A stretch of DNA of 64,000 nucleotides from the NCBI RefSeq assembly GCF_041346945.1, contig NZ_CP166850.1, positions 7,300,501-7,364,500 on the forward strand, read 5' to 3'. Origin of the DNA: Amycolatopsis sp. cg9 (lineage in GTDB: Bacteria > Actinomycetota > Actinomycetes > Mycobacteriales > Pseudonocardiaceae). Position 1 is the first letter of the stretch, and every line of letters begins with the position of its first letter. Shown one piece after another: positions 1 through 64,000 of the stretch. Position numbers and translations under genes: made by a program. The notes under the pieces were generated by a model. It saw only the letters and a list, made by a program, of their open reading frames with translations, was not told where the DNA came from and searched no databases.

Positions 1-17255
<17,255 letters not shown>

Positions 17256-17266
17256 AGGAGAACGCC

Positions 17267-18190
17267 ATGACCGAAGACCTCGCGGTCGCCGCACCGGCCC
17301 CCGCCACCGTCACCGACCCCCGCGCGGGCAGCTTCCGCGTCGATGCCCATCACGGCGAAATCCTGCAAGGGGTGTTCGCCGACGGCGGCCGGCTGCGCCG
17401 CGGCCTGGTCACCCTGCCGTGCCCGCTCTACAGCACCCGCGCCACCTTCCTGCCGACCGAGGACGCCGGCACGACCGTGCGGCCCGCGTGGCGCAGCAAG
17501 GCGCGCCGCGCCGCCGACCTGACGCTGGCCCGGCTCGGGTACCCGGTGCCGGGCGGGCTGCTCGACATCACCAGCGACATCCCGCTGTGCCGCGGCTTCG
17601 GTTCCTCGACCGCGGATGTCACGTCGGCGATCGGCGCGGTCCTCGCCGCGACCGGCCGCCGCCTCGCACCCGCCGAGGTGGGCGCGCTGGCCGTCGAAGC
17701 CGAAACCGCGTCCGACTCGCTCATGTACGGCGGCCGGGCCGTGGTCTTCGCCCACCGCGAAGGCGAGCCGATCGAGGACCTCGGCGAGCTGATGCCGCTG
17801 GCCGTCCTGGGGTTCGGCACCAGCCCCGGCGGGCGCGGCGTCGACACGCTGGAACTCACGCCCGCGCGCTACACGTCGTGGGAGATCGAGGCGTTCCGAC
17901 CGCTGCGCGGCCTGCTGCGCCGGGCCGTGGCCGACGGCGACGCGGGCCTGCTCGGCCGGGTCGCCACCGCCAGCACCCTGCTCAACCAGCGCCACCTGCC
18001 CGTGCCGGGGCTGGACGACGTCCTCGCCGTCGCCCGCGCCGCCGGGGCCGCCGGCGTGCAGGTCGCCCACAGCGGCGACGTCGCCGGGCTGATCTTCGAC
18101 GCGACCGACCCCGAAACCCCGGCGCGGCTGCAGTTCGCCGCGACGCGGCTCGACGTGACCGAGACCTGGCAGTTCGAAACCGAGAGGTGA
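17267..18190 (+). CDS. GHMP-family kinase, probable threonine kinase for diamino acid supply
   Basis: This 307-residue protein has the GHMP ATP-binding motif PLCRGFGSSTAD near residue 110 and an N-terminal HGEILQG segment typical of PduX-like L-threonine kinases. ATG 17267 has AAGGAG just upstream (17255-17260), overlapping the NRPS stop. In family terms, the enzyme would phosphorylate the threonine hydroxyl, producing a leaving group for the PLP enzyme encoded next. PduX-type kinases normally serve cobalamin side-chain synthesis, but no cobalamin genes are near. Position between NRPS and PLP enzyme argues for peptide precursor supply. Substrate is inferred; homoserine or serine are alternatives. 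Confidence 0.8.
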   Translation: MTEDLAVAAPAPATVTDPRAGSFRVDAHHGEILQGVFADGGRLRRGLVTLPCPLYSTRATFLPTEDAGTTVRPAWRSKARRAADLTLARLGYPVPGGLLDITSDIPLCRGFGSSTADVTSAIGAVLAATGRRLAPAEVGALAVEAETASDSLMYGGRAVVFAHREGEPIEDLGELMPLAVLGFGTSPGGRGVDTLELTPARYTSWEIEAFRPLRGLLRRAVADGDAGLLGRVATASTLLNQRHLPVPGLDDVLAVARAAGAAGVQVAHSGDVAGLIFDATDPETPARLQFAATRLDVTETWQFETER

Positions 18191-18195
18191 GTCCG

Positions 18196-19218
18196 ATGAC
18201 CCTTGCCGCACCCGTGAGCCGGTCCGTCGTGGAGGCGACCGAGCTGCCCCGGATCATCCGCGTCCGGCCGAACTTCCACGTCGCCGCCTTCGGCCTGATG
18301 AAGCTGCTGCCCGCCCGGTTCATGCTCGACCGCGCCGAGGAGCGCGGCGAGGTCGGCCCGGGCACGACCGTGCTCGAGACGTCGTCGGGCACCTTCGGCC
18401 TCGGCCTCGCCATGGTCTGCCGGCTGCGCGGCTACCCGCTCACGATCGTCGGCGACCCGGCGATCGACGCGCCGCTCAAGCGCCGCCTCGAGCACCTCGG
18501 CGCCCGAGTCGAGATCTGCCCGGAACCCAGTCCCGTCGGCGGGTACCAGCGTGCGCGGCTGGACCGGCTCGAGCAGCTGCGCGCGGAGTACCCGAACCAC
18601 TGGGTTCCGGGCCAGTACAGCAATCCCGACAACCCGCGGTCGTACGCGCTGGTGGCCGAGCAGCTCGCCGAGACGATCGGCGTGCCGGACTGCCTCGTCG
18701 GCGCGGTCGGCTCCGGCGGCTCGACGTCCGGCACGAGCTCGTTCCTGCGGATGCTCGTCCCGGAGATGACGCTGATCGGCGTCGACACCCAGCGCAGCGC
18801 CATCTTCGGCCAGCCGGACGGCCCGCGCGTGCTGCGCGGGCTCGGCAACAGCCTGGTGCCGGCCAACGTCGAGCACTCGAGCTACGACCAGGTGCACTGG
18901 ATCGGCGCGGCCGAGGCGTTCGCGGCGACGCGGGAGCTGTACGCGCGCCACTGCCTGTTCATGGGCCCGACCAGCGGCGCCTCGTTCAAGGTCGCGGACT
19001 GGTTCGCGCGCCGGAACCCGGACGCCACGGTCGTCGCGCTGCTGCCGGACGAGGGCTACCGCTACCAGGACACCGTCTACTCCGACGAATGGCTGCGCGC
19101 GCAGGGGCTGGCGCACGCGGGGGCGGCCGAGCCGTACGAAGTGGTCGCGCCGACCGAGCCCGGCGGCTCGTGGACGTGGCTGAACTGGGGCCGGCGCTCG
19201 CTCGCCGACGCGTCGTGA
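18196..19218 (+). CDS. Cysteine-synthase-like PLP enzyme (beta-replacement)
   Basis: This 340-residue fold-type II PLP enzyme resembles CysK/SbnA. The Schiff-base lysine is probably Lys36, set fifteen residues before the RG that ends the first helix, as in the family. The substrate loop appears as ETSSGTFG (family TSGNTG), the phosphate-binding loop as GSGGSTSGTSS, and a C-terminal GPTSGAS motif is present. Such enzymes eliminate a beta leaving group and add a nucleophile. With a threonine kinase before it and a fumarase-superfamily lyase after it, a plausible reaction is O-phosphothreonine plus aspartate (or another amine) to an N-substituted diaminobutyrate. It starts 5 bases after the kinase stop and its own stop overlaps the ATP-grasp start. 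The nucleophile is inferred. Confidence 0.85.
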   Translation: MTLAAPVSRSVVEATELPRIIRVRPNFHVAAFGLMKLLPARFMLDRAEERGEVGPGTTVLETSSGTFGLGLAMVCRLRGYPLTIVGDPAIDAPLKRRLEHLGARVEICPEPSPVGGYQRARLDRLEQLRAEYPNHWVPGQYSNPDNPRSYALVAEQLAETIGVPDCLVGAVGSGGSTSGTSSFLRMLVPEMTLIGVDTQRSAIFGQPDGPRVLRGLGNSLVPANVEHSSYDQVHWIGAAEAFAATRELYARHCLFMGPTSGASFKVADWFARRNPDATVVALLPDEGYRYQDTVYSDEWLRAQGLAHAGAAEPYEVVAPTEPGGSWTWLNWGRRSLADAS

Positions 19219-20408
19219 TGCGCACGCTGCTGCTCGTCGAGAGCAACACGACCGGCACCGGGCGGCTGTTCGCGCGGCAGGCCCGGTCGCTGGGGTTCGA
19301 GCCGGTGCTCGCCGCGGCCGACCCGGCGCGCTACCCGTACGCGGCCGAGGACGGCGTCCGCGTCGTCCGGTGCGACACGGCGGACGCGTGCGCGGTGCTG
19401 GCCGCGGACATCGGCGAGCCCGCCGGGGTGACCACCAGTTCGGAGTACTTCATCCCGGTCGCGGCGCGGATCGCGGCGAAGCTGGGCCTGCCCGGACCCG
19501 ATCCGCTCGCCGTGACGGAGTGCCGGAACAAGGCGCACCAGCGGGCCGTCCTCGGGGCGCCGTGCACCGTGGCGACGTCCGTGGCGGAGGCGGTCGCGGC
19601 GGCCGTCGAGTTCCCCGTCGTGCTGAAGCCGGCCGAGGGCTCGGGCAGCGTCGGGGTGCTGCGGTGCGAGACGCCGGAGGCGGTCGCGTCCCAGGCGGCG
19701 GCGCTGCTTTCGGTGACGCACAACGAACGCGGGCTGCCGGTGCCGGCGCAGGTGCTCGTCGAGCCGTACGCGAGCGGGCCGGAGTACTCGGTGGAGCTGT
19801 TCGGCGACGTCGTGGTCGCGGTGGTCCGCAAGCACCTCGGCCCGGCGCCGTACTTCGTCGAAGTGGGCCACGACGTCCCGGCGTCGCTGCCGCCCGCGGA
19901 CGAGACGGCGCTGATCGACACGGCCCGGTCGGCGGTGACCGCGCTGGGCCTCGGCTTCGGCGCGGCCCACGTCGAGATCCGGCTGACCCCGTCCGGCCCG
20001 CGGCTGATGGAGGTCAACCCGCGCCCGGCGGGCGGCATGATCCCGGAGCTGGTCCGCGCGGCGACCGGCGTCGACCTGGTGGCGGCGCAGGTTTCCGCGG
20101 TCCTCGGCCTGCCGCCGGACCTGCGGGCGTCCCGGCGGGCGTGCGCGTCGCTGCGCTTCCTCACCGCCACCTCGTCTTCGGTGGTGTCGGCGGGGGACGC
20201 GGCGGAGCGGGCGGCGGCCGTTCCGGGGGTGCTCGAAGCCCGGGTGTCCCGCCCCGACGGCACCGTGGTCCGGCCGGCGCGGGACTACCGCGACCGGGCC
20301 GGGCACGTCCTCGCCGTTTCCGACCGCCCCCGCGGCGCCCGCGCGGCGGCCGCGGCCGGCCTCGACCGCCTGCGTGCCGCCCTGATCCCGGAAGGCCCCC
20401 ACCGATGA
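19218..20408 (+). CDS. ATP-grasp ligase
   Basis: This 396-residue protein starts in the TGATG overlap with the PLP gene. ATP-grasp features are visible: PVVLKPAEGSGSVGV (ATP-binding loop), VLVEPYASGPEYSVEL (central region), and VEIRLTPSGPRLMEVNPRPAGG (metal-binding Glu and Asn). The family joins a carboxylate to an amine through an acyl phosphate. Related ligases are, from memory, found beside PLP and argininosuccinate-lyase-like genes in clusters that make diaminopropionate or diaminobutyrate. It could couple aspartate to an intermediate, make a dipeptide building block, or modify the product for self-protection. Nothing in the sequence decides between these. Confidence 0.85.
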   Translation: MRTLLLVESNTTGTGRLFARQARSLGFEPVLAAADPARYPYAAEDGVRVVRCDTADACAVLAADIGEPAGVTTSSEYFIPVAARIAAKLGLPGPDPLAVTECRNKAHQRAVLGAPCTVATSVAEAVAAAVEFPVVLKPAEGSGSVGVLRCETPEAVASQAAALLSVTHNERGLPVPAQVLVEPYASGPEYSVELFGDVVVAVVRKHLGPAPYFVEVGHDVPASLPPADETALIDTARSAVTALGLGFGAAHVEIRLTPSGPRLMEVNPRPAGGMIPELVRAATGVDLVAAQVSAVLGLPPDLRASRRACASLRFLTATSSSVVSAGDAAERAAAVPGVLEARVSRPDGTVVRPARDYRDRAGHVLAVSDRPRGARAAAAAGLDRLRAALIPEGPHR

Positions 20409-20465
20409 CCCTGCGGTTCCTCATCGCCACGATCGCCCCGCTCACAACCCCGCCGCCGCGCGTCG

Positions 20466-20520
20466 CGAATGACTCATTCGGGGCGCCGGAGGTCGCGAAT
20501 GAGTCATTCGCGACCTCCGG
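20466..20520. repeat. Two adjacent intergenic palindromes of the GAATGA-TCATTC family
   Basis: In the 157-base gap before the lyase gene, 20466-20480 reads CGAATGA-C-TCATTCG. Then 20486-20520 is a 35-base perfect inverted repeat: 17-base arms, from CCGGAGG to GAATGA, around a single G. The same core recurs at 23182 and, more weakly, at 35653. The arms could form a cruciform or an RNA hairpin within the biosynthetic run. It may act as an attenuator, or be a dispersed intergenic repeat. Confidence 0.8.
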
Positions 20521-20565
20521 GCGAGCCGCCGAACCCCACCCGGAGACCCCGGAAGGAGCACCTCG

Positions 20566-22041
20566 ATGACCATCGCCCCAGGCGGGACCGGCCGGCTCAC
20601 CAGCCCCATCTCCGCCGCGGCCCGCGAAATCCTCTTCGACCGCGACACCGCCCCCGCCCCCGACCCGGTCGCCGCCGAACTCGGGCTGATCAGCCAGGTC
20701 GACCGCGCCCACGTCGTGATGCTCGCCGAACGCGGCATCGTCGAGCCCGGGCCCGCGGCCGCGCTGCTGGCCGGCATCGAAGACCTGCGGGCGCGGCGGT
20801 TCGCGCCGCTGCACGACGTCCCCGCGCCCCGCGGCCGCTACCTCGCCTACGAATCCCACCTGATCGACACCCTCGGCGCCGACGTCGGCGGCGTCCTCCA
20901 CAGTGGACGGTCCCGCAACGACCTCAACGCCACGGTGGTCCGGCTCCGGCTGCGCGAACCGCACGAACGGCTGCTCGCCGAGTCCGGCGCCCTCGGCCGC
21001 GCGCTGCTGGACCGGGCCCGGCGCTGGGCCGAGGTCACCATGCCCGCCTACACCCACCACCAGCCGGCCGTGCCGATCACCTACGGCCACTACCTGGCCG
21101 GGGTGGCGAGCGCGCTCGTCCGGGACGTCGAAGGCGTGTGGCAGGCGGGGGCGGAACTGGACCAGAACCCGCTCGGCGCGGGCGCGGTCGGCGGCACGTC
21201 GCTGCCGGTCGACCAGCACCGCACCACCGCGCTGCTCGGGTTCGCCGCGCCGCTGGCGAACTCGCTGCACGCCGTCGCCTCGCGGGACCTGGTGCTGCGC
21301 CTGCTGTCCGCGGCCACCGTGCTCGGCGTGCTGCTCTGCCGCGTCTCGCACGACCTGCAGGCGTGGACCAGCGCCGAGGCCGGGCTGCTGCGCCTGGCCG
21401 ACGACGTCGTCGGGTCGAGCTCGATGATGCCGCAGAAGCGGAACCCGTTCCTGCTGGAGCACGTCCAGGGCCGGGCGCTCGCGCCGCTCGGCGCGTTCAC
21501 CGCGTCGGCGGGCGCGATGGCGACCGCGCGCTTCACCAACGCGATCGCGGTAGGCACCGAAGCCGTGGCCCCGGCGTGGACGGCGCTGGAAGCGGCGACC
21601 GACGCCGTCGTGCTGCTCCGGCTGGTCGTCGAGGGCGCCGAGCCGGTGCCGGAGCGGATGTACGAACGCGCGGTCGACGGCCAGACCGCGGCCACGCACC
21701 TCGCCGAACGGCTCGTCGACGCCGGCGTCCCGTTCCGGCAGGCCCACCACGACGTCGGCGCGATCGCCAAGGAAGCGCTGGCCGGGAACCTGCCGCTGCA
21801 CGAGGTCGCGCGCGTCCGGCTCGCCGGGCAGCCGGCGCACGTCCTGGCCGCGCTCGACCCGGCCGAAGTCGCGCAGCACGCGGCCCACGGCGGCGGCCCG
21901 GCGCGGGAGTCCGTGCTCGCCGCCGTCGCCGAGGCCGAAACCGCGTTCGCCCGCATCCGCGCCGCCGCCGAAGAACGCCGCTGGCGCTGGAGCCAGGCCG
22001 AAATCGGCCTCGACGACGCCGTCCGAACCCTCATCCGCTGA
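20566..22041 (+). CDS. Argininosuccinate-lyase-like enzyme
   Basis: This 491-residue member of the fumarase/aspartase superfamily has the signature GSSSMMPQKRNP near residue 285, SGRSRNDLNAT near 110 (argininosuccinate lyase has TGRSRNDQ), and THHQPAVPITYG. All catalytic signatures look intact. ATG 20566 has GGAAGGAG eight bases upstream. True ArgH acts in arginine synthesis, but here the neighbours are NRPS and diamino acid genes and no arg genes are near. The likely role is elimination of fumarate from an aspartate-derived adduct to release a free 2,3-diamino acid. A duplicated ArgH recruited for another aspartyl adduct is the alternative. Confidence 0.88.
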   Translation: MTIAPGGTGRLTSPISAAAREILFDRDTAPAPDPVAAELGLISQVDRAHVVMLAERGIVEPGPAAALLAGIEDLRARRFAPLHDVPAPRGRYLAYESHLIDTLGADVGGVLHSGRSRNDLNATVVRLRLREPHERLLAESGALGRALLDRARRWAEVTMPAYTHHQPAVPITYGHYLAGVASALVRDVEGVWQAGAELDQNPLGAGAVGGTSLPVDQHRTTALLGFAAPLANSLHAVASRDLVLRLLSAATVLGVLLCRVSHDLQAWTSAEAGLLRLADDVVGSSSMMPQKRNPFLLEHVQGRALAPLGAFTASAGAMATARFTNAIAVGTEAVAPAWTALEAATDAVVLLRLVVEGAEPVPERMYERAVDGQTAATHLAERLVDAGVPFRQAHHDVGAIAKEALAGNLPLHEVARVRLAGQPAHVLAALDPAEVAQHAAHGGGPARESVLAAVAEAETAFARIRAAAEERRWRWSQAEIGLDDAVRTLIR

Positions 22042-22058
22042 CCCGCAAGGAGCCTGTT

Positions 22059-23174
<1,116 letters not shown>

Positions 23175-23181
23175 CGGCGGT

Positions 23182-23234
23182 GTCTTGAATGAGTCGTTCA
23201 GGACCTCCGGTGACCTGAACGACTCATTCAAGAC
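23182..23234. terminator. 21-bp perfect hairpin between convergent genes
   Basis: Arms 23182-23202 and 23214-23234 are exact reverse complements (beginning GTCTTGAATGAG), with an 11-base loop containing ACCTCCGG. It lies between the threonine aldolase stop and the convergent TetR stop, so it could end transcription from both sides, although no T-run follows. It shares GAATGAGTC and ACCTCCGG with the palindrome at 20486, so it is also a dispersed repeat. Confidence 0.7.
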
Positions 23235-23270
23235 GTCGGCTCGTGCGGTCTGCCGGTGGCGCGGGAGACG

Positions 23271-23873
23271 TCACGAACGGGCCGTGATCGCCCGGCGCCA
23301 GAGTTCGGCGCAGGTTTCGGTCGCCGCGTCGAGGTCGCCCGGCGGCCGTGACGCGTGGTAGAAGACGCGCTCGGTCATCCAGCACAGCGCCCGGGCCACC
23401 GCCGCCGCGCCGGTCGGCCCGTCCCCGGCCGGCAGGCCCGCCCGGAGCAGGACGCCGGTCATCGCCTCGGCGTACGCGGCGACAGTTCCGTTCCACAGCC
23501 GGGCGATCCCGGGCACGGTGGGGGAGAGGTCGACGGCCGCGCGCATCACCGGGCCGTGGTCCCGCCACATCCGCCCGGTGAGCCGCACGGACGCCCGCGC
23601 GGTCTCCCCGGGGTCCGCACCCGCGTCCACCGAAGCGGCGTCCTGGCCGAGCACGGCGACCGTGCGCGCGACCAGCGCGGTGAGGACCTCCTGTTTGGAC
23701 CCGAAGTAGAAGTACAGCGACGCGCGCGAGATCCCGGCGCCGGTGGCGATGGTCTCCACGGTCATCGGCTCGACGTGCTCGCGGTCGAGGAGGGCTTCGG
23801 CGGTGTCGAGGATCGCCTGTTCCCGCAGGTCGCCCTTGCGCGGTGCGTCCCGCCGCTTGCGCGTCGTGGCCAT
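23271..23873 (-). CDS. TetR-family transcriptional regulator
   Basis: This 200-residue protein has an N-terminal TetR helix-turn-helix (TVETIATGAGISRASLYFYF, residues about 39-58) and a variable ligand-binding domain. It lies 9 bases downstream of the SDR gene on the same strand and is probably cotranscribed with it. The palindrome at 24784-24803, ahead of the SDR, is the likely operator, which would make this an autoregulated pair. The ligand is unknown. Confidence 0.92.
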   Translation of the reverse strand: MATTRKRRDAPRKGDLREQAILDTAEALLDREHVEPMTVETIATGAGISRASLYFYFGSKQEVLTALVARTVAVLGQDAASVDAGADPGETARASVRLTGRMWRDHGPVMRAAVDLSPTVPGIARLWNGTVAAYAEAMTGVLLRAGLPAGDGPTGAAAVARALCWMTERVFYHASRPPGDLDAATETCAELWRRAITARS

Positions 23874-23882
23874 CAGGCGATC

Positions 23883-24740
23883 CTAGTTCGCGTCGATCCG
23901 GTGCCCCTCGGGGAAGTCGGTGGAGCGGGACAGCTCCGCCCACTTCCCGATCTCGGCGTCGACCGCCGAACGGCCCGCGGCGACCAGGCTCAGCGCGTCG
24001 GAGCCCAGGACCAGGTGGGACGGCGGCTCCGGCGACTCGAGGACGGCGAGGACGGCTTCGGCCGCCTTGGCGGGATCGCCGAGCTGGTTGCCGCTGGCGG
24101 CCCGGCGGGCCGCGCGGATCGGCCCGAACAGCTCGTCGTAGTCCGAAACGGACCGTTCGGTGCGCACCATCGAGCGGCCGGCCCAGTCGGTCCGGAACGA
24201 GCCCGGCTCGATCAGCGTGACGTGCACGCCGAAGCCGGCGACCTCCTTGCCGACGGTTTCCAGGATCCCCTCCACGGCGTACTTGCTGCCGCAGTAGAAC
24301 GCCAGCCCGGGCACGGTCATCAGCCCGCCCATGGAGCTGACGGCGAAGACGTGCCCGGACCGGCGCTGCCGCATGAACGGCAGCACGGCCTGCACGGTCG
24401 CGGCGACGCCGAAGACGTTGGTGGCGAACTGCGCGCGCAGCTCCGCGATCGGCGACTCCTCGAACACCCCTTCGTGCCCGTAGCCGGCGTTGGCGATGAG
24501 CACGTCGATCGCGCCGACGCCGGCTTCGACGTCCCGCACGAGCGCGGACACGGCTTCGTCGTCGGTGACGTCGAGCCGCCGGGCGTGGGCGCGTCCGGGC
24601 GCGAGGGCTTCGAAGGCGGCGAGGTCGTCCTCGCGGCGCACGGTGCCCACGACGGTGTGCCCGGCCTCGAGCGCGCCCCGCGCGAAGGCGCGGCCGAGGC
24701 CGCTGCTGACACCGGTGATGAGGAAGGTCTTGCTGGACAT
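23883..24740 (-). CDS. Short-chain dehydrogenase/reductase
   Basis: This 285-residue SDR has the nucleotide-binding GVSSGLG near residue 10, NAG at the end of beta-4 (LIANAGYG), a serine in AVSSMGG and the catalytic YCGSK. The order and spacing fit a classical NAD(P)-dependent oxidoreductase. It is first in a two-gene unit with the TetR regulator. The pairing suggests induction by a small-molecule substrate, perhaps a xenobiotic carbonyl or alcohol. The substrate cannot be told from sequence. Confidence 0.92.
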   Translation of the reverse strand: MSSKTFLITGVSSGLGRAFARGALEAGHTVVGTVRREDDLAAFEALAPGRAHARRLDVTDDEAVSALVRDVEAGVGAIDVLIANAGYGHEGVFEESPIAELRAQFATNVFGVAATVQAVLPFMRQRRSGHVFAVSSMGGLMTVPGLAFYCGSKYAVEGILETVGKEVAGFGVHVTLIEPGSFRTDWAGRSMVRTERSVSDYDELFGPIRAARRAASGNQLGDPAKAAEAVLAVLESPEPPSHLVLGSDALSLVAAGRSAVDAEIGKWAELSRSTDFPEGHRIDAN

Positions 24741-24783
24741 GCGCGGCTCCTGTTCCGGGGTTCGACCCCGTCGAGCCTACGCC

Positions 24784-24803
24784 GTGTCGATTAAAATCGA
24801 CAC
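24784..24803. promoter_or_regulatory. Perfect palindromic operator upstream of the SDR-TetR pair
   Basis: Two 9-base arms, GTGTCGATT and its reverse complement, surround AA, 43 bases before the SDR start. A further GTGTCGA half-site follows at once. An AT-containing perfect palindrome in such GC-rich DNA, directly upstream of a TetR-containing unit, is best read as its operator. Confidence 0.7.
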
Positions 24804-24836
24804 CGTGTCGAAAATCTCGGAGGTACTCGGCCGCCG

Positions 24837-25718
24837 TCAGCCGAGGGCGGCGTCCAGCGACCGCGACGGGACCGCGTCCAGCGCCGCCAGCGTCGCCGCG
24901 TCCAGGACCACCGACCCCGCCGCGATGTTCGCCTCCAGGTGCTCGACGCTCGCCGTGCCCGGGATGAGGTGGACGTTCGGGGCGTGGTGCAGCAGCCACG
25001 CCAGCCCGATCTGCGCCGGCGTCACCCCCAGGGTGGCCGCCGCGGCCTGGACCGCCGGCTCGTCGGTCACCTTCGGCAGGCCCGGGAAAGCGCCGCCGAG
25101 GGGGAAGAACGGGACCCACGCGATGTCCTCCGCGACGCACAGCCGGAGCATCTCCTCGTCGTCGCGGGCGACCAGGCTGTAGGCGTTCTGGACGCACGCG
25201 ATGCCCACCGGCAGGGCGCGGCGGAGGGTGTCGATGCCGACGCTGCTGAGCCCGATCGCGCCGATCTTGCCCTCGTCGCGCAGTGCCGTCAGGACCGCGA
25301 GCTGGTCGTCGACGTCGACCAGCTGGTCGCCCTCGGCCAGCAGGCCCGGCCGCAGCTCCGCGCGGCGCAGGTTGACCAGCGCGACCCGCTCGGTGCCGAG
25401 CGTCCGGAGGTTGTCCTCGACGCTCTTGCGGAGTTCTTCGGGCCGCTGCGCGAGGCGGAGCGGGATCGGGCCGCCCGGGTCCGGGTCGGCGCCGACCTTG
25501 GTGGCGATCAGGACGTCGTCGCCGGCCGCCTCGCGGATGACGTCGTTGACGAAGCTGTTGCCGTAGAACTCGGCCGTGTCGAGGTGGTCGACGCCCAGGT
25601 CCAGGGCCCGGCGCAGCAGGGCGACGGCCGCGCCCCGGTCCGCGTGGAGGCGTTCGAGCTGCATCGCGCCGAACCCGACGCGGGAGACGGTGCGGCCGGC
25701 TAGCTGGCTGGAAGACAT
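24837..25718 (-). CDS. Aldo/keto reductase family oxidoreductase
   Basis: This 293-residue protein carries aldo/keto reductase features: VSRVGFGAMQLERL at the N terminus, LGVDHLDTAEFYG with catalytic Asp and Tyr, ATKVG containing the catalytic Lys, and a C-terminal LIPGTASVEHLEANI cofactor region. Start ATG 25718 gives MSSSQLAG, the normal family beginning. It is divergent from a TetR regulator, with operator palindromes between. It probably reduces a carbonyl with NADPH; the substrate is unknown. Confidence 0.92.
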   Translation of the reverse strand: MSSSQLAGRTVSRVGFGAMQLERLHADRGAAVALLRRALDLGVDHLDTAEFYGNSFVNDVIREAAGDDVLIATKVGADPDPGGPIPLRLAQRPEELRKSVEDNLRTLGTERVALVNLRRAELRPGLLAEGDQLVDVDDQLAVLTALRDEGKIGAIGLSSVGIDTLRRALPVGIACVQNAYSLVARDDEEMLRLCVAEDIAWVPFFPLGGAFPGLPKVTDEPAVQAAAATLGVTPAQIGLAWLLHHAPNVHLIPGTASVEHLEANIAAGSVVLDAATLAALDAVPSRSLDAALG

Positions 25719-25748
25719 GGCTGTCCCGCTTTCGTGCGATGATGGTGA

Positions 25749-25799
25749 AGCGGAGGAGCCTCCGCTAAACCGACCGTAGCACAACCGGAGGGACCTCCG
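25749..25799. promoter_or_regulatory. Two palindromic operators between AKR and TetR genes
   Basis: 25749-25766 is AGCGGAGG-AG-CCTCCGCT, a perfect 8-2-8 inverted repeat. 25786-25799 is CGGAGG-GA-CCTCCG, the same core again. The second overlaps the presumed ribosome-binding GGAGGG of the TetR gene, so binding there would suit autorepression, while the first lies toward the AKR start. Confidence 0.75.
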
Positions 25800-25801
25800 C
25801 T

Positions 25802-26362
25802 TTGCCTTCGTCCGAACCCGGGCGCCCGGTGCGCGCCGACGCGCGCCGCAACCGCGAGAAGCTCGTCGAAGTCGCGCGCGACGCCTTCGCCACCGACGGC
25901 GCCGTCGCGCTGGAGACCATCGCCCGCGAGGCCGGCGTCGGGATCGGGACGCTCTACCGGCACTTCCCGACCCGCGAGGCGCTCGTCGAAGCCGTCTACG
26001 CCGCCGAGCTCGACGACGTGACCGCGAGCGCCCCGGCGCTGCTCGCCCAGCACCCGCCCGCGGAGGCACTGCGCGCGTGGATGGACCGCTACGCCGCCTT
26101 CTTCGCCACCAAGCGCGGGATGGCCGACACCCTGCGCGTCAGCCTCGGGACCGGGCGCATCGTGACGGCGGAGACCCGCGGGCGCATCGTCGCGGCGATC
26201 GGTGCGATCCTCGAAGCCGGCGCGAAGGCGGGCACGCTGCGCGCCGACGCCGACCCCGAGGACGTCACGCTCGTGCTGCTGGGCGTGTTCCTGTCGGCCG
26301 GGCCCGAACCGGAGCGGATCGGACGGCTGCTGGACCTCGTGGCGGACGCCGTCCGGCCCTGA
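25802..26362 (+). CDS. TetR-family transcriptional regulator
   Basis: This 186-residue regulator has the TetR DNA-binding region ALETIAREAGVGIGTLYRHF (about residues 37-56), followed by an all-helical C-terminal domain. A TTG start at 25802 is chosen because GGAGGG lies nine bases ahead; a GTG about ten codons in is possible. It is divergent from the aldo/keto reductase and probably represses both genes through the palindromes between them. Its stop abuts the convergent GH31 stop with no spacer. Confidence 0.9.
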   Translation: MPSSEPGRPVRADARRNREKLVEVARDAFATDGAVALETIAREAGVGIGTLYRHFPTREALVEAVYAAELDDVTASAPALLAQHPPAEALRAWMDRYAAFFATKRGMADTLRVSLGTGRIVTAETRGRIVAAIGAILEAGAKAGTLRADADPEDVTLVLLGVFLSAGPEPERIGRLLDLVADAVRP

Positions 26363-28366
26363 TCACTCGGGGCGGATCGGCAGCACCACGTCGTCGCGGA
26401 CGAACAGCGGGATCCGGTCCGACGGCGCGGGCACCTCGACGGAAGTCCCGCCCTCGTACCGGTTCCCGGTCACCGCGTCCGTCCACACCGCACCGCCGGG
26501 CAGGTACACCGTCCGCGCGGTGACCCCGGGCTCGAGCACCGGCGCGACCAGCAGGTCCGGACCCAGCAGGAAAGCGTCCTCGACCGTCCAGCACTGCGGG
26601 TCGGCCGGGAAGTCGACGAACACCGGCCGCATCGGCGGGATGCCCTGCTCGTGCGCCACCCGCATCTGCGCCATCAGGTACGGCCGCAGCCGCTCCCGCA
26701 GCCGCAGCGACTCCGTGATCGCCGCGTAGGCCGCGTCTCCGTACGACCAGACCTCGTTGGGGCCGCCGGTCATGTCCGGCCCGAACGGCGGCCGCGGATC
26801 GCGGAAGCCGTGCAGCCGGAACAGCGGGCAGCACACGCCGTACTGGAACCACCGGACCATCAGCTCGCGGTACTCCGGCGACGCCGGGTCACCGCCGTGG
26901 AAGCCGCCGATGTCCGTGGTCCACCACGGGATCCCGGCCAGCGCCACGTTCAGGCCCGCCCGCACCTGCGCCCGCAGCGACGCCCACGTCGCGGCCACAT
27001 CGCCCGACCAGAGCGCGGCCCCGTACCGCTGGCTGCCCGCCCACGCCGAGCGGGACAGCAGCACCACCTCGTCGTCGCCCTCGGCGCGGATGCCGTCGTG
27101 GAACGCCTGCGCGTTCGCCTGCGGGTAGAGGTTGAACACCTCCGCGCCCGGGCCGGCGTGGAAGCCGAGGTTGTGCGGGTGGCCGGGCTGGATCTCCGGC
27201 TCGTCGCCGTCCAGCCACCACGCGCGCACGCCGAGGTCGTAGTAGTTCTCCTTGACCTTGGCCCAGAAGAACTTCCGCGCGGCCGGGTTCGTCGCGTCGT
27301 AGAACGCCACCGGCATTTCGACGTCGAAGCCCTTGTCCTTCCAGGGCGCGTGCGCCGGGACTCCGCTCTCGGCGGCGACCAGCAGGCCCCGTTCGTGCAG
27401 CTCCTGGTAGTTCGCCGACAGCGGGCTGACCGACGGCCACACCGACACCATCAGCTTGACGCCGAGTTCGTCCAGCTCCCGGACCATCCCGGCCGGGTCC
27501 GGCCACTCGGCCGGGTCGAAGCGCCAGTCGCCGAGGTGCGTCCAGTGGAAGAAGTCCGCGACGATCACCGACAGCGGCAGCCCCCGCGCGTGGTACTCGC
27601 GCGCCACGGCCAGGAGCTCCTCCTGGGTGCCGTAGCGCAGTTTCGACTGCCAGAACCCGGCCGCCCACTCGGGCAGCATCGGCGCGTGCCCGGTCGCGTC
27701 GGCGTAGTGGCTCAGGATCCGGCGCGGGCCGTCGCCGGTGGTGATCCAGTAGTCGAGCTGGCGGGCGTCGTCGGCGACCCACCGGGTGCCGTTGGCGGCC
27801 AGCTCGACCCGCCCGACGGCCGGGCTGTTCCACAGGAACCCGTAGCCGCGGCTGGAGAGCAGGAACGGCACCGACACCTCGGCGTTGCGCTGCACCAGGT
27901 CGAGCACGAGGCCCTTCTGGTCGAGCCGGCCGTGCGTGTGCTGCCCGAGCCCGTAGACGCGCTCGTCGTCGTAGGCGGCGAACCGCTGTTCGAGCCGGCC
28001 GTAGCCGTTGCGGGACGGCATGAACAGCCGGGCGCCGGGCCACCAGAAGTGCGCCCGCTGCTCGGAAAGCAGCTCCTCGCCGGTGTCCGTGCGGACGAAC
28101 TTCAGCTGCGCGTCGATCCCGGTGTCGGTGTCGGCGATCTCCACGATCGCGGTGAGCGCGCCGTTGACCACCCGGCCGGTGCGCCCCTCGGCGGTGGCGG
28201 TCGCGGCGGACGGTTTCGCGGGCAGCAGCGCGCCCGGCACGTCGTCGAGGATCTTGTGGCGCCCGGCGCGCACGCGCAGGCTCCCGTCACCCCACGGCTC
28301 GACGCGCAGCACCTCGTGCCGCACGCGGACTTCCAGCGAGCGGCCGTCTTCGGTCGTGGCGATCAA
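26363..28366 (-). CDS. Glycoside hydrolase family 31 (alpha-xylosidase/alpha-glucosidase type)
   Basis: This 667-residue cytoplasmic enzyme has no signal peptide. The GH31 nucleophile region is WWLDGDEPE (Asp near residue 385) and the acid/base is likely in SGDVAATW (near 454). The N-terminal beta domain has YGLGQHTHGRLDQKG, a pattern common in alpha-xylosidases. TTG start 28366 is preceded by AAGGAG. It is the last gene of the lacI-SBP-permease-permease-GH31 unit, nine bases after the permease stop, so it should cleave the imported oligosaccharide. A xyloglucan-type alpha-xyloside substrate is a guess from family resemblance. Confidence 0.9.
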   Translation of the reverse strand: MIATTEDGRSLEVRVRHEVLRVEPWGDGSLRVRAGRHKILDDVPGALLPAKPSAATATAEGRTGRVVNGALTAIVEIADTDTGIDAQLKFVRTDTGEELLSEQRAHFWWPGARLFMPSRNGYGRLEQRFAAYDDERVYGLGQHTHGRLDQKGLVLDLVQRNAEVSVPFLLSSRGYGFLWNSPAVGRVELAANGTRWVADDARQLDYWITTGDGPRRILSHYADATGHAPMLPEWAAGFWQSKLRYGTQEELLAVAREYHARGLPLSVIVADFFHWTHLGDWRFDPAEWPDPAGMVRELDELGVKLMVSVWPSVSPLSANYQELHERGLLVAAESGVPAHAPWKDKGFDVEMPVAFYDATNPAARKFFWAKVKENYYDLGVRAWWLDGDEPEIQPGHPHNLGFHAGPGAEVFNLYPQANAQAFHDGIRAEGDDEVVLLSRSAWAGSQRYGAALWSGDVAATWASLRAQVRAGLNVALAGIPWWTTDIGGFHGGDPASPEYRELMVRWFQYGVCCPLFRLHGFRDPRPPFGPDMTGGPNEVWSYGDAAYAAITESLRLRERLRPYLMAQMRVAHEQGIPPMRPVFVDFPADPQCWTVEDAFLLGPDLLVAPVLEPGVTARTVYLPGGAVWTDAVTGNRYEGGTSVEVPAPSDRIPLFVRDDVVLPIRPE

Positions 28367-28375
28367 GCGCTCTCC

Positions 28376-29179
28376 TTAGTCTTTGACGGCGCCGCTGGTC
28401 AGCCCGGCGACGACGTACCGCTGGGCGACGACGAGCAGGACGGCCGCGGGGATCGCGGCGAGGACGGCGGTGGCCATGATCCCGTTCCAGTCGGCGGACT
28501 GGTTGCCGACGAACCGGTAGATGCCCACGGTGATCAGCTCGAACGACTGCCCGGTGGTGAGGGTGACGGCGAACAGGAAGTCGGCCCAGGCGAACAGGAA
28601 CGAGAACAGCCCGGCGGTGACGAGCGCGTTGCGGCTGACCGGGACGATGATCGAGACGAAGGTCCGCCAGTACCCGGCACCGTCCACCCGGGACGCTTCG
28701 GTCAGCTCCTTCGGCACCGAGATCATGAACGCCCGCAGCAGGAGCACGGCGAACGGGATGGTCGCGGTCGAGTCCGCCAGCACCAGCCCGAGGTAGCTGT
28801 CGATCAGCCCGAGGTTGCCGAACACCGTGTAGAGCGCGTTGGCCATCACGATGCCCGGGATCATCTGCACGATGAGCAGCACGAACACCAGCACCGGACC
28901 GCCGCGCACCTTCAGCTGCGCCAGCGCGTACGACGCCGGTGCGGCGATCACCAGCGACACGGCCACCGTGCCGAGCGCGACGACGACGCTGGAGAGCAGG
29001 TTCGGCCCCTGTGTCGCCCACGCTTTCCGGTAGCCGTCCAGGGTGCCGCCGACGGGGAAGAACGCCGGGTCCGGGCGCAGCAGCGCGCCGCTGGGCTGCA
29101 GGGACGCGTTGACCATCCAGTACAGCGGGAACAGCAGCACCGCGACGATCAGGACGCCGAACACCGTCCGGGCTTTCAC
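28376..29179 (-). CDS. ABC sugar transporter permease (MalG type)
   Basis: This 267-residue membrane protein has about six hydrophobic segments and the ABC-permease cytoplasmic loop EASRVDGAGYWRTFVSIIVP (EAA motif). GTG 29179 overlaps the stop of the preceding permease (GTGA), showing coupling. MalG-type permeases pair with the MalF-type partner and an SBP; no ATPase is encoded here, so a shared MsiK-like ATPase elsewhere is likely, as in other actinomycete sugar systems. Confidence 0.93.
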   Translation of the reverse strand: MKARTVFGVLIVAVLLFPLYWMVNASLQPSGALLRPDPAFFPVGGTLDGYRKAWATQGPNLLSSVVVALGTVAVSLVIAAPASYALAQLKVRGGPVLVFVLLIVQMIPGIVMANALYTVFGNLGLIDSYLGLVLADSTATIPFAVLLLRAFMISVPKELTEASRVDGAGYWRTFVSIIVPVSRNALVTAGLFSFLFAWADFLFAVTLTTGQSFELITVGIYRFVGNQSADWNGIMATAVLAAIPAAVLLVVAQRYVVAGLTSGAVKD

Positions 29180-30114
29180 GCCGCCGCCTCGGCCAGGGTC
29201 GCTTTCGCCGAGCGCAGGTAGAGCAGCCCGAACACCGTCGCCACCAGGATGAGGACGTTGCCGACCGCGGCGCCCTGGCCGAACGCGAAGTCCCCGAAGC
29301 TCAGCCGGTAGGACCACGTCGTGAGCGTCTGGGTCGCGTTGGCCGGCCCGCCGCCGGTGACGACCATGATCACGTCGAACACCTTGATCGTGTAGACCAG
29401 CCCGAGCATCAGCACGATCCCGGTGACCGGCCGCAGCAGCGGCCACGTGATGTGCCGGAACCGCTGCCAGGAGCCGGCGCCGTCCAGTGCGGCGGCTTCG
29501 TAGAGGGACGCCGGGATCGCGCGCAGCCCGCCGTGCAGGATCACCAGGTTGAACGGGATGCCGATCCAGATGTTGGTGAGGACCACCGCCGGCAGCGCCC
29601 AGCTCGTGCTGCTCAGCCACGGCACGGCGTCGAGGCCCACGAGCCGCAGCGCCGCGTTGAGCACGCCGTGGTCCTGGTCGAACATCCAGCGCCAGACCGC
29701 GCCGCTGACCACCAGCGGCAGCAGCCACGGGAGCAGGAGCAGCGACCGCAGCAGCGCGCTGCCGAGGAAGCGGCCGCTGAAGAACACCGCGAGCGCCAGC
29801 CCGATGCCGAACTGGAAGAGCAGGGACCCGGCGGTGAACAGGACCGTGTTGAGCACCGCCGCCGAGAACAGCGGGTTGCCGAACACGGCCGCGTAGTTGG
29901 CGAGGCCGACGAACGGTGCTTCGCCGGTGTAGAACGACTTGACCGTGTAGTCCTGCGTGCTCATCGCGATGTTCGCGGCCAGCGGGTAGCCGAAGAACAC
30001 GACGAGGTAGCCGAGCGCGGGCAGCAGGAACAGCCACGCGGCGAACCGGTTGTCCCGCCGGGGCTTGCGGCCGGTGCGGGGTGGTGCCGTGACGGCCGGG
30101 GCGACCAGGGTCAC
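29176..30114 (-). CDS. ABC sugar transporter permease (MalF type)
   Basis: This 312-residue permease has a cytoplasmic basic N terminus (TGRKPRRDNRFAAW), then a first membrane segment FLLPALGYLVVFFGYPLA, several further segments, and the EAA loop YEAAALDGAGSWQRFRHITW. GTG 30114 overlaps the SBP stop (GTGA). It forms the transmembrane channel with the neighbouring MalG-type permease for import of the sugar bound by the upstream SBP. Confidence 0.93.
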   Translation of the reverse strand: MTLVAPAVTAPPRTGRKPRRDNRFAAWLFLLPALGYLVVFFGYPLAANIAMSTQDYTVKSFYTGEAPFVGLANYAAVFGNPLFSAAVLNTVLFTAGSLLFQFGIGLALAVFFSGRFLGSALLRSLLLLPWLLPLVVSGAVWRWMFDQDHGVLNAALRLVGLDAVPWLSSTSWALPAVVLTNIWIGIPFNLVILHGGLRAIPASLYEAAALDGAGSWQRFRHITWPLLRPVTGIVLMLGLVYTIKVFDVIMVVTGGGPANATQTLTTWSYRLSFGDFAFGQGAAVGNVLILVATVFGLLYLRSAKATLAEAAA

Positions 30115-31337
30115 GACCCGCTCGCCTGCTGCGCGGCCTTGAGGGCCTGGTCGGCCGGCAGCTTCCCGGTCAGAGCTGCCTGGAGGGCGTCGGCCAGCGC
30201 CTGCGAGACCTTCGGGTACTTTTCGCCGAGTTCCGCGGTGCGGGAGCGGGCGGTACCGACCTCGTCGACGAACGCCTGCATCGCGGGCTGCCCGGCACCG
30301 AACTTGGCCGCCGTGGCCGTCTTGGACGGGATGTAGGCGTGCGCCTTGCTCCACTCGAGCATCGTCGGCTCCGAGAGGATGCAGGAGAGCACCTTGCCCG
30401 CGGCCTGCTGGGTGGGGCCGCTGGTGACCGGCACCGCGCCGACCTCGCCGCCGAGGGCGACCACCGGCTTGGCGCCCGCCTGCGGCACCGGGATCGGCAC
30501 GACGCCGTAGTGCAGGGACTGCTGCTCGTCGAGCCGGGCGAGGTTCCACGACCCGTTGACCATCATCGCGGCGTTGCCCGCGACGAACTGGTCGGCGACG
30601 TCGTTCTGGTTCCAGGTGACGACGGACTTCGACGCCGACCCGGAGTTCACCAGGTCCGTCACGAATTGAAGCGCTTTCACGGACGACGCGGAGTCCAATT
30701 GGGACAGTTCCGCGCCGTTGCTCCAGAAGAACGGCAGGAACTGCCACGTGCCCTCTTCGGAGGGGATGGCGGAGAAGGCGAGCCCGTACTTGCCGTCCTT
30801 GGTCAGCTTGGCCGCGGCGGCCTTGAGCTCGTCCCAGGTCTTCGGCGGCTGGATGCCGGCCGCGGTGAGGAGGTCCTTGTTGTAGATCAGCGCGAGGCCG
30901 TTGACGCCGGGGGCCACGCCGTACACCTTGTCCTGGTAGGTACCGGCCTTGACGATGCTCTCGTAGTAGCCGTCGGTGGTGATGCCGTAGTCGGCCAGCG
31001 GGGTCAGCGCGCCGGTGGCGGCGACCTGCTGCAGCGTCGGGTTGTCGGTGAACAGCAGGTCCGGCAGCGTCTTCGAGCTCGCGCCCTGCAGGACCTTCGG
31101 CAGCATCTGGTTCGTCGGCACCTTCTGCCGCTCGATCTTGACCCCGGTCTGGCCCGCGCAGGTGTCGAGGATCTTCTGCCAGGCCGCCGATCCCTGCTCG
31201 TCGGCGTAGTAGTCGAGCTCGGTGATCGAGCCGGCGGGCTGGGCGTTGTTCGAGGTCGTGGGCGCGGGACTGGGGCTGCAGGCGGCCAGGAGCGCGGCGC
31301 TCGCGGCCAGGACGAGGGCGCGACGGGCTACGGGCAT
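30111..31337 (-). CDS. Sugar-binding lipoprotein of ABC transporter
   Basis: This 408-residue extracellular solute-binding protein (family 1) has a lipoprotein signal with lipobox ALLAAC at about residues 15-20, followed by a Ser/Pro/Thr-rich linker. The mature part shows the class pattern: TDNPTLQQVAA, VYGVAPGVNGLALIYNKDLL and PKTWDEL. ATG 31337 has AAGGAG upstream. It lies 35 bases after lacI on the same strand and binds the oligosaccharide delivered to the two permeases. Specificity cannot be read, but the GH31 and GH3 partners point to a plant-type glucan or xyloglucan fragment. Confidence 0.92.
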   Translation of the reverse strand: MPVARRALVLAASAALLAACSPSPAPTTSNNAQPAGSITELDYYADEQGSAAWQKILDTCAGQTGVKIERQKVPTNQMLPKVLQGASSKTLPDLLFTDNPTLQQVAATGALTPLADYGITTDGYYESIVKAGTYQDKVYGVAPGVNGLALIYNKDLLTAAGIQPPKTWDELKAAAAKLTKDGKYGLAFSAIPSEEGTWQFLPFFWSNGAELSQLDSASSVKALQFVTDLVNSGSASKSVVTWNQNDVADQFVAGNAAMMVNGSWNLARLDEQQSLHYGVVPIPVPQAGAKPVVALGGEVGAVPVTSGPTQQAAGKVLSCILSEPTMLEWSKAHAYIPSKTATAAKFGAGQPAMQAFVDEVGTARSRTAELGEKYPKVSQALADALQAALTGKLPADQALKAAQQASGS

Positions 31338-31372
31338 GGCGATTCTCCTTCGGCGGTGGAGCAGAACCGGGG

Positions 31373-32380
31373 TCAGGCGCGCGGCGCGGACGTGCTTTCG
31401 CGCCGGGTGAGCCGGGGCCCGAGCAGGCGGACCTCCGGGGTGGTGTGGCCGGCGAGCCGGCGCATCGTCATCTCGACGGCCTGGGTGCCGACCTCCTCGG
31501 CCGGGATGGCCACGTTGGTCAGCGCGACGGCGTGCTGCTCGGCCATGCTGTCCGGGCAGACGGCGATGACCGAGATGTCCTCGGGCACGCGCAGGCCGCG
31601 GTGGCGCAGGTCCGCCAGCAGGCCGGGCAGGACGGCCTCGTTGTGCACGACCAGGCCGGTCAGGTCCGGGTCGGCGGTGAGCAGGTCGTCCAGGCAGGCG
31701 CTCACCGCTTCGTAGGAGTGCGCGCACGGGCGGTTCGCCGCCCGCACGTCACGCGTCTTCGCCGCTTCGTCGAAGCCGCGCAGGAACCGAGTCGCGTAGC
31801 TCGTGCCGCGCCGGTAGACGGCGGGGGAGGGGCCGATCAGCCCGATCGAGCGGTGCCCGAGGTCGGCCAGGTGCGCGACGCACGCCGAGGCGGCGGCGGT
31901 GAAGTCGAGGTCGACGCAGCTGAGCCCGGCCGGGTGGTCGGGTACGCCGATGAGCACCACCGGCAGGTCGAGCGCGAGCAGCATCGGCACCCGCGGGTCG
32001 GCGGTTTCGACGTCCATCACCATCAGCGCGTCGGCGATCGCCGAGGACGCCACCCGCTGCAGCGCGGCGGGGCCTTCGTCCTTGGTGAGCAGTAGGAGGT
32101 CGTGGTCGTGCGCGCGGGCCGCGGTGACCGCCGAGGCGACGAACTCCATCACCACGGCGACGTTGAGGTCGGTGCGCAGCGGGACGACCAGTGCCAGTAC
32201 GTTGGTCTTGCTGCTGGCGAGCGCCCGCGCGCCGGCGTGCGGGTGGTAGCCGAGCTTGCGGATGCTGTCCTCGACCAGCCGCCGGGTCTTGGGCGAGATC
32301 GAGCGCTTGCCGCTGATCACGTACGACACCGTGCTGGGGGCCACTCCCGCCGCCGTCGCGACGTCGTTGATCGTGACCAC
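31373..32380 (-). CDS. LacI-family repressor
   Basis: This 335-residue regulator starts at GTG 32380 with AGGAGG six bases ahead. The LacI helix-turn-helix and hinge are clear (TINDVATAAGVAPSTVSYVI at residues 3-22, then a hinge ending at ALASSKTN). A periplasmic-binding-protein-like effector domain follows. It heads the sugar operon and is divergent from the GH3 gene. Two matching near-palindromes with a CG centre (32415, 32694) are probable operators, so it should control itself, the transporter/GH31 operon and the GH3 gene. The effector is probably a transported sugar. Confidence 0.93.
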   Translation of the reverse strand: MVTINDVATAAGVAPSTVSYVISGKRSISPKTRRLVEDSIRKLGYHPHAGARALASSKTNVLALVVPLRTDLNVAVVMEFVASAVTAARAHDHDLLLLTKDEGPAALQRVASSAIADALMVMDVETADPRVPMLLALDLPVVLIGVPDHPAGLSCVDLDFTAAASACVAHLADLGHRSIGLIGPSPAVYRRGTSYATRFLRGFDEAAKTRDVRAANRPCAHSYEAVSACLDDLLTADPDLTGLVVHNEAVLPGLLADLRHRGLRVPEDISVIAVCPDSMAEQHAVALTNVAIPAEEVGTQAVEMTMRRLAGHTTPEVRLLGPRLTRRESTSAPRA

Positions 32381-32414
32381 GGGCAGCCTCCTGGGGACGG
32401 GGCGGGAGATCATT

Positions 32415-32468
32415 GTCGAAGCGCATCGACGATGGCACGAAGGTAAGCGACACCCGTCGGAAACACAA
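32415..32468 (-). promoter_or_regulatory. Promoter and operator of the lacI-led sugar operon
   Basis: Reading leftward, TTGTGT (32468-32463) and TACCTT (32445-32440) are 17 bases apart, a fair -35/-10 pair. Just downstream, 32415-32430 is GTCGAAGCGCATCGAC, 14 of 16 positions palindromic with a central CG, as LacI-family operators have. It matches the site before the GH3 gene. Placement after the start point suits roadblock repression. Confidence 0.65.
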
Positions 32469-32620
32469 GCGTGATTCGCGATTCCCCGCAATTCGATTCC
32501 CATTCGACGACGGTGTTGTTCGTCGAAATTGTCGAACGCTGCTGATGGCGGTTCTTCTCGCAGCTCAGCGGCCAGATCGGGCGTAGTCGCGAGAGTCGCT
32601 GGGAGCGCACCCAGCAAGTC

Positions 32621-32649
32621 TTGACCTCCTGTCGACGCGGCTGTAATAG
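32621..32649 (+). promoter_or_regulatory. Probable promoter of the GH3 gene
   Basis: TTGACC at 32621-32626 and TAATAG at 32644-32649 are separated by 17 bases, close to the sigma-70 ideal and unusual in DNA this GC-rich. The LacI-type operator lies 45 bases further on and the GH3 start 78 bases on. Confidence 0.65.
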
Positions 32650-32693
32650 TCGTCCGCATCCCCACCCTCGACGCGAATGTTCCGCGCCGCGCC

Positions 32694-32709
32694 GTCGAAA
32701 CGATTCGAC
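32694..32709. promoter_or_regulatory. LacI-type operator before the GH3 gene
   Basis: GTCGAAACGATTCGAC is 14 of 16 palindromic around CG and differs from the site at 32415 at three central-region positions. The shared arms GTCGA and TCGAC and the location between promoter and start codon support one repressor binding both. Confidence 0.7.
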
Positions 32710-32726
32710 GAAACCGGAGGCCGTCC

Positions 32727-35642
32727 GTGCGCCTGTCCCCGTTCCGCCGCGCCCTCGTCCCGGTGGTGACCGCGACCCTGCTGCTGGCCCCGTCGCCGGC
32801 GCTCGCGGCGCCCCCACCGCCGTTCCGCGACCCGGCGCTGCCGGTGGCCGCGCGGATCGACGACCTGCTGTCCCGGCTGACGGCGGACGAGAAGATCTCG
32901 CTGCTGCACCAGTACCAGCCCGCCATCCCGCGGCTCGGCATCGGCGTGTTCAAGACCGGCACCGAAGCCCTGCACGGCGTCGCGTGGTCGACGGACTACG
33001 ACAACAACGGCGCGGTCGTCAAAGCGGACGGCACCGTGTTCCCGCAGGCCGTGGGGCTGGCTTCGACGTGGGACCCGGCGCTGGTCAAGCAGGTCGGCGC
33101 GGCGGTCGGGCAGGAGGCGCGCGGCTTCAACGCGCGCAACCCGACGCTGTGGGGCCTCAACCTGTGGGCGCCGGTCGTCAACCTGCTGCGCGACCCGCGC
33201 TGGGGCCGCAACGAAGAGGGCTACTCCGAGGACCCGCACCTCACCGGCGAGCTCGCGACCGCCTACGGCCGCGGCATCCAGGGCGACGACCCGCGCTACC
33301 TGCAGGCCGCCCCGACGTTGAAGCACTACCTGGCCTACAACAACGAAGTCAGCCGCGACACCAGCAACTCCTCGGTGCCGCCCAAGATCCTGCACGACTA
33401 CGACGAGCAGGCGTTCAAGATCCCACTGCAGGCCGGTGCGGCCAACGCCGTCATGCCGTCGTACAACCTGGTCAACGGACGGCCGAACACGGTCAGCCCG
33501 GACCTCGGTGGCGCGCTGCGGGACTGGGCGCCCCGGGACATCGCCGTCGTCAGCGACGCCGGCGCACCGTCCAACCTGGTCAACTCGGAGAAGTACTACG
33601 CCACCAAGGCCGAAGCGGACGCGGCGGCGATCAAGGCGGGCCTCGACAGCTTCACCGACAACGACACCAACGGCTCGATCACCGTCGCCGCGGTCAAGGA
33701 GGCGCTCGACCGCGGGCTGCTGACCATGGCCGACGTCGAAACGGCCGACCGCCACCTGCTTTCGCTGCGGTTCCGGCTCGGCGAGTTCGACCCGCCGGGC
33801 CGCAACCCGTACGCGAAGATCACCCCCGCGGTGATCAATTCGCCGGCGCACCGGGCACTCGCGCGCAAGGCCGCGGACGAACAGGTCGTCCTGCTGCGCA
33901 ACAACGCGAACGCGCTGCCGCTGGCGGCGTCCGCGAACCGGAAGGTCGCGGTCGTCGGCCCGCTCTCGGACACGCTGTACGAGGATTGGTACAGCGGCGC
34001 GATGCCGTACCGGGTCACGCCGAAGCAGGGCATCGCCGAGCGGGCCGCGGTGACGTCGTCGGAAGGCGTCGACCGGATCGCGCTGAAAGATCTCGGCACG
34101 GGCCGCTACCTGACGGCGCCCGCCGCCCCCGGCAAGGTGACCGCCGGCGGGACCACGGCGGGCACCGCGGAGTCCTTCGACGTCTACGACTGGGGCGCGG
34201 GCAAGCACACCCTGCGCGCCGCCGCGAACGGCAAGTTCCTGAGCTTCTCAGGTGGGGCGCTGGTGAACGACGCCGACCAGCCGTCCGGGTGGTTCGTGCA
34301 GCAGCAGCTGAAGCTCGACCCGCAGCCGGACGGCAGCTACGTCCTGGAATACGCGGGCAACGAGGTGACCGAGCCGTGGTTCGGCCCGAACCGCTTCGCC
34401 GTCGTCGGCCCCGACGGGGTCCTGACGATCTCCGCCCCGGACGCCGCGCACGCCACGAAGTTCGGCCGCGAGGTGCTCAGCAGCGGGATCGCTTCGGCGG
34501 TCGACGCGGCCCGCGGCGCCGACACGGCCGTCGTCGTGGTGGGCAGCATGCCGTTCATCAACGGCCGCGAGGCGAACGACCGGACGAGCACGTCACTGGC
34601 GCCCGCCCAGCGCGCGCTGATCGAGGCGGTCGCGAAGGCCAACCCGCACACGGTCGTCGTGGTGGAGAACAGCTACCCGACGACCGGCTGGGACACGCTG
34701 CCGGTGCCGGGGATCGTCTGGACCAGCCACGCCGGCCAGGAGACCGGCCACGCGGTGGTGGACGTGCTCTTCGGCGACGTCGACCCGGGTGGCCGGCTGA
34801 CGCAGACGTGGTACGCCTCGGACGAGGGGCTGCCGGGCATCCTCGACTACGACATCTCCAAGACCGGGATGACGTACCAGTACTACCGCGGGAAGCCGTT
34901 GTACCCCTTCGGGTACGGCCTGAGCTACACAAGCTTCCGGTACGGCACCGCGCGGGCTTCGCTCGCCGGGTCGTCGGTGCGGGTGAGCGTGGACGTGACG
35001 AACACCGGCGCTCGCGCGGGGACGGACGTCGTCCAGCTGTACTCGAAGGACGCGGGTGTGCAGCGGCTGCGGGACTTCGAGCGCGTGACGCTTTCCCCGC
35101 ACCAGACGCGCACGGTCCGGTTCGAAGTACCGGTCGCGGACCTGGCCGCCTGGGACGCCTCGCGCGGCCGATCCGCGGTGGCGGCCGGGGTCCGCGAGTT
35201 CTCGGTGGGCCGCAACGCGGCCGACCTCGGCGCGGCGCAGCGGGTGTTCGTGCCGGGGGAGCGGGCACTGCCCCGCGACCTGAGCCGCCCGACCCCGGCG
35301 GAGAACTTCGACGACTACTCCGGCACCACCCTCACGGACACCTCGAAGACCGCGGGCACGTCGGTGGCGGCCGCGACCGGGAACTGGGTGGCCTACCGGA
35401 ACGTCGCCTTGAACGGCCCGGCGCGGTTCTCGGCGTCGGTGTCCACAGTGGAGCCGGCCCGCATCGCGGTCCGGCTGGACGCACCGACCGGCCCGGTCCT
35501 GGGCACGGCGCAGGTGCCGGCCACGGGGGACCGGTACGCGTATACGACGGTGACGGCGGCACTGGCCAAGGCGACCGGCCGCCACGACGTCTACCTCACG
35601 TTCGAGGGACCGGTGAACCTGGCGACGTTCTCCCTGCGGTGA
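32727..35642 (+). CDS. Secreted glycoside hydrolase family 3 with inserted and C-terminal accessory domains
   Basis: This 971-residue exoenzyme starts at GTG 32727, with GGAGG seven bases before. A Sec signal peptide runs to about ALAAP (residue 28). The GH3 barrel has the probable nucleophile in VVSDAGAP (near residue 275) and KHYLAYNNE. Residues about 445-590 form an inserted beta-rich segment (DLGTGRYLTAP, AANGKFLSFSGG) resembling a fascin/beta-trefoil fold. An Fn3-like domain follows (VDVTNTGARAGTDVVQLY), and the last 120 residues (NFDDYSGTTLTDTSK) look like a carbohydrate-binding module. It probably trims oligosaccharides outside the cell for uptake by the divergent transporter. Exact glycosidic specificity (glucosidase or xylosidase) is open. 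Confidence 0.92.
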   Translation: MRLSPFRRALVPVVTATLLLAPSPALAAPPPPFRDPALPVAARIDDLLSRLTADEKISLLHQYQPAIPRLGIGVFKTGTEALHGVAWSTDYDNNGAVVKADGTVFPQAVGLASTWDPALVKQVGAAVGQEARGFNARNPTLWGLNLWAPVVNLLRDPRWGRNEEGYSEDPHLTGELATAYGRGIQGDDPRYLQAAPTLKHYLAYNNEVSRDTSNSSVPPKILHDYDEQAFKIPLQAGAANAVMPSYNLVNGRPNTVSPDLGGALRDWAPRDIAVVSDAGAPSNLVNSEKYYATKAEADAAAIKAGLDSFTDNDTNGSITVAAVKEALDRGLLTMADVETADRHLLSLRFRLGEFDPPGRNPYAKITPAVINSPAHRALARKAADEQVVLLRNNANALPLAASANRKVAVVGPLSDTLYEDWYSGAMPYRVTPKQGIAERAAVTSSEGVDRIALKDLGTGRYLTAPAAPGKVTAGGTTAGTAESFDVYDWGAGKHTLRAAANGKFLSFSGGALVNDADQPSGWFVQQQLKLDPQPDGSYVLEYAGNEVTEPWFGPNRFAVVGPDGVLTISAPDAAHATKFGREVLSSGIASAVDAARGADTAVVVVGSMPFINGREANDRTSTSLAPAQRALIEAVAKANPHTVVVVENSYPTTGWDTLPVPGIVWTSHAGQETGHAVVDVLFGDVDPGGRLTQTWYASDEGLPGILDYDISKTGMTYQYYRGKPLYPFGYGLSYTSFRYGTARASLAGSSVRVSVDVTNTGARAGTDVVQLYSKDAGVQRLRDFERVTLSPHQTRTVRFEVPVADLAAWDASRGRSAVAAGVREFSVGRNAADLGAAQRVFVPGERALPRDLSRPTPAENFDDYSGTTLTDTSKTAGTSVAAATGNWVAYRNVALNGPARFSASVSTVEPARIAVRLDAPTGPVLGTAQVPATGDRYAYTTVTAALAKATGRHDVYLTFEGPVNLATFSLR

Positions 35643-35652
35643 CGGGATGTCA

Positions 35653-35667
35653 TGAACGAGTCGTTCA
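35653..35667. repeat. Short TGAACGA-TCGTTCA palindrome
   Basis: TGAACGA-G-TCGTTCA lies 10 bases after the GH3 stop. It resembles the inner arms of the 23182 hairpin (ATGAGTCGTTCA) and is probably a short member of the same dispersed family. It is the first structured element in the 298-base gap between GH3 and the methyltransferase. Confidence 0.5.
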
Positions 35668-35803
35668 CCGCACCTCGCCGGGGTCGACGTCAGGGGCCCG
35701 GCGGAGTCGCCGGACCGGCCGGCTACGGCCCGAGATGCGCTGAAGGCATCGCGGGCGGTGACCGATGTGGCTGCTGGGGTCTGATGTGCTGGTCCCGGAG
35801 GCA

Positions 35804-35850
35804 CCCAATGTGGCGTTCGGTGCGTTGGACGCACCCAACGCCACATTGGG
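35804..35850. terminator. 21-bp hairpin between convergent genes
   Basis: Arms 35804-35824 and 35830-35850 pair over 21 positions with one mismatch (arm begins CCCAATGTGGCG), with a five-base loop TTGGA. It sits between the GH3 gene and the convergent methyltransferase. A bidirectional transcription stop is likely, though there is no T-run. The rest of 35643-35940 shows nothing else recognisable. Confidence 0.65.
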
Positions 35851-35940
35851 GCGCATCCGCCTGCCACCTCGGCCTGACTTTGCCGGAGCCTTGGGGTCGA
35901 CACCCCTCGCGCGCCCCGCGTGCCGCGACGCCGGCGGTGA

Positions 35941-36756
35941 TCAGGGCTTCCGGCCCACCCCGGCGTACGGCAGCGCGTTGATCGCCGGGTCGTCGGACAT
36001 GTCGCCCGCGCCCTCCGGTTTCCACATCGCGCAGCCGACCACGCCCGGGTCCACCACCTCGAAGCCGTCGAAGAAGGCGAGGACCTGGTCGTGGGTGCGG
36101 GGGACCGGCTGGTTCTGCTGGTCCTGGTTGCTCTTGTACACCTCGACCGCCTCGTCGAGGCGCTGGGAGTCCGAGTCCGCCGCGACGTGCGTGACGGCCA
36201 GGAAGCTGCCCGGGGCGAGCCGGTCGCGGTAGCGGGCGAGGATGCTCACCGGGTCCCACGAGTCCGGGACGAAGTGCAGCAGCAGCAGCATGAACACCGC
36301 GACCGGCTCGTCGAGGTCGAGCAGCTTGGCGGCGCCGTCGAAGATGTCGTTGACGTCGCGCAGGTCCGCCTGCAGCACCAGGGTGTTGTCGTTGTCCTGC
36401 AGCAGCAGTTCGCTGTGCGCGACCGCGACGGCCTCGCGGTCGACGTAGACCACCCGGCACGACGGGTCGGCCTGCTGGACGATCTCGTGCAGGTTGCCCA
36501 CCGTCGGGATGCCGGAGCCGATGTCGAGGAACTGCCGGACACCCTGGCCGACCAGGTAGCGGGCCGCGCGGCGGAGGAACGCCCGGTTGAGGCGGGCCGC
36601 GTCGCGGACGCCCGGCATGATCTTGAGGATCTGCTCGCCGAGGGCGCGGTCCGCGGCGAAGTTGTGGTCGCCGTCGAGCCAGAAGTCGTACACCCGCGCC
36701 GGGTTCGGCACCGAGGTGTCGATCTCCGGCGGTACCCAGCTCAGTTCCCCGGTCAC
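35941..36756 (-). CDS. SAM-dependent methyltransferase-like protein (DUF574 / Methyltransf_19)
   Basis: This 271-residue protein starts at GTG 36756 behind GGGAGG. It has the actinobacterial DUF574 opening PNPARVYDFWLDGDHNFAAD, then the SAM-binding DIGSGIPTVGN near residue 80 and VVYVDREAVAVAHS. The family is abundant in actinomycetes but its substrates are mostly unknown. It is divergent from the P450 gene with about 110 bases between. Function beyond the SAM fold is not assignable. Confidence 0.9.
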   Translation of the reverse strand: MTGELSWVPPEIDTSVPNPARVYDFWLDGDHNFAADRALGEQILKIMPGVRDAARLNRAFLRRAARYLVGQGVRQFLDIGSGIPTVGNLHEIVQQADPSCRVVYVDREAVAVAHSELLLQDNDNTLVLQADLRDVNDIFDGAAKLLDLDEPVAVFMLLLLHFVPDSWDPVSILARYRDRLAPGSFLAVTHVAADSDSQRLDEAVEVYKSNQDQQNQPVPRTHDQVLAFFDGFEVVDPGVVGCAMWKPEGAGDMSDDPAINALPYAGVGRKP

Positions 36757-36865
36757 GGGACCTCCCACCCTCGCGGACTCTCTGGAGCGCCGGAGTCTAG
36801 TCCCTCGGGTGTGCTCCCGGCCGGTCCCGCCCGCTAAGGTGGCGCGGTCACGAGGAGACGAGGCC

Positions 36866-38185
36866 ATGACGAACGTCCCCGGTCGCTGGCCCGTGCTCGG
36901 GCACACCGTGCCCCTGCTGCGCGACCCGCTGAAACTCTTCAGTTCCCTGCCCGCACACGGAGAAGTCGTCAAACTCCACCTCGGGCCGCTGCCGGTGCAC
37001 GTGGTCACCACGCCGGAGCTGGCCTGGCGGGTGCTCGCCACCGACGCCGACAAGTTCGACAAGGGCCTGGTCTTCGACAAGATGCGCCCGCTCTTCGGCG
37101 ACGGCCTGGCCACGTCCAACGGCGAGCTGAACCGCCGCCAGCGCCGCCTGGTGATGCCCGCGTTCGGCCGCGCCCGCCTCGCCGGCTACGCCGAGAACAC
37201 CATGACGAAGCTGGCCGACGAGCTGGCGAGTTCCTGGCAGCCCGGCGAAGTCGTCGAGTTCGACCAGCGCATGCAGGAGCTCGTGCTGACCATCGCCGGG
37301 CAGACGCTGTTCTCCACCGCACTCGGCGCCGAAGCGCTGGCGGAGATCCAGCGCTCGATCCCGGTCATGCTCAAGTACGTCCTGGTCCGGGCGTTCTCGC
37401 CGAAGTTCGTGGAGCGCCTGCCCCTCCCGCCGAACCGCAAGTTCGACGCGGCCGCCGCGCGCCTGCGGAACGTCATCGGCGAAACCGTCGTCGCCGCTCG
37501 TGAACAGGGCGCGGACCACGGCGACCTGCTCTCGATGCTGCTGCTGGCCCGCGACGAGGACACCGGCGAGGGCATGTCCGACCGCCAGGTGCACGACGAG
37601 GTCATCACCATCCTCACCACCGGCGCGGAAACCACCGCCGTGGCGCTGGCCTGGTTCTTCCACGAGCTCGGGCAGCACCCCGACGTCGAGCGCCGCTTCC
37701 ACGCGGAGGTCGACGAAGTCCTCGGCGGGCGGCCCGCGCGCCTCGAAGACCTCCCGGACCTGGTCTACACGCACCAGATCGTCAACGAGATCGTCCGCCG
37801 CACCCCGCCGCTGATCCTGATGCGCCGGGCGCGCGAAGACGTCGTGCTCGGCGGCGTCCGGATCCCGGCCGGCACCGAGGTCGCGGTCAGCCAGCACACG
37901 CTGCACCGGGACCCGCGGTGGTTCCCGGACCCGGACCGGTTCGACCCGGACCGCTGGACCCCCGGCCACACCGCGGAACTGCCGAAGGGCGCCTACATCC
38001 CGTTCGGCGCGGGCGCCCGGCTGTGCCCGGGGCACGTGTTCGCGCCGACGGAGATCGGCATCGTCGCCGCGACCATCGGGGCGCGCTGGCGCCTGGTCCC
38101 GGTGCCGGGCAAGAAGGTCTACGCGCAGCTCAAGGCCACGATGCAGCCGAACCGCCTGCCGATGACGCTGGTGCCCCGGACCTGA
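36866..38185 (+). CDS. Cytochrome P450
   Basis: This 439-residue P450 shows the expected landmarks: I-helix TTGAETTAVAL (near residue 252), ExxR in NEIVRRTPP, and heme loop PFGAGARLCPG with the cysteine ligand near residue 387. It has no membrane anchor, so it is a soluble bacterial type using separate electron donors; no ferredoxin gene is adjacent. ATG 36866 follows GAGGAG. Sequence style (LPLPPNRKFDAA, HTLHRDPRWFPDPDRF) resembles terpene- and fatty-acid-oxidising actinomycete P450s. The substrate is unknown, and distance from the NRPS argues against a role there. Confidence 0.95.
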   Translation: MTNVPGRWPVLGHTVPLLRDPLKLFSSLPAHGEVVKLHLGPLPVHVVTTPELAWRVLATDADKFDKGLVFDKMRPLFGDGLATSNGELNRRQRRLVMPAFGRARLAGYAENTMTKLADELASSWQPGEVVEFDQRMQELVLTIAGQTLFSTALGAEALAEIQRSIPVMLKYVLVRAFSPKFVERLPLPPNRKFDAAAARLRNVIGETVVAAREQGADHGDLLSMLLLARDEDTGEGMSDRQVHDEVITILTTGAETTAVALAWFFHELGQHPDVERRFHAEVDEVLGGRPARLEDLPDLVYTHQIVNEIVRRTPPLILMRRAREDVVLGGVRIPAGTEVAVSQHTLHRDPRWFPDPDRFDPDRWTPGHTAELPKGAYIPFGAGARLCPGHVFAPTEIGIVAATIGARWRLVPVPGKKVYAQLKATMQPNRLPMTLVPRT

Positions 38186-38197
38186 CGGTGCCGGTTC

Positions 38198-38214
38198 CAC
38201 TACCGGGTGTAGTG
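38198..38214. promoter_or_regulatory. Palindrome upstream of the secreted hydrolase
   Basis: CACTAC-CGGGT-GTAGTG, a 6-5-6 inverted repeat, lies 43 bases before the hydrolase start and 12 bases after the P450 stop. It may be an operator for an unlinked regulator, or a weak hairpin. Confidence 0.4.
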
Positions 38215-38256
38215 TTCTCGGGTCCGAACAGCCCGCCCCATCCGGAGGAGTACGGC

Positions 38257-39348
38257 GTGAGACTGCCGGTCAAGCTGACGTCGGCGTTGTTCGCCTGCGG
38301 CGTCCTGCTCGCCTCGCTGACCGCCGCGATGCCCGCCGAGGCCGCCGCGATCTCCTGCGGCGACACGGATCTGCCGGTCACCGGCCCGGGCCTCCCGCCG
38401 CTGGTGCCGGGCGCGCCCGCGACCGTGCACGGCCGGCTGTGCCTGCCCGCCGGCGAGGCGCCGGACACCGTCCAGCTGCTCGTGCACGGCGGGACGTACA
38501 ACAGCGCGTACTGGGACCTGCCCTACGAGCCCCAGCGGTACTCCTACCAGCGCGACATGGCCGCCCACGGGTACGCGACGTTCGCCGCGGACCAGCTCGG
38601 CGCCGGGCGCAGCAGCCACCCGTTGAGCCTGCCGCTGTCGGTCTGGGCCGCGGCCGAGTCGATGCACGAGGTCGTCGGGCACCTGCGCGCCGGGCGCGTG
38701 GGCGGGGTGCCGTTCGCGAGGGTGGTCATCGTCGGGCACTCGGTCGGGTCCGGTGTCGTCGCCGTGGAGGCGTCGACCTACCACGACGTCGACGGCGTGG
38801 TCCTCACCGGCATCACGCACCTGCCGGCGCTGCCGGTGCTCGCGCTCGGCGCGGCACTGGGCCTGCAGCCGGCCCTGCTCGACAGCCAGCTCGGCACGCT
38901 CGGCAGCGATCCGCTGTACTTCACGACGAAGCCGGGCGCGCGTGCCGGGCTGTTCTACGCCGACGGTGACGCCGACCCCGCGGTGATCGCGGCGGACGAG
39001 GCCACCAAGGACCAGGTTTCGGTGCCCGGGATGGGCACGGTGGCGCTGTTCGGGATCGTGCTGCCGGCGACGAAGGGAATTACCGCACCGGTTTTGCAGG
39101 TGGTGGGGGAAAAGGACGTCCTTTTCTGCGGACTGCTCGCGCTGCGTGACTGCGCGCACCCCGATGTGTTGCGCGCGCAGGAAGTGCCGTATTACGCCGA
39201 TCCGTCGAAGTTGTCGACGTACGTCCTCCCGGGCGCGGGTCATTCCGTTGCATTGCACGAAAACGCCGCCGATTACCGGGACGCCACCCGTTCGTGGCTG
39301 CAGGACGACCTGGGGGTCGCTCCGCAGGGTTATCACTCGATTGGATGA
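38257..39348 (+). CDS. Secreted alpha/beta hydrolase
   Basis: This 363-residue protein starts at GTG 38257 after GGAGGAG. A Sec signal peptide ends around AEAAA (residue 30). The alpha/beta-hydrolase fold is shown by the oxyanion-side LLVHGGTYNS, the nucleophile elbow GHSVGSG (Ser near 161), a probable acid in GEKDVLF, and the catalytic His in GAGHSVALHE (near 330). Three cysteines in the C-terminal third may form disulfides. The esterase/lipase substrate is unknown. It stands alone between the P450 and the GGDEF gene. Confidence 0.9.
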   Translation: MRLPVKLTSALFACGVLLASLTAAMPAEAAAISCGDTDLPVTGPGLPPLVPGAPATVHGRLCLPAGEAPDTVQLLVHGGTYNSAYWDLPYEPQRYSYQRDMAAHGYATFAADQLGAGRSSHPLSLPLSVWAAAESMHEVVGHLRAGRVGGVPFARVVIVGHSVGSGVVAVEASTYHDVDGVVLTGITHLPALPVLALGAALGLQPALLDSQLGTLGSDPLYFTTKPGARAGLFYADGDADPAVIAADEATKDQVSVPGMGTVALFGIVLPATKGITAPVLQVVGEKDVLFCGLLALRDCAHPDVLRAQEVPYYADPSKLSTYVLPGAGHSVALHENAADYRDATRSWLQDDLGVAPQGYHSIG

Positions 39349-39437
39349 ATGCTGTTTCGTGCGCCGGACGCTTTTTCGCGCCAAGATAAACCGGCCAACC
39401 GACCGGAGCCCGTGCGTCGAAACCAGGACAGGCTGAG

Positions 39438-41528
39438 GTGACTGTTCCCCAACCCCGTGGCGACCAGCCGCGGAAGAAGCCGTCCGCCGAACGAGCGGCG
39501 CGGCGGCTCGGCACGCTCGCGCGCAAGTGGGGCTACCTGATCAGCACCACGGCGTACCTGCCGCACACGCCCGAGGAGATCGAACGCGAACTGGGCGTCC
39601 TCGCCACCGCGGTCTTCGACGCCGTCGCCGGCGACCCGCCGGACCTGGAAGCGGCCGCGGCGGCGGGCGGCCGGCTCGTCGAGCTGCGGTGCGTCGGCAC
39701 GGACAGCCTGCGCCGCAGCCTGGAGGTGCTCGGCAAGGCGCTGCTGCGCGAGCCGGAGCTGCACCGCGTCGACGGGCTCGCCGAGCGGGTCGTGGTGGTG
39801 CTCGGCGCGCTCAGCTCGGGCTACGGCGAGATGCTGCGCGAGGACATCCAGAAGCGCCAGGAGGGCCTGAGCCGCGCGCTGCTGAAGGTGGAGCAGGAGA
39901 CGCGGCAGAAGCAGGTCATCACGCGCGCGCAGTTCGAGGAGGTGTTCGCCGGCTCGGCCAGCGGTATCGCGCTCACCGAGCTGGACGGCCGCGTGCTGCG
40001 GGCCAACGCGGCCCTCGCCAAGACGCTCAACCGCACACCGGCCGAGATCGGCGCGCTGAGCCTGTTCGACCTCGTGCACCCCGAAGACGTCGAGCAGCTG
40101 CGGGACGGCTACCGCGAACTCGTCGACGGCAAGCTGCACCGGCTGCGCACCGGACGGCGGCTGGTCGGCAAGGACGGCGAGCCGATGTGGGCCACGTTCG
40201 CGGCGTCGGTGATCCGCGACGCCGTCGGCGCGCCCCGCCGGCTGCTCACCATCGTCGACGACGACACCGAGGTCTCGCTGCTGCAGCGGCGGCTGTCCCA
40301 CCAGGCCCTGCACGACGTCCTCACCGGGCTGCCGAACCGCCAGTTCTTCAGCACCCGCCTGGAAACCCTGCTCCGCGACGCCGACCAGGCGCGCGGCGTC
40401 ACGCTGTTCCACCTCGACCTCGACGGCTTCTCCCGGATCAACGGCGGGCTCGGCCAAGAGCTCGGCGACCGCGTGCTGCGCGGGGTCGCCGCGAAGCTCA
40501 AGACGATCTTCGACGGCGAGAAGGCGCTCGTCGCGCGGCTCGGCGGCGACGAGTTCGGCGTGCTGGTGCAGAACTCGGCGGAGACGCCGGGAGTGCTGAC
40601 GCTGGTCCGCCGCATCACCCACGAGCTCGCGGAGCCGGAGTACGTCGACGGCCAGCGCGGGGTGGCGGTGTCGGCCGCCATCGGCGTCGTCCACCGGCCG
40701 CCGCGCGACGTGACGCCGGTGGAACTGCTGCGCGCGTCGGACCTAACGCTGCGGCGAGCCCAGCGCACGGGCAACCAGTGGGGCCTGTTCGACCGCGAGC
40801 TGGACCGGCGCGACCGGCACGACTTCGGGCTGGCCGCCGGGATGGCGGGCGCTTGGGAGAACGGCGAGATCGAGGTCTGCTACCGGTCCCTGGTGGCCGC
40901 GGCCGACGGGGCCGTGCAGGGCGTCGAAGCCCGGCTGCGGTGGAACCACCCGGCCGAAGGGGTGCTGGCGCACGAAACCTGCGTGCGGCTGGCGGCGGAG
41001 ACCGGGCTGGCCCTGCCGCTGGGGACGTGGCTCCTGCGCACCGCGGCCGAGCGGCTGCTCGCGTCCGGGAGCGAACTGCCGCTCACCGTCGAACTCACCC
41101 CGCAGCAGGCGGCCGATCCCGAGCTGGTCGGCGAAATCCGCGGGGTGCTGGAGTCGACCGGGCTGGCCCCGGCCGCCGTCCGGCCCGGCTTCCCGGCCGA
41201 GGCACTGCTCGCGGAGTCCGGCGACGCGGCCGACAACCTCCGGGTGCTGGCCGAAATCGGCGTCCCGGCGGAGCTGCACGGCGTCGGCGACGTCACCTGC
41301 CTGACGGAGTTCCCGGCCCGCACGGTCCGCCTGGCGCCGAGCCTGGTGGCGCGTCGCACCCACCCGCTCGTCGGGCCTTCGCTGACCGCGCTGATCGACG
41401 CGGCCCACCAGGCCGGTGCCGAAGTCGGCGTCACCGGCGTGGCGGACGCGGACCAGGCGCAGTGGTGGCGGGACCGCGGCGCCGACCGGCTGTCCGGCCC
41501 GGCGTTCGCCGGCCCGCCCGGCCTCTAG
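39438..41528 (+). CDS. PAS-GGDEF-EAL protein with degenerate EAL domain
   Basis: This 696-residue cytoplasmic protein has an N-terminal helical region (about 1-160), a PAS domain (about 175-290, EEVFAGSASGIALTELDGRVL), a GGDEF domain with intact LGGDEFGVL (near 367) and metal-binding DLDGF, and an EAL-like domain (from about 455). The EAL signature is EAR (VEARLRWNHP) and later motifs are lost: HGVGDVTCLTEFP replaces DDFGTGYSSL, and the KID lysine region reads VRLAPSL. It therefore should make cyclic di-GMP but not cleave it; no RxxD inhibitory site is seen. The arrangement recalls Streptomyces RmdA/CdgB-type proteins, which tie c-di-GMP to development. PAS ligand unknown. Confidence 0.92.
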   Translation: MTVPQPRGDQPRKKPSAERAARRLGTLARKWGYLISTTAYLPHTPEEIERELGVLATAVFDAVAGDPPDLEAAAAAGGRLVELRCVGTDSLRRSLEVLGKALLREPELHRVDGLAERVVVVLGALSSGYGEMLREDIQKRQEGLSRALLKVEQETRQKQVITRAQFEEVFAGSASGIALTELDGRVLRANAALAKTLNRTPAEIGALSLFDLVHPEDVEQLRDGYRELVDGKLHRLRTGRRLVGKDGEPMWATFAASVIRDAVGAPRRLLTIVDDDTEVSLLQRRLSHQALHDVLTGLPNRQFFSTRLETLLRDADQARGVTLFHLDLDGFSRINGGLGQELGDRVLRGVAAKLKTIFDGEKALVARLGGDEFGVLVQNSAETPGVLTLVRRITHELAEPEYVDGQRGVAVSAAIGVVHRPPRDVTPVELLRASDLTLRRAQRTGNQWGLFDRELDRRDRHDFGLAAGMAGAWENGEIEVCYRSLVAAADGAVQGVEARLRWNHPAEGVLAHETCVRLAAETGLALPLGTWLLRTAAERLLASGSELPLTVELTPQQAADPELVGEIRGVLESTGLAPAAVRPGFPAEALLAESGDAADNLRVLAEIGVPAELHGVGDVTCLTEFPARTVRLAPSLVARRTHPLVGPSLTALIDAAHQAGAEVGVTGVADADQAQWWRDRGADRLSGPAFAGPPGL

Positions 41529-41547
41529 ACGGCCCCGGCCCGGCGGG

Positions 41548-41624
41548 CTGAAGGGGACGTTGCTCTCACCTGATGCGAGGAAAGTCCCCTTCAGCGCGCC
41601 ACATGCGCTGAACGTCCCCTTCAG
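41548..41624. repeat. Triplicated CTGAAGGGGAC / GTCCCCTTCAG repeat
   Basis: CTGAAGGGGACGTT (41548-41561) is followed by inverted copies at 41584-41594 (GTCCCCTTCAG) and 41611-41624 (AACGTCCCCTTCAG, an exact 14-base complement of the first). The first arm can pair with either later copy, giving two alternative hairpins. It lies between the convergent GGDEF and nitroreductase genes, where it may terminate transcription from both sides. Confidence 0.7.
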
Positions 41625-41650
41625 CTCGCGTGTGGCGAGCGGGCCGGCCG

Positions 41651-42313
41651 CTAGACCCGCACGAGCACTTCGTCGAGGGACTTGCGCCGCAGGTCCGGTA
41701 CGACGCAGTCGTCGGCCGGGTAGCCGACCGGGATCACCGCGAACGCCTTTTCGTTGCGGGGACGGCCGAGCAGCTCGCCGAGGAAGCGCATCGGCGACGG
41801 CGTGTGCGTCAGCGCCGCCAGCCCGGCCACCTGCAACGCCGTCAGCAGCATGCCGACCGCGATGCCCACCGACTCGTCGACGTAGTAGTGCTTGTGGACG
41901 CCGCCGTCTTCGTCGAGGGCGAAGCGCTGCTGGAACACGACGATCAGGTACGGCGCGTCGGTCAGGTGCGGCTTCACCGCGTCCGTGCCGAGCGGCCGCA
42001 GCGCGTCGATCCACGCCTCGCCGAGCCGGCCGCCGTAGGAGATCCGCTCCTCCTCTTCGGCGGCTTCGCGAAGCCGGCGGCGCACCTCGGGATCGCTGAC
42101 GAGGACGTACGTCCACGGCTGCTGGTGCGCCCCGCTCGGCGCGGTGGACGCGACCGCGATGGCGTCCAGCACCGCGCGCTCGGGCACCGGGTCGGCGGAG
42201 AACATCCGGACCGAGCGCCGGGCCTCCATCCGCTGCCGCAGTGCGGCGGCCCTGGCGAGGGCTTCGTCGTCGGGCAGGCGGGCGGGCCGGTAGGGGACCG
42301 GGTGGTAGGTCAT
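41651..42313 (-). CDS. Nitroreductase-family flavoprotein
   Basis: This 220-residue protein has the nitroreductase FMN-binding opening ARRSVRMFSADPVP, STAPSGAHQQPWTYVLV, and a C-terminal GRPRNEKAFAVIPVGYPADD. This fits FMN-dependent enzymes related to iodotyrosine deiodinase/BluB-type nitroreductases. ATG 42313 gives MTYHPVPYRP; the open frame continues upstream but lacks a plausible start. It is divergent from the Cys-rich gene, and an iron-box-like sequence lies between. The physiological substrate is unknown. Confidence 0.88.
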   Translation of the reverse strand: MTYHPVPYRPARLPDDEALARAAALRQRMEARRSVRMFSADPVPERAVLDAIAVASTAPSGAHQQPWTYVLVSDPEVRRRLREAAEEEERISYGGRLGEAWIDALRPLGTDAVKPHLTDAPYLIVVFQQRFALDEDGGVHKHYYVDESVGIAVGMLLTALQVAGLAALTHTPSPMRFLGELLGRPRNEKAFAVIPVGYPADDCVVPDLRRKSLDEVLVRV

Positions 42314-42396
42314 GCCCGGATTGTGGCGGGGGACACGCGCGTCGCAGCAGGGCCAAACGTACGATCCGCGGTGTGAAGCGTCCGTTCTACGGACAG

Positions 42397-42415
42397 TAAG
42401 GTCATCCTTGCCTTG
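42397..42415. promoter_or_regulatory. Possible IdeR/DmdR iron box
   Basis: TAAGGTCATCCTTGCCTTG fits the degenerate iron-box consensus TWAGGTWAGSCTWACCTWA at 15 of 19 positions by eye. It lies between the nitroreductase and a Cys-rich gene that precedes a four-cluster Fe-S protein, a sensible place for iron control. GTCCGT-TCT-ACGGAC just before it (42380-42394) forms a small hairpin. Nothing else is seen in the 221-base gap. Confidence 0.4.
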
Positions 42416-42534
42416 ATTTTTACGCTGAACGGCGCAGGGCAACTAGGCCGGTCGGTCCTGTCGCGCGAAGTGATCCCCTCATTACCCTCCAGTAGCAGAC
42501 AGTGGTGCCGATCACAGTCGTTCCGGGAGGCTCT

Positions 42535-42954
42535 ATGGCGTCGCGCGTCCGTGGACCCGGCTCCGAAGACCGGCGCGAACTGCGGATCCGGCACCTCACC
42601 GGCTGCCTCTCGTGCACGCTGAAATGCGCGTACTGCGGGCTGCCGGTGCGGCTCACCGGGCCCGGCGGCCACCCCGGCTACGGCGTGGTCGACGAAGTGG
42701 GCGACCACCTCGTGCTGCTGCACCGCTTCTGCCGCGGCGCGCTCGGCCGCTGCCGGACGCGGGGGTGCGTGCTGCGGCGCGCCCACCTCGGCCGCGCGAC
42801 CGAGCAGTACGAAACCGGCCGGCGGCGGCCGGGGCGCTACCAGCGCCTGGGCGTCCGCCGCTCGGCCGACCTCGATCTGTACCGGAAACACTGGCGGGTC
42901 GCGAAGATGCGGTACGCGTGCAAGGCGTGCCGGTACTACACCGGCTCGCACTGA
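42535..42954 (+). CDS. Small cysteine-rich protein, probable zinc-ribbon, function unknown
   Basis: This 139-residue basic protein is not a family I recognise. It has clustered cysteines: CLSCTLKCAYCG near residues 23-34, CRGALGRCRTRGC near 65-77, and CKACRY near the C terminus, with His residues between, a pattern suggesting bound zinc or an Fe-S cluster. ATG 42535 is preceded by GGGAGG. It lies 31 bases before the EtfD-like Fe-S reductase and is probably cotranscribed. RRAHLGRATEQYETGRRRPG is strongly basic, so nucleic-acid binding is possible. Function is open. Confidence 0.8.
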   Translation: MASRVRGPGSEDRRELRIRHLTGCLSCTLKCAYCGLPVRLTGPGGHPGYGVVDEVGDHLVLLHRFCRGALGRCRTRGCVLRRAHLGRATEQYETGRRRPGRYQRLGVRRSADLDLYRKHWRVAKMRYACKACRYYTGSH

Positions 42955-42985
42955 GCCGGTCCTTCCATCACGACGCGGAGGACTC

Positions 42986-45088
42986 GTGCTCGTTCGTCTC
43001 ATCCTCGGCCTGCTCATGACCGTCGTCGGCCTCGCCGTCGCCGGGAAGCGCGTGGCCTTCCTATTCCAGCTGATCAAGGCGGGCCAGCCCGACGCGAAGC
43101 GCTCGAACGAGCTGGGCGCCCGCCTCTTCGCGCAGGTCCGCGAAGTGTTCGGCCAGCGCAAGCTGCTCAAGTGGTCGGTGCCCGGCGCCGCGCACTTCTT
43201 CACGTTCTGGGGCTTCGTCATCCTGGCCTCGGTGTACCTCGAGGCCTACGGCGCCCTGTTCGACGAGAAGTTCGCGATCCCGTGGATCGGCCACTGGGCG
43301 GTGCTCGGCTTCCTGCAGGACTTCATCGCCGTCGCGGTGGCCGTCTCGCTCGGGGTGTTCACGATCATCCGGATCCGCAACGCCCCCGCGCGCAAGGACC
43401 GCGCGTCGCGCTTCTACGGCTCGCACACCAGCGGCGCCTGGCTGATCCTCATCATGATCTTCAACGTCGTCTGGACGATGTTCTTCTTCCGCGGCGCGTC
43501 CTCGGCGTCCGGCAACTTCCCGTACGACAACGGAGCCTACGTCTCCCTCGGCGTCGGGAACCTCCTGGAGCCGCTGGGCCACTCGACGACCGAAGTGCTC
43601 GAAACCGTCGGCCTGCTGCTGCACATCGGCGTCATGCTGGTGTTCCTGTCGATCGTGCTCTACTCCAAGCACCTGCACATCTTCGTCGCGCCGATCAACG
43701 TCTCGGCGAAGCGGCTGCCGGACGCGCTCGGCCCGCTGCTGCCGATGGAGTCCGGCGGCGTCGCGATCGACTTCGAGGACCCGGGCGAGGACGACACGTT
43801 CGGCCGCGGCAAGATCGGCGACTTCACGTGGAAGGGCATGCTCGACTTCGCCACGTGCACCGAGTGCGGCCGCTGCCAGTCGCAGTGCCCGGCGTGGAAC
43901 ACCGGGAAGCCGCTGTCGCCCAAGCTCGTCATCATGAACCTGCGCGACAACCTCTTCGAGGAGGCGCCCTACATCCTCGCGGGCACCGAGCACGAGGAGG
44001 CGCGCCCGCTGGTCGGCCCGGAGGCCGAGGGCGGCGTCATCGACCCGGACGTGCTCTGGTCGTGCACCACCTGCGGCGCGTGCGTCGAGCAGTGCCCGGT
44101 GGACATCGAGCACGTCGACCACATCGTCGACATGCGCCGCTACCAGGTGATGATCGAATCGGCGTTCCCGACCGAGCTGGGCGGGCTGTTCAAGAACCTG
44201 GAGACCAAGGGCAACCCCTGGGGCCAGAACAACTCCGAGCGGCTCGCGTGGACGAAGGACCTCGGCTTCGACGTCCCGGTGTTCGACGGCGAGCTGGGAG
44301 AGGACGTCGAGTACGTCTTCTGGGTCGGCTGCGCGGGCGCGTTCGACGACCAGGCGCGCAAGACCGTCCGCGCCACGGCCGAGCTGCTGCACATCGCCGG
44401 CGTGAACTACGTGGTGCTCGGCAACGAGGAGTCGTGCACCGGCGACCCGGCGCGCCGCGCGGGCAACGAGTTCCTGTTCCAGATGATGGCCCAGCAGACG
44501 GCCGAGACGCTCAACGCCGTGTTCGAAGGCCGCGAGCCGCGCCTGCGCAAGATCGTCACGACGTGCCCGCACTGCCTCAACACGCTCAGCCGTGAGTACC
44601 CGCAGCTGTACGGGCACTACGAGGTCGTGCACCACACGCAGCTGCTGAACCGCCTCGTCCGCGGCGGCCAGCTGACCCCGGTGAAGGCCGTCGAGGACGG
44701 CCCGCGCGTGACCTACCACGACCCGTGCTACCTCGGCCGCCACAACAAGGTCTACACCCCGCCGCGCGACTTGGTCGGCGCGGCCGGCGCCCAGCTCACG
44801 GAAATGCCGCGCCACGCGGACCGAGCCCTCTGCTGCGGCGCCGGCGGTGCCCGCATGTGGATGGAGGAGCAGATCGGCAAGCGCATCAACCTGGAGCGGG
44901 TGGACGAAGCGATCGCGACCGACGCGGAAACGATCGTGACCGGCTGCCCGTTCTGCCGCGTGATGCTCACCGACGGCCTGGTCCAGCGCCAGAGCGAGCA
45001 GAAAGCGGAGAACGTCGACGTCCGCGACGTGGCACAGCTGCTGCTGGAGCGGGTGAAGGCACCGGACAACTCGGCCCCGAAGGTCTGA
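42986..45088 (+). CDS. Membrane Fe-S oxidoreductase, EtfD/HdrD-GlpC-like
   Basis: This 700-residue protein has about six membrane segments in the first 240 residues (nitrate-reductase-gamma/HdrE-like), two [4Fe-4S] motifs CTECGRCQSQCP (near 290) and CTTCGACVEQCP (near 359), and two CCG-type domains (CPHCL near 526; DPCYLGRH and ALCCGAGGARMWME near 580-620). This matches the mycobacterial Rv0338c/EtfD type, which passes electrons from electron-transfer flavoprotein during acyl-CoA oxidation to the quinone pool. GTG 42986 follows CGGAGGA. The conserved chromosomal role suggests this stretch is core genome. Confidence 0.9.
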   Translation: MLVRLILGLLMTVVGLAVAGKRVAFLFQLIKAGQPDAKRSNELGARLFAQVREVFGQRKLLKWSVPGAAHFFTFWGFVILASVYLEAYGALFDEKFAIPWIGHWAVLGFLQDFIAVAVAVSLGVFTIIRIRNAPARKDRASRFYGSHTSGAWLILIMIFNVVWTMFFFRGASSASGNFPYDNGAYVSLGVGNLLEPLGHSTTEVLETVGLLLHIGVMLVFLSIVLYSKHLHIFVAPINVSAKRLPDALGPLLPMESGGVAIDFEDPGEDDTFGRGKIGDFTWKGMLDFATCTECGRCQSQCPAWNTGKPLSPKLVIMNLRDNLFEEAPYILAGTEHEEARPLVGPEAEGGVIDPDVLWSCTTCGACVEQCPVDIEHVDHIVDMRRYQVMIESAFPTELGGLFKNLETKGNPWGQNNSERLAWTKDLGFDVPVFDGELGEDVEYVFWVGCAGAFDDQARKTVRATAELLHIAGVNYVVLGNEESCTGDPARRAGNEFLFQMMAQQTAETLNAVFEGREPRLRKIVTTCPHCLNTLSREYPQLYGHYEVVHHTQLLNRLVRGGQLTPVKAVEDGPRVTYHDPCYLGRHNKVYTPPRDLVGAAGAQLTEMPRHADRALCCGAGGARMWMEEQIGKRINLERVDEAIATDAETIVTGCPFCRVMLTDGLVQRQSEQKAENVDVRDVAQLLLERVKAPDNSAPKV

Positions 45089-45120
45089 ACGGGTTCACCC
45101 GTTCGCCGGATATCTCCGGC

Positions 45121-45165
45121 CCGCCGCACGGCTCTTCCTTGAAGGAGCGAAGAGCCGTGCGGCGG
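45121..45165. terminator. 17-bp perfect hairpin abutting the FHA ribosome-binding site
   Basis: Arms 45121-45137 and 45149-45165 (first arm CCGCCGCACGGCTCTTC) are exact complements around an 11-base loop. It lies 32 bases after the Fe-S reductase stop, and its 3' arm runs into GGGAGGA of the FHA gene. It may terminate the upstream transcript. If included in the FHA mRNA it could also limit ribosome access. Confidence 0.65.
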
Positions 45166-45176
45166 GAGGAGTGCCG

Positions 45177-45941
45177 ATGGCCGAGGCGAGGATCGAAACG
45201 CTCGGCGGCGCCGGTGCGCGCCTGGCGGTGCGCCGGGGGTCGTGGCTGGTGGGGCGCGGGCCCGACGCGGACCTGCGGTTGCCCTCGGACCAGGTGTCGC
45301 TGCGGCACGCCTGGATCCGCCGCGACGGGCGCGGTACCTGGGTCGCCGACGCCGGATCGCGCAACGGCACCTGGGTGAACGGGCGGCGGCTGGCCCCGCG
45401 CCAGGACCACCCGCTGCGCAACGGCGACCGGCTCGAGTTCGGCCCGGTGGCCGCGGTCTACTCCGACGGCGAGGGTGGCGCGCCGCAGACGCGGACGTGG
45501 GAGCGGTCGGCGTCGGGCGGGGTCTCCTTCGGCGACGTCTCCGCCGGCACGATCAACAACGCCGGGCGCGACATCCACCACAGCTACGACCACCGCCAGC
45601 ACCACAACTACGCATTCACCACCCCCGAAGGCGAAGCGATCACCCTGCTGGCCACCGGCAAAGGGCCCGGCCGCGTGATCATGGTGCTCGGGTTCCTCAT
45701 GATCCTGACCGGCTTCGGCATCTGGGCGTCGGTGATCTTCCGGTTCATCAAGGCGGGTTCGGATTCGGTCTCGGCCGGCTCGTTCGACGCGCCACCGCCC
45801 CTGCTCGGCCCGGAGGTCTTCGACGGCGTGCCGCTCGGCGCGGTCGGCTTCGCGCTGTTCGGGCTGGGCGGCGTGGTGGTGCTGATCGGGATGGTCATGG
45901 CCAAGGCGGCGCGCGAGCGGCGCCGGAACGGGAGGCGCTAG
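45177..45941 (+). CDS. FHA-domain membrane protein
   Basis: This 254-residue protein has an FHA domain at about residues 12-95, with the phosphothreonine-binding signature GRGPDADLRLPSD, SLRHAWI and DAGSRNGTWVNGRRL. A short linker (residues 118-142) reads VSAGTINNAGRDIHHSYDHR. Then come two membrane segments (about 160-186 and 220-243) and a basic C-terminal tail. ATG 45177 is preceded by GGGAGGA. FHA domains read phosphorylation by Ser/Thr kinases, but none is adjacent. The next gene starts at the base after this stop and shares the GT(I/V)NNA motif, so the two probably work together. Confidence 0.88.
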   Translation: MAEARIETLGGAGARLAVRRGSWLVGRGPDADLRLPSDQVSLRHAWIRRDGRGTWVADAGSRNGTWVNGRRLAPRQDHPLRNGDRLEFGPVAAVYSDGEGGAPQTRTWERSASGGVSFGDVSAGTINNAGRDIHHSYDHRQHHNYAFTTPEGEAITLLATGKGPGRVIMVLGFLMILTGFGIWASVIFRFIKAGSDSVSAGSFDAPPPLLGPEVFDGVPLGAVGFALFGLGGVVVLIGMVMAKAARERRRNGRR

Positions 45942-46307
45942 GTGGACGGCATCCACTTCCACGGCGAGGTCCGCGCCGGGACGGTCAACAACGCGGTGCA
46001 CGGCGACATCAACACCGTCCACGGCGGCCGCCAGGGGATCCACCGCGGCTTCGACGCCCGCCAGGTCGCCGAGCTGGTCCGGGCGGTCCGTGCGGAACTG
46101 GACGCGGCCCGCCTCCCGCCGGCGGCGAAGGAAGCCGTGCACGACGCGCTGGACGAGGTCGACCGGGACGTGGTGCGCGGCGGGTCCGCCGGCGCCGCCC
46201 AGCGGGTGCGGGAGCTGCTCCGGGACGCCGGCGGCCTCGCGACCGCCGGCGCGGGGTTGTGGACCGCGCTGCGGGCTTTGGCCGCGGCGGTCGGCGTGCC
46301 GCTTTAG
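45942..46307 (+). CDS. Small partner of the FHA protein, function unknown
   Basis: This 121-residue protein starts with GTG directly after the FHA stop (no spacer), so translation is probably coupled. Its N terminus (FHGEVRAGTVNNAVHGDINT, from residue 6) mirrors the FHA linker motif (FGDVSAGTINNAGRDIHHSY). The rest is helical (QVAELVRAVRAELDAARLPP). Glycine/asparagine motifs of this kind are common in poorly described actinobacterial signalling proteins and may form a small beta element for assembly. I do not recognise the family. Confidence 0.75.
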   Translation: MDGIHFHGEVRAGTVNNAVHGDINTVHGGRQGIHRGFDARQVAELVRAVRAELDAARLPPAAKEAVHDALDEVDRDVVRGGSAGAAQRVRELLRDAGGLATAGAGLWTALRALAAAVGVPL

Positions 46308-46413
46308 TCGTCCACAGTGGACGGTTCCGATGTCGTGGTCTCCGTGTCGTCCAGCCGGGCTCCACTCGAAGTGATGTGAGCGAACTAGTTCGTACATTAC
46401 GGCGCAGTGGCGC

Positions 46414-46485
46414 TTGACCAGCTACCTGATCGGACTCGTCGGCACGGGCATCGGGCCGTCCGCCAGCCCGGCGCTGCACGAGTGA
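46414..46485 (+). pseudogene. Remnant of the 5' end of a shikimate dehydrogenase gene
   Basis: Translated from TTG 46414, the frame gives LTS then YLIGLVGTGIGPSASPALHE and a stop. This strongly resembles the N terminus of actinobacterial shikimate/quinate dehydrogenases (YLIGLIGxGIGxSLSPALHE). No continuation is found in any frame beyond the stop at 46483, so only the first two dozen codons survive. It sits in the 665-base gap 46308-46972. CGAACTAGTTCG (46381-46392), a perfect palindrome, is just upstream and may be the old operator. Confidence 0.6.
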
Positions 46486-46667
46486 GTCGCGAGCCACGGC
46501 CGGGGCAAACGGCACACTCCGGTCCACGCCTCGCAGGGGTGGGTTCCCGGCGCCCGGGAGCCCTTCGGAGCGACCTGGCGGCGCGGTGAACGCACTGGTG
46601 CGGATGGCCGCACCGCACCCCCCCGACCTGCCGCGCCACCAGCGAAAACGCCGTCCCGATCGCGTCC

Positions 46668-46706
46668 GCCGCCCCGGGAGTCCTTTCCCGGGGCGGCTTT
46701 CGTTGT
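46668..46706 (+). terminator. Rho-independent terminator
   Basis: Arms 46668-46679 (GCCGCCCCGGGA) and 46686-46697 pair perfectly with a six-base loop and are followed by TTTCGTTGT, the best T-tail in the window. There is no intact gene just upstream, so it probably belonged to the decayed shikimate dehydrogenase locus. Confidence 0.75.
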
Positions 46707-46872
46707 CTCCAGTGTGCGATCCAGTGGCGATTTCCGGCTCCCTCGCGGTGAAAAACGGCCCGGACACCTTCCTATTCGGACGACTTCTCCCGCTCACTCA
46801 CGTCGACCGGGTGACCGGTCGGCTACTCCCCGTCAGAGTCCCCGGTGGGTTTACAACGTTCCGGCAACCGCC

Positions 46873-46898
46873 TTGACAGGGCCTGTGGTACGTACCAC
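46873..46898 (+). promoter_or_regulatory. -35 element and palindromic operator of the das-like operon
   Basis: TTGACA (46873-46878) is a consensus -35. GTGGTACGTACCAC (46885-46898) is a perfect 14-base palindrome in the spacer/-10 zone, with the GT-TA-AC pattern of GntR/HutC sites. No strong -10 can be picked. The start codon is 75 bases after the palindrome. Confidence 0.6.
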
Positions 46899-46910
46899 TC
46901 TAAGCCCAAC

Positions 46911-46926
46911 ATTGGTCTACACCATT
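46911..46926. promoter_or_regulatory. DasR-responsive element (dre)-like site
   Basis: ATTGGTCTACACCATT closely matches the dre pattern (A-N-TGGTCTAGACCA-N-T) bound by DasR, the GntR-family regulator of N-acetylglucosamine metabolism in streptomycetes. It lies upstream of a DasABC/NagZ-like operon, where dre sites are expected. Glucosamine-6-phosphate would relieve repression if DasR behaves as in Streptomyces. Confidence 0.75.
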
Positions 46927-46972
46927 TGGGGAGCCTGGCCGTGGCGGCCGGGTATCGAAAGGACGGCATCGA

Positions 46973-48277
46973 GTGAAACGCTGGCTCAAGCTGGCGGCGG
47001 GCGCCGCCGCATTCACGCTCGCGACCGCAGGGTGCGCGGGCTCCAGCGGATCGGACACCGCCGCGTCGTCGAGCGGTGCTCCCGCGCAGATCACCGGCGA
47101 CGTCACGGTCTGGCTGATGACGGGCTCCGCGCCCGCCACGCTGACCGACGCGCTGAACAAGGAGTTCGAGGCCGCGCACCCCGGGGTCAAGGTCAAGTAC
47201 GAAGTCCAGCAGTGGGACGGCATCCAGCAGAAGCTGACCACCGCCCTGGCCGGCGGCACCCCGCCGGACGTCATCGAGATCGGCAACACGCAGACCGCGG
47301 CGTTCGCCTCGCAGGACGGCGTCCTGACCGACCTCTCCGGGGACAAGGACAGCTTCAACGGCGCCCAGTGGCTGAAGGGCCTCGCCGACTCGGGCACCTA
47401 CGACGGCAAGACCTACGGCGTGCCGTTCTACGCGGCGAACCGCGAGGTCATCTACCGCAAGGACATGTTCGAGCAGGCCGGCATCGCCAAGCCGCCGACG
47501 TCGAACGACGAGTGGATCGACGCGATCGGCAAGCTGAAGACGAAGTTCGGCTCGGACCCCGACTTCCAGGCCCTGTACATGCCGGGGCAGAACTGGTACT
47601 CGCTGCTGTCCTTCATCTGGGACAACGGCGGTGACATCGCCCAGGCCGACGGCAAGAACTTCAAGGCGACGCTGGACAGCGCCGGCGCGAAGGCGGGCCT
47701 CGAGTTCTACAAGAAGCTCGTCGACACCTCCGGCACCAAGGCGCCGAAGGACGCGGACGAGGCCAAGCCGCAGCAGGCGACCGTCTACGGTGCCGGCAAG
47801 GTGGCCATGATGATCGGTCTCCCGTGGGAGCTGGCGACGGCGGCGAAGACCGACCCGAGCCTGACCGCCAAGACCGGTGCTTTCGCGATCCCGAGCAAGA
47901 CCGCCGGTCAGAGCGCCCCGGTCTTCCTGGGCGGCTCGAACCTGGCCATCCCGGCCAACAGCAAGAACGTGGCCGCGGCCAAGGAGTACATCAAGCTGCT
48001 CTCCAGCGCGAAGTACCAGGGCCAGCTCGCCGCCGCCGGCGTCGTGCCCGGCACGTCGACCGACCTGACCGGCCTGGACAAGGACCCGCTGGGCAGCGTC
48101 ATGGCGAAGGCCTCCGCCAACGGCAAGGCCGTGCCGGCCAGCCCGAAGTGGGGTGACGTGGAGTCCGGCCAGAACCCGGTCAAGGACATGCTGACCGCGT
48201 ACCTGACCGGCAAGAAGACGCTCGACCAGGCGACCGCCGACGCCAACGCAGCGCTGAACAAGCTCATCGGCGGATGA
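46973..48277 (+). CDS. Sugar-binding lipoprotein, DasA/NgcE-like
   Basis: This 434-residue solute-binding protein starts at GTG 46973. Its signal peptide ends in the lipobox TAGC near residue 21, followed by a Ser/Ala-rich linker. Mature motifs fit family-1 sugar binders: GDVTVWLMTG, GTPPDVIEIGNTQ, YGVPFYAANREVIYRKD and a tryptophan-rich ligand region (NWYSLLSFIWDNGGD). With a dre-like site upstream and a NagZ-type hexosaminidase at the operon end, it probably binds chitobiose or another N-acetylglucosamine oligosaccharide. Stop and next start overlap (ATGA). Ligand is inferred from context. Confidence 0.92.
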   Translation: MKRWLKLAAGAAAFTLATAGCAGSSGSDTAASSSGAPAQITGDVTVWLMTGSAPATLTDALNKEFEAAHPGVKVKYEVQQWDGIQQKLTTALAGGTPPDVIEIGNTQTAAFASQDGVLTDLSGDKDSFNGAQWLKGLADSGTYDGKTYGVPFYAANREVIYRKDMFEQAGIAKPPTSNDEWIDAIGKLKTKFGSDPDFQALYMPGQNWYSLLSFIWDNGGDIAQADGKNFKATLDSAGAKAGLEFYKKLVDTSGTKAPKDADEAKPQQATVYGAGKVAMMIGLPWELATAAKTDPSLTAKTGAFAIPSKTAGQSAPVFLGGSNLAIPANSKNVAAAKEYIKLLSSAKYQGQLAAAGVVPGTSTDLTGLDKDPLGSVMAKASANGKAVPASPKWGDVESGQNPVKDMLTAYLTGKKTLDQATADANAALNKLIGG

Positions 48278-49260
48278 CAGCGACCGCCAATGTGACGATG
48301 CCGGCGGGGGCGACCCCGCCGGCATCGCCGCGCGACCCGGGGGTCAAGCGGCGCAGGCGGGGCCGGTTCGGCGACCGGGTCCTCCCGTACCTGCTGCTGC
48401 TCCCCGCGCTCGCCGCGATCCTCGTCCTGCTCGCCTGGCCGCTGGTCCAGGTGCTCGCGATCAGCTTCCGCAAGCTCGACATCGGCCAGCTCGTCTCCGG
48501 CAAGACGGTCTGGATCGGCTTCGACAACTACACGAACACGCTCTCGGACCCCGAGTTCTGGACCGTCACCTTCCGGACGCTGGTCTTCACCGCCGCGATC
48601 GTGGCCGCCACCATCCTCGGCGGCCTGCTGCTGGCGGTGCTCATGCGCCACCTCGGCCCGGTCGTGCGGATCCTGGTCCAGGTGACGCTGGTGCTGGCCT
48701 GGGCCACCCCGGTGATCGCCACGACCACCGTCTTCCAGTGGATCTTCGACGAGCAGTACGGCATCCTCAACAAGACCCTCGACCGGCTGGGCTTCCACGG
48801 CTTCATCGGCTTCTCGTGGTTCTCCAGCGGTCCCAGCACGCTGGCCGTGATCGGGCTGCTCATCGTGTGGCAGGCCGTGCCGTTCGTGACGTTCTCGCTG
48901 TACGCGGGCATCATCGGCGTCTCGCGGGAGCAGTACGAGGCCGCCGGCATCGACGGCGCCAGCGCGTGGCAGACGTTCCGCGCGGTCACCTGGCCCGCGA
49001 TCCGGCCGATCACCACGATGGTGACGTTCCTGTCGGTGCTGTGGGACTTCAACGCCTTCGCCCAGATCTGGGCGATCCGCGAAGGCGGCCCCGACGGCGG
49101 GAGCACCACGCTGGCCGTCGTGCTGTACCTCAAGGGCATCGCGGGCAACCACTTCGGCGCGGCGGGCGCGATCGCGACCCTGATGCTGATCGTGCTCGCG
49201 CTCATCACGGGCCGGTACATCCAGCTGCTCACCCGGACCCGGGAAGGTGATCTGTCGTGA
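48274..49260 (+). CDS. ABC sugar transporter permease, DasB-like (MalF type)
   Basis: This 328-residue permease has a basic cytoplasmic N terminus (VKRRRRGRFGD), six hydrophobic segments beginning VLPYLLLLPALAAILVLLAW, and the EAA loop YEAAGIDGASAWQTFRAVTW. ATG 48274 overlaps the binding-protein stop, and its own stop overlaps the next start, so the three transport genes are coupled. No ATPase gene is present; a shared MsiK-like ATPase is expected. Confidence 0.93.
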   Translation: MTATANVTMPAGATPPASPRDPGVKRRRRGRFGDRVLPYLLLLPALAAILVLLAWPLVQVLAISFRKLDIGQLVSGKTVWIGFDNYTNTLSDPEFWTVTFRTLVFTAAIVAATILGGLLLAVLMRHLGPVVRILVQVTLVLAWATPVIATTTVFQWIFDEQYGILNKTLDRLGFHGFIGFSWFSSGPSTLAVIGLLIVWQAVPFVTFSLYAGIIGVSREQYEAAGIDGASAWQTFRAVTWPAIRPITTMVTFLSVLWDFNAFAQIWAIREGGPDGGSTTLAVVLYLKGIAGNHFGAAGAIATLMLIVLALITGRYIQLLTRTREGDLS

Positions 49261-50087
49261 AGAAATCGCTGTCGCAGCGGATCGTGCTCTCGGTGGTCGG
49301 CGTGCTGGTCGCGCTGGCGATCGTCTTCCCGACGTACTGGATGTTCGTCACCTCGCTGCGGACGCCCGGCGAGATCCTCTCGCCGAAGTACGACCTCATC
49401 CCGACGTCGTTCTCGTTCGGCAACTTCGCCACCGCGCTCGGCAAGGACAACTTCCCGACGTACCTGCTGAACAGCCTGATCGTCACCGTCGGGTCGGTGC
49501 TGTGCGCGCTGGTCGCCGGGACGCTCGCGGCGATCCCGCTCTCGCGGCTGCGCTTCACCGGCCGCAAGGGCTTCCTGGTGCTGGTCATGGTGGCGCAGCT
49601 GGCGCCGGTGTCGGCCCTGTTCATCCCGCTGTTCCTGCTGATGCGGGACGCCGGGCTGCTCAACACGCTGCCGTCGCTGCTGCTGATCTACTTCGCCACC
49701 ACGCTGCCGTTCACGGTGTGGATGCTCTACGGCTTCGTCAACGGGATCCCGTACGAGCTGGAAGAGGCCGCGATGATCGACGGCTGCAGCCAGACCGGCG
49801 CCTTCCGCCGGGTCACGCTGCCGCTGCTCGGACCGGGACTGGTCACCACGTCGGTGTTCAGCTTCATCACCGCGTGGAACGAGTACCTGTTCGCGCTGGT
49901 CTTCATCCAGGACAAGCCGAAGGAGACCCTGCCGGTGTGGCTCGCGTCGTTCCGCACGGCGTTCGCCACCGACTGGGGCGGGGTGATGGCCGCGTCGGTC
50001 ATCTACGCGGTCCCGGCGCTGATCTTCTTCCTGCTCGTGCAGCGCAAGCTCGTGTCCGGCGCGACCGCCGGCGCCGTGAAGGGATAG
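49257..50087 (+). CDS. ABC sugar transporter permease, DasC-like (MalG type)
   Basis: This 276-residue permease starts at GTG 49257 in a GTGA overlap. It has six membrane segments and the EAA loop LEEAAMIDGCSQTGAFRRVT. The C terminus TAGAVKG is typical of MalG-type partners. It completes the membrane channel for the sugar bound by the upstream lipoprotein. Confidence 0.93.
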   Translation: MKKSLSQRIVLSVVGVLVALAIVFPTYWMFVTSLRTPGEILSPKYDLIPTSFSFGNFATALGKDNFPTYLLNSLIVTVGSVLCALVAGTLAAIPLSRLRFTGRKGFLVLVMVAQLAPVSALFIPLFLLMRDAGLLNTLPSLLLIYFATTLPFTVWMLYGFVNGIPYELEEAAMIDGCSQTGAFRRVTLPLLGPGLVTTSVFSFITAWNEYLFALVFIQDKPKETLPVWLASFRTAFATDWGGVMAASVIYAVPALIFFLLVQRKLVSGATAGAVKG

Positions 50088-50090
50088 CCG

Positions 50091-51533
50091 TTGTCTCCCG
50101 AACCCGCAACGCTCGCCGAGGCCGTCCTCCTGCCCGGGTTCGCCGGGACGACCGCGCCGGACTGGCTGCGCAGGCGTGTCGCCGGCGGCCTCGGCGGGGT
50201 GGTGCTGTTCGGCCGCAACGTCGTCGACGACGAGCAGGTCGCCGCCCTCACCGCGCAGCTGCGGGGTGAGCGCGACGGTGTCGTGGTCGGGATCGACGAG
50301 GAGGGTGGCGACGTCACCCGCCTCGACGTCAACACCGGGTCGTTCGTGCCGGGCCCGCTCGCGCTGGGCGCGGCCGACGACCCGGAGCTGACCACCGCGG
50401 TCGCCGCCGCGCTCGGCGAACGGCTCGCCGCCTGCGGCGTGACGCTCGACCTGGCGCCGTGCGCGGACCTCACCCTGGCGGCCGAGGACCCGATCATCGG
50501 CGTGCGGGCGTTCGGGTCCGACCCGGCGAAGGCTTCGCCGCACGTCGCGGCGTACGTGACCGGGCTGCAGAAGTACGGCGTGGCCGCGTGCGCCAAGCAC
50601 TTCCCGGGCCACGGCGCCGCGACCGAGGACTCGCACGTGGCGCTGCCGGTGCTGCCGCGGACCGTCGAAGAGCTGCGGGAGATCGAGCTGGTCCCGTTCG
50701 CCGCGGCGATCCGGGCCGGGGTGCGCTCGGTGATGTCGGGCCACCTGGTCGTGCGGGCCTGGGGCGACGAGCCGGCCACGCTCAACCGGACGGCGCTGAC
50801 CGGCGTCCTTCGCGGCGAGCTCGGCTTCACCGGCGCGGTGATCACCGACGCACTGGAGATGGGCGCGGTTTCGGGCGCGTACGGCAAGCACGACGGCCTC
50901 GGCCGCTCGGCCGTGCGGGCCCTGGCCGCGGGTGCGGACGCGCTCTGCCTCGGCGGCGCGGCGTTCGAGGCCGAGCACCTGGACGCGTGCGTCGCGGCCA
51001 TCGTGGCGGCGGTCGCGGCGGGGGAGCTGCCCCTGGAGCGGCTCGAGGAGGCGGCCGCGCGGACGGCGGCGCTGGGCACCGACCCGGCCCCGGCCACGGT
51101 CGGCCCGGTCGACCGGCGGCTGGGTCTCGAAGCGGCGCGCAAGGCGTTGCGCGTGCGGGGCGAACCGCGGCTGGACGGCCCGCCGCTGGTGGTCGACGTC
51201 CAGACCGAGCCGACCATCGCGGCCGGCCCGATGCCGTGGGGCCTCGGCGCGCACCTGGCCGAGCTGGTGCCGGGCACGCGGACGCTGACCGCGAGCCCGG
51301 AGGACGCCGACGCCGTGCTCGAAGCGGCGCAAGGGTTCCGCAGCGTCGTCGTGGTGACGCGGGAAGCGCACCGGCACCCGCGCGTCCGCGCGCTGCTGGC
51401 CGCGTTGTCCACTGTGGACTACATCCGCGTGGAGACCGGGGCGCCGGGGCCGGCGGACGAGGGCGGCCCGCGGATCGACACGTTCAGCGGCTCCTACGTG
51501 AGCCTGCGCGCGGCGGCCGAGTACCTGGCCTGA
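50091..51533 (+). CDS. nagZ: Glycoside hydrolase family 3 beta-N-acetylhexosaminidase (NagZ/DasD-like)
   Basis: This 480-residue protein starts at TTG 50091, three bases after the permease stop, and lacks a signal peptide. NagZ hallmarks are present: GIDEEGGDVTRLD, the KHFPGHG...DSHVALPV loop that carries the unusual Asp-His catalytic pair (near residue 170), and the nucleophile region VITDALEMGAV (Asp near 250). It would release N-acetylglucosamine from imported chitobiose or cell-wall fragments inside the cell. The operon order SBP-permease-permease-hexosaminidase equals dasABCD of streptomycetes. A 13-bp terminator hairpin follows. Confidence 0.9.
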   Translation: MSPEPATLAEAVLLPGFAGTTAPDWLRRRVAGGLGGVVLFGRNVVDDEQVAALTAQLRGERDGVVVGIDEEGGDVTRLDVNTGSFVPGPLALGAADDPELTTAVAAALGERLAACGVTLDLAPCADLTLAAEDPIIGVRAFGSDPAKASPHVAAYVTGLQKYGVAACAKHFPGHGAATEDSHVALPVLPRTVEELREIELVPFAAAIRAGVRSVMSGHLVVRAWGDEPATLNRTALTGVLRGELGFTGAVITDALEMGAVSGAYGKHDGLGRSAVRALAAGADALCLGGAAFEAEHLDACVAAIVAAVAAGELPLERLEEAAARTAALGTDPAPATVGPVDRRLGLEAARKALRVRGEPRLDGPPLVVDVQTEPTIAAGPMPWGLGAHLAELVPGTRTLTASPEDADAVLEAAQGFRSVVVVTREAHRHPRVRALLAALSTVDYIRVETGAPGPADEGGPRIDTFSGSYVSLRAAAEYLA

Positions 51534-51540
51534 GTTCTCC

Positions 51541-51574
51541 CGAAGCCCCGCCGGCCGCGCCCGGCGGGGCTTCG
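51541..51574 (+). terminator. Terminator of the das-like operon
   Basis: Arms 51541-51553 (CGAAGCCCCGCCG) and 51562-51574 are perfect complements around an eight-base loop, seven bases after the hexosaminidase stop. It is followed by a mixed T/C stretch rather than a pure T-run. Confidence 0.7.
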
Positions 51575-51676
51575 TCCGGTTTGCCGCATCTCCAGAGCCG
51601 GGTCCCGGCGTTTGTACGGGCCTTGTACCGGCGGCCGCCATCGTGGGGGGCACACCGGAAACTGGAGGACGGACAA

Positions 51677-52447
51677 ATGAGAATTCGGATCGGGAAGCGG
51701 ACGGCGGCCGTGGTCGGCGCCGCCGCGGCGATCGTGCTGGCCGGCGCCACACCGGCCCTGGCGGCGACGGGCACGGTGCACACCGACTCCGGCGCGCCGC
51801 TGACCGTGCGCTCGGCCCCGAGCACCGGCGCGAGCTCGACCGGCACGGTCGCCGACGGCACCGCCGTCACGATCGACTGCCAGACGACGGGCGAGACGGT
51901 CACCGGCAAGTACGGCACGAGCAACATCTGGGACCACGTCCCGGGCGGCTACATCACCGACACCTACGTCTACACCGGGTCCGACGGCCGGATCGCGCCG
52001 GACTGCACCGACGTGCCGACCCCGCCGGCCACCGCGTGCTCGACGTCGGGCCTGAACGACCCGAACACCTGTGCCGAGGCGGTCACGAAGGCGAAGTCGC
52101 GGATCCACACGAACTACGACGCCTCCTACGACGGCTGGTGCGACCGCATCAACGCCCAGAACTACGGCTTCACCGCGAGCGGCTCGACCACCGCATACGT
52201 GCACTGGACGCAGATCCCCAGCACGTACAAGCACGCGAACAGCACCGACGTCCCGGCGGGCGGCCTGGCGTTCTTCTCCAACGGCGGCGCGGGCCACACG
52301 ATGATCTCGATCGGCGGCGGCAAGTTCCTGTCGAACGACATCAACGGCGCGGGCACCTACACCGAGACCACGATCGCCCAGATCAAGAGCAAGTGGGGCC
52401 AGACCTACCTCGGCTGGGCGCAGCCGTGGTTCAAGGTGAACCACTGA
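51677..52447 (+). CDS. Secreted SH3-domain protein, possible peptidoglycan-active
   Basis: This 256-residue protein has a Sec signal ending at TPALA-AT (about residue 30). A bacterial SH3b domain follows at about 32-105 (LTVRSAPSTGASSTGTVADG, GYITDTYVYTG). A C-terminal domain (about 115-256) contains WCDRINAQNYGF and, later, FFSNGGAGHTMISIGGGKF. The Cys and the His-containing GHTMISIG loop recall CHAP/NlpC-P60 peptidases, but I cannot confirm a catalytic triad. ATG 51677 follows GGAGGA. Cell-wall binding or hydrolysis is the likely role; being next to a hexosaminidase operon may be chance. Confidence 0.8.
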   Translation: MRIRIGKRTAAVVGAAAAIVLAGATPALAATGTVHTDSGAPLTVRSAPSTGASSTGTVADGTAVTIDCQTTGETVTGKYGTSNIWDHVPGGYITDTYVYTGSDGRIAPDCTDVPTPPATACSTSGLNDPNTCAEAVTKAKSRIHTNYDASYDGWCDRINAQNYGFTASGSTTAYVHWTQIPSTYKHANSTDVPAGGLAFFSNGGAGHTMISIGGGKFLSNDINGAGTYTETTIAQIKSKWGQTYLGWAQPWFKVNH

Positions 52448-52453
52448 TCTGAC

Positions 52454-52519
52454 CCCCCGGCCACCATCCCCGGCCGGGGGACCCGGCCCCCTGCCCACCT
52501 CCCCCGGGCCGGGGGCCGG
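52454..52519. terminator. Tandem GC hairpins between convergent genes
   Basis: CCCCCGGCC (52454-52462) pairs with 52472-52480, and CCGGCCCC (52483-52490) with 52512-52519. The first serves the SH3 protein (+) and the second abuts the ArsR stop (-). Both are very GC-rich and have no T-tail. Confidence 0.5.
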
Positions 52520-53044
52520 TCAGGGTTTCAGGTGGTGCAGCACGAAGATCCCGCCGACCGCGGGCCGGTCCCGGCGCTCGTGGTCGGTCGCCACGTACTC
52601 GTCCAGCACCGCCAGGATCCGGCGGTCGAGCTCGTCGACCTCGTCGGGGGACAGGTGCAGCAGGAACTTCTCGTGCACCGCCACCGAATCCGGGCCCGCG
52701 GCCGCGAGCTCCTCCTGGAAGATCTCGATCGGCGCGAACCGCGTCTCGGCGTCGGCGGTCGAGAGCGGGCCGTCCAGCCACCACGTCTCGTTGTCGGCGC
52801 GGTAGGGCTTCTCCAGTGCGCCGCTCGGGCCGGTGCGGACCGGGGCCGGCTGGAGGAGACCGGCGGCCACCAGCTGCCGGACGTGGTGCAGCACCGTGCC
52901 GGGGTCGCGGTCGAGGCGGTCGGCCAGCTGCTTGTTCGTCAGCTCGTCGACCAGGCACAGCCGCATGATGCGCAGCCGCAGCGGGTGGCCTAGGGCCTTC
53001 GCTTCGGCCGGCGTCGCGGGCCGCCGGTGGCGGGGCTCGTTCAT
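52520..53044 (-). CDS. ArsR-type winged-helix regulator
   Basis: This 174-residue regulator has an ArsR-like winged helix: ALGHPLRLRIMRLCLVDELT then NKQLADRLDRDPGTVLHHVR as recognition region (about residues 37-56), and LVAAGLLQPAP for the wing. There is no CxC metal-binding motif, so it is probably not a metal sensor. It is divergent from an MFS exporter and faces a run of four half-sites (53061-53121), its likely operator. It probably represses itself and the transporter. Confidence 0.88.
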   Translation of the reverse strand: MNEPRHRRPATPAEAKALGHPLRLRIMRLCLVDELTNKQLADRLDRDPGTVLHHVRQLVAAGLLQPAPVRTGPSGALEKPYRADNETWWLDGPLSTADAETRFAPIEIFQEELAAAGPDSVAVHEKFLLHLSPDEVDELDRRILAVLDEYVATDHERRDRPAVGGIFVLHHLKP

Positions 53045-53060
53045 GGACGCAGCGTAGTCG

Positions 53061-53121
53061 ATCGATGGGGAAACCTCAGATCGATGGAGAAAACCCCATC
53101 GATGTGCGATCCTCCATCAAT
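53061..53121. promoter_or_regulatory. Four-half-site operator between ArsR and MFS genes
   Basis: ATCGATGGGG (53061-53070) and ATCGATGGAG (53080-53089) are followed by inverted copies CCCCATCGAT (53094-53103) and CTCCATCAAT (53112-53121). The inner pair and the outer pair each form an inverted repeat about the centre at 53091. The last half-site covers the probable MFS start codon (53120), so binding would block both transcription and initiation. Confidence 0.8.
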
Positions 53122-54343
53122 GCACCGGACCTTCTGGCGGCTGTGGACCGCGGCGGGACTGTCGAGCCTCGCCGACGGCGTCCTCAAGGTCGCCCTGCCG
53201 CTGGTCGCCGTCGGGTACACCCGCTCGCCCGCGCTGGTGGCGGGGCTCGCGTTCGCCTTCAGCGTCCCGTGGCTGCTGTTCGCGCTGCCGGCCGGCGCGC
53301 TCGTCGACCGGCTCGACCGCCGCCGCGTGATGCTCACCGCGAACGTCCTGCGCGGCGGGCTGGTCGCCGCCGTCGCGCTGCTGACCGCCCTCGGCGGGGG
53401 ATCGATCTGGGTGCTCTACGTTGTCGCGCTGGGTGTCGGCACCGCCGAGACGCTCTACGACACCGCCGCGCAGTCGATCGTCCCGCAGGTCGTCGGGCGC
53501 GACGAGCTCGCGCGCGCCAACGGCCGGGTGTACGCGGTCGAGCAGACCGCCAACGAGTTCGCCGGGCCGCCGCTGGCCGGCGTCCTGGTCGCCGCCGGGG
53601 TGCTGGCCGCGCTCGCCACGCCGGTGGCGCTGTGGGCGGTGGCCGTCGCCGCGCTGCTGCTCGTGCGCGGCTCGTACCGGGTCCCGCGCGGGGACCGGTC
53701 CACCAGCCTGCGCACGGACATCGCCGAAGGCCTGCGGTTCCTGGTGCACCACAAGATCCTGCGGACGTTCTCGCTCATGGTCGCCGCGTTCAACTTCGCC
53801 ACCGGCGCCACGTTCGCGGTCCTCGTCCTCCACGCGGTCGGTCCCGGCTCGGCGATGGGGCTGTCCGGACCGGCGTTCGGCCTGCTGACGGCGATGACGG
53901 CGGCGGGCGGCCTGGCCGGCTCGCTGCTCGCCGAAGCGGTGGAACGCCGGCTCGGCCGCGTCCGCGCGCTCTGGGTGTCGTGGCTCGCCGGCGGCCTGAC
54001 GGTCGGCGTGCTCGCGGTGACGGCGAACCCGTACGCCGTGGGCGCGGCGTTCTTCGCCGGGGGCGCGGGAATCCTGGTGTCCAACGTCGTGATGGTGTCG
54101 CTGCGCCAGCGGATCACGCCGGACCGGCTGCTCGGCCGCCTCACCAGCAGCCACCGGCTCGTCGCGTGGGGCACGAAGTCGCTCGGCGCGCTGGCCGGCG
54201 GCGCGCTCGCGCAGGCGTCCGGGCTGCACACGGTGTTCGTCGTGATGGCCGTGCTGGCGTTTTCCGTGGTGGGCGGCCTCTTCGCGGTGACCGAAGACGC
54301 GCTCAGAGCCGCCGAGCCAGCAGTTCCGACACACCCGTCTTGA
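53120..54343 (+). CDS. Major facilitator superfamily transporter (drug-efflux type)
   Basis: This 407-residue protein has about twelve hydrophobic segments, a first-loop ALVDRLDRRRVML (MFS motif A), and the opening TFWRLWTAAGLSSLADGVLK typical of MFS_3 exporters. ATG 53120 is preferred because it gives the usual family start; an in-frame ATG at 53102 adds six residues. Neither has a clear ribosome-binding site, so the mRNA may be leaderless. The 3' end overlaps the convergent GNAT gene by 41 bases. Probably an exporter controlled by the ArsR-type regulator. Confidence 0.88.
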   Translation: MHRTFWRLWTAAGLSSLADGVLKVALPLVAVGYTRSPALVAGLAFAFSVPWLLFALPAGALVDRLDRRRVMLTANVLRGGLVAAVALLTALGGGSIWVLYVVALGVGTAETLYDTAAQSIVPQVVGRDELARANGRVYAVEQTANEFAGPPLAGVLVAAGVLAALATPVALWAVAVAALLLVRGSYRVPRGDRSTSLRTDIAEGLRFLVHHKILRTFSLMVAAFNFATGATFAVLVLHAVGPGSAMGLSGPAFGLLTAMTAAGGLAGSLLAEAVERRLGRVRALWVSWLAGGLTVGVLAVTANPYAVGAAFFAGGAGILVSNVVMVSLRQRITPDRLLGRLTSSHRLVAWGTKSLGALAGGALAQASGLHTVFVVMAVLAFSVVGGLFAVTEDALRAAEPAVPTHPS

Positions 54344-54773
54344 CCGGCGCCACCGCCGTCCAGCCCCAGCGGTGGTACAGCGCGTGCGCCGGCGCCGCCG
54401 TAGCCGCGGCGAGGACCGCGGCCGGCTCGGTCCGGTCGGCCAGCAGGCGGTCGAGCAGGGCCCGGCCGTGGCCGCGGCCGCGCTGCCCCGGCCGGACGGC
54501 GAACTCGTACACGTAGAACAGCGGGCCGCTCGCGAGCCACGGCGGCGGGCCGGCCGCCGCCAGGGAAGGCCACCAGCCCGCCTCGCGGCCGACGCCGTAG
54601 GCGAACCCGGCGAGCTCGCCGCCACTGTGGACGGTCTCGAGCGCGAACCCGGGCAGCTTCGCGTGCTCTGCCACCGCTTCGCGGAACCGGGCCGCGTCCG
54701 CTTCGCTTTCCCCATAAGGGGGTTCCCGGTAGACCTCGTGGTAGAGGTCGGTGAGCTCGGCCCAGTCAGGCAT
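54303..54773 (-). CDS. GNAT-family N-acetyltransferase, last gene of the YcaO unit
   Basis: This 156-residue protein has the GNAT acetyl-CoA loop VRPGQRGRGHGRALLDRLL (about residues 92-110), with YVYEFA on the preceding strand and ALYHRWGW near the C terminus. Its start lies 8 bases inside the end of the MFS gene on the same strand, so it is translationally coupled to precursor-YcaO-MFS. It could acetylate the peptide product (for example an N terminus freed by cleavage) or confer self-protection. Ordinary small-molecule acetylation is the alternative. Confidence 0.88.
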   Translation of the reverse strand: MPDWAELTDLYHEVYREPPYGESEADAARFREAVAEHAKLPGFALETVHSGGELAGFAYGVGREAGWWPSLAAAGPPPWLASGPLFYVYEFAVRPGQRGRGHGRALLDRLLADRTEPAAVLAAATAAPAHALYHRWGWTAVAPVKTGVSELLARRL

Positions 54774-55992
54774 CCACGTTCTCCCGCGTCGGGACCGCCT
54801 CCGGCGCCGCTTTCAGTCCCGCGAGGACGGCCACCGCCAGCATGCAGCACCCGGCCAGCACGAGCCACGGCAACTGCGGGCCGCCGGCCAGCAGCGCGGT
54901 GAAGGTCACCGGCGCCAGCACCCGCGCCGCACCCCAGAGCAGTTCCTCGAGCCCGAGGTAGCGCCCGCGCAGGTGGGCGGGGGCGAGCGCGACGGTCAGC
55001 GCACTGCTGGTCGGCGCCTGCAGCAGCTCGGCGGTGGTGAAGACCGCCGTGGCCACGGTCAGCACGGCGAACGCGGGCAGCGCGGTGACCAGCGGCACGG
55101 CCGCGTAGAGCAGGAACGCCCCGGCCCACACGACGGCCGCGACCTGGAGCGTCCGCGCCCGGCGGAAGCGGTCCACCCGCGCGGCCACGACCGTCTGCGC
55201 GAGCACCACCAGGACCGTGTTGAGGGCGAAGAGCACACCGGGCTGCCAGGCCGGCAACCGCAGCGCGTCGAGCACGTACGCGCTCAGCAGCACCGTCAAG
55301 GCCAAGTCGCACAACGCGAAGACGAAGACGGTCACGAGCACCCGGCGGAACGCGCGGTCGGCGAGCACGGCCCGGTAGCCCCCGCGCGGCGCGGCGGCCC
55401 GGGCCGGTGGTTCGGCGGCTTGGCCCCGCCAGGTCGCGACGAGCACCGCCGCGACGAGGAAGCTCACGGCGTTGAGCACGACGATCGCCGAGTACCCGCC
55501 CACCACGACGAGCACGCTGCCGGCCAGCCCGCCGAGGCCGATCCCGACGTTGCGCAGCGTGCGCTCCATCGCGTACCAGCGGGCGCGCTGCCCGTCGTCG
55601 GCCACCTGCGCCACCAGCGCGCCGGACGCGGGCCAGAACAGGCCTTCGCCCCAGAACGTCAGTGCCGCCAGCGCCACCAGCACCGCCGGCGATCCCGCGA
55701 AGACGTACCCGGTGAAGGTGAGCACCCGCAGCAGGTTCGCCGCGACGACGACCCGCCGCGGGCCGAAGCGGTCCACCAGCGGGCCCGCGCAGAGCCCGGC
55801 CGGCAGGGCGAGCAGCGCGGCCAGCGAAAGCGCCGCGCCGACCGCGGTGAGCGGAAGTCCTTTGGCGGCGTGGAAGTAGACGACGGCGAACGGCAGGAAC
55901 AGGCCGGTGCCGAGCGCGTCCACGCCCTGGGCGGCGACCAGCGGGCGGCGGCCCCGGGTGCGGGGCAGCCCGAGCAGTGCAGTGACGGCCAT
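54766..55992 (-). CDS. Major facilitator superfamily transporter in the YcaO unit
   Basis: This 408-residue, twelve-segment MFS protein has motif A as GPLVDRFGPRRVVVAANLLR and a central cytoplasmic loop (WRGQAAEPPARAAAPRGGYR). It starts ten bases after the YcaO stop and its end overlaps the GNAT start, so it is cotranscribed with both. In this setting it is the likely exporter of the modified peptide. RiPP exporters of the MFS type are known in other YcaO clusters. Confidence 0.9.
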   Translation of the reverse strand: MAVTALLGLPRTRGRRPLVAAQGVDALGTGLFLPFAVVYFHAAKGLPLTAVGAALSLAALLALPAGLCAGPLVDRFGPRRVVVAANLLRVLTFTGYVFAGSPAVLVALAALTFWGEGLFWPASGALVAQVADDGQRARWYAMERTLRNVGIGLGGLAGSVLVVVGGYSAIVVLNAVSFLVAAVLVATWRGQAAEPPARAAAPRGGYRAVLADRAFRRVLVTVFVFALCDLALTVLLSAYVLDALRLPAWQPGVLFALNTVLVVLAQTVVAARVDRFRRARTLQVAAVVWAGAFLLYAAVPLVTALPAFAVLTVATAVFTTAELLQAPTSSALTVALAPAHLRGRYLGLEELLWGAARVLAPVTFTALLAGGPQLPWLVLAGCCMLAVAVLAGLKAAPEAVPTRENVDA

Positions 55993-56002
55993 CGGTGCGT
56001 CC

Positions 56003-58384
56003 TCAGGCGTGGGGGAGCGGGAAGGTGTTCAGCCGCGCTTCGGGCAGGGGGTGCGCGCGCCAGCCGAGGTCGACCGCCGCGCGGCGCACCCGGCCGTCGC
56101 CCCAGTACGGCAGCCCGGCCGGGAAGTTGGCCACCAGCCCCGGCACGAGCGTGTGCGCGGCGTGGAACCCGGCGGCGGCGACGTCGCGGGTGGTGAGGTC
56201 CACGCTGAGCACCTCGAACCCGCGTGCCTCGACGCGTTCCCGGTAGGTCTTCAGCGTCCGTTCACCGAGCGCGGGCAGGCCTTCCCAGGTCCGTTCCGGC
56301 AGGTCGCGGACCCACGGTGCGACGTGGGCCGCGGCGCGCGGGTCGAGGTAGACCTGTTGCTGGCACAGCAGGTCCACGACGTCGCCGAAGTCCGCGCGGT
56401 AGGAGTCGAGGTAGCGCCGGTCGGCCCGGTACGGCTTCAGGTTGCCCAGGTGCGGCAGGTCGTCGCGCATCGCGGCCAGCTCGCGCTCGTCGTCGAGGGC
56501 GAGGCAGGTGTGCTGCAGCGTGAACCCTTCGGCGAGCGCCTTCTTCGCCGCTTCCAGCGCGTCGGGGCGGGTGGCGAACCCGATCGACAGCCAGCGCCGC
56601 GCGCGGTCGAACACCGCCGCCGCGACGACCGGGACGGCGAACTCGTTGTCCAGCGGGATCAGCGTCACGTCGTAGGTGTCCGTGGTGTCGGCGACGAGCG
56701 CGTGCACCTCGGGCGGCACCGGCAGCGCGCGCAGCCGCGGCGTGTTGGCCCACCACACCATGGTGGTGTCCCGTTCCAGGACTTCTTCGAGGCCGGAGGT
56801 GACGGCGTGCTCCGCGCTCGTGCCGCCGGCCAGCCCGGCGATCAGCGGGTCGGTGAAGCGCGCCCCGCCGGGTTCGGGCGCCTGCGAGACGAGGGCGGCC
56901 GGGACCCAGACCGGCTCCTTCGTCGTGTGCGAAAAGGCTTCCACCCACGCGCAGTCCGCGTCCGTGGTCAGCGGCGCGAACGGGAAGCCGGGGGTGGCGT
57001 ACTGCCGGGCCGAGTAGAGGTTGAGGCGGCGCGGGTCCAGCGCGGGGACGCCGGCGCGGCGAAGCTGGTCATAGCTGCCGTGGCGGATCTCGCGCTCCGG
57101 GGGCAGCCAGCTGCCGCAGTAGCGTTCGACGGCCTCCCCGATCGCGGACTCGCGGGCCGGCTCGAAGTCGTGCCACGACGTGCCGAACGCCTGGCGGTCG
57201 TTCGGCCAGTCGACGACCCGCCGCATGTCGGCGACGTCGACCGCGCACACCTTGAGCCGGGCGGGCATGCCGGGCGCGGCGGGCAGCTCGTGGACGGCGG
57301 TCACGATGCCGGTCCGGTCGTCGACGAGCAGATCCGGTCGCAGGCCTTGTTCTCGCACCGGCCGCGGCCGGTCGGGCACCGGGAGCACGGGCCGGGGGAG
57401 CGCGGTCAGCCGGACGGGGTCGAGCTCGAGTTCGCCGGTCGTCGTTTCGGCGGGTTCACCGGCGATCCACCGTTCGAGCTGGACGGCGAGGGCGGTGACC
57501 AGCCAGCGGGCGTCGGCTTGCCGGAACCGCGGCCCGGCCGGGGCTTCGGCGGCGGCGAAGGCGTCGGTGACCCGGGCGTCGAGGGCGGCCGAGCGGCGGC
57601 GCGCCAGCACGTCGGCGAAGTCGGGGCCGAAACCGGGTTCGACGGCGGGGCCGGCGATGCCCTGGCCGCGTTCGCAGCGGAAGGGGAAGAACCGCACGCC
57701 GTGCTCGGTGCAGAACGCGTCCAGCGCGGCGAGCTCGCGGTAGGCGGGGTGGGTGTAGGCGGCGACGAGAACGGTGTCCGCCGGGTCCAGGGGAAAGGTG
57801 GCTTCGGCCAGGGGCTGCACCGCGCGGAAGGCGGCCGAGCCGAGGATGTCCGCCGGGTCCGCGGGGGCCGCGGTTTCGGCGAGGGGCTGCGCTGAGCCGT
57901 GGTCGGCCGAGCCGGGAATCTCCGCCGGGACTGCGGTGTCGGCGTGCGGCCCCGCCGAGTCATCGCCGGCCGTGCGGAGGACCTCCGCCGGGTTCACCAG
58001 GAGCGCGGCTTCGGCCAGCGGCCGCACCGCGCCGTAAGCGGTCGCGCCGAGCACCTCCGTCAGCACCCCCGTCAACTCGGCTGCCCCGGTGACCAGCACC
58101 GTCGTCGCGGCCAGGCGGCGGGCGCCGTCGTCGCCGGTGGCCGGATGCAGGCAGCCGTCCGCTTCGAGGACGTCGAGCACCTCCGCGTGGTCCGGGCTCA
58201 TCCCGGCGAGCAGCTCGGCCCGCGTCCGGGTGCCGTCGCAGCGGCCGAGCCACGCGCGGAACTCGCCGACCGGCGCGGTGATCGAGTACTGCCCGCCGTT
58301 CGGGGTGATGAGCAGGCACAGCTCCGGCTCGAGGTCATGGAGCTCGACGCCGGTCAGCTGCAGGCGGGTGTCGTCGGAAGGCAT
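56003..58384 (-). CDS. YcaO-domain cyclodehydratase-like protein with N-terminal leader-binding-like domain
   Basis: This 793-residue protein is a probable RiPP-modifying enzyme. Residues about 1-80 (LLITPNGGQYSITAPVGEFR, GTRTRAELLAGM) look like a winged-helix recognition element. Residues about 113-200 contain imperfect repeats of a PLAEA...PADILGSA unit. The YcaO domain fills the C-terminal half, with ATP-site signatures ESAIGEAVERYCG (near 414) and SAEHAVTSGLEEVLERD (near 528). The C terminus ends FPLPHA, echoing the Pro-rich tails of azoline-forming YcaOs. The Cys pairs that bind zinc in fused TOMM cyclodehydratases are missing at the expected linker (PVPDRPRPVREQ). It lies 75 bases after the VVHNRA peptide gene. 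YcaO enzymes activate backbone amides with ATP; the product bond here is unknown. Confidence 0.9.
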   Translation of the reverse strand: MPSDDTRLQLTGVELHDLEPELCLLITPNGGQYSITAPVGEFRAWLGRCDGTRTRAELLAGMSPDHAEVLDVLEADGCLHPATGDDGARRLAATTVLVTGAAELTGVLTEVLGATAYGAVRPLAEAALLVNPAEVLRTAGDDSAGPHADTAVPAEIPGSADHGSAQPLAETAAPADPADILGSAAFRAVQPLAEATFPLDPADTVLVAAYTHPAYRELAALDAFCTEHGVRFFPFRCERGQGIAGPAVEPGFGPDFADVLARRRSAALDARVTDAFAAAEAPAGPRFRQADARWLVTALAVQLERWIAGEPAETTTGELELDPVRLTALPRPVLPVPDRPRPVREQGLRPDLLVDDRTGIVTAVHELPAAPGMPARLKVCAVDVADMRRVVDWPNDRQAFGTSWHDFEPARESAIGEAVERYCGSWLPPEREIRHGSYDQLRRAGVPALDPRRLNLYSARQYATPGFPFAPLTTDADCAWVEAFSHTTKEPVWVPAALVSQAPEPGGARFTDPLIAGLAGGTSAEHAVTSGLEEVLERDTTMVWWANTPRLRALPVPPEVHALVADTTDTYDVTLIPLDNEFAVPVVAAAVFDRARRWLSIGFATRPDALEAAKKALAEGFTLQHTCLALDDERELAAMRDDLPHLGNLKPYRADRRYLDSYRADFGDVVDLLCQQQVYLDPRAAAHVAPWVRDLPERTWEGLPALGERTLKTYRERVEARGFEVLSVDLTTRDVAAAGFHAAHTLVPGLVANFPAGLPYWGDGRVRRAAVDLGWRAHPLPEARLNTFPLPHA

Positions 58385-58408
58385 GGGCGATCCCCTCGTC
58401 GGCGGGGC

Positions 58409-58441
58409 CGTGCCGCGGCCCGGGGTACGGGCCGCGGCACG
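58409..58441 (-). terminator. 13-bp hairpin between peptide gene and YcaO gene
   Basis: CGTGCCGCGGCCC (58409-58421) and its exact complement (58429-58441) enclose a seven-base loop. It lies in the 75-base gap between precursor and YcaO genes. Such partial terminators are typical in RiPP operons, where much more peptide than enzyme is needed. Confidence 0.7.
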
Positions 58442-58459
58442 TCGGCGGCTGGGCGGGGA

Positions 58460-58594
58460 CTACTTGGCGGACGCGCGGTTGTGCACGACGGCGCGGTTGT
58501 GGACCACGGCGCGGTTGTGGACGACGGCCCGGTTGTGGACGACCGCGCGGTTGTGGACGACGACGGCCGACGGGCGCTCGAAGGTCGAGATCAT
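58460..58594 (-). CDS. Candidate RiPP precursor peptide with five VVHNRA repeats
   Basis: This 44-residue gene starts at ATG 58594 behind GGAGG and stops at TAG 58460. The peptide is a ten-residue N-terminal part MISTFERPSA, an extra V, five perfect tandem copies of VVHNRA (residues 12-41), and the tail SAK. Copies vary at third codon positions (GCG/GCC, GTC/GTG) while the residues are unchanged, which argues for selection on the protein. The repeats contain no Cys, Ser or Thr, so classical azoline formation cannot occur in them; His, Asn and Arg are the reactive candidates. It leads a minus-strand unit with YcaO, MFS and GNAT genes. Upstream, CCGTGCGTTC occurs twice (58674 and 58719), perhaps regulator sites. 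Confidence 0.85.
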   Translation of the reverse strand: MISTFERPSAVVVHNRAVVHNRAVVHNRAVVHNRAVVHNRASAK

Positions 58595-58757
58595 GGTTCC
58601 TCCTGCGGAGTGGGTGGGATGTCCCCCGGCGGGCCCACCGGGGCGGGGTGACGGGAACCAGTTTCGGGTGGCGCCGTGCGTTCCGACGTCTTCTCGAGTG
58701 CGATCCGCACCGGCGCACCCGTGCGTTCGTCACGGTCAGGGCGTGACCGGCGCACGA

Positions 58758-58792
58758 AGAAGGCCCCCACCGGTGGGCGGTGGGGGCCTTCT
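58758..58792 (-). terminator. 14-bp terminator hairpin after the DUF1996 gene
   Basis: AGAAGGCCCCCACC (58758-58771) pairs perfectly with 58779-58792 around a seven-base loop, 13 bases beyond the DUF1996 stop. It separates that gene from the RiPP unit, whose promoter must lie in 58604-58757. Confidence 0.75.
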
Positions 58793-58805
58793 CTGGTCCG
58801 TCAGG

Positions 58806-60233
58806 TCACGCCCGGCAGGTCCGCCCGCGGTTCACGCAGTTGACCAGCCCGTTCATGATCCGCTGCGACATCACGTTGGCGAAGTCGTCGTGGTCGGAGA
58901 ACGGGTTGTGCTTCTCCTGGGGGAAAGCGTCCACTTTGTACTGCTTCTTGACCTGGATGTCGTGCGGGATGTCGTAGGTCAGCGAGATCTGCAGCTGCGG
59001 GACCGCCTTGAACCCCTTGGCGCACCGGCCGTTCTGGTCCGGGAAGACGATGTGCGTGCGGTGGTTGGCGCTGTCGGTGTTCTGCCCGTCCCAGCAGCTC
59101 GGGAACGTGTGCACGCGCTTGACCTTGCTGTTCTGCGGGCAGATCGGGTACTTCTCGGTGACGCGGTTCTCGAACCCGGTGCACGTCCAGCTGGCGCGCG
59201 CGTTGGCCGGGCCGTTGGTCGACACCTTCGCGTCGCCGTAGAGCACGCGCAGGAACTTCGGCATCGCCACGACCTTGCCGACCGGGCTGCCGCGGAAGGT
59301 GAGCTGGACCTTCTGCGGGCGCAGGATCTTGCCGTCGTTGCCGGGCAGCTCGTTGTTGCCGTCCTGGCCGGGCAGCTGGCCGCCCGCGGTGCTGCTCGGC
59401 GGCGGTGTCGGCGATCCGGTGTCCTTGCCGGGCTTCGCCGTGCACGGCAGGGTGCCGACGCCGCCCGGTTTCGGCGCGAACCGGCCGATCGCGGTGAGGA
59501 TCCGGTCGATGATCGCCTTCCGGCGGTCGTTGAGCGGGCCGATGATGCTGTTCTGGACGAGGTTCTGGCCGCCCTGGCCCTGCGCCGCGGCGACGCGCTG
59601 GTTCGCCTCGTCGGTCTGGGTGTCGAGCTGGTCGAGGTTGCTGTCCACTTCGGCCATCGCCTGGTCGGGGATATCCGGCAGCTTGCTCGCGACGTCCGGG
59701 CAGGCCACCTGGACGGTCTTCGACTCCTGGGCGGCCTGCGCCCGGTCGCCGTCGGGCGCCTTGGCCGGCTCGTTCTTCTCCTCTTCGCCCGTGTCGATCC
59801 GGACGACGGGCCAGAAGTACGCGGACTTGTCGCCGTTGCGGCAGGTGGTGCCGGCCTTCGCGAGGCTCTTGTTGGTGGAGTCGGCGTTGGTGGAGAGGTT
59901 GCCGACGTAGTCGTGCAGGTGCTGGGCGCCGTTGCGGACGCCGGGCTGCGCGATGAAGTTGTCGGGGTTGAAGTGCTGGTTTTCGTTGCGGCCGCAGTCG
60001 ACGGTGAACGTGCCCGTCGCGGCACCGTAGACCGGCCGCGGGTCGAACTGGTTCGGCTGCACCTTCAGGATGTCGATGTAGAAGGCGGGATCGGCCTCGT
60101 CGGCGCTGGCTTCACCGGTGTTGCCGGTGGTCGTCGCGACGACGATACCGCCGACCGCGATCGCGAGGGCGAGGCCGCCGGTCGCGATCTTGGTTCTGCG
60201 GGAAAGGCGGTGCCGTCCTTGGGTGCGGGGCAT
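58806..60233 (-). CDS. Secreted DUF1996-domain protein
   Basis: This 475-residue protein begins at ATG 60233, seven bases after GGAGG. A basic N terminus and one hydrophobic stretch (IATGGLALAIAVGGIVVA) form a signal peptide or anchor. The DUF1996 hallmarks are visible: HLHDYVGN near residue 100, FPSCWDGQN near 365, and HRTHIVFPD. A Pro/Gly/Ser-rich low-complexity linker sits in the middle (around SPTPPPSST). Family members occur in fungi and actinomycetes and are presumed wall-associated, but their function is not established. Confidence 0.9.
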   Translation of the reverse strand: MPRTQGRHRLSRRTKIATGGLALAIAVGGIVVATTTGNTGEASADEADPAFYIDILKVQPNQFDPRPVYGAATGTFTVDCGRNENQHFNPDNFIAQPGVRNGAQHLHDYVGNLSTNADSTNKSLAKAGTTCRNGDKSAYFWPVVRIDTGEEEKNEPAKAPDGDRAQAAQESKTVQVACPDVASKLPDIPDQAMAEVDSNLDQLDTQTDEANQRVAAAQGQGGQNLVQNSIIGPLNDRRKAIIDRILTAIGRFAPKPGGVGTLPCTAKPGKDTGSPTPPPSSTAGGQLPGQDGNNELPGNDGKILRPQKVQLTFRGSPVGKVVAMPKFLRVLYGDAKVSTNGPANARASWTCTGFENRVTEKYPICPQNSKVKRVHTFPSCWDGQNTDSANHRTHIVFPDQNGRCAKGFKAVPQLQISLTYDIPHDIQVKKQYKVDAFPQEKHNPFSDHDDFANVMSQRIMNGLVNCVNRGRTCRA

Positions 60234-60552
60234 GGGGGAATCCTCCGGGGGTGTCGGGCTGGCGGGAACGCGCGACACTGAACGGGTACGAGCCCAGGCT
60301 CGTCCCCATCAGGAATGCGTCGGCAAGGAACGGTTTCCGGCTGGTCCACTGACCCGACATCAGTGGGTGCGCGCTCACCTGCCCGTGGCCGCGCCGTCAA
60401 CCGGCTGGTTATCGTTCCGTTATGGAAGTTACACGGGCGTTTGACACCGGGCAAGCACCGAAAAAAGTTTGAACCGAACTGAACCGGCGTCCGTATCCCC
60501 AGGTGAGGCCCGGCGCATGCGCCCGGCCGGAAAGCCTTGCGCGACGCCGGGA
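60234..60552. other. Intergenic region, 319 bases, no gene found
   Basis: It lies between the HMG-CoA-lyase-like gene stop and the DUF1996 start and must hold the DUF1996 promoter. GGCGCATGCGCC (60512-60523) is a perfect 12-base palindrome 30 bases beyond the lyase stop and may help end that transcript. AT-richer bases around 60415-60475 could hold the promoter, but no convincing -35/-10 pair was found. Confidence 0.5.
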
Positions 60553-61455
60553 TCAGCGCAGCGGCGCGGGCACCGCCGGAATGGCCGCCAATGCCGAGCC
60601 GAGCCGGTGGCCGACCGCGAGTCCGACCTGATCGCGCACCTCGGCGAGTTTCGCGACGTCGATTCCGGTCGCGATTCCTTCGCGGTGGAAGAAGTCGACG
60701 AGGTCGTCCGTGCCGACGTTGCCGGACGCGCCCGGCGCGAACGGGCAGCCGCCGATCCCGCCCAGCGCCGCGTCGAACCGGCGGATCCCGAGGGAGAGCC
60801 CTTCCCACGCGTTGGCCGCCGCGCGGCCGTAGGTGTTGTGCAGGTGCAGGCCGAGCGGGACGTCCGGGAGTTCGTCGCGGACCGCCGAGACGACCGCGCG
60901 CAGCTGGCTCGGCCGGGCCGCACCGATCGTGTCGGCGAGGTGCACGACCCGCGCGCCGAGCCGGCCGAGCCGCGCGGCGACGTCGGCGGTCCGGTCCGGG
61001 CCGGTGTCGCCGTCGAACGGGCAGACGAAGGCCGTCGCCACCGACGCCTCGATCGCGACCCCCGCCGCGGCGAGCAGTTCGGCGCACCCGGCCAGCCGGT
61101 CGAGCGCCGCGGCCGTGGGGACGCCGGCGTTCGCGGTGCTGTGGCCGTCGCTCGCGGAGACGACCAGCCGCACCGACCGGGCGCCGGCGTCGATCGCCTG
61201 CCGCGCCCCGCGTTCGGTGAACACGAGGGTGTGCAGGCACGCGGGCGTGTCCGGCAGCAGCGCCCGGAGCACCTCGCCGGTGTCGGCCAGCTGCGGTACC
61301 CGGCGCGCGGAGACGAACGAGCCGACCTCCAGCGCGCGGACACCGGCGTCGACCAGCCCGCGGGCGAGCCGGATCTTTTCGTGCGCCGGCACGGTGACGG
61401 GCTCGTCCTGCAGCCCGTCGCGCAGCACGACCTCGGTGATGAGGACTTCGGTCAC
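60553..61455 (-). CDS. HMG-CoA lyase-like (3-hydroxyacyl-CoA lyase) enzyme
   Basis: This 300-residue TIM-barrel protein belongs to the HMGL family: EVVLRDGLQDE (metal and substrate residues), EVGSFVS, LGLHLHNTYGRAAANA, and the signature GGCPFAPGASGNVGTDDLV with the active-site cysteine. GTG 61455 follows the CoA-transferase stop by one base, so the two are cotranscribed. The pair suggests activation of an organic acid to its CoA thioester and then aldol-type cleavage to acetyl-CoA plus another acid, for example a 3-hydroxy-3-methylglutaryl or citramalyl type substrate. The actual substrate is unknown. Confidence 0.92.
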   Translation of the reverse strand: MTEVLITEVVLRDGLQDEPVTVPAHEKIRLARGLVDAGVRALEVGSFVSARRVPQLADTGEVLRALLPDTPACLHTLVFTERGARQAIDAGARSVRLVVSASDGHSTANAGVPTAAALDRLAGCAELLAAAGVAIEASVATAFVCPFDGDTGPDRTADVAARLGRLGARVVHLADTIGAARPSQLRAVVSAVRDELPDVPLGLHLHNTYGRAAANAWEGLSLGIRRFDAALGGIGGCPFAPGASGNVGTDDLVDFFHREGIATGIDVAKLAEVRDQVGLAVGHRLGSALAAIPAVPAPLR

Positions 61456-61456
61456 G

Positions 61457-62674
61457 TCAGATCACTCCGTTCCGGCGAAGTTCGGCGACGGCGTCGCCGG
61501 TGATGCCGAGCTCGGCGAGCACGGCTTCGGTGTGCGCGCCGAGGTCCGGCCCGAGCGCGCGGGTGCGTCCCGGCCGTTCGGCCAGGCTGGGCACGATGCC
61601 GGGGAAGGTGACCTCGGCCTCGCGGTCTTCGCCGAGGCGCACGCGGTGCCGTTCGTGCATGCCGCGGGCTTCGAAGTGCGGGTCCTTCGCGATGTCCGCG
61701 GCGGTCAGGATCGGACCGCTCGGCACGGCCGCGGCCAGCAGCGCGGCTTCGGCGGCTTCCTGGGGGAGCGTGGCCGCCCACGCGCCGATCGCGTCGTCGA
61801 GCAGCCCGGCGTGCCGGACGCGCCCGGCGTTGTCCGCCAGCCGCGGGTCGTCCGCGAGGTCGGTGCGGCCGATGGCGTGCATGAGCCGGCGGAAGATCGC
61901 GTCGCCGTTGCCGCTGACCACGATGTACTTGCCGTCGGCGCAGCGGTAGGTGTTGGAGGGAGCCACCCCGGGCAGCGCGGAGCCGGCCGGGCCGCGCACG
62001 ACGCCGTGCGCGTCGAAGTCCGGGAGCAGCGACTCCATCAGGGAGTAGACGGCTTCGTAGAGGGCGACGTCCACGACTTCGCCGGGCCGGGTGCCCGGCT
62101 GACGTTCGCGGCGCAGCAACCCCATGAGCGCGCCGATCACCGCGTAGAGGCCCGCGACGGAGTCGGCGAGGCTGACGCCGGCACGGGTGGGTGCCTGGCC
62201 GGGGTAGCCGGTGAGCGCGCGCAGGCCGCCGATCGCCTCCGCGACGCCGCCGAAGCCGGGCCGGTCGCGGTACGGGCCGGTCTGGCCGTAGCCGGAGACA
62301 CGGACGACGACCAGCCGCGGGTTGAGCGCGCGCAGCTCGTCGGGGCCCAGGCCCCAGCGCTCCAGCGTGCCGGGCCGGAAGTTCTCGAGCAGGACGTCGC
62401 CGCGGCCGGCCAGCGCGCGGACGATGTCCTGGCCTTCGGGGCGGCGGAGGTCGACGGTCACCGAGCGCTTGTTGCGGCCGAGGGTGCGGAAGAGCAGCGA
62501 GGTGTCGCCGCCGTGCAGCCGCCAGCGCCGGAGCTCGTCGCCGGTGCCGGGGCGCTCGACCTTGACGACGTCCGCCCCGAAGTCGGCCAGCAGGCGCCCG
62601 GCGGTCGGCGCGGCGATGAAGTTGCCCAGTTCGACCACCCGGAGGCCCGCCAGGGGCCCGGATTGTTCACTCAT
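61457..62674 (-). CDS. Class III (CaiB/Frc-type) CoA-transferase
   Basis: This 405-residue protein starts at ATG 62674 (MSEQSGPLAGLRVVELGNFI). The family pattern is clear: GRLLADFGADVVKVERPGTGDELRRW, RNKRSVTVDLRRPEGQD, ENFRPGTLERWGL, and the catalytic Asp probably in SLADSVAGLYAVIGAL. It moves CoA between carboxylic acids through an aspartyl-CoA intermediate. It is the first gene of a pair with the HMGL-type lyase, divergent from an IclR regulator, as in catabolic operons for organic acids. Confidence 0.92.
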   Translation of the reverse strand: MSEQSGPLAGLRVVELGNFIAAPTAGRLLADFGADVVKVERPGTGDELRRWRLHGGDTSLLFRTLGRNKRSVTVDLRRPEGQDIVRALAGRGDVLLENFRPGTLERWGLGPDELRALNPRLVVVRVSGYGQTGPYRDRPGFGGVAEAIGGLRALTGYPGQAPTRAGVSLADSVAGLYAVIGALMGLLRRERQPGTRPGEVVDVALYEAVYSLMESLLPDFDAHGVVRGPAGSALPGVAPSNTYRCADGKYIVVSGNGDAIFRRLMHAIGRTDLADDPRLADNAGRVRHAGLLDDAIGAWAATLPQEAAEAALLAAAVPSGPILTAADIAKDPHFEARGMHERHRVRLGEDREAEVTFPGIVPSLAERPGRTRALGPDLGAHTEAVLAELGITGDAVAELRRNGVI

Positions 62675-62709
62675 GCCCGACTCCAAACCACGATGTGAGT
62701 TGCTAACCC

Positions 62710-62737
62710 AGAATACGGGCGTGTGTCGCGGAGTCAA
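62710..62737 (-). promoter_or_regulatory. Probable promoter of the CoA-transferase/lyase operon
   Basis: Reading leftward, TTGACT (62737-62732) and TATTCT (62715-62710) are 16 bases apart, 36 bases before the CoA-transferase start. The IclR gene begins on the other side, so its product could bind here. Confidence 0.5.
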
Positions 62738-62790
62738 CGGGGGCGAGCGTCGCTAGACTGTGCGGCACACCACGGGCACGGGGCGGGGCG

Positions 62791-63591
62791 ATGGCAGAGG
62801 AAGAGCGCAGCGGCGGCGGGACCACGCCGGTGCTGGTGCTGCGCAAGTTCAAGCAGATCCTCGAGTCGTTCACGATCGACGACCCGGAGCTGACGCTGCA
62901 GCAGATCACCCGGTCCACCGGCCTGCCGGCGAGCACCTGCCAGCGGCTGGTGCACAACCTGGTGCGCGAGGGGTTCCTCGACCGCTACGACGACACCTAC
63001 CGCGTCGGCCTCGGCCTGGTCCGCTGGGCGGCGCCGGGCACGTTCGGCCTGGACCTGGTCCGGCTGACCCGGCCGGTGCTGCAGCAGCTGCGCGACGAAA
63101 CGGGCGAGACGGCCTGCCTGTACGTCCGCGACGGCGCCTACCGCACGGTGATCTCCCTGGCGGAATCCCGGCACCCGGTGGTCCGGCTGTTCGTGGTCGG
63201 CATGGTGATGCCCCTGCACGCGGGTTCGGCCGGCAAGGTCTTCCTGGCCTGGGACAAGCTCGCGATCAAGGACGCGATCGGCCACGGCCTGGCGCGGTTC
63301 ACCCCGCGCACGGTGGTGGACATCGACCTGCTGACCGAGCAGCTCGACCAGATCCGGTCGACGGGCTACGCGGTGAGCTTCGAGGAACGCGACCTGGGAG
63401 CGGCCTCGCTGAGCGCCCCGGTGTTCGGCCTGAACGGAGAAGTCAGCGCGGCCATCGGCATCGGCGCCCCGACCCAGCGCATGACGGCGGCCGACGTACC
63501 CCGCCTGGCCCCGGTCGTGGTGGAGGCGGCGAGGCGAGCCTCGGAGCGGCTCGGGTATCGGCCGGGTGTGGAGCAGGTCGCCGCACTCTGA
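62791..63591 (+). CDS. IclR-family transcriptional regulator
   Basis: This 266-residue protein has an N-terminal IclR winged helix (LTLQQITRSTGLPASTCQRL, about residues 35-54) and a C-terminal effector domain ending in SAPVFGLNGEVSAAIGIGAPTQRM. It is divergent from the CoA-transferase/lyase pair, 116 bases away, and is the obvious candidate to regulate it in response to the organic acid substrate. ATG 62791 follows GGGCGGGG, only a weak ribosome-binding site. Confidence 0.93.
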   Translation: MAEEERSGGGTTPVLVLRKFKQILESFTIDDPELTLQQITRSTGLPASTCQRLVHNLVREGFLDRYDDTYRVGLGLVRWAAPGTFGLDLVRLTRPVLQQLRDETGETACLYVRDGAYRTVISLAESRHPVVRLFVVGMVMPLHAGSAGKVFLAWDKLAIKDAIGHGLARFTPRTVVDIDLLTEQLDQIRSTGYAVSFEERDLGAASLSAPVFGLNGEVSAAIGIGAPTQRMTAADVPRLAPVVVEAARRASERLGYRPGVEQVAAL

Positions 63592-63907
63592 CCAGGCCGG
63601 CTGGGGCTGGTCTGCCGGCTTGGCTGCCTGGGCGCAGCTGACCGAACCTGCCCGGCTGTCTCGCGGGCCGGCTTCGCTGAGGTGATCAGCCGGCCGCGCC
63701 GGCGAGCTGCCTGGACCGGGCGAGGCTGCCGGCCCCGTCGGCCGGGCCGCTCAGCCTTGTCGGCCGCACCTCCGGCGCGCCAGGCCTTGTCGGCTGAGCT
63801 ACCGGCCTGGCCCGCCGATACCTCCTCCCCGTCCCTCGTGTCCGGATCCTGGTGCCGACCTGCGATCCGGCGCGGGCTGACACATCCTGTCCCCGTCCCG
63901 TGAGTCC
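63592..63907. other. Gene-poor GC-rich stretch
   Basis: No convincing gene is seen. The sequence has loose repeats of GCCGGC, CTTGTCGGC (twice) and GGCTTGGCTG, with codon-position composition unlike neighbouring genes. It may be decayed or repetitive sequence. Confidence 0.5.
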
Positions 63908-63937
63908 TTGACTAGGCCCCTCCCTCCGTCACATTAT
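63908..63937 (+). promoter_or_regulatory. Probable promoter of the gene at the right edge
   Basis: TTGACT (63908-63913) and CATTAT (63932-63937) are 18 bases apart. An inverted repeat CGCCA/TGGCG (63943-63961) follows before the start codon and may be an operator. Confidence 0.5.
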
Positions 63938-63980
63938 GAGTCCGCCAACCACATAGTGGCGAAGTCAAAGGAGACGACGG

Positions 63981-64000
63981 ATGGCCCACATCCCCGATAC
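63981..64000 (+). CDS. Start of an unidentified gene, cut by the window edge
   Basis: ATG 63981 is preceded by AAAGGAG seven bases away and by a likely promoter. Only MAHIPD is visible, so no family can be named. Confidence 0.55.

What the first reader, a model, noticed from the sequence alone, without database searches (positions are those of the whole stretch)
54303..58594. Candidate new RiPP system: VVHNRA-repeat peptide, YcaO, MFS exporter, GNAT
A 44-residue gene with its own GGAGG site encodes five perfect tandem VVHNRA units. It is followed on the same strand by a YcaO enzyme, an exporter and an acetyltransferase, the last three tightly spaced or overlapping. YcaO enzymes modify ribosomal peptides, and repeated cores are known in a few families (thiovarsolin-type precursors carry repeated short cores). 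Here the repeats have no Cys, Ser or Thr, so azoles or azolines are excluded within the repeats, and no TfuA partner is present to suggest thioamidation. A modification at His, Asn or Arg (for example an amidine or side-chain-to-backbone ring), with proteolytic release of small units, would be new chemistry. I know of no described family with this motif, but that is from memory.
Basis: partly seen in the sequence, partly recalled or inferred. Interest (0 to 1): 0.94.

Follow-up and report, generated by a model that had tools for sequence, protein, structure and literature searches.

The report
VVHNRA-repeat ribosomal peptide operon
In Amycolatopsis and Streptomyces bacteria, a tiny gene that the protein database searched almost entirely lacks repeats one six-residue block (VVHNRA) four to six times beside an amide-activating YcaO enzyme, an exporter and an acetyltransferase, and the set likely makes a new branch of ribosomal natural products in which the enzyme would close a ring at the asparagine of every block.

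Summary
In detail: 58460-58594 (-) encodes MISTFERPSAV(VVHNRA)x5SAK behind an AGGAGG site, followed by YcaO, MFS and GNAT genes. It is no chance ORF. It occurs in 16 of 390 family genomes, always beside this YcaO, and in 8 of 8 Streptomyces loci found; all 111 units read V[VI]HNR, and per site silent differences exceed amino-acid-changing ones about 50-fold. Intact genes have 4, 5 or 6 units. Across 25 Amycolatopsis genomes with this YcaO, GNAT is present in 16 of 16 with the peptide gene and 0 of 9 without, over at least four separate losses; in 7 of those 9 the YcaO has three to six of six ATP-site residues replaced. So the peptide is very probably the YcaO's substrate. The enzyme is an RRE-like/E1-like/YcaO fusion in a superclade with streptamidine-type YcaOs but outside their clade. 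TfuA is absent from 12 of 16 peptide-bearing genomes. Relatives' precursors mostly carry Asn, often as HN or NH. I commit to ring closure at Asn of each His-Asn pair (dihydropyrimidone-like), then release, acetylation and export; this chemistry is inferred and untested. New variant of a known kind; interest 0.68.

The parts
58460..58594 (-). precursor peptide gene, 44 aa: MISTFERPSAV(VVHNRA)x5SAK
   Evidence: found in 24 loci; pS 0.290 against pN 0.0055 in the repeats
58472..58561 (-). array of five VVHNRA units, 18 nt each
   Evidence: TRF 58473-58562, period 18, 5.0 copies; coordinates counted from the translation
58599..58604 (-). AGGAGG ribosome-binding site of the precursor
   Evidence: GGAGG stands before 21 of 24 precursors, AGAGG before two, and the site is deleted in G098
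56003..58384 (-). RRE-like/E1-like/YcaO fusion enzyme, 793 aa
58145..58384 (-). N-terminal domain, RRE-like by fold (residues 1-80)
   Evidence: model ranges 5-792 on TruD and 6-342 on MccB (which calls this part barely tested); the N-terminal profile hits a separate ORF in 3 of 7 motif-A loci
57359..58138 (-). E1-like domain (residues 83-342)
56006..57349 (-). YcaO catalytic domain (residues 346-793), with E417, E420, E534, E537, K615, E619 and C-terminus FPLPHA
54766..55992 (-). MFS transporter, likely exporter, 408 aa
   Evidence: PF07690 125.5 bits; ortholog at 72-100% identity in 15 of 16 genomes with the peptide gene, 0 of 9 without
54303..54773 (-). GNAT acetyltransferase, 156 aa
   Evidence: PF00583; present in 16 of 16 genomes with the peptide gene, 0 of 9 without; GNAT fold

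Best explanation
This is a four-gene set on one strand, likely one operon, whose short gene encodes five perfect VVHNRA blocks, and the blocks are likely the multi-copy core of a ribosomal natural product that the fused YcaO enzyme is predicted to modify by closing a ring at the asparagine of each His-Asn pair. Shown: gene layout, conservation of every block in two actinomycete families, protein-level purifying selection, co-loss of peptide gene, exporter and acetyltransferase, and replacement of the YcaO's ATP-site residues in most loci without the peptide. Inferred: the N-terminal domain binds the roughly ten-residue leader (MIS..FE); the YcaO uses ATP to activate the backbone carbonyl before Asn, and the Asn side-chain nitrogen attacks it with help from the neighbouring His, giving a six-membered dihydropyrimidone-like ring (-18.01 Da per block); with no dehydrogenase in the operon the ring would stay unoxidised. 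Inferred: host peptidases cut the array, probably beside Arg, into roughly hexapeptide units; the GNAT acetylates the freed N-terminus; the MFS protein exports the product.
For: Peptide is the substrate: the precursor, sought by its own sequence, is in 16 of 390 genomes, all 16 among the 25 with this YcaO; 8 of 8 Streptomyces loci found also have it; no other gene was seen in all three genomic contexts (crude ORF caller). GNAT 16/16 against 0/9 and MFS 15/16 against 0/9, at least four losses on the tree, although the YcaO gene lies between the lost parts. Six ATP-site residues: unchanged in 22 intact YcaOs, changed in 28 of 54 cells of the 9 peptide-less ones, against 153 of 1923 cells at other positions invariant in the 22 (the six were picked after one search showed which residues break). 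LynD/TruD/MusD-like architecture. Asn as target: N invariant in 111 of 111 units; the related APHNH family keeps HN-basic-[A or S]; 15 of 18 precursor types that I chose have Asn after position 12 against 7.3 expected (background frequency recalled). YcaOs can install nucleobase-like modifications (PMC13063428 passage). That Asn becomes a pyrimidone with help from a His (Pei et al. 2025) is recalled; the paper is not held. TfuA is absent from 12 of 16 genomes with the peptide.
Against: No chemistry was measured. H, N and R are equally invariant, so conservation does not single out Asn. 3 of 18 precursor types have no Asn in the core, several were located with motif searches that contain N or H, so the enrichment is biased, and the nearby NTC family carries Cys near Asn. 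No dehydrogenase or hydrolase was seen to recur beside the operon, although AmiE and AmiC are essential for streptamidine (PMC8442711). In streptamidine-type precursors the block resembling AVVHN (ALVHN/ALVEN) lies after the core, so the repeats could be recognition sequence. Relaxed selection in the peptide-less YcaOs is uneven: dN/dS is not raised in G098 and G110, and G110 and G119 keep the ATP-site acids. No protease was seen in the operon.
Confidence: 0.4

Rival explanations
1. Each unit is first cut free and the YcaO then joins the new N-terminal amine to a nearby backbone carbonyl, giving an amidine ring as in streptamidine.
For: Same YcaO superclade as streptamidine-type loci; streptamidine is a hexapeptide with an amidine between residues 1 and 2 (PMC8442711); the unit is also six residues.
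Against: A hydrolase such as the one predicted to free the amine in streptamidine was not seen to recur here; a GNAT would compete for that amine; the leader would be cut off before the enzyme acts on all but the first unit.
Confidence: 0.15
2. The YcaO puts an external nucleophile on the backbone: sulfur (thioamide without TfuA) or ammonia (amidine).
For: External nucleophiles are known for YcaOs (PMC12670281 passage); thiovarsolins come from repeated cores with Arg and are N-acetylated (PMC6511847 passages).
Against: TfuA is missing from 12 of 16 genomes with the peptide; the own-genome TfuA sits beside another YcaO.
Confidence: 0.12
3. The YcaO is an ATP-dependent peptidase like MusD and its job is to cut the array into units.
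For: MusD is the best sequence match among solved structures and close in fold; no other protease was seen in the operon.
Against: LynD and TruD score about as well; MusD acts on an azoline substrate (recalled), and the repeats have no azoline residues.
Confidence: 0.1
4. The array is only a recognition or binding element: the modified spot is outside it (Cys/Thr before the array in Streptomyces, Ser/Thr after it), or the peptide is not a natural-product precursor.
For: Streptomyces precursors (8 of 8) have C or T two residues before the first VVHNR, and the last unit is followed by S or T in 12 of 24 precursors; Ser3 of the leader is shared by 23 of 24; ALVHN-like motifs lie after the core of streptamidine-type precursors.
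Against: No Cys/Ser/Thr position next to the array is shared by all 24; copy-number change and invariance of the unit suggest that the unit itself counts.
Confidence: 0.13

Closest known systems
Streptamidine family (ami clusters, PMC8442711)
   Same: YcaO in one superclade; the N-terminal half matches a separate ORF in 3 of 7 motif-A loci, like the RRE/E1-like AmiB; short precursors without Ser/Thr/Cys-rich regions; 'ALV[HE]N' resembles 'AVVHN'.
   Different: This YcaO lies outside the clade that holds motif A and motif B YcaOs; partner and YcaO are fused; four to six short repeats; MFS and GNAT instead of ABC or Fec transporters; no hydrolase or dehydrogenase seen to recur.
Peptide-nucleobase hybrids, spyrimidone (Pei et al. 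2025; recalled, cited in PMC12670281, PMC13063428, PMC13174530)
   Same: YcaO acting without Cys/Ser/Thr; Asn and His in the precursor (recalled).
   Different: There a dehydrogenase (recalled) and the follower-cutting SpyE (PMC13174530 passage) take part; neither was seen here.
Thiovarsolins (PMC6511847)
   Same: Repeated precursor cores containing Arg, YcaO, N-acetylated short products.
   Different: TfuA and heme oxygenase there, no TfuA in this operon; the acetylation there is thought to be by host enzymes.
Cyanobactin heterocyclases LynD/TruD and muscoride MusD
   Same: Domain order and fold, ATP-site acids.
   Different: Their cores have Cys/Ser/Thr (recalled); 16-22% identity.

Membership tests
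SagD-type YcaO (TIGR03604) | score above the curated cut-off | tested here: met
   256.5 against 219.25 bits
Azol(in)e-containing RiPPs (TOMM) | Cys, Ser or Thr in the modified core | tested here: not met
   none in VVHNR of 111 of 111 units; Cys/Thr/Ser only in flanks
Streptamidine family (Network 1) | YcaO inside the motif A/motif B clade | tested here: not met
   motif A and B rows share a 98-support clade (with SNHA and HTP rows) that excludes the VVHNR clade
Streptamidine family (Network 1) | precursor motif A or B | tested here: not met
   AVVHNR only resembles ALV[HE]NPF
Streptamidine family (Network 1) | hydrolase AmiC and dehydrogenase AmiE in the cluster | tested here: not met
Streptamidine family (Network 1) | amidine ring in the product | not testable with these tools
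   needs mass spectrometry and NMR
Peptide-nucleobase hybrids (spyrimidone) | Asn converted to a pyrimidone | not testable with these tools
   needs in vitro reaction
Peptide-nucleobase hybrids (spyrimidone) | dehydrogenase and follower esterase beside the YcaO | tested here: not met
TfuA-YcaO thioamidated RiPPs (thiovarsolin type) | TfuA partner | tested here: not met
   absent from the operon and from 12 of 16 whole genomes with the peptide
TfuA-YcaO thioamidated RiPPs (thiovarsolin type) | repeated core in the precursor | tested here: met
   four to six units in intact genes
RRE-dependent RiPP enzyme | RRE domain fused to or beside the enzyme | tested here: inconclusive
   the N-terminal 80 residues fit TruD/MccB ranges, but that part is barely tested there; AmiB-like by profile in 3 of 7 motif-A loci

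The most novel reading that the evidence does not exclude
One short gene encodes four to six identical His-Asn blocks and a single fused YcaO turns every Asn into a nucleobase-like six-membered ring, so the cell makes either a ribosomally encoded chain of nucleobase-like units or several copies of one such unit per precursor; the HN/NH-rich precursors beside related YcaOs would make this a broad, little-explored class of Asn-directed YcaO chemistry.
Probability: 0.28. Interest if true: 0.9.

Novelty: new variant of a known kind. Interest (0 to 1): 0.68.

Why it matters
It is a compact (four-gene) and testable system for YcaO chemistry where the usual Cys/Ser/Thr nucleophiles are excluded by the sequence of the repeats. 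The peptide is nearly absent from a database of 5.8 billion predicted proteins (one damaged relative found), so mining that relies on annotated proteins would miss it. The natural series of losses, with ATP-site residues replaced where the peptide is gone, ties enzyme to substrate without an experiment. The same search turned up several further HN-, NH- or NTC-type precursor families beside related YcaOs.

Tried and rejected
Chance ORF or low-complexity artefact: rejected by selection and frame tests and by 24 loci. Folded hexapeptide beta-helix: one Pfam Hexapep hit, E 0.0022, 18.1 bits, below the 27-bit cut-off; five hexapeptides are less than two coils (recalled), so not pursued. DUF1996, ArsR and the second MFS gene as core parts: they do not recur in all contexts. 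DUF885 gene as processing peptidase: near the operon in 6 of 8 Streptomyces loci, one on the other strand, no HExxH in 6 of 6: left open. GNAT substrate from structure: matches range from N-terminal acetyltransferases to polyamine, aminoglycoside and phosphinothricin acetyltransferases, so undecided. Papers: one search returned mostly wild-dog and plant papers because the enzyme name is inside 'Lycaon'; no held paper prints NALVENPF, NALVHNPF, VVHNRA, VNTCVAA, VNNCVAA or APHNHAV; among the 15 of 69 papers listed no title or abstract start points to this peptide.

Rows dropped: two intended outgroup loci (L170, L171) gave no usable row for the tree, and L067 (YcaO cut at residue 637) was left out. 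No precursor was recognised in L071, L073, L139, L148, L149 and L150.

What was read: PMC8442711 parts 1-3 of 5; PMC12670281 passages and reference list; PMC6511847, PMC4603692, PMC13063428, PMC13174530, PMC12455567, PMC12710340 passages; Pei et al. 2025 (PMC11912545) and PMC6535971 not held; the first is used from recall.
Full report
WHAT IS THERE. On the minus strand, 58460-58594 encodes MISTFERPSAV followed by five VVHNRA units and SAK, with AGGAGG 4 nt upstream of the start. Tandem Repeats Finder sees the array as 5.0 copies of 18 nt. 75 nt downstream starts a 793-residue YcaO protein, then an MFS transporter 10 nt on, then a GNAT overlapping by 8 nt. The YcaO passes TIGR03604 and PF02624; the others are PF07690 and PF00583.

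IT IS A REAL GENE. The precursor was sought by its own sequence in 390 genomes of the family, the window's own included: 16 match at E up to 1.2e-10, all beside this YcaO; 25 more genomes have only weak hits (E 5.8e-7 to 0.0084), none of them among the genomes with this YcaO clade, and I did not inspect them. With 8 Streptomyces loci there are 24 precursors. They hold 111 units: V 111/111; V 107 and I 4; H 111/111; N 111/111; R 111/111. The four I are the four units of one plasmid copy. Unit number is 4 in all 8 Streptomyces, 5 in 14 Amycolatopsis, 6 in one, and 3 in G098, whose start codon and ribosome-binding site are deleted. In the 14 five-unit genes the repeats have pS 0.290 and pN 0.0055; the real frame has 766 silent and 251 amino-acid-changing codon differences, the other five frames 46-534 and 470-958. 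23 of 24 begin MIS or LIS (TTG start in three) and all 24 end in Lys. A search of 5.8 billion predicted proteins found one relative, a metagenomic ORF whose array runs out of frame, and the annotation of the plasmid copy (L130) shows no gene at that place, though that gene table is incomplete; so gene finders probably miss it.

ENZYME AND PEPTIDE BELONG TOGETHER. 25 of the 390 genomes carry this YcaO at 61% identity or more. The peptide gene is in 16. A genome-wide search finds the GNAT in the same 16 and in 0 of the other 9. The MFS ortholog (72-100% identity) is in 15 of 16 (in G098 only a remnant remains) and 0 of 9; only paralogs of 37% or less appear there. Blemishes: the G090 MFS frame holds one stop; in G152 the GNAT lies about 1.5 kb beyond the MFS; of the 8 Streptomyces loci all have the GNAT but L067 lacks the MFS and has its YcaO cut at residue 637, perhaps an assembly fault. 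On the YcaO tree the 9 peptide-less rows need at least four separate changes. The peptide gene lies upstream and MFS and GNAT downstream of the YcaO, so one deletion cannot explain a loss that leaves the YcaO. An alignment of four close relatives shows steps: intact in G104 and G129, start and two units gone in G098, whole array gone with its edges left in G110. The gene set stands in three different neighbourhoods (DUF1996 side in one Amycolatopsis group, another site in the A. orientalis group, and Streptomyces); by a crude ORF caller (90 aa or more) no other gene was seen in all three.

THE ENZYME CHANGES WHERE THE PEPTIDE IS GONE. Of 50 residues that are invariant in 22 intact YcaOs of the clade and in over 90% of 42 relatives, 33 replacements occur in the 9 peptide-less YcaOs, and 28 of these fall on six residues: E417, E420, E534, E537, K615, E619. 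I picked these six after seeing that list. In MusD, TruD and LynD the five acids align with acids and K615 with Arg; that they bind ATP and Mg is recalled. Among relatives they hold but for E534 (Q in two rows) and K615 (S in one; R in the three outgroup rows). Counted over 54 cells, 28 are changed, against 153 of 1923 at other positions invariant in the 22 (odds ratio 12.5; the Fisher p of 3e-16 ignores relatedness and the post-hoc choice; 21 distinct lineage-substitutions at 6 sites against 114 at 222). By row, L034, L035, L038-L044: 3, 6, 0, 1, 5, 3, 3, 4, 3 of six; some are mild (E619D, K615R). The 0 and 1 are G110 and G119. No stops lie in the matched parts, but L043 has an internal gap, L044 lacks the C-terminus and L039-L042 and L044 no longer match residues 1-177. 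dN/dS against intact relatives is 0.32-0.46 for three rows, 0.18-0.32 for five, and 0.10-0.17 for G110 and the decaying G098; intact pairs give 0.12-0.30. Change concentrated on the ATP site in open frames hints at reuse as a non-enzyme, or at staged decay; this is unexplained.

PRECURSORS OF THE RELATIVES. Beside related YcaOs are short peptides: VVNTCVAASL or VVNNCVAAYV in three or four repeats, one of them beside the paralog in the window's own genome (L122) and one (L131) annotated as a hypothetical protein; APHNHAVTAASFHWS; ANNNVAPEIEFSWDED; VHSSNHATARSSSVAWR; and the streptamidine motifs HSNALVENPFD and TNALVHNPF. Whether the others are annotated was not checked. APHNHA and VVHNRA share H-N-basic-A (Nonomuraea has HNHS), and their starts are alike (MIREV.E, MISTFE). 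Of 18 representatives that I chose from 33 peptides, 15 have Asn and 14 have His after position 12 (expected 7.3 and 8.4 from background frequencies I recalled; P 0.0002 and 0.006). This is biased: several were located with motifs holding N or H, the types are not fully independent, and loci without a recognised precursor are left out. The three without Asn are L048, L049 and L152.

HOW IT LIKELY WORKS. Azolines are excluded inside the repeats by the lack of Cys, Ser and Thr. TfuA-dependent thioamidation is unlikely: TfuA is absent from 12 of 16 peptide-bearing genomes, and in the window's genome it sits beside another YcaO. YcaOs that install nucleobase-like modifications are known (PMC13063428), and SpyE cuts off the follower in that pathway (PMC13174530); that the ring is made from Asn with the help of a His is recalled from Pei et al. 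2025, which is not held. An invariant His-Asn pair in every unit fits that chemistry best, hence the commitment to a dihydropyrimidone-like ring at Asn. It is not proven: H, N and R are equally conserved, no dehydrogenase or esterase was seen to recur here, and by another reading (AVVHN against ALVHN) the unit resembles the part after the streptamidine core, not the core.

VERDICT. The locus is a real, conserved RiPP-type locus (about 0.9). The detailed chemistry is a bet (0.4). It is a new branch near, but by tree and gene content not inside, the streptamidine family.

Noticed in passing
L034, L035, L040, L041, L042, L043, L044 (YcaO residues 417-619): YcaOs of loci without the peptide gene have three to six of six ATP-site residues replaced without stops in the matched parts, in at least three lineages: possible non-catalytic reuse or staged decay.
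   Followed up: partly
L122 (window's own genome, G000:C1:10341703 region, outside the window); L132, L133, L134, L136, L137, L131: Paralogous YcaO beside a precursor with three or four VNTCVAA or VNNCVAA-type repeats; the repeat layout resembles VVHNRA with Cys near where Arg stands.
   Followed up: partly
L068, L070, L072, L076, L107, L144, L047, L074, L145, L146, L147: Single-core precursors rich in His-Asn or Asn-His (APHNHA, APNGNHH, HSSNHAT) beside one or two YcaO genes.
   Followed up: partly
57775-57992: 63-72 nt repeats inside the YcaO gene encode about residues 131-204, overlapping a low-confidence stretch (pLDDT under 50 at 134-182) that the 14 other rows of the first alignment largely lack.
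   Followed up: no
52520-54343: ArsR-like regulator and a second MFS gene lie beside the operon; a related MFS next to a winged-helix gene stands upstream of the operon on a Streptomyces plasmid (L130).
   Followed up: no
L055, L056, L061, L062, L064, L130: A 564-residue gene, annotated as DUF885 in L130, lies near the GNAT end of the Streptomyces operons (6 of 8; opposite strand in L062); in L130 it overlaps the GNAT gene.
   Followed up: partly
P0077: A metagenomic 41-aa ORF begins like the precursor but leaves the repeat pattern within the second unit: an array damaged by slippage or a sequencing error.
   Followed up: no
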